Notes under the pieces: model-generated
What the model was told of the DNA's origin: nothing
Databases searched by the model: none
Seen by the model: the letters and a program-made list of their open reading frames with translations, nothing else
Translations under genes and position numbers: made by a program
Assembly (NCBI GenBank): GCA_017881245.1
Contig: JADGRC010000226.1
Coordinates: 1-39,069 of the forward strand
Reading direction: 5' to 3'
Source of the DNA: Pseudomonadota bacterium
Lineage (GTDB): Bacteria > Myxococcota_A > Polyangia > Fen-1088
DNA length: 39,069 nucleotides
Shown here: positions 1-39,069 of the stretch, piece by piece
How positions within the stretch are numbered: the stretch's first letter is position 1
Layout of the letters: every line of letters starts with the position of its first letter

Positions 1-320
1 GTGAACGAGAAAGGTGGCGTCAGCCATTCGGCGGCGTCCGCCGGCTGCACGTCCAGGTGGTTGTATATCGTCACGGTGGGAAACGACGGATCGCGAATCA
101 CGCGCCCCACGACGAGCGGATTGCCGGCCGTCTCGACGAGGTCCACGCGGGCACCGATATCCGTCAAGATCTGTTTCGCGACGGCGGCGCACTGATCCAT
201 CTCGGCCCGACGGCCCGGATCCATGCTGACGGTCGGAATCTCGACCAGGGTCGCCAACTGCTCCTCGAAAGAAGGCCGCCAACCGGCGATGTGGCTCCGA
301 ATCTTGTCGGTGTCGATCAT
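1..320 (-). CDS. M20-family metallopeptidase (dipeptidase-like), N-terminal part, cut by window edge
   Basis: The first 106 residues of a zinc hydrolase are encoded; the rest lies outside the window to the left. The start ATG is at 318-320 on the minus strand. The reading runs through a helical N-terminus with an EIPTVSMDP segment, typical of the first helix and loop of M20 peptidases. It then reaches YNHLDVQPA at residues 86-94, where His88 and Asp90 match the first zinc ligand and the catalytic Asp of the family (usual form GHxDVQP). The protein likely removes residues from short peptides in the cytoplasm. It lies 74 bp downstream of moaA on the same strand, so it may be co-transcribed, but no functional link to molybdopterin synthesis is evident. 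The subfamily (carnosinase-like dipeptidase versus ArgE/DapE type) cannot be settled from the fragment, although the DVQPA form favours the dipeptidase group. Confidence 0.85.
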   Translation of the reverse strand, partial: MIDTDKIRSHIAGWRPSFEEQLATLVEIPTVSMDPGRRAEMDQCAAVAKQILTDIGARVDLVETAGNPLVVGRVIRDPSFPTVTIYNHLDVQPADAAEWLTPPFSF

Positions 321-394
321 GGGATGGCATTATGCGCGCCCCGGTCGAGGGTGCCTAGGTGGCTGGCGTCGATCGGCATTGGATGACCCCATGT

Positions 395-1477
395 CTACCC
401 ACCGATCTGGATCATCGCCTTGCGAGGCCCGCCGATCCCGAGCAATCCGAACGTGTGGCCGTCGCGCTTGCCGGCCACCGCGGCGCGGATGGTGTCGACG
501 ACGGCATCGTCGCCGCCTTGCCGCAAGACCGCGCGCAGATCGGTCGCGTCATCGTGGGCCAGGCAGGTGTGCAGGGCGCCCGACGCCGAGAGGCGAACTC
601 GGTTGCACGTGTCGCAGAAGTGTTCGGTCATGGCGGAAATCACGCCAAAGCGCGCCCGTTCGACCGGCCCCACCCCCGCGATTCCTTCGACCCGCCAATA
701 ACGGGCGGGGCCGGCACCCGCGGCACGGGACGACGGTTCGGCGACCACCCGCGCCTCTGGAAAGGCCGACGAAATCGTGGCGCGAATCTCGGCGGCGCTC
801 ATCAGCGTGCCGGGAACGAACAGGGCGCCGCTCGCCATGGGCATCTGCTCGATGAAGCGAGGCACCAAATCGCGTTCCCAAGCGTGGACGCAGATCGCCG
901 CGAGCTCGGCGTCGTTGAATCCGCGAACGGCCACCGTGTTGAGCTTGATCCCGGCATACCCGACTGCGCGCGCGGCATCGATGCCAGCGAGCACGCGCGC
1001 CAAGTCACCACCACGGGTGATCCGCTTGAAGGCGTCCGGATCCAGAGTATCGACACTGACGTTCAGTCGATCGACGCCAGCGTGCCGCAGCGACGCCGCC
1101 ATTTCAGGTAACAGGTGCCCGTTCGTGGATAGCGCGATCTCCTCGATGCCAGCAATCTCGCGCAGCAGCTCGACCAACCTCGGCAGCTCGCGCCTGACCG
1201 TGGGCTCACCACCGGTCAAGCGCACGCGGCGCACGCCGAGCCGCGTGAAGCAGGCCACCAGCCTCGCAATCTCCTCGAATGAAAGGATGTCTTCGCGCGT
1301 GGCGTGCGACACCCCTTCTTCGGGCAGGCAGTAGGTGCACCGGTAGTTGCACCTGTCGGTCACGGAAACACGTAAGTAATCGATCAGCCTCCGCTGCCGA
1401 TCGACCAACGAACTCGTCAATGCGGGCACCGCGACCGACCCGTTCGCATCAACCGCGATGGCGGTGTTCCGACCCAT
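395..1477 (-). CDS. moaA: GTP 3',8-cyclase MoaA (molybdenum cofactor biosynthesis)
   Basis: This radical-SAM enzyme converts GTP to 3',8-cyclo-7,8-dihydro-GTP, the first step of molybdopterin synthesis. The 360-residue length is normal for the family. The N-terminal radical-SAM cluster is Cys43-x3-Cys47-x2-Cys50 in TDRCNYRCTYCLPEEG. A GGEP motif at about residues 89-92 serves S-adenosylmethionine binding. The second, substrate-binding iron-sulphur cluster is Cys288-x2-Cys291-x13-Cys305 in the C-terminal domain. The protein ends in Gly-Gly (QIGG), the tail that is essential in known MoaA enzymes. The gene follows moaB on the minus strand and the two overlap by 29 bp, so translational coupling is likely. 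The start ATG at 1477 is preceded by a GAGGGCC stretch. No moaC, moaD or moaE is present in the window. Confidence 0.97.
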   Translation of the reverse strand: MGRNTAIAVDANGSVAVPALTSSLVDRQRRLIDYLRVSVTDRCNYRCTYCLPEEGVSHATREDILSFEEIARLVACFTRLGVRRVRLTGGEPTVRRELPRLVELLREIAGIEEIALSTNGHLLPEMAASLRHAGVDRLNVSVDTLDPDAFKRITRGGDLARVLAGIDAARAVGYAGIKLNTVAVRGFNDAELAAICVHAWERDLVPRFIEQMPMASGALFVPGTLMSAAEIRATISSAFPEARVVAEPSSRAAGAGPARYWRVEGIAGVGPVERARFGVISAMTEHFCDTCNRVRLSASGALHTCLAHDDATDLRAVLRQGGDDAVVDTIRAAVAGKRDGHTFGLLGIGGPRKAMIQIGG

Positions 1478-2090
1478 GGTGGTGATGGCCCTCGTGTCGT
1501 GGCGCCGCGGTAGCGGACGCGGCGGGTTGCCGGCGCAGCTCGGATATCAGATGGCCGAGCTCGGGAAGGATCAGACGTCGGAGGGCCAGACGGATGGCCG
1601 GTGGCGAGCCCGGGATCAAGAAAACCGCCACGCCGGCCACGATCCCGGCGCAGGCGCGCGACAACATCGCCGCCGAACCGACTTCAGCGAACGAGAGCAT
1701 GCGAAACAACTCGCCGAATCCGTCCAGACGTCGTTCGAACAACGGCGCGACGGCGTCCACGCTGCCGTCCCGCGGCGCCACGCCGGTTCCGCCGGTCACC
1801 AGGATCACATCGACGCTCGGGATCCCCGACGGGCCAGCACCGGCCTGCGCGGCGCCCGGGTGGGCTTCACGGCCGGCGCCGGTCAGTTCCCGCACCCTCC
1901 CCCGAAGCTGCTCAGGTTCATCCGGGAAGAGGTCGCGTCCAACGACCGAAAAGCCGGCTTCGCTCGTCATGGCCTGCACCAGGGCTCCGCCCGCGTCGGT
2001 TTCGAGCGTGCGCGTGTCCGAGACGGAGATCACCACAACGCGAATCGCGGACCCAACGTACGCCGTAGCCCTGTGCTCCAAGATTCCCAA
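1449..2090 (-). CDS. moaB: MoaB/Mog-type molybdopterin adenylyltransferase with His-rich tail
   Basis: The protein belongs to the MoaB/MogA fold, which adenylylates molybdopterin before metal insertion. Visible family marks are the opening strand with ISVSDTR (residues 21-27), the nucleotide-binding LVTGGTGVAPRD loop (97-108), the EVGSAAMLSRA helix start and the FLIPGSPPAIRLAL segment (158-170). At 213 residues it is about 35 longer than usual. The excess includes residues 199-213, in which 7 of 15 residues are His. That tail is encoded in the stretch that overlaps the start of moaA. The start taken is a TTG at 2090, because the nearby ATG at 2098 is out of frame. A slightly later TTG is also possible. 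The family assignment is firm; the choice between the names moaB and mog is less so. Confidence 0.9.
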   Translation of the reverse strand: MGILEHRATAYVGSAIRVVVISVSDTRTLETDAGGALVQAMTSEAGFSVVGRDLFPDEPEQLRGRVRELTGAGREAHPGAAQAGAGPSGIPSVDVILVTGGTGVAPRDGSVDAVAPLFERRLDGFGELFRMLSFAEVGSAAMLSRACAGIVAGVAVFLIPGSPPAIRLALRRLILPELGHLISELRRQPAASATAAPRHEGHHHHGSEHRHRG

Positions 2091-2190
2091 GCCGCCATTC
2101 TAACAGGTGGCGCCGTCCGCTGTTGGCGGTCCCCTGACGGCGGGTCGCGCGCAAAAGGCGGTCGCGTTGACGACGCGGACGGGCCGTGGC

Positions 2191-2535
2191 ATGAAACCGC
2201 TCATGTCACTATTGGCGTCGTTCAAAGACGTTGTGGTCGGTCGGGCCGTACGGTTGATGAGCGATCCCCGTCTGACGAAAATGGCCAGCAGTCCACGCGT
2301 GATGAACGCGGCCATGAAGGCGTTGAGCGTCGGCGGGAACGTAAAGACGGAGCTGACCAAGGCCACTAGGCTGGCGGCCGGCGTATTCGGAATCGCGACC
2401 GAAGACGAGGTCGCGACGCTCCGTACGACCATCCAGAACCTGGAAGACACGGTGGCCACGCTAGAGGCGCGGACCACGGCCCGTGCGTCGGGGCACATTG
2501 ATCTATTCAGCGCCAGCTCGTCGTCCATCGGATAG
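2191..2535 (+). CDS. Small phasin-like coiled-coil protein, unknown function
   Basis: From the ATG at 2191 this encodes 114 residues; a GTG at 2107 would add 28 unconvincing residues. The first two thirds are amphipathic helix rich in Met, Ala, Lys and Val. The last third (EDEVATLRTTIQNLEDTVAT and onward) is a heptad-like coiled coil, followed by a Ser-rich end. A Met/Ala helix leading into a DEVxxL coiled coil resembles polyhydroxyalkanoate granule-associated (phasin-like) proteins and related small regulators, but the similarity is general and no diagnostic motif is seen. It is divergent from moaB with a gap of about 100 bp. An antisense frame of similar length (2100-2528) exists, but the plus frame has the more protein-like helical periodicity. 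Confidence 0.6.
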   Translation: MKPLMSLLASFKDVVVGRAVRLMSDPRLTKMASSPRVMNAAMKALSVGGNVKTELTKATRLAAGVFGIATEDEVATLRTTIQNLEDTVATLEARTTARASGHIDLFSASSSSIG

Positions 2536-2640
2536 TCAACAACGGCGGAAAGTCGCGCCGGCTCGGTTTTCGGCGATATCCGCCCCGCTCTGTTAATGTG
2601 AAATAGTCGGGCACGTTAAGTGCGCGGCGGTTGAATCGCG

Positions 2641-5600
2641 ATGCCGCTTTCTCCCCTGACTCCAGTTTCCGCCCGCTACTACCTGCGTCGCCGGAGCCAC
2701 GGTGTCAGCGGTCCGTTCGAAGTGGCTACCCTGATGGCCATGCTGGCCGACGGAAGACTGGATGGCAGCGAGGAGATCTCGCCGGATCGCGAAGTCTGGC
2801 GATCGGTCAGAACGCTGGCGCCGTCGGCCGCGTCGGCCACCCAAGCCGGCGGAAGCAACTCGCGCATTGCACCACTGGAACTGGGCGACGACGGCGACGT
2901 GGTGTTGGCGCCGCTCGATATAGGTTTCGGGAACGCCGGTGATCATTCCGAACCCGCAGCGGCGATACCGGCGATCACGGGAATAGCCACGGGCGGATCC
3001 GATCGGGATCTCGACGCGGAGGCCGGAGGCATTGACCTCGGGGCGAGCCTGGAATTGGAGGAACGGAGACCGGCATCCCGACCGGCGCTGGCGGTTCCGG
3101 CCGGTCGGACCGGTGTCCCCGTCCCTGCCACTGCACCCGCCAATTCTTCACGGGCCACGACGTCCAATCCTGGGATGTCCAATCAAGGTGGGACTGTGCC
3201 GCACGGGGCCGGTGGTGCTGGCAACGCCAGACCCACTTTCTCGTCGCTCCTGCAGGCCGAGGTCGAGCAAGTGGCGGAAGATGCCACGAAACCCGTGCGG
3301 CTGGACGACGCACGCCCCCCACAGCCCGAGGAGCGGGTTCGCCGCCGAACATTGACCGCGGCCCGGGGCGGCGGCGGCGTGGCCCGAGGGGCGGGCGCCG
3401 CCTGGCGACCGTCCCGGCGCGTCCTCCTCGGGGGAGGCGGCGTGGCATTGATGGCCGCCGTGGCGGCCGCCACCGTCGTCGCCGATCTGCCCGACCGGCT
3501 GCGAGGCGAGCCCTCGCGAGCCGCGGTTCTAGGCCCGACAGAGCTAGAAATTGCCCAGGATCGATTTCGGGCCTTCGCCGAGGGCGCGCGGCGCCTGGAG
3601 GAGGCGGCTGGCACCCGGCGCCACGTCCCGATCACGCGCGCCGCCGCCGCCGAGCTGTTGGCCAGCTCGGTCGTGATTCACGGCGCGGAGCCTGCCCGCA
3701 TCGTACACGCCGAGGCGCTGTTGGAAGTGAAGGCCGAGCCGGACGCGGAGCTCTCCCGAGCGGCGCGGGCGCGCGCCCGCGCGTGGGTGGCCTTGGCCAA
3801 GGGACGCTGGAAGGACGCCGAGGAGATTGCGTCAGGCGCGGCGGGGCTGGCCGAATCCGACCGCGCCGTGTTGCGAGGTTGGGCGGCCTTGGGGCGGCAG
3901 GACGCGCCCAAAGCGGTGGTGTTGTTTCAATCGGCCGTCGACGCCACGCCCCCGCCGGCTCCGTCACGTGTCGCGGCCCGTTACGCCCTGGCGCGGGCCC
4001 GCGAGGCTGACCTGTCCCCCGAGGCCGAAGCCGCCTTCCGTGCCGTGTTAGCCGAAGAACCCGGCCATTTCGGTGCCGCTTTGGCGATCTCGCGCGTGTC
4101 AAAACTGTCCGCCGTCAGCCGTCTCAAGGTGCTCGAGACCGTGATCGGCAAGCAAGGCCAAGATGCGTCGCAGGAAGCATCGCACGATGCGTCGCGCGCC
4201 GAGCTCGGCGAGGCGTACGCTCTCATGTCGCGGGCCGCCTACGAAGCAGGGCTAACGGATAGGGTCGAGGAGGCACTGAAGCTCGCACGCAACGCGGATC
4301 CAGCCTGTGTCGCCGCCGCGGTCCTGCGGGGGGATATCCTGCTGGCGGAGGGCCGCACCGACGAGGCGATCGTGCGCTATCGGGTGGCCCTGTCCGCTCC
4401 GATCAGCGCGTCGCGCACACCCTCGTTCTGGTTTGCCCGCGTTGCCGCGTTGCTGGAATCGGCGCGAACCGCCGAGGCCGCGACGGCGCTTGCGGATCTC
4501 GGCCGCCGGCTGCCCGGTGATCCCCGCATCTCTTTCTGGCGAGGGCGAGCCGCCGAACGAGCCCAGCCCGCCGATGCCGCGGGCGCACAGCGGGCCTATC
4601 GTGAAGCCATCGAACGCGATCCCCACTTTGTGCCGGCGGCTCTCCAGTTGGCTCGCCTGCTGCTCGATCAGCACCACGGCACCGAGGCGCTGGCCGTCCT
4701 TCGCAGGACCGAGAAGGAAGGCAGCGCGCCCGCGACGCTGCGGTTGGCGCTGGGGCAAGCGTTATTGGCGTCCGGTAACACGGCTGAAGCCGCGCGGACA
4801 TTCCGACAGGGAATTGCCGCCAACGCAAAGGACCGAGCGGCCCACATGGGATTGGCCGGCGCCTTGGAGGCCGCGGGCGATTTGGAGGGCGCTCGCTTGG
4901 AATTGGTGGCGCTTCAGGACGGGAGCGACGTTCCGGAGCTCGGCTCGCGTACCGCCGCGGTCCTGGTCAAGCTCGGTCGCAAGGAAGAGGCGCTTGGGAC
5001 CTACCGCAAGGAGATAGCCGCGGGCACGGCCGCCGCCACCACGAAAGTCGCAGCCGCGCGTCTGGCATTGGAGTTGGGACACAACGACATCGCGCGGACA
5101 CTGGCGCAGGCCGCGGTGAATGACGACCCTCGCACGCCAGGAGCATTGCTAGCCTTGGCCGACGTGCGCCGCGCCGAAGGCGATCTGGGCAGCGCCCTTG
5201 CCGAATTGAAGCGCGCCCTGGCCGTCGACGGCTCCCCCGAGGTTCAACTGGAATACGGCCGTGCCCTGGCGACGTTGGGCAGGGACGAAGAGGCACTCTC
5301 GGCGCTGGCGCAGGCGTCCGCGATTCCCGAGGCGGCCGTCGAGCGCGGCCGGATCCTTTTGCGCCGTGGAGACGTCGAGGCGGCGTCCAGGGAATTGACC
5401 GGCGTGTCCGCACGCTTGCCGTCCAACGCCGAGGCATTCTTGTTGCTGGGCCAAGCCGAGGATCGATTGGGTCACGCCGCGCGCGCCGAAGCGGCCTGGC
5501 GAGCCGCGGTGAGACTGGCCCCCAGCTCGACCGAGTCCCGATACCGACTCGGCCGGTTACAGATGGATCACGGGCAGGGAGCGGCCGCTCTCGCGAACCT

Positions 5601-5808
5601 GCGAGTGGCCGCGGAGCATTTGGGCACAACCGATTCGGGCTTGCCCAGTTGGCGTCCGGACTTGTACTTTCAGCTCGGCTTCGCGGAGCTTCGCCAGGGA
5701 TCGAAGGACAAAGGGATCACGGCCTTCAAGCGTTATCTGGACATCGCGCCCGCGGACGCGCCGGCGCGCGCCGAAGTCGCGCGCCAGATTCGCGAGAGTG
5801 CGCCGTGA
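2641..5808 (+). CDS. GYF-like domain, single-pass membrane TPR protein
   Basis: This 1055-residue protein starts with a GYF_2-type domain (about residues 12-58: YYLRRRSHGVSGPF, then EVATLMAMLADGRL and a Trp-bearing REVWRSV). The domain is thought to bind proline-rich or other protein partners. A low-complexity acidic/Pro/Gly linker follows to about 255, then a hydrophobic membrane segment (about 259-281, RRVLLGGGGVALMAAVAAAT). The remaining 770 or so residues are Ala-rich helical hairpins recognisable as many TPR repeats, with the typical small-residue spacing (for example AEAFLLLGQAEDRLGHAARA). The layout suggests a cytoplasmic GYF head and a large periplasmic TPR solenoid used as an assembly scaffold. 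Similar GYF-TPR proteins are common in myxobacteria, often near motility or secretion genes, but no such genes are adjacent here. It ends 25 bp from the convergent outer-membrane protein gene. Confidence 0.85.
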   Translation: MPLSPLTPVSARYYLRRRSHGVSGPFEVATLMAMLADGRLDGSEEISPDREVWRSVRTLAPSAASATQAGGSNSRIAPLELGDDGDVVLAPLDIGFGNAGDHSEPAAAIPAITGIATGGSDRDLDAEAGGIDLGASLELEERRPASRPALAVPAGRTGVPVPATAPANSSRATTSNPGMSNQGGTVPHGAGGAGNARPTFSSLLQAEVEQVAEDATKPVRLDDARPPQPEERVRRRTLTAARGGGGVARGAGAAWRPSRRVLLGGGGVALMAAVAAATVVADLPDRLRGEPSRAAVLGPTELEIAQDRFRAFAEGARRLEEAAGTRRHVPITRAAAAELLASSVVIHGAEPARIVHAEALLEVKAEPDAELSRAARARARAWVALAKGRWKDAEEIASGAAGLAESDRAVLRGWAALGRQDAPKAVVLFQSAVDATPPPAPSRVAARYALARAREADLSPEAEAAFRAVLAEEPGHFGAALAISRVSKLSAVSRLKVLETVIGKQGQDASQEASHDASRAELGEAYALMSRAAYEAGLTDRVEEALKLARNADPACVAAAVLRGDILLAEGRTDEAIVRYRVALSAPISASRTPSFWFARVAALLESARTAEAATALADLGRRLPGDPRISFWRGRAAERAQPADAAGAQRAYREAIERDPHFVPAALQLARLLLDQHHGTEALAVLRRTEKEGSAPATLRLALGQALLASGNTAEAARTFRQGIAANAKDRAAHMGLAGALEAAGDLEGARLELVALQDGSDVPELGSRTAAVLVKLGRKEEALGTYRKEIAAGTAAATTKVAAARLALELGHNDIARTLAQAAVNDDPRTPGALLALADVRRAEGDLGSALAELKRALAVDGSPEVQLEYGRALATLGRDEEALSALAQASAIPEAAVERGRILLRRGDVEAASRELTGVSARLPSNAEAFLLLGQAEDRLGHAARAEAAWRAAVRLAPSSTESRYRLGRLQMDHGQGAAALANLRVAAEHLGTTDSGLPSWRPDLYFQLGFAELRQGSKDKGITAFKRYLDIAPADAPARAEVARQIRESAP

Positions 5809-5833
5809 ATGGTTTCGCGTCGGCTGAAGAAGA

Positions 5834-6814
5834 TCAAATCTGGTACGCGACGCTGGGCCCGAAAAAAAAGTACGGAAAGAAGTATCCGATGTCGAACTTG
5901 ATGGCGAGGCCAGGAGCGTTCGGCAGACGCACATCCAGGCCGGTGATGATATTCACGATCGGATAGACGGTCGGAACGTGACCGTCCGCGAACCGAGAGG
6001 GCGTGCCAAAAGCGTCGGTTCCACCTTCCGACGCCTTCAGCTGAGCCTCGGTACAGGGTCCCTGGTTGCACCCGACGATTTTTGGAAAGCACTTCGTTGG
6101 ATCCCCGGGACTGTTCACACAACCAGCGTTCGTTGCTGGGTCACCGGTACCGTCGGACGTGCGCAGCATTCGCCCTGTCGTGATGCCGATGCCAACCCCG
6201 CCGCCATAGTGCATGCCGAAGTAGTCGTTGAACTCCGTGTGCAGGATGAACGCCGCATCAACGGAATACGCGGCCAGACCGTCGAACTGTACGTAGTCAG
6301 TCTCGGTGGACGGATCATTGCCTTTGCCCAACCAGTTCCCGGCGTTCGGCGACAGCGACTGATACGCGACGCCCAACACGAAATCGAAGTTGCCGCTGCG
6401 ACGAAAGAACTCCAGACCGGCGGTGTACGACGTCAATGGGACGCTCTGGTCCAGAAACAGTCCCAGCATCCATTTCGGCACCGACGTCAGGCGCAGCCGC
6501 GCCCCCACGCCGTATCGCGCCGGCGATGCGGCCTGAGCGGCGGCGTCGATCATGGGCACGCCCGCGACGACCGTGCCGGTGTCGACCCCCGCCGGCGGCG
6601 GAATGGCGACGGCAGATGCGGCGGGGGCGAGCGCTCCGGGCGTGGCTGCTCCGGGCGTGGGTGTGGCGGGCGTCTGCGCGGCGGGCGTGCCCGCAGCGGT
6701 TGCGGCACCGCCGGTCGAGGGCGCCCCGGTTGCATCGGCTGGGTCAGCCACCGCCGCGCGCGCCGCCGAAGTGGTTAGCACAAGCGCCGTCAACACAAGC
6801 CAAGTTCGAACCAT
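5834..6814 (-). CDS. Outer-membrane beta-barrel protein with Pro/Ala-rich N-terminal linker
   Basis: The start ATG at 6814 is set by a strong GAGGAGG ribosome-binding site 4 bases upstream; a longer frame beginning at 6847 lacks one. The 326-residue product opens with a signal peptide (MVRTWLVLTALVLTTSAARA). About 60 residues of Ala/Pro/Thr-rich linker follow, then a region of alternating hydrophobic and polar strands with many aromatic residues (RYGVGARLRLTSVPKWMLGL, GMHYGGGVGIGITTG). The end, GYFFPYFFFGPSVAYQI, is aromatic and typical of the last strand of a beta-barrel recognised by the BAM machinery. An internal loop has paired Cys residues (NAGCVNSPGDPTKCFPKIVG region). No transport or enzyme signature is visible. 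It lies about 50 bp downstream of dedA on the same strand, so the two may form an operon. Confidence 0.8.
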   Translation of the reverse strand: MVRTWLVLTALVLTTSAARAAVADPADATGAPSTGGAATAAGTPAAQTPATPTPGAATPGALAPAASAVAIPPPAGVDTGTVVAGVPMIDAAAQAASPARYGVGARLRLTSVPKWMLGLFLDQSVPLTSYTAGLEFFRRSGNFDFVLGVAYQSLSPNAGNWLGKGNDPSTETDYVQFDGLAAYSVDAAFILHTEFNDYFGMHYGGGVGIGITTGRMLRTSDGTGDPATNAGCVNSPGDPTKCFPKIVGCNQGPCTEAQLKASEGGTDAFGTPSRFADGHVPTVYPIVNIITGLDVRLPNAPGLAIKFDIGYFFPYFFFGPSVAYQI

Positions 6815-6837
6815 GCGGCCTCCTCGGTGAACAGGAA

Positions 6838-6875
6838 TTAGTCCCAAGATTTGGTCCCAAAGATTAGTCCAAAGG
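6838..6875. repeat. Three imperfect tandem copies of a 13-base motif
   Basis: The copies read TTAGTCCCAAGAT, TTGGTCCCAAAGAT and TAGTCCAAAGG. They run through the dedA stop codon (6864-6866) into the spacer before the outer-membrane protein gene. The middle copy contains the near-palindrome TTTGGTCCCAAA. The function is unknown; the array may arise from slippage or serve as a binding site. Confidence 0.6.
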
Positions 6876-7496
6876 CGGATCTTCGACCAATGCCGGGCGC
6901 TGCCGCCGTCGATAGGCGCGAATCAGGAACACAATCCCGACGATCGACAGCGCCACCAGAATCCCGTGTTCGGTGTGCCTAGCCATCATCACGACGCGAT
7001 CGATTTGGCCGCCAAAGAACCACGCGACGTAGACCAAAACGGGGACCGAAATGGCGGCGGCCAGGGTGTCGTAGATGAAGAACACCGACGGCCGCAGGTG
7101 CAGGGTGCCCGCCGAGAAGAAGATGGAAAAGCGGAGCCCCGGCGTGAACCGCGCCAGAAAGACTACCTTGCTCCCGAACTTTCGAAAATAGGCCCGCACA
7201 CGACGCTGCCGACGAGGCGTAAAATAACGGCGGGCCCATGGGCTCCCCAGAACCCGGCGTCCGAACCAACGCCCCATGAAGAACGCAAATGTGTCACCCA
7301 GCAGCACCGCCGTGAAGCAGACCGCGAACGCCCTGTGAAGGTGAAGGACGCCCTTGTACGCGAAGTACCCGGCCGCGAGCAGCGAGACATCCTCTGGGAT
7401 TGGCAACCCCAAGCCGCACAGGAGCAGGATACCGGCCAACCACATATAGGCCCCGAGCGGGGTCATGGCGGACAGGTGCTCGATGAACCACTGCAT
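6864..7496 (-). CDS. DedA-family membrane protein
   Basis: DedA (SNARE-associated/VTT) proteins are multi-pass inner-membrane proteins linked to lipid-carrier flipping, proton-motive force and envelope stress. Here the conserved GLPIPEDVSLLAAGYF motif near the first re-entrant helix is clear. So is the FLARFTPGLRFSIFFSAG motif, carrying the two Arg residues essential in characterised DedA proteins. Several further hydrophobic segments follow, and the protein ends in a basic, then acidic tail. The start taken is the ATG at 7496 (MQWFIEHLSA, 210 residues). The frame is open as far as 7601, which would add 35 hydrophilic residues. The downstream neighbour is the outer-membrane protein at 5834-6814. 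Three imperfect copies of a 13-base motif span the stop codon and the spacer. Confidence 0.92.
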   Translation of the reverse strand: MQWFIEHLSAMTPLGAYMWLAGILLLCGLGLPIPEDVSLLAAGYFAYKGVLHLHRAFAVCFTAVLLGDTFAFFMGRWFGRRVLGSPWARRYFTPRRQRRVRAYFRKFGSKVVFLARFTPGLRFSIFFSAGTLHLRPSVFFIYDTLAAAISVPVLVYVAWFFGGQIDRVVMMARHTEHGILVALSIVGIVFLIRAYRRRQRPALVEDPPLD

Positions 7497-7610
7497 CTGC
7501 TGCTCGGCAGTCGCTTGAATATCATGAACGGTGATGCCCGTCGCTCGCTTCGCGTCGGTTCTATCCGCGCGCCGGGGGAAGTCGGTCGTCGAACCGCCCA
7601 AGGGGCAGAT

Positions 7611-7634
7611 AGGGCCACCCTAAGGGCCACCCTA
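7611..7634. repeat. Perfect tandem 12-base duplication upstream of the pal promoter
   Basis: The unit AGGGCCACCCTA occurs twice without spacing. It lies between the start of the minus-strand dedA gene and the -35 element of the plus-strand Pal-like gene, so it is placed where an operator would be. The function is not known. Confidence 0.6.
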
Positions 7635-7653
7635 GCCCGTCAGGTCCGCGACG

Positions 7654-7682
7654 TTGACATCGCTCGGAGCCACACGTAGGTT
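7654..7682 (+). promoter_or_regulatory. Sigma-70-type promoter for the pal-like/cpoB genes
   Basis: A perfect -35 element TTGACA (7654-7659) is followed by a 17-base spacer and TAGGTT (7677-7682) as a weaker -10. Transcription would begin near 7689, leaving a short leader with the GGAGGG ribosome-binding site before the ATG at 7706. Confidence 0.6.
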
Positions 7683-7705
7683 TGCCGCCGCCGGAGGGCA
7701 ACTCG

Positions 7706-8461
7706 ATGAATAATCTTCGCATATTCGTAATTGGCGGCATCGCCGCCGCGGCGCTCGCAGTTGGATGCACGCCCGACTATCCCAACTGCGAGACGGACAA
7801 AGACTGCACGTCGAAGAAGGAATTCTGCGTTGCCGGGAAGTGCCAGCAGTGCCGGACTTCCTCGGATTGCCAGGAAGGCTCCGCCTGCAACAGTGGGCGC
7901 TGCGACAAGATACCTGGGTATTGCCAGAACAAGTCCCAGTGTCCGGCGGGACAGGAATGCATCGCGAACCGTTGCCGCGGCTGTGAGTCAGATAAGGAGT
8001 GTCCGGCCGGCTCGAAGTGCTGGAAGGGGACGTGTGACGCCAAGAAACATTGTTCCAAGGAGGACGACTGCGCACAGAACGAAGACTGCGTCGCGGGCGT
8101 CTGCGTCTCCGAAAAGCCGAAAGCTGTCGCCCCCATCAAGTGCACCCTTGGCAGCGTCTACTTCGATTTCAACGAATCGGCGTTGACCACCGACGCCACG
8201 GCAACGCTGTCGCGTAACGCGGATTGTCTGAAACAGGTACCAAACGGCACCACGATTGTGGGCCACACCGATCCGCGTGGAACGGCCGAATACAACATCG
8301 CGTTGTCCGAGCGACGCGCGCAGTCCGTGCAGGCGCACATGTCCCGCCTCGGAATCGACGGCGGGCGCATGGCGATATTGCCGCGAGGCTCGCTCGACGC
8401 AACGGGAACGAACGAGCCGACCTGGGCGCAGGATCGCCGTGCCGATTTCAAGTGGCGTTAG
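7706..8461 (+). CDS. Pal-like peptidoglycan-associated lipoprotein with Cys-rich repeat insert
   Basis: From the ATG at 7706 (GGAGGG 8 bases upstream) the product has 251 residues. A lipoprotein signal peptide ends at AALAVGC, with Cys21 as the lipidated residue. Residues 28-133 hold five modules of four cysteines spaced C-x5-C-x5/6-C-x4-C, a pattern common in myxobacterial secreted proteins and likely disulphide-bonded. From about residue 146 an OmpA/Pal domain follows: YFDFNESAL, then GHTDPRGTAEYNIALSERRA, which closely matches the meso-diaminopimelate-binding segment of Pal (Asp189, Arg204). The protein should anchor the outer membrane to peptidoglycan. A CpoB-like gene overlaps its 3' end, as expected for the end of a tol-pal cluster, but tolQ, tolR, tolA and tolB are not in the window. 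The Cys-rich insert is absent from classical Pal. Confidence 0.88.
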   Translation: MNNLRIFVIGGIAAAALAVGCTPDYPNCETDKDCTSKKEFCVAGKCQQCRTSSDCQEGSACNSGRCDKIPGYCQNKSQCPAGQECIANRCRGCESDKECPAGSKCWKGTCDAKKHCSKEDDCAQNEDCVAGVCVSEKPKAVAPIKCTLGSVYFDFNESALTTDATATLSRNADCLKQVPNGTTIVGHTDPRGTAEYNIALSERRAQSVQAHMSRLGIDGGRMAILPRGSLDATGTNEPTWAQDRRADFKWR

Positions 8462-9305
8462 CGTTGGCGCCCGCGCCGGTGCGCGGCGAGCGACTTCGTT
8501 TGTCCAGGTAGTCGCGCTTGTCCTAGGCGCTTGGATTGGCGCGCCCGGATGTACCACCAGCTCCGAAGGCGAGGCCATGCGCCACGACATCGCCGATCTG
8601 CGGATCCGCCTCGACGCGATAGACAGGCGCGACGCCGAGTACAAGGAACAGGTCATCCGCCTCAAGAAAGTGCTGGACGAGGCCACGGCGCTGCTGACGC
8701 GGAACTCGGCCGACGTGGGCGCCAAGGCGGCCAAGAATGAATCCGACATCGCGATCTTGACCGGGCGGATCGAGGAACTGAACCACACCATGGAGCCGTT
8801 GGTTCGACAGGCGAGCTCGGATCGTTCGCTGTTCGAGGCTCGTCTTGCGGCCCTGGAGCAAACCCAGAACAAGATCGCGGACAAGGTCGCGCTGACCACC
8901 CCCGACGACAAGGAACAGTTGTGGACGCAGGCCGCCGCGCGCCTTTCGGCCGGACAACGTGATGAAGGGCGGCGATTTTATCGCACGTTCATTCAGCGCT
9001 TTCCGCAGGATCCGCGCGCACCGCAAGCGTACCTGGTTCTGGGACAGTCCTTCGCGCAGGAGAGCAAGTTCCCCAACGCCGCGGCGGAATTTCAGAAGGT
9101 ATTGGACAACTATTCGTCGTCGCCAGAGGTGCCCGAGGCGATGTGGCAACTGGCGCTGACGTTCTCACAGCTGAAGTTCTGCACCGACGCACGCGCCCTC
9201 TTGACCGATCTGGTTAAACGCTACCCGAAATCGTCCCGTGCGGGTGACGCCCGCAGCCAAATCAAGCAACTGGCCAAGCTCCCGAAGAGCGCCTGCACGT
9301 CGTAA
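8439..9305 (+). CDS. CpoB/YbgF-like Tol-Pal coordinator, lipoprotein
   Basis: CpoB couples outer-membrane constriction with peptidoglycan synthesis and usually follows pal. The C-terminal half here has the expected TPR region (QLWTQAAARLSAGQRDEGRR through ARSQIKQLAKLPKSACTS). The middle is a long coiled coil (DIADLRIRLDAIDRRDAEYK onward), which in CpoB drives trimerisation. The start chosen is a GTG at 8439, with AGGA 5-6 bases upstream. It overlaps the pal-like gene by 23 bp and gives 288 residues with an Arg-bearing n-region, a hydrophobic core and a possible lipobox ending GAPGC (Cys38). No ATG, GTG or TTG occurs in frame between the pal stop codon and the hydrophobic segment, which supports the overlapping start. 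Classical CpoB is a soluble periplasmic protein, so lipidation would be a difference; it is inferred only from the lipobox. Confidence 0.82.
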   Translation: MPISSGVSVGARAGARRATSFVQVVALVLGAWIGAPGCTTSSEGEAMRHDIADLRIRLDAIDRRDAEYKEQVIRLKKVLDEATALLTRNSADVGAKAAKNESDIAILTGRIEELNHTMEPLVRQASSDRSLFEARLAALEQTQNKIADKVALTTPDDKEQLWTQAAARLSAGQRDEGRRFYRTFIQRFPQDPRAPQAYLVLGQSFAQESKFPNAAAEFQKVLDNYSSSPEVPEAMWQLALTFSQLKFCTDARALLTDLVKRYPKSSRAGDARSQIKQLAKLPKSACTS

Positions 9306-9337
9306 AAGCCCCTGTGCGGGGGAAGCATCCCGACTCG

Positions 9338-9982
9338 ATGACACTGCGGGGGTACTACGCGATTTTGAACGTTTCCGGCGCCACAGAGACGGCCGGCGAC
9401 CTTGGTCCCGTAGTTGCGCGCGCTCAAAAGTTGCTGGGGGCGGAACCGTGCATGTTGCAGGTGCGTGCCAAGTACTGCAACGCCGCCGACCTGGCCGCTC
9501 TGGCGCGCGCGGTGTTGCCGTTGGCCCGCGCCGCCCGCGTTCCCTTGTGCGTGAACGATCGGCTCGACGTCGCGCTGGCCGTGGGTGCCGACGCGGTTCA
9601 CCTCGGTCAGGATGACTTGCCGCTCCCCGACGCCCGATACGTGGCACGCGGGCGCCTGCTCATCGGCATCTCGACTCACAACGTGGACCACGCACGAGCC
9701 GCGGTCCTCGGGGGAGCCGACTACATTGGATTCGGACCGATCTTCGCGACGGCGACCAAAGCGAACCCCGACCCGATCGTGGGGGTGTCAGGTTTACGAG
9801 AAGTGTCGACCTGGGTCGCGTCTCGGATTCCGGTTGTCGCCATCGGGGGCATGGCGCTGCACGATGTCGCGGCCGTCGCGGCGACTGGTGCCACCGCCGC
9901 CGCCCTGGTCGGAGCCATCGAAGGCGCGGCCGATCCAGCTGCGGCCGGACGAGCGGTTAACGCGGCGTTCGCGATCGGGTGA
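9338..9982 (+). CDS. thiE: Thiamine-phosphate synthase ThiE
   Basis: ThiE joins the hydroxymethylpyrimidine diphosphate and thiazole phosphate moieties of thiamine in the cytoplasm. The (beta/alpha)8 fold marks are all present: LQVRAK (usual QxRxK), VNDRLDVALAVGADAVHLGQ, which carries metal and pyrophosphate contacts, LIGISTHN, the DYIGFGPIFATATK loop that binds the phosphate side, and VVAIGGMA near the end. The ATG at 9338 gives 214 residues, a normal length. A GTG at 9314 is an alternative that adds 8 residues. The gene begins 32 bp after the CpoB-like gene and could be transcribed with it, but no other thiamine gene is nearby. Its 3' end overlaps the convergent MYXO-CTERM gene by 26 bp. 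Confidence 0.94.
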   Translation: MTLRGYYAILNVSGATETAGDLGPVVARAQKLLGAEPCMLQVRAKYCNAADLAALARAVLPLARAARVPLCVNDRLDVALAVGADAVHLGQDDLPLPDARYVARGRLLIGISTHNVDHARAAVLGGADYIGFGPIFATATKANPDPIVGVSGLREVSTWVASRIPVVAIGGMALHDVAAVAATGATAAALVGAIEGAADPAAAGRAVNAAFAIG

Positions 9983-11429
9983 CATCGTTCGCGGCCACCG
10001 TGCCCCCCGCGCTGCCGACAGGCTTCGCCGCGCGGCGCCTTCGAGCAAGCACGAACAAGGCGCACAAGACGGCGGCGATCGGCCAGCGCGGCTCGGAATG
10101 GGACGACGACGTTGAGCAACCTCCCGCGCGGCCCGCCGCACCGCCACCCGTGCCTGGCTGGCCGCCCACCGTTGGCCGCATGCCCCCCCCCGCATTACCC
10201 CCGGAACCGCCCCCTGTTGCGGCGTTTCCAATCGGGGTTTGTCCCCCGTTTCCCGCAGATCCGGCGCCCGTGCCGCCCGCGCCACCCGTCCCACCGCCCG
10301 GCCCGCCACCCAACCCATCCGGAATGCACACGTTCAATACACAGGCCAACCCCGGCCCCCCGCAGAGCTGCGCGTCGGCGGCGTTATCAATTTGACCATC
10401 GCAATCATCGTCGATGAAATTGCAGATCTCCGCGCTCGCCGGGCCGGGTGTGCACGGGGCGGTACAACTCGACGCGTAGCGACGACAAGCGCCGATGCCA
10501 CAGGACACGCGGACCCCCTCGTCGACCTGCCCGTTGCAATTGTTGTCACGTCCGTCGCAGACCTCCGGTGCCCCTGGATAGACCACGGGGTCGTAGTCGT
10601 TGCAGTCTCCCACGCAATCAGCGAAGCCGGCGACCGGCTTGCAGTCGACCTTCGTGCCCAGGCCCAACACCCCGTGTCCGTCTCCGTCCTTGTCTTCGCA
10701 GTACGTCTTGTACACGACCGACTCGTCGACTTGGCCGTTGCAGTCGTTGTCCTTCTGGTCACATAGTTCGGGCGCTCCCGGATAGACCCTCTCGTTAAAG
10801 TCGTCGCAGTCACCCGCGACCGCGGCGAAGCTGAACGGTTTTGTGCAGTCCATCTTGGTCGCCGCCGTGGGGTCCGATGTGCCGAACCCATCGCCGTCTT
10901 GGTCCCGGTAGTACATGACACCGGTGCAACCATTCGCGATCGAAAGCATCGCCGAACCGGCGCCGTCTCCCCCCGGTGCGCCGTCACCGTTCCCCGACAG
11001 CGCATAGACCGCGAACACCACGCCGGTCGCCGCTGCCGCGCTCCACTCGGCTTTGAAGGTTGTCGCACCACCGGAGCCGGTTCGTGGCGTGGTGTGCGTG
11101 ACACCGTTCGCGCTCGCCAAGGTTCCGGTCTCGATTGCCTTGAAGGTGCCGCTGACGGCGGATTCCGCCGTCAGGTAGAACCCCGCGACTGGCCCATTGG
11201 TTTGCGACACTGTGATGGTCAGGGTCACGGCCTGGCCGGCGGTTGGGTTCATGGGGTCGGCGGTCAACGTGACCGTCGGCACCCGTCCACCCGTGTGGCA
11301 GCCCGAGCACCCGGTGGAACCAATACCCGTGCGCTTAGCCCAAGCCGGGATCGACGATCCGACCGATACGCCGCAAAGGACCACCAGAGCCAGGACGATC
11401 TTCCGCGTCAGTGGGGGCGCACGATGCAT
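9957..11429 (-). CDS. Surface protein: CxxCH motif, MXAN_6652-like domain, MopE repeats, MYXO-CTERM-like tail
   Basis: The 490-residue product (ATG at 11429, GGAAG upstream) begins with a signal peptide ending at PAWA. Directly after it comes GCSGCHTGG (Cys41-x2-Cys44-His45), one possible covalent haem site. A beta-rich domain of about 130 residues follows (TVTLTADPMNPTAGQAVTLT onward), like the MXAN_6652 family of myxobacteria. Next are two full MopE-type repeats and one partial: DQDGDG, GDCDD, VYPGAPELC, DNDCNGQVDE; then the same order again; then DDDCDGQID. The acidic DxDxDG loops suggest calcium binding. A Gly-rich linker leads to a Cys, a hydrophobic helix (WPIAAVLCALFVLA) and RRRR, which resembles the MYXO-CTERM sorting signal, except that about 25 residues trail the Arg cluster. 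The protein is probably displayed on the cell surface. Its role is unknown. Confidence 0.85.
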   Translation of the reverse strand: MHRAPPLTRKIVLALVVLCGVSVGSSIPAWAKRTGIGSTGCSGCHTGGRVPTVTLTADPMNPTAGQAVTLTITVSQTNGPVAGFYLTAESAVSGTFKAIETGTLASANGVTHTTPRTGSGGATTFKAEWSAAAATGVVFAVYALSGNGDGAPGGDGAGSAMLSIANGCTGVMYYRDQDGDGFGTSDPTAATKMDCTKPFSFAAVAGDCDDFNERVYPGAPELCDQKDNDCNGQVDESVVYKTYCEDKDGDGHGVLGLGTKVDCKPVAGFADCVGDCNDYDPVVYPGAPEVCDGRDNNCNGQVDEGVRVSCGIGACRRYASSCTAPCTPGPASAEICNFIDDDCDGQIDNAADAQLCGGPGLACVLNVCIPDGLGGGPGGGTGGAGGTGAGSAGNGGQTPIGNAATGGGSGGNAGGGMRPTVGGQPGTGGGAAGRAGGCSTSSSHSEPRWPIAAVLCALFVLARRRRAAKPVGSAGGTVAANDVTRSRTPR

Positions 11430-11600
11430 GCTCGGTCTTCCAATTTGTTGTTTCCCCACGACGGGGGTTCGGCTCACGCACACCGCCGGCCAAGGAGTCT
11501 TCCTTAAAGGGCCCGGGGCTCCCAGAACCTGCAAACAACCCGCATGCACCCCGCGCGCGGGCGTGCGCCAACGCGACCTGCGTGTAGACTAGGCACGACC

Positions 11601-13613
11601 GTGCCCACGCCATTTCGCCTGAAGACCGACCTCAAGCCCATGGGCGACCAGCCCCGGGCCATTGACGAGTTGACCGCCGGTATCCGACGCGGCGATGCGG
11701 CGCAGGTCTTGCTGGGCATCACGGGCAGCGGCAAGACGTTCACGATGGCCAACATCGTCGAGCGGATCGGGCGTCCCACGCTGGTCATGGCGCACAACAA
11801 GACGCTCGCGCACCAACTCTACCTCGAATTCCGCGAGCTGTTCCCGGACAATGCGGTCCACTACTTCGTCAGCTACTACGACTACTACCAGCCCGAAGCT
11901 TATGTGCCGTCGACCGACACGTACATCGAAAAGGACTCCCTCATCAACGAGGAAATCGACCGGATGCGACACGCGGCGACCTATGCCCTGCTCACGCGGC
12001 GAGACGCGTTGATTGTCGCGTCCGTCTCGTGCATCTACGGCATCGGCGCGTCGGAGGCCTACCTCGGCATGAAGATGGATCTCGCCACCGGTGTCGAGGT
12101 TCGTCGTGACGCGGTTTTACGCCGGCTCGTCGAGATTCATTACGAACGAAACGACGTCGACTTCTCCCGAGGGACGTTTCGCGTTCGCGGTGACACCGTC
12201 GAGATCTTCCCCGCCTACGAGCGCGAGAAGGCCATCCGCGTCGAATGGTGGGGCGATGAAATCGAATCCATCTCCGAGGTTGACCCGCTGCGAGGCAAGG
12301 TCTTGCGCAAGGTGGACGAGGTTTCCATCTTCCCTGGCTCGCACTACGCCACGGGCGCCGAGCAGCTGGTGCGCGCCCGCGATTCCATCCGGATCGAGCT
12401 GCGCGAACGATTGGCCGAGCTCAAGGATGCCAACAAACTGGTGGAGGAACAGCGCCTCTCGCAGCGAACGCTTTACGACCTCGAGATGCTGGAACAGATG
12501 GGGCGCTGCAAGGGCATCGAGAACTACTCGCGGCACCTGTCGGGCCGTGCCGCGGGCGAGCCGCCACCAACGCTGCTCGATTATTTTCCGAAGGACTTCA
12601 TGGTCTTCGTCGACGAGTCGCACCAGACCGTCCCGCAGGTCGGGTCGATGTGGAAGGGCGATCGATCGCGCAAGGAGACCCTGGTTGACTTCGGGTTCCG
12701 GCTGCCGTCCGCGCTCGACAACCGGCCGTTGCGATTCGACGAGTGGGAGGCACGCGTGCCTCAAGCCGTCTTCGTGTCGGCCACTCCCGCCGAATACGAG
12801 CTGCAACGCGCCGGTGGGGTCGTCGTCGAGCAAATCATTCGTCCCACCGGTCTGCTCGACCCGGTCATCGAGGTTCGCCCGGTGGGGTCTCAGGTCGACG
12901 ATCTATTGGGCGAGATCCGCGAACGCGTTCAGCAGGGCGATCGCGTCCTCGTGACCACTTTGACGAAACGCATGGCCGAGGACCTGACCGAGTACTACAG
13001 CGAGCTCGGCGTCCGGGTCCGTTACCTCCATTCGGATATCGACACCCTGGAGCGCATAGAGATACTGCGCGACCTGCGACTCGGCGAGTACGATGTACTG
13101 GTCGGCATCAACCTCCTGCGCGAGGGGTTGGACCTGCCCGAAGTCTCATTGGTCGGAATCCTCGACGCCGACAAGGAAGGCTTCTTGCGCGCCGAGCGGT
13201 CGCTGATCCAAACGATTGGTCGGGCCGCCCGCAACGTCCGCGGAACTGTGATCATGTATGCCGATCGCATGACCGTTTCGATGAACCGCGCGATCACCGT
13301 CACCCGCGACCGCCGAACGACCCAGGAGGCCTACAATACTGCTCACGGCATCACTCCCGTGACGATCCAAAAGGCCATCCAGGACCTGGAAGGTACGGCC
13401 CAAGACGATTTCCTCGATATCACGAAGGCCGACGCCAAGCCGGGTCGGAGGCGCGCGCGCCCGGATTTTCCGCTGGAAGAGATCCCCGACATCCTGCAGG
13501 CGCTGCGGAAGGAAATGCACGACTTTTCCGACGCGATGGAGTTCGAAAAGGCAGCCGCCGTTCGCGACCGCATCAAGGAGCTCGAAGAGCTGCAGCTGGC
13601 TGTCGCAAGCTAA
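11601..13613 (+). CDS. uvrB: Excinuclease ABC subunit B
   Basis: UvrB is the DNA-damage-verifying helicase of nucleotide excision repair. It is loaded by UvrA and recruits UvrC. The GTG at 11601 gives [20 protein letters not shown], the normal N-terminus, and 670 residues, the usual length. The Walker A motif GITGSGKT starts at about residue 39. The beta-hairpin segment [12 protein letters not shown] that inserts between DNA strands is present, followed by FVDESHQT (Walker B-like), helicase motifs through QTIGRAARN, and a C-terminal UVR domain ([20 protein letters not shown]) for UvrC contact. A TAGACT element at 11585-11590 could serve as a -10 box and would leave a very short leader, but no good -35 is seen. 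No LexA-type operator was recognised. Confidence 0.97.
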
Positions 13614-13760
13614 CCCCAGAGTTCGCCTGTGTCGATCGCCGTGTTCGCCGTCCGCGTCCGAGAGTCCGATCCCCAAAACGGCGCCGGCGTGTCGATCCGG
13701 CCGCCGCCCGTTCGTCTCAGTGAGGGCAGGTTTAAGAGGCCCCAAACAAGGAGATAGACC

Positions 13761-14189
13761 ATGCGCTACATGATCATTGTCAAGGCGTCCGAGCAATCCG
13801 AGGCGGGCCAGATGCCGACCTCGGCGCACTTCGCCGCGATGGGAAAGTACAACGAGGAGCTGCAGAAGGAGGGCGTCCTGCTGGACGTTTCGGGGCTGAA
13901 GCCGACCTCAGCGGCGGCGCGGGTCAAGTTCTCGGGCGGGAAGCGCACCGTGGTCGACGGTCCGTTCACAGAGTCGAAGGAGCTCATCGCCGGTTACTGG
14001 ATCATCCAGGTCAACTCGCACGCGGAGGCGATCGAGTGGGCCAAGCGGATTCCGGCCGAGGCGTGCGACCTGCACGAAGTGGAGCTGCGCCCGTTCTTCG
14101 AGATGGAAGACTTCGCGCCCGGGCCGGCGGTCGAGGCGGCCAAGGAGCTCGGCAAGAAGCTCCCCAACGCCAGCCACATCAAGAGGTGA
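13761..14189 (+). CDS. YCII-family (DGPF) protein
   Basis: This 142-residue protein starts at an ATG with AAGGAGATAGACC just upstream. It has the compact alpha/beta dimeric fold of the YCII superfamily: MRYMIIVKA as first strand, the central DGPFTESKELIAGYWIIQV that defines the DGPF group, and the ELRPFFE end strand. Members act as small enzymes or binding modules and are often encoded with ECF sigma factors in actinobacteria and myxobacteria, but no sigma-factor gene is adjacent here. The C-terminal tail of about 25 residues is Lys-rich. It lies about 150 bp after uvrB. The biochemical role is not predictable. Confidence 0.9.
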   Translation: MRYMIIVKASEQSEAGQMPTSAHFAAMGKYNEELQKEGVLLDVSGLKPTSAAARVKFSGGKRTVVDGPFTESKELIAGYWIIQVNSHAEAIEWAKRIPAEACDLHEVELRPFFEMEDFAPGPAVEAAKELGKKLPNASHIKR

Positions 14190-14364
14190 CCCACGACGCC
14201 GGTTGACGAAACGCGCGAGCTGGTCAGCTTGAACGAATCAACTCAGATGATCGCCGCGCTAGTCTAGACCGCTTTCGCTAAAAGGATCGGGTACCTCGCG
14301 GGCGGCGGCGACGGGCCGGGATCCGCATCCGATGCTGCGCCGTCGCGTCAATTTTGAAAGCGCT

Positions 14365-15081
14365 CTAGGCTGGCGCCGCGCGGTAGAGCAGACGCCAGAT
14401 CTTCTGGCCTTCGATCTCGCATTGCCGTTCGCGACGCGAACGGGCCGCCCACGGGTTCCGCGGCCAGAAGCTCCAGGGCGCTCGAGCGTTGACGAAACGC
14501 CGTCCGTTCTCCTCGCTCTCCAGAACCGCCATCGCTTCGAGCGCGATGTCGAAGATGTCGGTCATCACGCTGACCTCCCCCCCCGGTTCCAGCGCGGTCG
14601 CCATCTCGTCCACCAGCGCCGGTCCGACGACGCGTCGTTTGTGCTGCCGGCTCTTGAACCACGGGTCGGGAAAGTTGATGTGAAAACGCCGCACTGATAG
14701 CGGGGCGAAAAGCCTCGGAAGGTCCACCGACATGTTGGCGAAGACATTCCGAACGCCGGTCACACCAGCTTCCGCGCACAGACGATCGGCGCGCACCACC
14801 ATTTCGCGTCGGATTTCCACGCCCACCAACAACGCGTCGGTGACCGCGCGCGCACGCTCGATCAGAAACAACGATTCGGCCGAACCGAGCTCGACCTCGA
14901 GGAAGCCACCCCGCGGCGGAGTCACGCGCGGTACCGAAGCAATCGTCAACAGATCGGACTTCAGCGGATTGACGTGTTGGCGGATCTTCGGCACGTCTCG
15001 GGAGTCTCTTTTGGGGGCGCCGCCGACATCCGGCGCGCGGTTACTCGGTCGCCGGCTCGGGCGGACGGCGTTGCGGATCAT
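14365..15081 (-). CDS. trmB: tRNA (guanine-46-N7)-methyltransferase TrmB
   Basis: TrmB methylates G46 in the variable loop of tRNA using S-adenosylmethionine. Family marks are a glycine-containing motif I (FLEVELGSAESLFLIERA), the VGVEIRREMV strand, and the signature INFPDPWFKSRQHKRRVV, which holds the tRNA and SAM contacts. The usual fully conserved form of motif I is EIGxGxG, so VELGSAES here is unusual and lacks the second glycine. The start taken is ATG 15081, with AGGTGG 5 bases upstream, giving 238 residues. It overlaps the small upstream gene by 41 bp, and the N-terminus (RPSRRPSNRAPDVGG) is basic and probably flexible. The gene lies at the end of the rpmH-rnpA-yidD-yidC run on the minus strand. 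Confidence 0.9.
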   Translation of the reverse strand: MIRNAVRPSRRPSNRAPDVGGAPKRDSRDVPKIRQHVNPLKSDLLTIASVPRVTPPRGGFLEVELGSAESLFLIERARAVTDALLVGVEIRREMVVRADRLCAEAGVTGVRNVFANMSVDLPRLFAPLSVRRFHINFPDPWFKSRQHKRRVVGPALVDEMATALEPGGEVSVMTDIFDIALEAMAVLESEENGRRFVNARAPWSFWPRNPWAARSRRERQCEIEGQKIWRLLYRAAPA

Positions 15082-15322
15082 CGCCACCTGACCCGCCATC
15101 AGCCCCGCCGCCCAGAGCGGACCCCGCGCACAGACGACTGCCAAGCTCGGCGGCGCTGTCAGCCAAAGCCTGTAAGCGCTCACGAACCCCCGCTATCTGA
15201 CGTCCGGCGTCGGCCAGCACATCCGTCGCGTCGCCGCCCGTACCGCCCGGTGCGACGTCGGCTGCCTCGCCGCGGTCCCGCTCCCCTTGGCCCTGCCCCC
15301 CAATCACCAGCTCAAGCCCCAT
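15041..15322 (-). CDS. Small hypothetical protein between yidC and trmB
   Basis: A 93-residue frame starts at ATG 15322 behind a GAGGA ribosome-binding site and ends inside the start of trmB. It begins MGLELVIGGQGQGERDRGEA, has one predicted amphipathic helix (DVLADAGRQIAGVRERLQAL) that could form a short coiled coil, and ends in a Gly/Asp/Pro-rich tail. No family is recognised. Tight spacing (46 bp after yidC), the good ribosome-binding site and the overlap with trmB argue for a real, co-transcribed gene. The low-complexity composition is a reason for caution. Confidence 0.5.
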   Translation of the reverse strand: MGLELVIGGQGQGERDRGEAADVAPGGTGGDATDVLADAGRQIAGVRERLQALADSAAELGSRLCAGSALGGGADGGSGGDDPQRRPPEPATE

Positions 15323-15368
15323 GCGTCGTCCTCGGAATCTGTTCGCCCCGCGTTCCCACTGAAACCGG

Positions 15369-17075
15369 CTAGGCACGCTCCGGAGCGAGCGCAGGTGCGT
15401 TGGCCTTTCGATCCAGGTGGTTAATCCACAACTGCTGCACGATTCCGATCAAATAGCTCGTCAACATATAAACCGCCAGTCCGGAAGGCAGCACCAGCGA
15501 AAAAGCCGTGAACATCACCGGCATCATGACCGCCATCATGGCCTGCTGCTGATTGTCCGGCGACGTCGGCGACATCTTCATCTGCACGAACATCACCCCC
15601 CCCATCAACAAGGGGGTCACGTAGTAAGGGTCCTTGGCCGTCAGATCGTGGATGTGCAGGATGAATGGGGATCGGTACAGTTCGACGGCGTAGTTCAGTG
15701 TCGAATACAGGGCGATCCAGATCGGCATCTGAATCAAGCTGGGCAGGCAGCCACCAAAAGGCGACACGCCGTGCGCCTTGTACAAATTCATCGTTTCGGC
15801 AGATTGGCGCTGCTTGTCGCCTTCATATTTCTTCCGAATGATCGCCATCTTCGGCGCCAGCTTCTGCATCTTCTTGGCCGACATCAGGGACTTCTGCGTC
15901 GGATAGAACGTAAGCAAGCGGATGAAGATCGTGAGCAGAATAATCGCCACGCCCCAGTTGTGAACGAATCCGTGGAAGGTCTTGAGCAACCACAACATCG
16001 GCCGCGAGATCACGGCCAAGGTCACGTCGACCGCCTCGGTCAACTTCACGTCCCGACCGCCCGGCCGAACCTCGTCCAAATCCGCAATCACCTTGGGCCC
16101 GACGAAAATGGCAAACGAGTACTGGGTCCGTGCCCCCGGCGCCAGCTGGCGATCGGCGAAGGACAACAACGCCGCCCCCACCCCGGGCGCGGGGAAGGTC
16201 CCGGCGCAACTGCGCTCACGCGGCGGCGTTTCGGGATAGGGGACTGCGGCCGTCAGGAAGAACTTCTCGTCTGCGCCAACCCAGTTCACCGCCCCCACCT
16301 TCTCGAACGGATCCTTCTCCAGCTTCTCGACCGCCTCCCGCACCATCTTGTCGTCGGTGTTGCACAGAATGCTCGACGTGTTGCCCGAGGCTCCCGAAAG
16401 AAAACCGCCCTTGGCTTCCTGATCCTGCCGGCTGAACATCAAGATACCCAGGTGGTGATCCTGGGGCGCGGCGGTCCGGTTCTCGACCGTCACGTCCAGG
16501 TGCACGCGAAAGCGCGTCTTGTCCACGATGAAGCGCTTTTCGATGGCGACCGCGGGCGACTCGGCGCGATAGACGACTTGATCCGTTCCCGGTGCGGCGG
16601 TCTCGTCGACCACCTTCCAGGCCGAATCGGCGGGGGCGGGAAACCCCGACTTAGGAAACGTGATCCGAAAGGGAGCCTGGGCCGGATCCGTCGTCCGCAC
16701 GAGATCCACGCCGCTTCCGGCATCCCCAGCCTTCAGCAAGTACTTGGCCTCGCGCAACTGGGCGTGACGCAAGGACGCCCCACGGTTCGAAAACACGAAC
16801 CGCTCGGAGTCGGTCACGATCACGGTCTCCTTCTCAGGGAAGGAGGAGGGCGAACCTTCGCCGGGTCCTGCCACGGCGGTGCCGGACGCGGAAGGGTGCG
16901 ACCCCGCCGGGTCCACCGGGAGCCCGCTCTTCGCGGCCGACGCCTCAGGCGAGGCCGCGATGGGCGACGCGGGGGCCGGGGCCGGGGCGGGAGCCGGCGG
17001 TGGAAATAACTTCGCCCAGGCGAACAGAATGCCAACGCACAGGGCGATGGCCAGGATGACTCGTTTCTCCATCAT
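15369..17075 (-). CDS. yidC: Membrane protein insertase YidC
   Basis: YidC inserts and folds inner-membrane proteins, alone or with SecYEG. The start is the first ATG after AAGGA (ATG 17075, 568 residues; the next codon is also ATG). An N-terminal anchor (VILAIALCVGILFAWAKLF) is followed by a Pro/Ala-rich linker. The large periplasmic beta-supersandwich domain typical of Gram-negative YidC comes next (about residues 85-340). The conserved membrane core then follows, with PTQKSLMSAKKMQKLAPKM (cytoplasmic C1 loop), GGCLPSLIQMPIWIALYSTL, and the last helices ending in a Lys/Arg-containing tail. The hydrophilic-groove Arg, usually in the first core helix, is not obvious here: the helix WGVAIILLTIFIRLLTFYP has its Arg near the end, as is usual. 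It follows yidD by about 70 bp. Confidence 0.97.
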   Translation of the reverse strand: MMEKRVILAIALCVGILFAWAKLFPPPAPAPAPAPASPIAASPEASAAKSGLPVDPAGSHPSASGTAVAGPGEGSPSSFPEKETVIVTDSERFVFSNRGASLRHAQLREAKYLLKAGDAGSGVDLVRTTDPAQAPFRITFPKSGFPAPADSAWKVVDETAAPGTDQVVYRAESPAVAIEKRFIVDKTRFRVHLDVTVENRTAAPQDHHLGILMFSRQDQEAKGGFLSGASGNTSSILCNTDDKMVREAVEKLEKDPFEKVGAVNWVGADEKFFLTAAVPYPETPPRERSCAGTFPAPGVGAALLSFADRQLAPGARTQYSFAIFVGPKVIADLDEVRPGGRDVKLTEAVDVTLAVISRPMLWLLKTFHGFVHNWGVAIILLTIFIRLLTFYPTQKSLMSAKKMQKLAPKMAIIRKKYEGDKQRQSAETMNLYKAHGVSPFGGCLPSLIQMPIWIALYSTLNYAVELYRSPFILHIHDLTAKDPYYVTPLLMGGVMFVQMKMSPTSPDNQQQAMMAVMMPVMFTAFSLVLPSGLAVYMLTSYLIGIVQQLWINHLDRKANAPALAPERA

Positions 17076-17148
17076 CAATGATCATCCTTATGCTCGTGAG
17101 CGCGCTCGTGCCAACCTCGCCGCGGCTTCCGTTCATCCATCGTTAGAC

Positions 17149-17403
17149 CTAGAGCCTGACCCGGGTGGCTTGCCCGACAGTGGCAGGACGGGAACCGGGA
17201 ACGGGGTCAAGCCCGCTCCGTGCGAACGGGTGACACCGGCAGACCCGCCAGACGGCCATTCCGACCCCGCGCCAAACACCGTGGCGCTGAATCGCCTGTT
17301 CCGCGTAACGAGAGCAGGACGGCTCGAACCGACAGCTTGGGCCAATAAATGGCACCAGCGCCGCGCGATAGGCGGCAATCAACCATATGGCTATCGCCTT
17401 CAT
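17149..17403 (-). CDS. yidD: Membrane protein insertion efficiency factor YidD
   Basis: YidD is a small membrane-associated protein that helps YidC-dependent insertion. The 84-residue product has the full family signature: an amphipathic N-terminal helix (MKAIAIWLIAAYRAALVPF), then CRFEPSCSRYAEQAIQRHG with two of the three conserved Cys, then WRVCRCHPF and GLDPVP. Its ATG overlaps the rnpA stop by 4 bp (ATGA), which indicates translational coupling. Gene order rpmH-rnpA-yidD-yidC is the standard one. Confidence 0.96.
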   Translation of the reverse strand: MKAIAIWLIAAYRAALVPFIGPSCRFEPSCSRYAEQAIQRHGVWRGVGMAVWRVCRCHPFARSGLDPVPGSRPATVGQATRVRL

Positions 17404-17780
17404 CGCGTGCTCCGGGAACCCAAGCGGCGCGCAAGGTCGGCCAACTCGGCCACCACATCACTGGTGGCCGCCGTGGCGGCGGAAGAGCGCGCCACGATCA
17501 CCACGTCCAGTTTCGAGGGAAACAGCCCCGCCGCGTGCCGGCATCCCTCGCGCACCATTCTCTTGATTCGATTCCTGATCACGGCGTTTCCGACCTTGCG
17601 GGTCACAGTGATACCAAACCTCGCCCCCAACGGCACGGCAGAATCAGCCGCGTCGTGTCGCGGGTGCGCGAAGAACAAGAAATTCGTCCCGCCCAGACGC
17701 CGACCACCTCCCTGAACCGCCAAGAACTGCCGCCGCTTGCGCAAGCGCCGTTCCCGGGGAAAACCCAACCGCGTCGCCAA
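17400..17780 (-). CDS. rnpA: Ribonuclease P protein component
   Basis: RnpA is the protein subunit that helps RNase P RNA bind pre-tRNA leaders. The 126-residue product begins at a TTG (17780), because no in-frame ATG or GTG precedes the conserved GFPRERRLRKRRQF start; a GGTGA sits upstream. The family's central RNR motif is intact in RKVGNAVIRNRIKRMVRE, and the leader-binding FGITVTRK strand precedes it. The C-terminal part is Ala/Ser-rich. It lies 29 bp after rpmH, in the same transcript. The RNA partner (rnpB) was not found in this window. Confidence 0.95.
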   Translation of the reverse strand: MATRLGFPRERRLRKRRQFLAVQGGGRRLGGTNFLFFAHPRHDAADSAVPLGARFGITVTRKVGNAVIRNRIKRMVREGCRHAAGLFPSKLDVVIVARSSAATAATSDVVAELADLARRLGSRSTR

Positions 17781-17809
17781 GACTCACCGGATCCGGAAAG
17801 ACCCGCGAA

Positions 17810-17959
17810 CTATTTCTTGGAGATGCTAACCGTCAGTTGTTTGCGTCCCTTGCGCCGACGGCGCCGCAGTATCTCGCGGCCGGCAGGGGTTTTCATCCGC
17901 TTACGGAATCCGTGCGTGCGTTTACGGCTCTTACGGTGGGGCTGAAATGTCCTCTTCAC
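17810..17959 (-). CDS. rpmH: 50S ribosomal protein L34
   Basis: A short frame encodes 49 residues from a GTG start at 17957-17959 to a TAG at 17810-17812. The sequence [20 protein letters not shown] is the L34 signature, followed by [18 protein letters not shown]; the last residues (QLTVSISKK) form a slightly long tail. A strong GGAGGT ribosome-binding site lies 5 bases upstream of the GTG. It is the first gene of the rpmH-rnpA-yidD-yidC operon. In many bacteria dnaA and the origin lie just upstream of rpmH; here an unrelated esterase gene is found instead. Confidence 0.97.
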
Positions 17960-17978
17960 GACTTACCTCCGGCACGAG

Positions 17979-17997
17979 GTCTTCCGCCATGGAAGAC
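17979..17997 (-). promoter_or_regulatory. Inverted repeat in the rpmH leader
   Basis: On the minus strand GTCTTCC and GGAAGAC form a perfect 7-bp stem with a 5-base loop, ending 8 bases before the GGAGGT ribosome-binding site of rpmH. Such a leader hairpin could influence translation or mRNA stability. A regulatory role is inference from its position. Confidence 0.45.
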
Positions 17998-18000
17998 GCT

Positions 18001-18042
18001 CCAAACAAAAAGGGGCGCCCCGATTATCATCTGGCGCCCCTT
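18001..18042 (-). terminator. Rho-independent terminator of the SGNH esterase gene
   Basis: A perfect 10-bp GC-rich stem (AAGGGGCGCC at 18033-18042 read on the minus strand, pairing with GGCGCCCCTT at 18010-18019) has a 13-base loop. It is followed on the minus strand by TTTGTTTGG, so with the stem's own end the run is TTTTTGTTT. It lies 82 bp after the esterase stop codon. Confidence 0.85.
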
Positions 18043-18049
18043 GTGTCAA
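18021..18049 (-). promoter_or_regulatory. Sigma-70-type promoter of rpmH, embedded in the terminator hairpin
   Basis: On the minus strand a perfect -35 TTGACA (18044-18049) is followed by a 17-base spacer and TAATCG (18021-18026), preceded by TGA as an extended -10. GATAAT with a 15-base spacer is the alternative. The spacer holds one arm of the terminator stem and the -10 lies in its loop. The start point would be near 18014. Confidence 0.65.
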
Positions 18050-18123
18050 TTCGGGCTGTTTTGCCCCAGATTCCGCGACCGGGGCTCGAAAACACCCGCC
18101 TCCGGTCGCACCCGTGTTCGCAA

Positions 18124-19557
18124 TTATCGCAGATACTTGGCCAAACCGACATTCTGCGACTTGATGGCGCCGGCCACAAGGCCCGCGATCTTCGCCGCCC
18201 CATCGAGGTTCGTGTGGGTGGCATCGCTCCCGTTCGCGTGGAACTTCAACGCCGCGGCCTGGGAGCCGAGCGTGTTGTACCAGGCGACCGAGAGAGCCGT
18301 GAGATCGATGTAGTCCACCATTTTCGAGGCTGCCGCCGCCTTGGCCGCCGCCGCGTGAAGGCTGGACTGATCACCCTCCATCGAACCGCTGAACTGCACG
18401 CGGGCCGGTGGGGAAACCAAGAGAGCGGTTACGTTGGCGGCTTTCGCATCAGCCACCATCGACTCAAGGTGCTGTTGAACGGTGGCGTCCGCCACCCCTT
18501 TGTCGTTGTGGCCAAACTGGATAATCACCCAGTCCCCCGCGCTCCACTTCGCCTTGATATCGGTCCAGAAGCCGAAACTCGAGCTGGCTCCGCTATTGGC
18601 ATAGTTGGCAATTCCAACAGGTGGTGCGAAAAACTCGGGCAGCATCTGACCCCAGCCGCCAAAGACATTCCCAGTCTGATCGCACGCTGTGGAATCGCTG
18701 GCCATGTAGACCATGACCGGTTTGGTCGTCGCCGTGGCCAACGCGTAACCAATCGCGGACACCTGCGGATTCGTGCCGGAGTAGAAGATGTCCAGGCCCG
18801 GGTATCCCGATGGACCGCCCGCATGCTTGGGCTGCCCCTCCATGGCCCGAACGTTGACCACGAACGCGTAATCCAAAGACTGTCCCGCCGTGGTGGCGAC
18901 GGTCGGCAGGAGCCCTCGGCTCGATTCCGTGCCGACATACGTCTGTCCCGCCGCCGCGCCGCCTATTTTCATGGTGACGAGGTAATTTCCAGCCAGCATC
19001 GTACCTTCCGCCGTGGGAGCGGTCTCGGAGGTACCATAGGTCGTACCCCCGAACAGGCACTGCATGCACATCGGGCCCGGGCCGCCTCCCGGACACAATC
19101 CAGCGGTCAAGCCGACCATCGTGCACTTGGCGACATTTGCCGCGGTGGGCGCGGGATATCCGTCCGGGATTCCCGTTGTCGCGGGCGGGGGACCGACGAC
19201 GACAACAGAACCGCCTGCTCCAGGACTTCCACCAGTCGGTCCCCTGCCACCGCCCGATACAACCGAGCCCGCGGTCCCGGTGACCCCTCCAGAGCCGGGC
19301 AGGGAGGCACCGCCCGTTCCCGTCGTTTCAGACGAGCCCCCCGTTCCTTCGACGGAGGCTCCTCCCGTGGAGGAGACGACCGTACTGCCGCCGGTTGATG
19401 TGGGGGCAGGGCCGCCCGTCATCGTCGAGCCTCCGGTGGATGAATGGGTTGCTCCCCCGGTGCCAGCGGGCGTGCCGTCCGATGCAGCCGGGGAACATGC
19501 GGTCAACCCGACAATCGCGAACAACGAGAGCCATGAAAAACGCTGTGTGGTGGTCAT
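18124..19557 (-). CDS. Secreted SGNH esterase, rhamnogalacturonan acetylesterase-like (CE12), lipoprotein
   Basis: The ATG at 19557 has GGAGG 8 bases upstream and yields 477 residues; the frame is open further upstream but without support. The signal peptide ends in the lipobox GLTAC (Cys21). About 110 residues of Gly/Ser/Thr linker follow, typical of exported myxobacterial enzymes. A Cys-bearing stretch comes next, then a beta-rich domain (NYLVTMKIGGAAAGQTYVGT) matching the N-terminal part of CE12 esterases. The hydrolase domain then shows block I YMASDST (Ser289 as nucleophile), GWGQMLPEFF, NYANSGASSSFGFW, block III FGHND, and the C-terminal DATHTN with Asp445 and His448 completing the triad. 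It probably removes acetyl groups from pectin-like or other polysaccharides outside the cell. The exact substrate is uncertain. Confidence 0.88.
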   Translation of the reverse strand: MTTTQRFSWLSLFAIVGLTACSPAASDGTPAGTGGATHSSTGGSTMTGGPAPTSTGGSTVVSSTGGASVEGTGGSSETTGTGGASLPGSGGVTGTAGSVVSGGGRGPTGGSPGAGGSVVVVGPPPATTGIPDGYPAPTAANVAKCTMVGLTAGLCPGGGPGPMCMQCLFGGTTYGTSETAPTAEGTMLAGNYLVTMKIGGAAAGQTYVGTESSRGLLPTVATTAGQSLDYAFVVNVRAMEGQPKHAGGPSGYPGLDIFYSGTNPQVSAIGYALATATTKPVMVYMASDSTACDQTGNVFGGWGQMLPEFFAPPVGIANYANSGASSSFGFWTDIKAKWSAGDWVIIQFGHNDKGVADATVQQHLESMVADAKAANVTALLVSPPARVQFSGSMEGDQSSLHAAAAKAAAASKMVDYIDLTALSVAWYNTLGSQAAALKFHANGSDATHTNLDGAAKIAGLVAGAIKSQNVGLAKYLR

Positions 19558-19963
19558 TGCAAATCCTCCGCTTTCCTTAGGGACCCGAAGGTCCGGCTCA
19601 ATCGGGACAACTGCCCGGCTCATCAAAAGGGTGAACTGGTTTAGTAGGGGTATCATGTAGGACCCTGTCTCGGGGCTTACCGTGAGTGCGCCAAAGTGCG
19701 CCAAGGGGAATCGCGATGGCCGCCTTCGAGACCAGGTCTTCTCGAGAATAGCCAGGTATTCCACGAGCCTAGGCCGCCAATGGCTCATTTCCGCTCTGGT
19801 CTGCCCTCGACACGGGTCCCATGGCAGACCCAATTTCGGCCTTTACCGTGAAAGCGCCTAACCCGGTCTCGATGACAACCTTTGAGGCGCGGTGTATTGC
19901 CCCCCCAAGTAACCAGAAGCAACCAAGTGACCGACAGTATAGACACACCTGGGCGTGGGCCAG
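19558..19963. other. Intergenic region between M23 peptidase and SGNH esterase genes
   Basis: This 406-bp gap lies upstream of the esterase and downstream of the M23 gene (both minus strand). It should hold the esterase promoter, but no convincing -35/-10 pair was found. Seen in it: a GGACC-TTCG-GGTCC hairpin (19581-19594, minus strand) just before the esterase ribosome-binding site; a tandem GTGCGCCAA (19685-19703 area); and two similar stretches, CTTACCGTGAGTGCGCC near 19676 and CTTTACCGTGAAAGCGCC near 19841. No coding frame with support is seen. Confidence 0.6.
19581..19594 (-). promoter_or_regulatory. UUCG-tetraloop hairpin in the esterase leader
   Basis: On the minus strand GGACC-TTCG-GGTCC forms a 5-bp stem closed by C-G around a UUCG loop, an unusually stable RNA hairpin. 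It lies about 10 bases before the GGAGG ribosome-binding site. A role in mRNA stability is inference. Confidence 0.4.
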
Positions 19964-20788
19964 TCACAGCTTGCCGTCGAGGTTGGCGGGGGATTTTGGC
20001 GGGGATTCGCTCGGTTTTGCCCACGCGTCGACGACCGAGCGCAATATCTGGCCCACGATCGGCACGCCGTCTCCCGGGTGCCACGACCCGTCCGACCCAA
20101 GGACCTCGTACCCCGAAAAACGCATGGGGCGCGTAGCGATCGGATCGGCCGACCCCAGCAATCCGATGTGAAGGTGGGGCGTTCCAGCATTGCCCGAATT
20201 GCCACATTGGGCGATTCGTTGGCCCCTCACGACCCGGTCGCCCACCTTGACCAGCACCGACCCGGATCGCAAGTGGCGCAGTTCCGTATATTCGGCCGGC
20301 GCATGCTGGATGACCACGAAATTCCCGGGGTCGCGCCTGATCTTGTGCCGCGGTGGGTGGTCGACGGCGCCGTCATGGGCCAAGGTGACCTTTCCGTCTG
20401 CCGGCGCGAGCACGGGCCGGCCGTAACACGGAAAATCGGTCAAACGTCGACGATCGCCCTCCGGGACTGCGTCCCTCAATACTTCGGCGGGCACGAAGTC
20501 CAAGGCATACGCGGCGTATCCGACATGCGTGTCCCCGCTGTCCATTCCTTGCAGAACGCCCCAGATACCCGAGAAGGGCAGCGTCAGTTCCACCGTTTGG
20601 GGGGGCGCGGAGGTCAGTGCCACTGCTCCCGCGCGCGGGCCGACCGACCCCTGGCCGCCCCGCGGGCTGGCCTGCGCATCGACGGCGCTCCACGCTAGCC
20701 CCGCCGCGAACATCAGCGCCACCGTCCCACGATCGCGGTCGCGAAGGCGCGCTCGGCCGCCTATCGAGTCTCGTCTGGGGTTAGACAC
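19964..20788 (-). CDS. M23-family (LytM) metallopeptidase, exported
   Basis: M23 peptidases are zinc endopeptidases that cut peptidoglycan cross-bridges, or are inactive activators of amidases. The catalytic zinc ligands appear intact: His in THVGYAAYALDF with Asp in the ALDF end, and the HLHIG motif (TPHLHIGLL) near the C-terminus. The strands GRPVLAPADGKVTLAHDG and GNFVVIQH are typical of the fold, and KVGDRVVRGQRIAQCGNSGN matches the conserved loop. The GTG at 20788 gives 274 residues and an Arg-rich n-region before a hydrophobic stretch ending in AVDAQA, a plausible signal peptide. A GTG at 20722 is the other candidate. Only 30 bp separate it from the divergent metF, and no ribosome-binding site is evident. 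Confidence 0.87.
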   Translation of the reverse strand: MSNPRRDSIGGRARLRDRDRGTVALMFAAGLAWSAVDAQASPRGGQGSVGPRAGAVALTSAPPQTVELTLPFSGIWGVLQGMDSGDTHVGYAAYALDFVPAEVLRDAVPEGDRRRLTDFPCYGRPVLAPADGKVTLAHDGAVDHPPRHKIRRDPGNFVVIQHAPAEYTELRHLRSGSVLVKVGDRVVRGQRIAQCGNSGNAGTPHLHIGLLGSADPIATRPMRFSGYEVLGSDGSWHPGDGVPIVGQILRSVVDAWAKPSESPPKSPANLDGKL

Positions 20789-20818
20789 CGTCGACGAATA
20801 GGATAACGTGTTGCCGCC

Positions 20819-21700
20819 GTGAAGATTCGCGACCTTTTCGCCAGCGAAAAACCGCTGTTCTCTTTCGAGTTCTTCCCTCCGAAGACCGATGCGGGGATGG
20901 CGAATCTCGAGAAGGCCATCCGCGATCTCGCCGAACTGAACCCTGCCTACGTCTCGGTGACCTACGGAGCCGGTGGCTCGACGCGCGAGAAGACTGTGTC
21001 GTTGGTGACGCGCATCCAAAATGAGCTCGGTATTTGCGCCATGGCGCACTTCACGTGCGTCGGCTCCGGCAAAACCGACATGGGCCAGGTCCTGGATCGC
21101 CTGGTCGACGCTGGGATCGAAAACATCATCGCGCTACGCGGCGATCCCCCCGCCGGCAGCGACGTCTTCGTGCAACCGCCCGACGGATTCGCGCACGCAG
21201 CGGAACTGGTGGCGTTCATTCGCTCACGTTTTGGCGCGCGCGTGTGCCTGGCCGCGGCGGGCTATCCCGAGGGCCACGTGGAATGTCGTGACCTCGAAGC
21301 CGATATCGCGCATCTGGCCGCCAAGGCGCGGGCCGGCGCCGACTTCCTGATCACGCAGCTGTTCTTCGACAACCGCCACTATTTCGCGTTCGTGAAACGG
21401 GCACGAGCCGCGGGGATCACCGTCCCCATTGTCCCAGGCCTGATGCCCATCGGTAACCTCGCGCAGATCGAGCGATTCACAAAAATGTGCGGAGCGACCA
21501 TCCCTCCGGCTCTGTTCGCCGAGTTGGATCGGTGTCGAAACGATCCGGCCGCGGTCGCTGCGTTGGGCGTCGCCCACGCCACGGCACAGGCGGTGGAGCT
21601 TCTGCGCGCGGGCGCGCCCGGAATCCATTTCTATACCTTGAATCAGTCCCCCGCATCCCGAGTCGTCCTGACGGCCTTACGGGCGGCGGACCTGGCCTGA
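20819..21700 (+). CDS. metF: 5,10-methylenetetrahydrofolate reductase
   Basis: MetF reduces 5,10-methylene- to 5-methyl-tetrahydrofolate with FAD, feeding methionine synthesis. The 293-residue product, from a GTG start, has the complete (beta/alpha)8 pattern: FSFEFFPPKTDAG (with the catalytic Glu), YVSVTYGAGGSTRE, the folate/FAD region MAHFTCVG, NIIALRGDPPAG, AAGYPEGHVE, and DFLITQLFFDN with the conserved Gln and Phe, then VPGLMPI. It is a single gene, divergent from the M23 peptidase, and about 155 bp precede the next gene. No methionine-pathway gene or riboswitch (SAM, cobalamin) was recognised near it. Confidence 0.96.
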   Translation: MKIRDLFASEKPLFSFEFFPPKTDAGMANLEKAIRDLAELNPAYVSVTYGAGGSTREKTVSLVTRIQNELGICAMAHFTCVGSGKTDMGQVLDRLVDAGIENIIALRGDPPAGSDVFVQPPDGFAHAAELVAFIRSRFGARVCLAAAGYPEGHVECRDLEADIAHLAAKARAGADFLITQLFFDNRHYFAFVKRARAAGITVPIVPGLMPIGNLAQIERFTKMCGATIPPALFAELDRCRNDPAAVAALGVAHATAQAVELLRAGAPGIHFYTLNQSPASRVVLTALRAADLA

Positions 21701-21723
21701 CGCCGCCCGCTAGACGTTCCTAG

Positions 21724-21749
21724 CGCAATTCTTTCGCAATCTATCGCAA
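21724..21749. repeat. Three CGCAA motifs in helical phase
   Basis: CGCAA occurs at 21724, 21735 and 21745, spaced 11 and 10 bases apart, in the otherwise non-coding gap between metF and the outer-membrane protein gene. One helical turn of spacing fits repeated protein binding on one DNA face. The function is unknown. Confidence 0.45.
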
Positions 21750-21783
21750 GGTTTTGAAATCCATTGCCCTTCTGCCGAGGAGC

Positions 21784-21804
21784 GAAAAAAGTTGGCGCAC
21801 CAAC
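21784..21804 (-). terminator. Possible minus-strand terminator between metF and the outer-membrane protein gene
   Basis: On the minus strand GTTGG-TGCG-CCAAC is followed by six T. The stem is only 5-6 bp, so this is a weak intrinsic terminator. It would stop antisense transcription running towards metF. On the plus strand the same palindrome could instead be an operator for the gene at 21856. Confidence 0.35.
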
Positions 21805-21855
21805 CGAAAGGCCTTCTGCTAGACTTCGCCGCTACTGCTCCCCCAAGGAGGCTCT

Positions 21856-22962
21856 TTGAGGCAACTGGCCAAAGATGTACGGGTCGCCGGTTCGCTGGCC
21901 CCGATTCTCGCGATCCTGTTGATATTGACCTCGGCGCGCGGTGCGCGAGCCGACGGTTTCACCAAGGATCAGCTCGGCACCGTCGCAAAACCCGCAGACG
22001 ACAAGGGCAAACCCGCTTGGGTGCAAAAGATGGCCGGCTCAAGCGTGGAGGTGAGCAACTACGTGGGCAGTGGGTCCTTCTATACCAGTCGCTACCGTGA
22101 CCCTTACGTGTCGGCGGCCGTGTTCGCGCGGCCGACCTACGATCTGGGAACGCGTCTCAAACTGTCGGCGAACGCGCGCGTCTACATAGAGCAGGAGTTC
22201 ACCAAGCCCGATGTCCCCAATGGACGTGGTTTCAATCCTTATGACGTTTGGCTGTGGCTCTCGGCCAAGGAGCTATACAGGTTCGACGGATCGAAGATCC
22301 GGGTGGGAGGCGTGGCCCGCGTGGTGATTCCGGTCTCTTACGAGAGTCGATATTCCCACATGGTCACCGGCCTGGCGGCGGGCCTGAGTCTGAATCGGAC
22401 CTTCGAGTTTGGTCACGCTCCCGTGCCGGAGCAGCGCTGGAACCTGGCCACGTCGTTGGCCGGCGTGTTCACCAAATACTTCTACACGAACGATCTGCGC
22501 GGCAGTGGCCCCAATGACAGCAGCGGCTGCCGTCCCTTTCTGGCGGCGGGCTTGGCTGCGGGCAGCGCGGGCGGCCCGACAGCCGCCGCGTCGGATCGCT
22601 GTGGCGGCTCGGTCAACACCAATTTCGCCCTCGCGACCAGCGGAACCGTGGCGCTGTCAAAAGGCAAGTGGAGCCTCGCCACCATCCTGGTGATCTCCAA
22701 TTCGTTCCGCTACCGGGTCTCGGCGGACACCGAGGCGATGCTGCCCCGGAGCGACGTGGGTCGCGCGGACACCACATGGGGCATTGTGTCTTTCGGATAT
22801 TCATTCACCGATCACGTGGGAATCAGCGTCGGGCTCTCCAGTTTTCAAAACGCGCTTGATTCCCAGTACAAAAATCTACGCTTCCCCTTCTTCGATCTTT
22901 CAGGGGGGGCCAACGCCAACAATTACACGCAGGGCTTCGTAAGCTTGAGCGGAACGCTGTAG
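21856..22962 (+). CDS. Predicted outer-membrane beta-barrel protein
   Basis: The 368-residue product starts at a TTG with AAGGAGG 4 bases upstream. A signal peptide (hydrophobic core LAPILAILLILTSARG, cleavage near GARA) precedes a chain of amphipathic strands with aromatic girdle residues: SVEVSNYVGSGSFYTSRY, TRLKLSANARVYIEQEFT, WSLATILVISNSFRYRVS, YSFTDHVGISVGLSSFQN. A short loop contains two Cys (residues about 222 and 248). The final residues QGFVSLSGTL fit a closing strand, although the terminal residue is Leu rather than the usual Phe. No transporter family is recognised. The stop is 10 bp before the ATG of the giant zincin lipoprotein, so the two are very probably co-transcribed and may work together at the outer membrane. 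Confidence 0.78.
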   Translation: MRQLAKDVRVAGSLAPILAILLILTSARGARADGFTKDQLGTVAKPADDKGKPAWVQKMAGSSVEVSNYVGSGSFYTSRYRDPYVSAAVFARPTYDLGTRLKLSANARVYIEQEFTKPDVPNGRGFNPYDVWLWLSAKELYRFDGSKIRVGGVARVVIPVSYESRYSHMVTGLAAGLSLNRTFEFGHAPVPEQRWNLATSLAGVFTKYFYTNDLRGSGPNDSSGCRPFLAAGLAAGSAGGPTAAASDRCGGSVNTNFALATSGTVALSKGKWSLATILVISNSFRYRVSADTEAMLPRSDVGRADTTWGIVSFGYSFTDHVGISVGLSSFQNALDSQYKNLRFPFFDLSGGANANNYTQGFVSLSGTL

Positions 22963-22972
22963 GAGGATTGAG

Positions 22973-25900
22973 ATGACCCGTCCATCGGTAGGCAACATTT
23001 CCAGGTTTTTTCGGGTGGGCACGACTGTGGCGTTGTTGGCGGCGGCGGTGGGTTGTGCCGGCAAGGAAGACATCGACCGATCGCAGCCGGACAAGATCGC
23101 CAAGGCGCTCTTGTTCAACGCGGACGGGTCGGCGAAGAAGTTCTACTACCGCTGGACCATTGTCGATGTTCCGACGACCAACGGCTGGGCTTACGAGGGC
23201 ACCCAGGGGTCGATGGACAAGGTCACGTTCAAGATCACCCAGGATCAACTGATCGGCTATCGAGCGTACGACTATGCCCCCGGAATCGAGAACGCGATAA
23301 CGGGCGGCGCGAACAACACCGACGCGCCTGTCTTTTCCTTCAAGATCACGTCGCACTTCGACGTCAAACGAGAATACAACCCGGGCACGGGCGAACAGAC
23401 CAACGTCATCAGCGAAAACACCACCGACCGTGATTGGTCCGAGCGCGAGTTCATGCGGGTGGATTGGTCGACCGACAAACTGGCGAACCCGCTGATGGAT
23501 ATTTCGCTGCAGCCGTCGGCTTCCGCGGATGGGACCCCCGGATCGGCAAACGTCGGAACCTCGGCGATCAGCGAGGTCGAGATCACGAACCCTGGGCGCG
23601 CCATCTACACCAAGGACTACCTGGATGTCACGGTGCAGACACAGGCGACTCCCGACTACGCCGCATGCACGAAGTTGGCGGCGCCCGATGACGTGGGACC
23701 GTGGAGCTGCGGACCGGCCAAGGTCAGCCTGAGGCATTCGTTCATGGCGGTCAAGGACGGCGAATACCAACCGCTCGAGTATCCCGACCGTCAGCCGCTG
23801 TTGGATGCCTCGCAAAAGCCCATTTCGGTCGTGTGGACGAGCAGCGGTCCGCACACCTGCGACGACCCAACGCTATCCCAGACCGGGGGAACGTACAGCG
23901 GCGCGGACTGCACTCACGTGGGCGCCGACGAGTTCAGCAAGTTCGGATTCTTCCGGACCGTGCGCCAGTACTACGACCGCAAGTTGGGCGCCAACGAGCT
24001 GACCCGTAAGTACCTGGCGAATCGCTGGAACATCTGGCAAAAGACGATCGATCGGGATACGAACGGGAGCCCGAAGCTGAACGCGGATGGTACGCCCGCG
24101 CTCATCAAGGAGGAAAACCGCACGCCTCGCGAGATTCCGTACTACTTGAATGTCGAGTTTCCCGACGACGATCCCATGCTGATGGACAGCGCAAAGCAGG
24201 TCGTTGCCGAATGGAACGACGCCATGAAACGCACCGTGGCCGGTCTGCAGTTGTCGGCGAAGGCACTCGCAAAGGCGCAGACATCGGACGGGGTCATCCC
24301 CGAGGCCACCGTCGTCGCCGCCGCCGCAAGTATCCCCGACATTTTCGTGCTGAAGACGAACTCCTGCAATGTCGACGGGGTCAAGACCTACCTGACCAGC
24401 CACCCCGACATGGTCTCGCTCGTCAAGGACAAGACGTCAAAGGTCTCCCCCGCGATTGATCCGACCGCGGTCACCAAGAGCAATTTGGTGCCCATCTGCA
24501 CGGCGCTCGAGGCGCTGACGCAAACGCTCGACGACAAGGACACCAAGAAGTTCTCTTGGCAGCGCAACGGCGATCTGCGCTATTCGTTCGTCTACTGGGT
24601 GGACCGGCCCCAGGGATCGTCGTCAGCGCCGCTCGGATACGGACCGTCGTCGCCTGATCCCGAGACGGGCGAAATCGTGTCGGCGACCCTGTACCTCTAC
24701 GGAGCCGCGCTCGACACGTATACCCAATTCGCGGCCGACAGCGTGGATCTGCTGAACGGAAAGTTGTCCTCGAACGATCTGTTGTCGGGCAAGCGCGTCT
24801 CCGACATTATCAAGGAGACCGCCGCGAATCGACAGCAGCGCGACGCATTCGTCCTCACGTCCGAGGCCCGCGACTACGCGCACGCTTTGGCGTCCTCGGG
24901 GGGGGTGCCCGGAGCCCGACCGGCCCTGTCGAATCCCGTCCCCGGTGCCCCATCGTCCACGTCATCGTCCCGTCTGGTCACGGTCGACCCGTTCGCCGTG
25001 GACGCAAAACTGGCAGCTCTCAAGGGCACGCCGGTTGAACAGATGATGATGACCGAGGACATCCTGTCAGCGTTTGTTCCCAACTACATTCCCGGACGAA
25101 CCAATATCCAAGACATCCCGGCGCAGGATCTGGCCAAGGCATCGCCCTCAAGCTGGATGGGCGAATCGGCGCGCCAGGCCCGCCGCGATCGAGCGCAAAA
25201 ACTGGCTATCAATGGATGCGTCCTGACGGCCGACTTCGCCGACGACGCCATCTTGGGGACGGCGCTGCAACTGGCGGACTTGTCGGGTGACGTGCTGTTC
25301 AAGACGTTGCGGGCCAGTATTTTTCGTGGTCTGGCCGATCACGAGATGGGTCACACGATGGGACTGCGACACAACTTCGCCGGCTCGACGGACGCCCTCA
25401 ACTACGGCAAGCAGTACTGGGACATCCGGACCAACATGGCGCCGGAAGACTGGGCCAAGAATTCCCTGCCCGAGCATCAGTACTCGACGGTCATGGACTA
25501 CGGCGCCCGATTCAACACCGATGTCTCGGGGCTGGGTCGTTATGACTATGCCGCTATTCGTTTCGGCTACGGCCAGCTAATCGACATCATGCCGACTGCC
25601 ACCAGCGCGGCCAATCAACTGAGCTACGATTTGTTCTTCGGCGACTACAAGAAAATTCCGGACATGGTGGGCGGCGTGGACAAGCTGGAAGATACCGCCA
25701 TCATGCCCTACAAGATCTCCGTGGCGAACCTCCAGGACGGTTACCAGAATCTGGCCTCCAACATGGGTAAGTTCGGAATCTTTCCGGAGCGTCCGTACAA
25801 GTTCTGCAGCGACGAATTCGAGGGGAACCTGGACTGCAAACAATGGGACCAGGGTGCCAACCAGCAGGAGATCGTCAACAACGTCATCGACCTTTTCAAG

Positions 25901-27115
25901 AACTACTACGTGTTTAACGGTTATCAGCGTGGGAGGCTCACCTGGAGCATAAACAGCTATCTGACCCGATTGAGCGGTCGTTACTTCAATCGTTTCAGCG
26001 AAGCGTTTCAGTTCTACTACTTCTTCGGTGACTCGTTCTCGGGGTCGGCGCTGTCGGATGACTTGTTGTCGGCCGCGATCTTGTCGCTCAATACTCTGGG
26101 GGAGGTTCTGGAGACGCCCGAACCTGGCCTGCACTGCGCGACTGACAGCAGTCCCGATGTCTTGGCCGTCAGCCAGGGCTTCGGCACGCAGACCTGTCAC
26201 AACGACGCGCCGGAGATGACCATCAGCCTACCCGATGGCAAGCCGTACTACATCGACTTTTCGGACGACTACTACTATCGAATCACGCGTGCCGGATCAC
26301 TGTACGAAAAGCTCGCCGCCCTACAGGCTCTGACCAGCACGCAATCGCGCTTTTTCCGAGTAGACAACTTTGCCGACCAGGACCGTTACTCGATCAACTA
26401 CTATCGCCTGTTCAAGGACCAGATGCTGACCCTTCTGTCGGGCGTGATCCGCAATGATCCGACCGCATACGGCGGATACGTGGCAAGCGGGGTGTACAAG
26501 CCGGCGCCGGTCGTGGATCCCAGTATTTTCGGCAAGGCCACCTATCCCATGCCTGAATACATGCTGCCCACGGCCAAACGGGTAGACACGCCTGTCAACA
26601 AGACCATCCGGTACTTCGCGCTGGGATTGGCGCTGGCCCAACTGGACACAACGTGGGATAGCACGCTCGATTTCGGGAGCTATGCCAACGTCACTCTGAA
26701 GGGATCGAACGACGATCTGACCTATGCGCCCGGAACGACGGTGGTCGAGTTCTCCGATCCGACTTCCCATCAGGTCTATCACGCGGCGCAAATCGATCCC
26801 ACTCGACCGGGGATTGGGGTCACCGTGCTCCAGGAGTTGAACCAGATCGCTGGCGTACCAGGAACCCCCGGTACTTTGCCAAAGAAGTACGGCACATCGG
26901 GCGGACAACCCCTGCCTGATTGGTACACCGCAAAAGGCAACATGGCCGCCGCGCAAGCGGCCGCGGCTCAGAACACCGACATGACCAAGTCAGCGGCTAT
27001 TCAGACGGCGTACACGAATGCTGTGGAGATATTCAATGCGGTCGACTACACCCTGAACTATCGGATCGACCTATTGGGTGACATACGCACCTTCCGACGC
27101 GCGTTCCTCCAGTAG
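22973..27115 (+). CDS. Giant zincin lipoprotein (met-zincin, HExxHxxGLRH)
   Basis: This 1380-residue protein begins at an ATG with GTAGGAGGATTGAG upstream. The signal peptide ends in AAAVGC (Cys28 lipidated). The metal site is HEMGHTMGLRH at residues 790-800, an extended zinc-binding motif with a third His. It is followed by YSTVMDYG with the Met-turn Met841, as in the Met_zincin/DUF4953 group of large exported proteases. The N-terminal 750 residues contain beta-rich stretches of unknown fold, with frequent Asp and Tyr. The C-terminal 500 residues are rich in Tyr/Phe and helical. It is likely an active zinc protease attached to the outer membrane, in an operon with the barrel protein just upstream. 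The substrate cannot be inferred. The length is at the upper end of the family. Confidence 0.85.
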   Translation: MTRPSVGNISRFFRVGTTVALLAAAVGCAGKEDIDRSQPDKIAKALLFNADGSAKKFYYRWTIVDVPTTNGWAYEGTQGSMDKVTFKITQDQLIGYRAYDYAPGIENAITGGANNTDAPVFSFKITSHFDVKREYNPGTGEQTNVISENTTDRDWSEREFMRVDWSTDKLANPLMDISLQPSASADGTPGSANVGTSAISEVEITNPGRAIYTKDYLDVTVQTQATPDYAACTKLAAPDDVGPWSCGPAKVSLRHSFMAVKDGEYQPLEYPDRQPLLDASQKPISVVWTSSGPHTCDDPTLSQTGGTYSGADCTHVGADEFSKFGFFRTVRQYYDRKLGANELTRKYLANRWNIWQKTIDRDTNGSPKLNADGTPALIKEENRTPREIPYYLNVEFPDDDPMLMDSAKQVVAEWNDAMKRTVAGLQLSAKALAKAQTSDGVIPEATVVAAAASIPDIFVLKTNSCNVDGVKTYLTSHPDMVSLVKDKTSKVSPAIDPTAVTKSNLVPICTALEALTQTLDDKDTKKFSWQRNGDLRYSFVYWVDRPQGSSSAPLGYGPSSPDPETGEIVSATLYLYGAALDTYTQFAADSVDLLNGKLSSNDLLSGKRVSDIIKETAANRQQRDAFVLTSEARDYAHALASSGGVPGARPALSNPVPGAPSSTSSSRLVTVDPFAVDAKLAALKGTPVEQMMMTEDILSAFVPNYIPGRTNIQDIPAQDLAKASPSSWMGESARQARRDRAQKLAINGCVLTADFADDAILGTALQLADLSGDVLFKTLRASIFRGLADHEMGHTMGLRHNFAGSTDALNYGKQYWDIRTNMAPEDWAKNSLPEHQYSTVMDYGARFNTDVSGLGRYDYAAIRFGYGQLIDIMPTATSAANQLSYDLFFGDYKKIPDMVGGVDKLEDTAIMPYKISVANLQDGYQNLASNMGKFGIFPERPYKFCSDEFEGNLDCKQWDQGANQQEIVNNVIDLFKNYYVFNGYQRGRLTWSINSYLTRLSGRYFNRFSEAFQFYYFFGDSFSGSALSDDLLSAAILSLNTLGEVLETPEPGLHCATDSSPDVLAVSQGFGTQTCHNDAPEMTISLPDGKPYYIDFSDDYYYRITRAGSLYEKLAALQALTSTQSRFFRVDNFADQDRYSINYYRLFKDQMLTLLSGVIRNDPTAYGGYVASGVYKPAPVVDPSIFGKATYPMPEYMLPTAKRVDTPVNKTIRYFALGLALAQLDTTWDSTLDFGSYANVTLKGSNDDLTYAPGTTVVEFSDPTSHQVYHAAQIDPTRPGIGVTVLQELNQIAGVPGTPGTLPKKYGTSGGQPLPDWYTAKGNMAAAQAAAAQNTDMTKSAAIQTAYTNAVEIFNAVDYTLNYRIDLLGDIRTFRRAFLQ

Positions 27116-27137
27116 ATTCCCTACTGGGGCAGGTTAG

Positions 27138-29801
27138 TTAGCGGATCTGAAGATCGAAGGGAAGGCGAGCGTCGATGCCCTCGCCTGGGCCCAACAAGTA
27201 TGGAGCCGCAAGTCTGAGCGCGGATTTCACCGGTTCCGCCAGGCTTGATGGGGGAAAGGGCGAGGGCGCGCCATCGGCATTTGCTTGCGGAAGCCCGAGT
27301 ATCCTTTGGAGAACCGTGCTGTTTGGTCGCGGCAGGATCACGAGATCAGGCGTCTCGCGGTAGGTCAACGGAACGGCGCCGAGGGCCGCTGCTCGATCGA
27401 TGGCGGCAATGACGCCGCCAAAGTCGTCCACCAGGCCCAAGGGGCGGGCCTGGGCGCCGGTCCAGACGTGGCCACGACCGACCTCATCCACGCGCGCGGG
27501 CGTGACACCCCGAGATTTCCGTCCCGTTGCGACGGTGGCAACAAACAGGTCGTAGAGGTGCCGAATCTTTCGCTCGGTCATTGCGCGCTCGTCGGCGGTC
27601 CAGGGCCTATAGGGTGCCTGCTGGTCGGCGTGAGGTCCCCGCCGCACCACCTCGACGTTGATCGACAGCATCGACAGCAGGCGCGCCACGTCCAGTTTGA
27701 ACCCAAAGATACCTATCGACCCTGTCGTGGTTGAGGGCTCGGCGAAAATAACATCCGCCGGCGCGGATACGTAGTATCCCCCCGAAGCGGCGACGTCCGC
27801 CATGGATGCCACGACGGGCTTTCCCGCCGCGCGGACGCGCGAGACCGCGCGCGCGATGACGTCGGAGGAAAACGCCGAGCCACCAGGGCTGTTCACGCGC
27901 AGGACGACCGCGCGGATATCCGGATCGCGACGACATTCCTCCAGCGCGTCGACCAGCGTATCGGCGCCGGCGACGTCTCCCAGTCCGAGCGGGAAATGGT
28001 GGCTGGGTCCATCGCTGATCGTCCCGTCCAGCAAGATCACGGCGACCCGCGAGCGGGACCAGCGCGGCGAACGAAGCGGCGCCGGGTCGGAATCGAGAAC
28101 ATCGATTGCGCCAAGTCCCAGGAAATCTCGAAGGTACTGCTCGATCTCATGATCGTCGCGGACCGCGTCCACCAACCCCGCGCGTTGTGCCTCGTCGGGT
28201 GTGAACGTTCCCACGCTGATCAACTCATCCAGGCGCGCGACGTCCAGGGCCAAACTGGGTTTGGGTGACAATCCCGACCCGGCTAACGCCGACGCGCGCC
28301 CCGCCGCGATGCCGGACAGGATGCGAGCGTGGACATCGTCCAGCAGGGCGTTGCGATTTTGCCGCACGGGATCGGACTGGCTGGTCATGACATACGGTTC
28401 CATCGCTCCTTTGAATTCGGCGATGCGAACCAAGTCCACGTTCACGCCCAGACGGTCCATGGCGCCCTTGTAGAACGTCACGGCGTGCGCGAGTCCTGCG
28501 AAAGTCATCCCACCCGCGGGATGCATCACCACGCGGTCGCACGCGCTCGCCAAGTACGTGTCGCGCATCGACGCGTTGGTCACATACGCGATGACCTTCT
28601 TACCCCGCCCCCGCGCTTCCGCTATCAGATCGCGCAATTCTTCGATACGGCCAAAGCCGAGTTCGGTTCCCTGGACATTCAAGAGCAAGGCGGCTGTTGT
28701 CGTATCGCGCGCCGCGTGTCGCAGCAGCAAGGCCAGGTTCAAGAATTCGCGATCCGAGTCGGTTCCTTCCATTTTGACACGGGCCACGCGGCCCGAGCTG
28801 GTGGAGGAGCTGTTTCTCTCGGTGCTGGACCGCCAGGCCGCCGAGGCGCCCCAATTTTCGCCGCCCGCGCCCGACGGCGTGAACGAGCGCCGAGCCGCCA
28901 AGAGCAGCGCACCGTGATCGAAATCAAGGGCGAATCCGACGGTCGTCCGCCAATCGGTACCAGAGTCAAACGCCGACGACAGGACGTCGGAGCGGCGCGG
29001 CGCTAGCTCTACTTCGGCGAAGAGCCGCCACGCCGTGCCCGGGCGGGCGGCCAAACGCAAACGCGTTCCCACCCTTGACCACGGAGCGCCGCCGACGTGC
29101 AGCACGGCCGCGGAGAGCTCCAGTCGATCCGTGCCGGTCGGTCTCAGCGCCAACTCGCTGACCCAGCGGCGGGAAAGCCTATCCGCCGCGGCCGAAAGCC
29201 GCGGCCGGGCGAAGTCCTCGAGCACCAGTGCCCCGGCCACCCATCCGAAGGGCCGCCAGCCAACGCCGGCGTCGAATGTGTCGGTCCCGCCGACACGGCC
29301 ACCAAACAGATGAGCCCAGCTGGCCCCAATTCCGAATCTGCGCCCGCCAACCCCATATCCAAGTTGGAATTTACCGTGACCCGGCACGGCACCGCCGCCG
29401 CTGGCTGCGATCCCGTGTACGCCAAGCCCAACCCCGCCGCCTCCCCAGACCGGCGCGGCAAGGAACAGCGCCGCCCCCCTGCCCGGCATGGCCGCCTCGG
29501 CTCGCCAAAGGTTTCCGACTAGGGTCGTGGTCCCCGCGGTGATTAGGGGTAACTGGCCGGGGTTCAGTTCGACAGCGGTCGCATCCGCCTCGCCAGCCCG
29601 AGCCCCATCAGGCACGTACACGCCACGCGTCGGACGGAAGGTCGCGTCTGGAAAGTCTCCCCCCGATTGTCCGTACGCGACCCGTGCGAGGGTGGCCAGA
29701 AAGAAGACTGGCGGCAGGAGCAGCGCCGTCGCCGCGGCGGAATTCCGTCGCCGGCACGCTTGAGGGTGCGCTTGGGATCGTGGGCGGGGGAGATAAGTCA
29801 T
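27138..29801 (-). CDS. sppA: SppA-type signal peptide peptidase with beta-rich N-terminal half
   Basis: SppA is a Ser/Lys-dyad protease that degrades cleaved signal peptides in the periplasmic face of the membrane. The 887-residue product contains both SppA half-domains. The first, about residues 345-560, carries the catalytic Lys464 in RIAEFKGAMEPYV. The second, about 580-800, carries the nucleophile Ser642 in VNSPGGSAFSSDVI, followed by AASGGYYVSAPAD and TTTGSIGIFG. The 178-residue Lys-Ser spacing agrees with the long, 67K-type form. Before these lie about 300 residues not found in E. coli SppA: a signal peptide (to about VAYG) and Gly/Trp-rich repeated strands (LAAPVWGGGGVGLGVHGIAA, RRFGIGASWAHLFGGRV) that look like an outer-membrane-type barrel. 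It is divergent from the SCP2-like gene, with a gap of 34 bp. Confidence 0.88.
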   Translation of the reverse strand: MTYLPRPRSQAHPQACRRRNSAAATALLLPPVFFLATLARVAYGQSGGDFPDATFRPTRGVYVPDGARAGEADATAVELNPGQLPLITAGTTTLVGNLWRAEAAMPGRGAALFLAAPVWGGGGVGLGVHGIAASGGGAVPGHGKFQLGYGVGGRRFGIGASWAHLFGGRVGGTDTFDAGVGWRPFGWVAGALVLEDFARPRLSAAADRLSRRWVSELALRPTGTDRLELSAAVLHVGGAPWSRVGTRLRLAARPGTAWRLFAEVELAPRRSDVLSSAFDSGTDWRTTVGFALDFDHGALLLAARRSFTPSGAGGENWGASAAWRSSTERNSSSTSSGRVARVKMEGTDSDREFLNLALLLRHAARDTTTAALLLNVQGTELGFGRIEELRDLIAEARGRGKKVIAYVTNASMRDTYLASACDRVVMHPAGGMTFAGLAHAVTFYKGAMDRLGVNVDLVRIAEFKGAMEPYVMTSQSDPVRQNRNALLDDVHARILSGIAAGRASALAGSGLSPKPSLALDVARLDELISVGTFTPDEAQRAGLVDAVRDDHEIEQYLRDFLGLGAIDVLDSDPAPLRSPRWSRSRVAVILLDGTISDGPSHHFPLGLGDVAGADTLVDALEECRRDPDIRAVVLRVNSPGGSAFSSDVIARAVSRVRAAGKPVVASMADVAASGGYYVSAPADVIFAEPSTTTGSIGIFGFKLDVARLLSMLSINVEVVRRGPHADQQAPYRPWTADERAMTERKIRHLYDLFVATVATGRKSRGVTPARVDEVGRGHVWTGAQARPLGLVDDFGGVIAAIDRAAALGAVPLTYRETPDLVILPRPNSTVLQRILGLPQANADGAPSPFPPSSLAEPVKSALRLAAPYLLGPGEGIDARLPFDLQIR

Positions 29802-29835
29802 TCAGGCCTGGCGAGGGAGTATAGTCGTCTGCTGG

Positions 29836-30447
29836 ATGAGTAACTGGGATCGACCGCCGGCGGGCATTCCCACCGCCGATTTTTTCGAGGCCTGGCTACC
29901 GGATGCGTACGCGGCCACGGGCCGACGGGCGCCGGCAAACGCTCCGCTCGTGCGCGCCACGCTGTCGGGCGCCGGCGGCGGCGCGTGGGACATCGAATGC
30001 GACGACGACCGTCTGATTGTCACCCCGACATCGGCGAATCCGCCCGATGTTTGGCTGCGCCAACCGGCCAAGGACTTCAGGGCGGCGTTCGACGGCGATC
30101 CCCAGCTGCCGGCTCTGATGCCGCCCGGTTGGAGCGCATTGGATCTGCTATTTCTGGATCCGCGCGACGCCGATATGCTGACGCAGATCTCAGGGCGGGT
30201 CCTGGTCGAGATCACCGGCCGGAGCGCGCGGCGGTGGTCGCTCGATATGGCGGTCGGCAAGGCGGGCGTGACCGCGGGTCGCCCGCGAACGACGATTCGT
30301 CTCGACGGCAGTACGTTCGAAGGTCTCCAGACGGGGTCGCTTCCGCCGATGCAGGCGTTGCTGGGTGGCCGGTTGACCATCGAGGGCGACCGGCCACTGG
30401 CCATGCAACTGCTCTTACTGCTCGGAAGCCGCCTCGCCCGACGTTGA
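29836..30447 (+). CDS. SCP2 sterol-carrier-like domain protein
   Basis: The 203-residue product starts at an ATG in CTGGATGAGTAAC. Its C-terminal part (TTIRLDGSTFEGLQTGSLPP, then GRLTIEGDRPLAMQLLLLL) matches the lipid-binding SCP2 fold, in which a helix and strand close a hydrophobic tunnel. The N-terminal half also looks SCP2-like, with beta strands and WDIECDDDRLIV. SCP2 proteins bind fatty acyl chains or sterols and often assist lipid-metabolic enzymes in the cytoplasm. No lipid-metabolism gene is nearby. The 3' end overlaps the convergent double-kinase gene by 33 bp. Confidence 0.72.
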   Translation: MSNWDRPPAGIPTADFFEAWLPDAYAATGRRAPANAPLVRATLSGAGGGAWDIECDDDRLIVTPTSANPPDVWLRQPAKDFRAAFDGDPQLPALMPPGWSALDLLFLDPRDADMLTQISGRVLVEITGRSARRWSLDMAVGKAGVTAGRPRTTIRLDGSTFEGLQTGSLPPMQALLGGRLTIEGDRPLAMQLLLLLGSRLARR

Positions 30448-33400
30448 TTCGCCGCCGTCATCCGATGAGTCGACCGCCGGATGGTGCAGTTGCCGGCGCG
30501 AACGAATGACTCGTCGTTTTAGGCGCGCATCGCGCGGGCTCTCGGCAAGTGCCTTCGTGAACTCACCGAGAGCGGCGCCGAAATCATTCTGGGCATAGAA
30601 CGCCTCGCCGAGCAAGGCATGGGCACCCCGACTCGGTCCGCTCGGATCCACAAGAGCGAGCGCCTCCCTTGCCTTGTGACTCGCGATGTTCCACCTGTAA
30701 ACCTTCACGTCCATCCAACCCGAAGCCACCAAGGCCTCGGCCAGGAGGGCCTTCGCCGCGGCGTCGCCTTTGGCGGCCACGGGACGAAGCACGGCGACTG
30801 CATCGTCGGGGGCGCCCGTTGAGAGGGCCGCGCGTGCGCGATCGAGCGGTGGAGTCTGGACGATTTCTGGACCGCCCCGAGGCGGGGTGAGGACGACGGG
30901 CTCGGATGCCCGACGAGCCGCGGAGGGCCCGGGCTCTGACAACGGCAACGATGGTGTCGGCGCCGCTACGTGCGAGCCTCGGCTCTCCGCGGGAACGGAC
31001 AAAGATGTAGCGGTCGCGCCAGAGCGATTGGTCGTCGGAGCATCTGCTCGCCTTCGTGATCGATGTACCCAATCGCGTGCGAATTCGGGTCCTCCGGTTG
31101 TGACGGCCCATGTCGCCGCGGCGCCGATCGCAACCACCCCGAAGAGAAATGCCATGGACCTGGGCGCGCGAGGCGGCTCAATCCGCTCCATGCTTCGATT
31201 CGCGTCCCCTTGCCCTCCGACACCCATCGGGTCTACGGCCACATCCTCGGGCAGTTGGACACCCTCGGACGGCGAGAGATCGGCCTCCAACAGCTTCTCG
31301 AAATCAGGCGCCACCGTGCGGCTCACCCCCGGCGGCGACAGCTTGCGCGCCCGCACAGACAGCGGCAAAGAGTGGTCGCCGTCCTTCGCGGGATTCGGCC
31401 GCTCGCTTTTGTCGCTTCGGGCGGCGGCCTGGCCGGCAGCCGGACCGCCCGCCGATGGTCCATGGTCTTCGTGCGATTCGGCTGTGGGCGCCAAAGACCG
31501 CGATGGACGCCAGACAATCGTGGCCAATTGCTGTTCCAAACGCGCCATCGTCTGAGGCCGGCGTTCTGGATCCGCCGCCAACGCGCCAAGAATGATCACG
31601 TCCAGGTCCGCCGGGATATCCGGCCGCCCGCTTCGCAGCGAGGGTAACGGCTGTCGCTTGGCGTCGAGCATCGCCTGATGCGACGATTGGCCGCGAAACG
31701 GCGGCGCGCCGATCAGCATCTCATGCAGGAGCGCGCCCAGGGCGTATACGTCGGTTCGCCGATCGACTGGCCTTCCTTGCGCCTGCTCGGGAGCCATGTA
31801 TTCGGGCGTTCCCATGGCCATCCCGGGATTGGTCAAGCGCCGCGATTCGCCGGACAGATTGCGCGCGACACCAAAATCCAACACCTTTACGAAATCCGTC
31901 CGTCCATCCCGCGCGACCAAGAAAATATTCTCGGGCTTCAGATCACGGTGAATGATGCCCTTGGCGTGCGCCGCCTCAAGCGCCTGGCAAATCTGCGCCG
32001 CGATCCCCACGGCCCGCACGACGTCGATCCGCCCCTCCCGGGCCAGCACATCGGCGAGATCCACTCCCTGCAGCAGCTCCATGACGAAGTAGGCGCACCC
32101 TTCCTCCGTCGCTCCGAAATCCGTCACCTCGACAATGTGGGGGTGTCCCACCTGAGACGCCGCGCGCGCCTCGCGCCGGAACCGCTCGACCAACTGTTCT
32201 TCCCCCGTGAACATGCGATGCAGGATCTTCACCGCGACCTTCTTGCCAATCTCGACGTGCCGGGCCTCGTACACGGTCCCCATCCCCCCCTCGCCAATCC
32301 GCTTGTCAACGTGATAGCGGTTGTCGATCACACGTCCGACGAACGTCTGCGCCGCCGCCTCCTCACCTGCCTCCTTTCGCTTGCGCCAGACCTTCGTGGG
32401 AGCATCGGCAACCGAAGACTGCTCGACTGTCCCGCGCCCGTGTGAATCCGCGCGCGCCCGCAGCGCCGAAACGTGCAACGACTCCCGAGGGGCCTCCACC
32501 ATCCGCAGAACCTTGGCGCCAATCGGCGTCGACGGCGCCGTTCGATCGCCGTCCCTCGAAGGGGACAGTCCCCCAGGAACGAAGGCACCCACCGCGGACG
32601 AGGTGGCGGGGGGAATCACGGTGGTGCGGGGCGTGCTCGATTCGGGGCTCGGCTCGCCACGAAACCGAGGCAATGTCTCGGTCAGCAAACGCTCCCGCTC
32701 GGCGGCCTCCTCGTTTACGACTCCACGATAGAGCCCCCGCAGAAACCCCGCGATGCGCTCTGAGTCGGCGCGTGGGGCCACGCGGGTCATCACGTCGGAC
32801 AGCGCCTCGCGCAACTCCTCCGCGGACTGGAATCGCAAGGTCCGATCGGCGGCAAGCGCTTTCAACACGATCGCGTCCAGCTCGGGGACAATCCACGGTG
32901 CGCGCGTCGATGGTGGCTGGGTCTTCGGATTGCGCACCAACGAGAGCGACGTCACGGGATCCAGCCCCGCGAGTTGCAGATAAGGCTGCCCCGTCAAGAG
33001 TTCCCAGAGCATGATGCCCAGGCTGTAAACGTCGGTGCGGGCATCCGCGACCTCACCTCGCGCCTGCTCCGGCGCCAAGTACGAGGCGCGCCCGAACACC
33101 ACGCCCGGGGCGGTGTGTTCCTGCTTCAAAATGCTGCGGGCCAGGCCGAAATCGGTCAGCTTCACCTCGCCGAAATAGCTCAACAGGATGTTCGGCGGCG
33201 CCACATCCCGGTGCACGAGCCGAAGTCCGGCATATGAGTGAACGTACGCCAGGGCGCGCGCGATCTCGCGCGCCACGACCAACGCCACCTCCACCGGAAT
33301 CCGGGTGCGCGTACGTACGCACCGGTTCCAGATCTCGCGCAGATCCTTGCCTTCGACCAACTCCATGGCGATGAACAGCTCACCACCCACGTCGCCCGCG

Positions 33401-33636
33401 TCGAATGTGGACACCAAATTCGCATGCGACAGCCGCAGGACGACCTTTGCCTCATCCAAGAATCTGTTGATCTTGGCGCGATCGGACTTCTCGGTGATCA
33501 CCTTCTTGATCACGCACAACTTGTTCAGTCCGCCGGGTTGGCCCGACACCGCCAGATAAATCTCCCCCATGCCGCCACGAGCGAGCGATTTCAGCAAAAC
33601 GTACTTGCCGAACTGCCTCGGGACGTTCTCCGACAT
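30415..33636 (-). CDS. Tandem Ser/Thr protein kinase with membrane segment and C-terminal TPR
   Basis: The 1073-residue protein holds two complete kinase domains. Kinase 1 (about residues 11-290) has the Gly-rich loop LARGGMGEIYL, the beta3 Lys in CVIKKVI, HRDVAPPNIL, LTDFGLAR and ASYLAPEQARG. Its catalytic loop has Ala where most kinases have Lys, a variant common in myxobacteria. Kinase 2 (about 440-705) has IGEGGMGTVYEARH, VAVKIL, HRDLKPENIFL, LDFGVAR and GTPEYMAPEQAQG, the canonical form. A Pro/Ser-rich linker joins them. A hydrophobic helix (AFLFGVVAIGAAATWAV, about 828-850) crosses the membrane, and a short TPR-like domain (about 930-1045) follows outside. The layout suggests a sensor whose periplasmic TPR part controls two kinase modules. 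The gene lies about 100 bp downstream of the hybrid histidine kinase, separated from it by a terminator. Confidence 0.93.
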   Translation of the reverse strand: MSENVPRQFGKYVLLKSLARGGMGEIYLAVSGQPGGLNKLCVIKKVITEKSDRAKINRFLDEAKVVLRLSHANLVSTFDAGDVGGELFIAMELVEGKDLREIWNRCVRTRTRIPVEVALVVAREIARALAYVHSYAGLRLVHRDVAPPNILLSYFGEVKLTDFGLARSILKQEHTAPGVVFGRASYLAPEQARGEVADARTDVYSLGIMLWELLTGQPYLQLAGLDPVTSLSLVRNPKTQPPSTRAPWIVPELDAIVLKALAADRTLRFQSAEELREALSDVMTRVAPRADSERIAGFLRGLYRGVVNEEAAERERLLTETLPRFRGEPSPESSTPRTTVIPPATSSAVGAFVPGGLSPSRDGDRTAPSTPIGAKVLRMVEAPRESLHVSALRARADSHGRGTVEQSSVADAPTKVWRKRKEAGEEAAAQTFVGRVIDNRYHVDKRIGEGGMGTVYEARHVEIGKKVAVKILHRMFTGEEQLVERFRREARAASQVGHPHIVEVTDFGATEEGCAYFVMELLQGVDLADVLAREGRIDVVRAVGIAAQICQALEAAHAKGIIHRDLKPENIFLVARDGRTDFVKVLDFGVARNLSGESRRLTNPGMAMGTPEYMAPEQAQGRPVDRRTDVYALGALLHEMLIGAPPFRGQSSHQAMLDAKRQPLPSLRSGRPDIPADLDVIILGALAADPERRPQTMARLEQQLATIVWRPSRSLAPTAESHEDHGPSAGGPAAGQAAARSDKSERPNPAKDGDHSLPLSVRARKLSPPGVSRTVAPDFEKLLEADLSPSEGVQLPEDVAVDPMGVGGQGDANRSMERIEPPRAPRSMAFLFGVVAIGAAATWAVTTGGPEFARDWVHRSRRRADAPTTNRSGATATSLSVPAESRGSHVAAPTPSLPLSEPGPSAARRASEPVVLTPPRGGPEIVQTPPLDRARAALSTGAPDDAVAVLRPVAAKGDAAAKALLAEALVASGWMDVKVYRWNIASHKAREALALVDPSGPSRGAHALLGEAFYAQNDFGAALGEFTKALAESPRDARLKRRVIRSRRQLHHPAVDSSDDGGESTSGEAASEQ

Positions 33637-33700
33637 GGCCGCAGCGCTGATCCTAGTCGATCGACCGGGACACGGGCGAGCAAGAAGACACGGCAGAGGC

Positions 33701-33730
33701 TAAACAAAAAGGGGGCCACCGCCGGACCCC
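33701..33730 (-). terminator. Rho-independent terminator of the hybrid histidine kinase gene
   Basis: On the minus strand GGGG-T-CC pairs with GG-CCCC around a GGCGGT loop (33712-33730). A run of TTTTTGTTT follows. It sits just after the histidine-kinase stop codon and before the double-kinase gene, so the two signalling genes are probably separate transcripts. Confidence 0.75.
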
Positions 33731-33736
33731 ATGGCG

Positions 33737-35443
33737 TCACGGAGGGCCGTTCGAATCGCCGAGCGCCGCTCGAACGGCGAACAGCAGTTGATCTGGATCG
33801 TAAGGCTTTCGCACCAGTTCGAGCGCCGTCTCCCGCAGCAGATCGCCCAAGTTGGTTCCGGCCGAGTAGCCGCTCGACAGCAGGATGCGTGTCCCAGGCC
33901 GCAGTGATCGCAGACGAACGACGCACTCGCGACAGGACAGGCCCGGCATTACGACATCGAGGACAACCAAGTCCACCGGTTCGCGGGCCGCGATCTCGCA
34001 GGCGGCGGCCCCGTTCTCGGCGGTGGTTACGAAATAGCCGGCTTGCCGCAAAATGCGAGCGGCAACCGCGCGCACGGCCGGGTCGTCCTCGACCACCAGG
34101 ACGCGCTCCGTACCCACGCTCTTTGGAACCGCGCCAACCAGTTTCGTTCCGACGGCGGATGCCAGGCGTTCTCCGGTTGGTAAGTAGACCTTGAACGAGG
34201 TCCCGACGCCGGGCTCGCTATAGCAATGAAGCATTCCGCCGTGCTGGCGAACGATTCCGTAGGCCACGGCCAGACCCAGGCCAGTTCCGCTCCCCGGGGC
34301 CTTGGTCGTGTAGAACGGCTCGAAGATGTGTTCGATGACGTCGTGGGGAATCCCGACACCCGTATCGGACACGGTCGTCAGGACGTATCGACCGGGCTTC
34401 GCCCACGGATGGCTCGCCACGTAACTCCCATTGATCAATACCTGTTCCGTTTCCAAGGTCAGGCGACCGCCGCTCGGCATCGCATCGCGGGCGTTGATGC
34501 ACAGGTTCATGAACACCTGGTCGAGCTGGGACGCATCCCCCTCGATGAGCGGCAAGCGGGCTCCCCTGATCAGATCGATCTGAATCGTCTCGGGTAGGAC
34601 GCGTCGGATCAGGGAGATGATATCGACCAGCAGTCCGTTCATATCCAGCGCCTTCAGAGCGAGATCCTGCTGACGTCCCATCGCGAGCAATTTTTGGGTG
34701 AGATCGCGGCCCCGCAGCGCCGCGTCGCCAATCGTTCGCACTTCCTCTCGAACAACCGGATCGACGCTGCGTTCCGCCGCGAGGCCGGCGCACGACAGGA
34801 TCACCGTCAACAGGTTGTTGAAGTCGTGAGCGACGCCGCCCGCCAACGATCCCAAGCTTTCCAGTTTTTGCAGCTGCAACAGACGGCGTTCCATTTCGAT
34901 GCGCTGGCGATCGGCTCGCGCTTGTGCCTCGACGAACCGCATGCGCGCGGTGGCGACGCTGATCTGCCCCGTCATGGCGACCAAGTGTTCCAACTCGGAT
35001 GGGGTTGGCAATCGGCAGCCTTCGTCGCCGAAAGTCCCCACGCCCAAGATGCCGAACGGCTTGTCGAGCAGCCGCATGGGAATGTTGATCAGGGTGCGGT
35101 TTTGAAGCTGCTCCACGATGTCCTTGTTTGTGCGCGGATCAATTCGGGCGTCTTCGATCACGATCGGTCCGTCACTCGAGACCAGCTGCTCCAAGAAGGA
35201 ATCGCCGCTGACTCGCAGCGTGGGCGCCACCTCCCAGGCGATTTCGCGACGATCGCCGGCAAAATCGATCAGCCTCAACTCATTCATGTCGTCCTGATCC
35301 GCCACCATCAACCAGGCGTGCCGGTACCCGACGCTCTCTTTGACCTCGTCACGAGTCACGGCCAAGAGCTCGCCAAAGCTATTCGTCGGCAGCAGCCTTT
35401 TCGCGAAGTCCAGTAACCGGCCCTTCGATTCGGTTTCGGTCAT
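33737..35443 (-). CDS. Hybrid sensor histidine kinase (GAF, HisKA, HATPase, receiver)
   Basis: The start taken is ATG 35443 (568 residues); an ATG 21 bases upstream at 35464 is possible. There is no signal peptide or membrane segment, so it is cytoplasmic. A GAF-like domain (about residues 13-175; HAWLMVADQDD, FGILGVGTFGDEG) is followed by HisKA with the phosphorylated His206 in LAGGVAHDFNNLLTVIL. The HATPase then shows NLCINARDAMPSGG (N box), VSDTGVGIP (G1) and SGTGLGLAVAYG (G2). A C-terminal receiver (LVVEDDPAVRAVAARI, phospho-acceptor Asp496 in LVVLDVVMPG, then a KPY end) completes it. It likely senses a soluble ligand through the GAF domain and passes phosphate on to an unseen phosphotransfer protein. 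No output regulator is adjacent. Confidence 0.94.
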   Translation of the reverse strand: MTETESKGRLLDFAKRLLPTNSFGELLAVTRDEVKESVGYRHAWLMVADQDDMNELRLIDFAGDRREIAWEVAPTLRVSGDSFLEQLVSSDGPIVIEDARIDPRTNKDIVEQLQNRTLINIPMRLLDKPFGILGVGTFGDEGCRLPTPSELEHLVAMTGQISVATARMRFVEAQARADRQRIEMERRLLQLQKLESLGSLAGGVAHDFNNLLTVILSCAGLAAERSVDPVVREEVRTIGDAALRGRDLTQKLLAMGRQQDLALKALDMNGLLVDIISLIRRVLPETIQIDLIRGARLPLIEGDASQLDQVFMNLCINARDAMPSGGRLTLETEQVLINGSYVASHPWAKPGRYVLTTVSDTGVGIPHDVIEHIFEPFYTTKAPGSGTGLGLAVAYGIVRQHGGMLHCYSEPGVGTSFKVYLPTGERLASAVGTKLVGAVPKSVGTERVLVVEDDPAVRAVAARILRQAGYFVTTAENGAAACEIAAREPVDLVVLDVVMPGLSCRECVVRLRSLRPGTRILLSSGYSAGTNLGDLLRETALELVRKPYDPDQLLFAVRAALGDSNGPP

Positions 35444-35699
35444 GAGACTACGACTTCCCCGCATGGTCGTATGACCACCCCTCGATTCCCGCTAGTCACA
35501 TCAATGTCCTTTTCCGGAATATTGAAAAAGCGAACGCGCGACTCTTCGGGTAACCCATCGTCCACCCTACGAAAAGCAGTCGTGCCGATATCCGGCGCCG
35601 CGAACCCGCGACCGCGTCATCGGAGTCGACATATCAATTTGCGTGCCAGAAATAGGAGGCCATTCACCCGGGTGATCGGACGCAGCCCCGATTGGGCGT

Positions 35700-36245
35700 C
35701 TATCCGCTGGGGGGCAAGCCACGCGTCAGAACGCTCCGGAGACGGGCGCGACGATCCCCCAACGCTGCATCCTGAGCCGGCGGCAAACCATCGAGCGCCT
35801 GGACTACGCGCGGAACGTCGAGCGGCGATCCGTCCCCTGCGACTCGATTCATGAGGGCGATGCAATCGTCTAAATCACGAGCCGAAAGGCGATGGATCTT
35901 GAGCAACAAGAACAGCGTGCCCGAAGGACGATAAATTCTGCCTTGCGCGCCCTCCCAGAAAACCTCGATCTGCTCACGCCAGTCGGCGACCCGATAGACG
36001 AAGAAATCGGCGGCGGAGTTCAAGGCCTCGATCGGCAGCCCGAGCTCGCGAGCAAGGCCCAGCAAGTCGAGCCTATCCGCAGCCGATCCCCGGATACCGA
36101 CGATGTCCACGTCCTCCGTGACACGCCGCGGTTCCAACCACAACGCCACCAATCCGCCTCCGACGAGCAGCCAATCGCCCTTCAGGCGGTCGGCGACGGC
36201 GCGCACCACGGTATCGATGCGCGCCCGATCAAGTTCAAGTGGCAC
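35700..36245 (-). CDS. Nucleotidyltransferase-like protein (AbiEii/MNT-type fold)
   Basis: The start chosen is GTG 36245, giving 181 residues (PLELDRARIDTVVRAVADRL onward). The open frame extends a further 107 codons to 36566 but would run antisense through the divergent small gene, and that part reads as non-protein-like. Residues DWLLVGGGLVALWLEPRR followed by TEDVDIVG fit the minimal nucleotidyltransferase pattern of a GG pair and a DxD pair of metal ligands. The later ADWREQIEVFWEG could supply the third acidic residue. Small proteins of this type act as toxins, antitoxins, or tRNA-, antibiotic- or protein-nucleotidylating enzymes. No HEPN partner is recognised. It is divergent, 17 bp from the 109-residue gene. 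Confidence 0.7.
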   Translation of the reverse strand: MPLELDRARIDTVVRAVADRLKGDWLLVGGGLVALWLEPRRVTEDVDIVGIRGSAADRLDLLGLARELGLPIEALNSAADFFVYRVADWREQIEVFWEGAQGRIYRPSGTLFLLLKIHRLSARDLDDCIALMNRVAGDGSPLDVPRVVQALDGLPPAQDAALGDRRARLRSVLTRGLPPSG

Positions 36246-36262
36246 GATGCTAAGGTTATGAC

Positions 36263-36592
36263 ATGTCGGTCGCCTGGGAAGATCTGTGTGACTGGGGGGT
36301 TCCATGGGGAGCGATTCGGAAGACCCCCACTCGATTCTTCGACGATGCTCGGGTGACCACTGCCTTGACAGAACTGGCCGCAACCGATTTTGGCGAGCTT
36401 GATCCGTCCATGCGCGAATGTCTGCTTGCATGGCTGCGGGCGTTTCAACATCACTGGTCCGATCGGTTCGAACGTACACTCGGAATTCGGGGTCTGTTGG
36501 CCATTGGGTTGCTAGACGACGGGCAAAGCGATCCCAATCGCTATTTGAAACTGCGTCGAATCGCAACCGAGAATCTGGCCACTCGTATCTGA
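36263..36592 (+). CDS. Small protein of unknown function, divergent from the nucleotidyltransferase gene
   Basis: The 109-residue product starts at ATG 36263 with TAAGG 8 bases upstream. It is Trp-rich at the start (SVAWEDLCDWGVPWGAIRKT) and mostly helical (MRECLLAWLRAFQHHWSDRF), with a charged end (YLKLRRIATENLATRI). No family, signal peptide or DNA-binding motif is recognised. Its composition is protein-like, unlike the antisense frame over the same stretch. It faces the nucleotidyltransferase-like gene across a 17-bp gap, so their promoters must overlap coding sequence, and joint regulation is plausible. Confidence 0.6.
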   Translation: MSVAWEDLCDWGVPWGAIRKTPTRFFDDARVTTALTELAATDFGELDPSMRECLLAWLRAFQHHWSDRFERTLGIRGLLAIGLLDDGQSDPNRYLKLRRIATENLATRI

Positions 36593-36619
36593 TCGCCGCC
36601 CGACAGTCGTCCGGTGACC

Positions 36620-38572
36620 CTATTCGCCGATGTCGATGTCGGCGTGGGCGGCGTCCGCCCTTAAAGCCGCGATCCGGAGGGCGTCGCTTCCGGACGCACT
36701 GGGAAGAAACAGGGCCTGCCGCAATTCGACCATCGCCCGTGCGCGATCGCCCGCCGGCCCGGTCGCCTCAAAGGCGATTGCCTTTCTCCGCACCGACGGC
36801 TCTCGCGCCGCGATCAGAACGGCGAGTGCTCGTGCGGCCAAGTGTCTCACGGCCGGGTAGCGGTCACCCTCCATCGCGTCCAAGAGCATCCCGGCGCGCG
36901 CCCGCAAAGCGCGATCCCCGGCGGCCGCTTCCGAGGGCAGTGGCGCGCGTCCAACCGCGTCGGCCGCGACCGCGCGAACCACAGGATCCCCGGCATAGAT
37001 CGCGTGGCGCGGCGAAAGATGGTCGTCCGATGGGGCCGCTTCCCCCGAGCGGGCGGCCCCCAAGTGGCCCGCGTCGGGCCACAGATGGGCTCGCTCCGTC
37101 ACGGCCCAGGCGCGGTCCTTGTCCACGTGGCACAGGGTGCATGCATCCGGTCGATGCGTGGTTATCGCGCGCTTCGGGTTGGGGATTTCGATTCGATGGC
37201 TCGGATGAATGTCGAGGACCCCATAAACGATGCGCGGCATGTGGCACGACACGCACCGAGCCCCTGGCCCGGCCGGATCATGGTGCGTGTGGAGCGCGAC
37301 CGCCGCCGTCGCCGCCAGGGACACGTGGCAGGAAGTGCAGGCCCGATCCCCGCGGGCGAGCGGGCGAATTTGACCCCGGGGATTCCCGTCGTGCATACCG
37401 TGACAGGTCGTGCAGGTCAGTGTCCCGCGCTCGGCGCACCGCGATTGCAGGAGTCCCTGATATTCGTAAGCGGTCAAGCGCGGCGTGCCGTCGTCCCAAA
37501 ACCGGCTCGCGAACACGCCGGCTTCCCCGCGTAACGAGGTGTCTCGCCACAGCGGGGCGCTGTAGAGCGCCAGATCGTCGCCCGAAACGAACGGATCACC
37601 GTTGGTCATGAAGGCCGAGACGTTGTCGGTCATGCGTTGGCCGTGACAGCGGCCGCACACATCGGCCGAGCGGGACGGCGACAGGCGCGATGGATTCACG
37701 ATGGTGGGATCGGCCACGCCCAACAAGCGAAGCTCGTACCGACGCAGAGGGTCCTGGTTGACCTGAACGTGCTCGGCGCCCGGACCGTGGCACGCCTCGC
37801 ACGCGATTCCCAGTTCCGCGACGGACGTGCGAAAAGCACCAGTGTGGGAATCGTGGCCAGGATTCGGGGCCACGTTATGGCAAAAGACGCAGTTGTCGTT
37901 CCAGCGCGTGACGTGGCGATCGAACGCGCCGCCACCAAATCGCGGCACTGACGCGTCATCGACGTCCATCCCCGCGCCCGGACCGGGACCAGCGCCAGCG
38001 CCAGCGCTAGTTCCAGCGGCTGGAGCGTTGACGTTGTCGTTCGGCCCCGGATCCGGCGTCAAGAACGCGCCGTTCATGTGAAACCAACGCTTTTCCTCGA
38101 TATGAAACGCGACCGGCAATCGCCACAACACTCCGTCCACCTCGGCGAGATACTGCTGGTAGCGACGCGACCCCACGGCGCGTACCACGACCGCGTCCAC
38201 CGATTTTCCACCCCCGCCTTCCGGCGCGAAGGTCATCACGAAACGCCCCGACGCGTCTCGGTGCATGAGCGCCTCGACGCCACCGTAGCGCACCGTCGCG
38301 CCTGAAAAATCACCGGCAACGACCCCCGGAAGCGAATCGGACGACACGTCCTGGGTCATCGTGCGATGAAACGTCCGGCGCCAAGTGGCGTCGTGGTCCA
38401 GATGACAACTCCCGCAGGCGCCAGAGCCCGCGTACGCGCCACCGTGAAGATCGCGAGGGCGCGCAATCTCGGCCCCGAGGGCGCGACAGTGGACCCACAG
38501 CGCGCCCGTTCCCGCTAGCGCGCCGCACACCCCGGCGGCCAGGGCGATTCGCGTGAATCGAGACCAAGGCAC
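36620..38572 (-). CDS. Octahaem cytochrome c with helical C-terminal domain
   Basis: The 650-residue product (GTG at 38572) has an N-terminal anchor or signal (FTRIALAAGVCGALAGTGAL) and eight CxxCH haem sites beginning at Cys53, 228, 258, 306, 387, 412, 440 and 478. Many extra His residues could be distal ligands (MHD, HTHH, HPSH segments). A Gly/Ala/Pro spacer lies near residues 184-203. The order CGSCH...CEACHGPG...CGRCH resembles cytochrome c554/NrfA-related and DmsE-type multihaem families, and LTCTTCHGMH matches their common motif. No CxxCK catalytic site is visible, so a plain NrfA is unlikely. The last 130 residues are Ala-rich helices (YPAVRHLAARALAVLIAARE), like HEAT repeats. It probably moves electrons in the periplasm. 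No haem-maturation or partner gene is adjacent. Confidence 0.92.
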   Translation of the reverse strand: MPWSRFTRIALAAGVCGALAGTGALWVHCRALGAEIARPRDLHGGAYAGSGACGSCHLDHDATWRRTFHRTMTQDVSSDSLPGVVAGDFSGATVRYGGVEALMHRDASGRFVMTFAPEGGGGKSVDAVVVRAVGSRRYQQYLAEVDGVLWRLPVAFHIEEKRWFHMNGAFLTPDPGPNDNVNAPAAGTSAGAGAGPGPGAGMDVDDASVPRFGGGAFDRHVTRWNDNCVFCHNVAPNPGHDSHTGAFRTSVAELGIACEACHGPGAEHVQVNQDPLRRYELRLLGVADPTIVNPSRLSPSRSADVCGRCHGQRMTDNVSAFMTNGDPFVSGDDLALYSAPLWRDTSLRGEAGVFASRFWDDGTPRLTAYEYQGLLQSRCAERGTLTCTTCHGMHDGNPRGQIRPLARGDRACTSCHVSLAATAAVALHTHHDPAGPGARCVSCHMPRIVYGVLDIHPSHRIEIPNPKRAITTHRPDACTLCHVDKDRAWAVTERAHLWPDAGHLGAARSGEAAPSDDHLSPRHAIYAGDPVVRAVAADAVGRAPLPSEAAAGDRALRARAGMLLDAMEGDRYPAVRHLAARALAVLIAAREPSVRRKAIAFEATGPAGDRARAMVELRQALFLPSASGSDALRIAALRADAAHADIDIGE

Positions 38573-38751
38573 GTCATCATTCTATGCGTTCCACCCCGGA
38601 CATGTTCCCGTCAGGCTTGGAAGCCCCCGGGCTGCCTTTTCGTATGTCCGGCGAGACGACAGGTCGATCATAGGACGAAACGTCGTCTCCAACTTCGACA
38701 CGTGTCACCTTTTCTACGGCCATTTGACTGAGCTTGGGTATCCACCAAATC

Positions 38752-38792
38752 GGGTCAACTCCAGACGGAGTTCACCCGTCCCCGATGGGGAC
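38752..38792 (-). terminator. Two adjacent hairpins after the partial right-hand frame
   Basis: GGGTCAACTCC (38752-38762) and GGAGTTCACCC (38767-38777) pair over 11 positions with one mismatch around a 4-base loop. Directly beside it GTCCCC-GAT-GGGGAC (38778-38792) forms a second stem. They lie 5-45 bp after the stop codon of the minus-strand frame at the window end. No T run follows, so they may act in mRNA protection or factor-dependent termination. Confidence 0.45.
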
Positions 38793-38797
38793 CCTAA

Positions 38798-39069
38798 TTA
38801 AGGGGATCCTCCATTCCGAGACAACGGATGTCGCTTTACGATGTCTCCCGAGACCGCGACGGGTATACAGCCCGGCCACACCGGGAGAGCATTCAAAATC
38901 GGAAATGCGTTCAGGGCCACGCAGCCGCCCTTGACGGTTACTGTGAGGTTGATCACTGCCTCTCCGCCGACGGCAGATACCTGTGAGTTGACGGGGTTCG
39001 AAATGTCGCAGGTAGAGGGGATGGTGAAAGCGGAATAGGCGAGCCCAACCAACGTCTCCTCATCAAGAA
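38798..39069 (-). CDS. Partial frame of unknown function entering from the right edge
   Basis: The minus strand is open from the window edge to a TAA at 38798-38800 (about 90 codons). The edge residues read LDEETLVGLAYSAF, faintly like the C-terminal helix of amidases (DExxLxxLAYA), but what follows (VINLTVTVKGGCVALNAFPI) is beta-like and does not fit that family. Third-position G/C is high, though lower than in neighbouring genes. The two hairpins just past the stop codon support a real gene end. The opposite strand also has a 65-codon frame, so coding here is not certain. Confidence 0.35.
   Translation of the reverse strand, partial: LDEETLVGLAYSAFTIPSTCDISNPVNSQVSAVGGEAVINLTVTVKGGCVALNAFPILNALPVWPGCIPVAVSGDIVKRHPLSRNGGSP

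Follow-up and report, generated by a model that had tools for sequence, protein, structure and literature searches.

A conserved gene pair encoding an outer-membrane-type barrel and a giant zincin lipoprotein in Myxococcota

Results

Organization of the locus

The window, which is the whole stretch of 39,069 nucleotides that was analyzed, carries two plus-strand genes separated by a gap of 10 bp. The first gene (21856-22962), for which the ORF listing gives a TTG start, encodes a barrel-like protein of 368 residues, and the second (22973-27115) encodes a lipoprotein zincin of 1380 residues. The 10-bp spacing, the 1380-residue lipoprotein and the intact HEMGHTMGLRH zinc site and Met-turn had all been read from this DNA in an earlier note, and each was recovered from the ORFs and the sequence. 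The features of the two genes are collected in Table 1.

Each gene is preceded by a Shine-Dalgarno sequence. The one ahead of the zincin gene shares nucleotides with the barrel stop codon, and translation of the two genes is likely to be coupled. A simple pattern scan found no plus-strand terminator between the two genes, and it placed a terminator-like stem on the plus strand at 21708-21725, 3' of the upstream MTHFR gene. On the other side, the downstream neighbor (27138-29801, minus strand) is convergent to the zincin gene, and the transcription unit would therefore consist of the two genes. As far as can be read from the sequence, the barrel and zincin genes are laid out for co-expression.

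The surroundings of the pair offer some observations of their own. The convergent neighbor is an 887-residue ORF that has a Peptidase_S49 (SppA-type) domain in its C-terminal half according to Pfam; its N-terminal ~330 residues read like an outer-membrane beta-barrel, and it is possibly a natural barrel-protease fusion adjoining the pair. A single 1073-residue ORF (30415-33636, minus strand) reads as two tandem serine/threonine kinase domains. In one other locus (L042, genome G005) a related kinase is encoded on the downstream side of the zincin gene, and local synteny may reach past the pair. Two neighboring ORFs on the minus strand (15369-17078 and 18124-19833), both of 569 residues, are possibly tandem paralogues.

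Table 1. Features of the barrel and zincin genes in the window (positions are those of the window)
Feature	Position	Strand	Basis or remark
Shine-Dalgarno AAGGAGG of the barrel gene	21845..21851	+	4 nt ahead of TTG; sequence
Predicted Sec signal peptide of the barrel, ~residues 1-32, ...ARGARA/D	21856..21951	+	sequence inference
Barrel loop L3 (beta5-beta6), residues 159-168, PVSYESRYSH	22330..22359	+	conservation over 84 barrels
Shine-Dalgarno AGGAGG of the zincin gene	22961..22966	+	overlaps barrel stop TAG 22960-22962; sequence
Lipoprotein signal peptide and lipobox of the zincin, lipidated Cys28	22973..23056	+	C in 50/50 aligned homologues
Tether motif next to lipidated Cys28	23054..23128	+	family consensus; found only on these zincins
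N-terminal beta-rich domain of the zincin, ~residues 28-270	23054..23782	+	conserved block in relatives; model strands
Zinc-binding helix HEMGHTMGLRH, residues 790-800	25340..25372	+	HExxHxxxxxH in homologues
Met-turn STVMDY, residues 838-843	25484..25501	+	Met841, Tyr843 invariant

The barrel protein

Searches of Pfam and NCBIfam gave no match for the barrel protein. An AlphaFold2 model built with 27 homologues has 12 strands (pLDDT 74, pTM 0.74). Residues 9-46, in the N-terminal region where a lumen-plugging segment would be sought, fall below pLDDT 50 in the model; within this stretch, Ala 32 at the end of the predicted signal peptide is conserved in at least 90%.

When the model was compared with solved structures using Foldseek, the best matches were FapF (5o65, 5o67 and 5o68) and the COG4313 channel Pput2725 (4rl8), at a probability of 1.00, with TM-scores of 0.38-0.61 and rmsd values of 5-8 Å over the matches as a whole. 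FapF shares the 12 strands and was matched with E-values of 1e-4 to 9e-4 and TM-scores by target of 0.47-0.61 among the top 17 rows, while Pput2725, also 12-stranded, was matched with an E-value of 4e-4. A PDB profile search found no sequence-profile match of the barrel to either 4rl8 or FapF. COG4313 corresponds to the Pfam family Phenol_MetA_deg, which is matched, weakly (E 0.049), by one of the 27 barrel family members. The view that the barrel belongs to no known family is thus upheld for sequence, where Pfam and NCBIfam come back empty, and falls for fold, where Foldseek leads to the COG4313/FapF channels. The modeled barrel appears to resemble these channels by fold and by the position of a motif, yet it fails the sequence test, and for that reason we have not filed it under COG4313/FapF.

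The motif in question lies in loop L3, the most conserved segment of the barrel among 84 non-redundant family members, with the family motif P-[TVI]-S-x-x-S-[RQ]. The mean divergence score was 0.47 for L3, 0.33 for the strands and 0.20 for the periplasmic turns. The most conserved residues are P159 (83/84), D130, S164, S161, P344 and Y315, and the second and third positions of the L3 motif are T in 62/84 and S, in place of G, in 77/84. This P-[TVI]-S sits in the beta5-beta6 loop where FapF and COG4313 channels carry P-T-G. In FapF, an amyloid exporter of Pseudomonas, the PTG lies at the base of beta5-beta6 (PMC5557850). In COG4313 channels, nine conserved residues of L2-L4, including Asp92, Pro119-Thr120-Gly121 and Asn166, form a patch that has been proposed to act as a lateral gate (PMC4493636). 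The window barrel has a similar set in D130, P159-[TVI]-S161 and N254, which correspond to the D of L2, the P-T-G of L3 and the N of L4. These motifs would be support for the fold match that is independent of the structure comparison. Apart from the serine that replaces glycine and the missing sequence match, the barrel differs from FapF in that no coiled coil, plug or trimer is evident. Outer-membrane barrels usually have both termini in the periplasm and their long loops outside. By this rule, loops L2, L3, L4 and L6 of the modeled barrel would face outwards.

The zincin lipoprotein

The lipobox of the zincin ends in AVG-C28, with Ala at position +2. Only one Pfam family, PF16313 (DUF4953), matched the protein above its cut-off (residues 779-806, E=5e-8, 33 bits against a gathering score of 24.2), and this match covers profile positions 8-35 only, that is 28 of 316 and not most of the profile. 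The same family was matched by 24 of 24 sampled zincins at E <= 0.01, with a best E-value of 2.5e-11, and NCBIfam returned nothing above its cut-offs. Most of the 1380 residues are therefore without a recognized domain, as the earlier note had said.

The zinc site is highly conserved among 155 non-redundant full-length homologues, 154 of which have HExxHxxxxxH and 146 HExxHxxGxxH, and this conservation argues that zincin catalysis is under selection. By its motifs, the lipoprotein is a remote Met-zincin of the DUF4953 kind, with both HExxHxxGxxH and the Met-turn intact. What sets the zincins described here apart from DUF4953 is their size of 1300-2000 residues, with an N-terminal beta domain of their own, a helical insert and a C-terminal part.

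These parts are seen in a model of residues 28-1227 (pLDDT 82.7, pTM 0.89), where a beta-rich N-terminal domain is followed by the zincin core and a mostly helical C-terminal part. A helical insert of ~200 residues interrupts the zincin core ahead of the zinc helix. Comparison of the model with PDB structures found no chain at E <0.001, and the N-terminal domain is likewise without a solved homologue. The absent structure match is probably explained in part by the insert. A PDB profile search returned a collagenase zinc helix alone (E ~0.01).

Directly behind the lipidated cysteine, the zincins share the consensus C-A-x(6-8)-R-V-Q-P-N-x(3)-K-x-x-F-x-G-E-W-Y, which we refer to as the tether motif. 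Conservation over the first 40 residues behind Cys28 was 0.56, compared with 0.58 for the active-site block. Searched against 59 genomes, a 29-position profile of the tether matched 53 places at E <= 1e-6, with the next match at 0.003. All matches that could be placed lie in zincin genes; one further match (G008:C86) is a fragment at a contig end. As the matches that could be placed are confined to zincin genes, the tether is, by this profile, private to the zincins and is no sorting signal of lipoproteins in general. Its conservation may also come from packing on the zincin's own N-terminal domain.

Conserved adjacency of the two genes

Zincin homologues were found in 29 of 59 relatives, several of which hold multiple paralogues. 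In a first set of 49 loci, most of them with flanks, an iterated barrel profile placed a barrel on the same stretch as 33 of 51 zincin ORFs, on the same strand in every case. The barrel is mostly directly upstream of the zincin in this set, and in one subgroup it is downstream. A profile search was used here because automatic gene calling masked many upstream barrels under antisense ORFs. In a second set of 76 named GTDB loci (Myxococcales, Deltaproteobacteria, Labilithrix, Archangium, Myxococcus and others), a barrel lies on the stretch for 59 of 103 zincins, a lower bound given that several contigs stop at the gene. Fifty-two of these 59 barrels are upstream on the same strand, 5 are downstream on the same strand and 2 are downstream and convergent. 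The common operon orders are barrel-zincin and barrel-zincin-zincin, sometimes reversed, and in one Archangium locus (L189) the stop and start of the two genes overlap. With both homologues likewise arranged in dozens of genomes, the arrangement in the window is not a matter of chance.

Clustering of the neighbors of these loci found no third conserved gene belonging to the unit, and no transporter or peptidase family recurring beside the pair. Two kinds of variation are seen at individual loci. In one subgroup (L043, L072), the zincin is preceded by a cysteine-rich lipoprotein-like gene, and the barrel is shifted to the downstream side. Elsewhere, two different giant zincins stand in tandem, with or without a barrel in front (L055, L083, L084, L126, L128, and further operons at L137, L138, L169, L177 and L214); in L083 and L084 the tandem zincin genes are 1 bp apart.

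Co-occurrence beyond linkage

Co-occurrence across Myxococcota had been set beforehand as the test of a joint system. Among the 59 relatives, the barrel family (profile A1) was found in exactly the same 29 genomes as the zincin family. A single-sequence barrel search had given the appearance of a loose association, with a barrel in 10 of 59 relatives, and this was overturned by the profile search (29/29).

The comparison was extended to 284 genomes of the phylum, in searches that scored the best few candidates per genome. Profile A1 detected the barrel in 143 genomes and the zincin was detected in 152; 142 genomes have both, 10 the zincin only, 1 the barrel only and 131 neither (Fisher p ~1e-67, uncorrected for kinship). 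With A5, a broader profile of the barrel, a full-length barrel was recovered in one of the genomes that had been zincin-only (G066), which brings the counts to 143 with both, 9 with the zincin only, 1 with the barrel only and 131 with neither. Weak barrel matches in the genomes scored as absent mostly fell within the profile's low-complexity leader; the strongest of them, in G220, proved to be a different barrel.

The two families also occur together where their genes lie apart. Stand-alone barrels with no zincin within ~8 kb (L195-L207 and L210-L213) come from genomes that do carry a zincin elsewhere. Within one genus (g24), two genomes (G036, G044) hold both families on separate contigs and three (G183, G220, G230) hold neither, and four families (f1, f3, f8, f11) are likewise split by concordant presence and absence. 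This shared presence and absence, even of unlinked genes, argues for a functional connection over mere neighborhood. Because both families are retained or lost together though the genes lie apart, we consider the barrel and zincin very probably to be a functional pair, a hitherto undescribed two-part working system of the cell envelope. The proposal of a joint two-gene system thus has strong support: the adjacency of the genes is conserved, and the two families are distributed almost identically among genomes, unlinked cases included. This shared distribution is the weightiest evidence for the pair.

The pairing is not one to one. Some zincin paralogues are orphans (for example, L057-L059) and some barrels stand alone, so that several zincins probably share one barrel. 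In two high-quality genomes (G082, G258), the zincin is present and a barrel was not detected. The distance matrices of barrel and zincin correlate at r=0.70, a value from which the species tree was not factored out and which is similar for the operon's second zincin.

Three further genomes gave proteins of 815-980 residues (L228 in G051, L229 in G027 and L230 in G035) that are matched by the family profile around the zinc site only. These genomes are without the barrel and without a giant zincin, suggesting that the short DUF4953-like proteins are a barrel-independent zincin lineage. As short zincins occur without it, the barrel would go with the giant subfamily.

Discussion

The pair described here combines known kinds of part, a 12-stranded barrel that has no family name and a Met-zincin, in a new variant of association. 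Compared with COG4313 channels, the nearly obligate link to zincin lipoproteins is a new feature. We found no paper on DUF4953 in a literature search, and a search for metzincins in myxobacteria yielded no such pair and no experimental work on it. The outer-membrane proteome of Myxococcus xanthus lists barrels and lipoproteins with adjacent numbers, MXAN2659/MXAN2660 and MXAN7039/MXAN7040 (PMC3222651). These may be relatives of the window pair, and we give them as a lead only.

How might the two proteins work together? The best explanation overall, which we put forward tentatively, is a dedicated two-part outer-membrane system in which the barrel displays or anchors the protease. As its cognate partner, the barrel would carry the giant lipoprotein to the external face of the outer membrane and keep it there. 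It would do so by recognizing the tether motif that follows the lipidated cysteine, and the conserved cluster of loops L2/L3/L4/L6, with P-T/V-S where the lateral-gate motif reads P-T-G, could be the place where the lipoprotein exits or docks. Once exposed on the cell, the zincin would cut extracellular proteins, be they prey, matrix or envelope. The separate steps of this proposal merit different degrees of confidence. A physical complex of barrel and zincin, whose structures were predicted separately, seems fairly likely, and a location of the zincin at the cell surface is favored by a little. That the barrel is needed to display or anchor the zincin is a possibility about which we are somewhat doubtful. 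Mutation of the PTG in FapF left export running (PMC5557850), and this counts against a display role.

Outer-membrane barrels that work with a lipoprotein, which the barrel displays or which caps the barrel, are familiar from Slam, LptD/LptE and SusC/SusD. The window pair differs from these systems, as no relation in sequence or fold was seen, there is no TPR domain, there are no TonB features and the barrel is of another size. A more specific version of the display proposal would be a Myxococcota lipoprotein-display machine unrelated to Slam, in which one barrel of the COG4313/FapF fold reads a private motif of 25-30 residues that follows the lipidated cysteine and so transfers several paralogous giant (~1300-2000-residue) zincins to the external face of the outer membrane. 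We regard this version as rather unlikely.

For COG4313 channels, import of hydrophobic molecules has been proposed, by way of an opening in the barrel's side at the PTG cluster (PMC4493636), which counts against display and points to an uptake pair instead. A surface zincin would digest proteins or lipidated peptides, and the products would enter through the COG4313-like barrel, much as in SusC/SusD or RagA/RagB. The window barrel has the equivalent conserved loops, and several zincins per barrel would suit a shared pore. However, TonB-dependent features are absent, transporter and peptidase families do not recur near the pair, and such a role has no need of a private tether motif; we judge uptake unlikely. 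The closest fold suggests a different arrangement, in which a periplasmic zincin cleaves either the N-terminal segment of the barrel or a polypeptide exported via the barrel. The fap system couples the FapF barrel with an essential periplasmic protease, FapD, that is required for FapF-dependent export (PMC5557850), and both the P-T-x motif at the base of the beta5-beta6 loop and a protease within the same system are points of likeness. The periplasm is, moreover, the default location of a lipoprotein. Yet no further gene recurs at the loci as a possible exported substrate, amyloid genes are not recognized near the pair, FapD is a C39 cysteine peptidase and not a 1380-residue lipoprotein zincin, and the conserved loops would be on the outer side of the barrel by its inferred topology. 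A FapD-like processing pair is, in our estimate, distinctly improbable. It is very improbable indeed that the two genes have no functional link and are neighbors by descent with separate roles in the envelope. Stand-alone barrels and orphan zincins would fit such a history, but it is at odds with the near-perfect co-occurrence of unlinked genes and the concordant absences within several families and genera.

Myxococcota are predators and degraders, and to our knowledge the way in which they place large enzymes on their surface is poorly understood. Roughly half of the sampled genomes of the phylum have the pair, frequently with multiple copies of the zincin. Display of the zincin by the barrel, if true, would be a new function for the COG4313/FapF fold, and giant surface proteases would be accounted for as a whole class.
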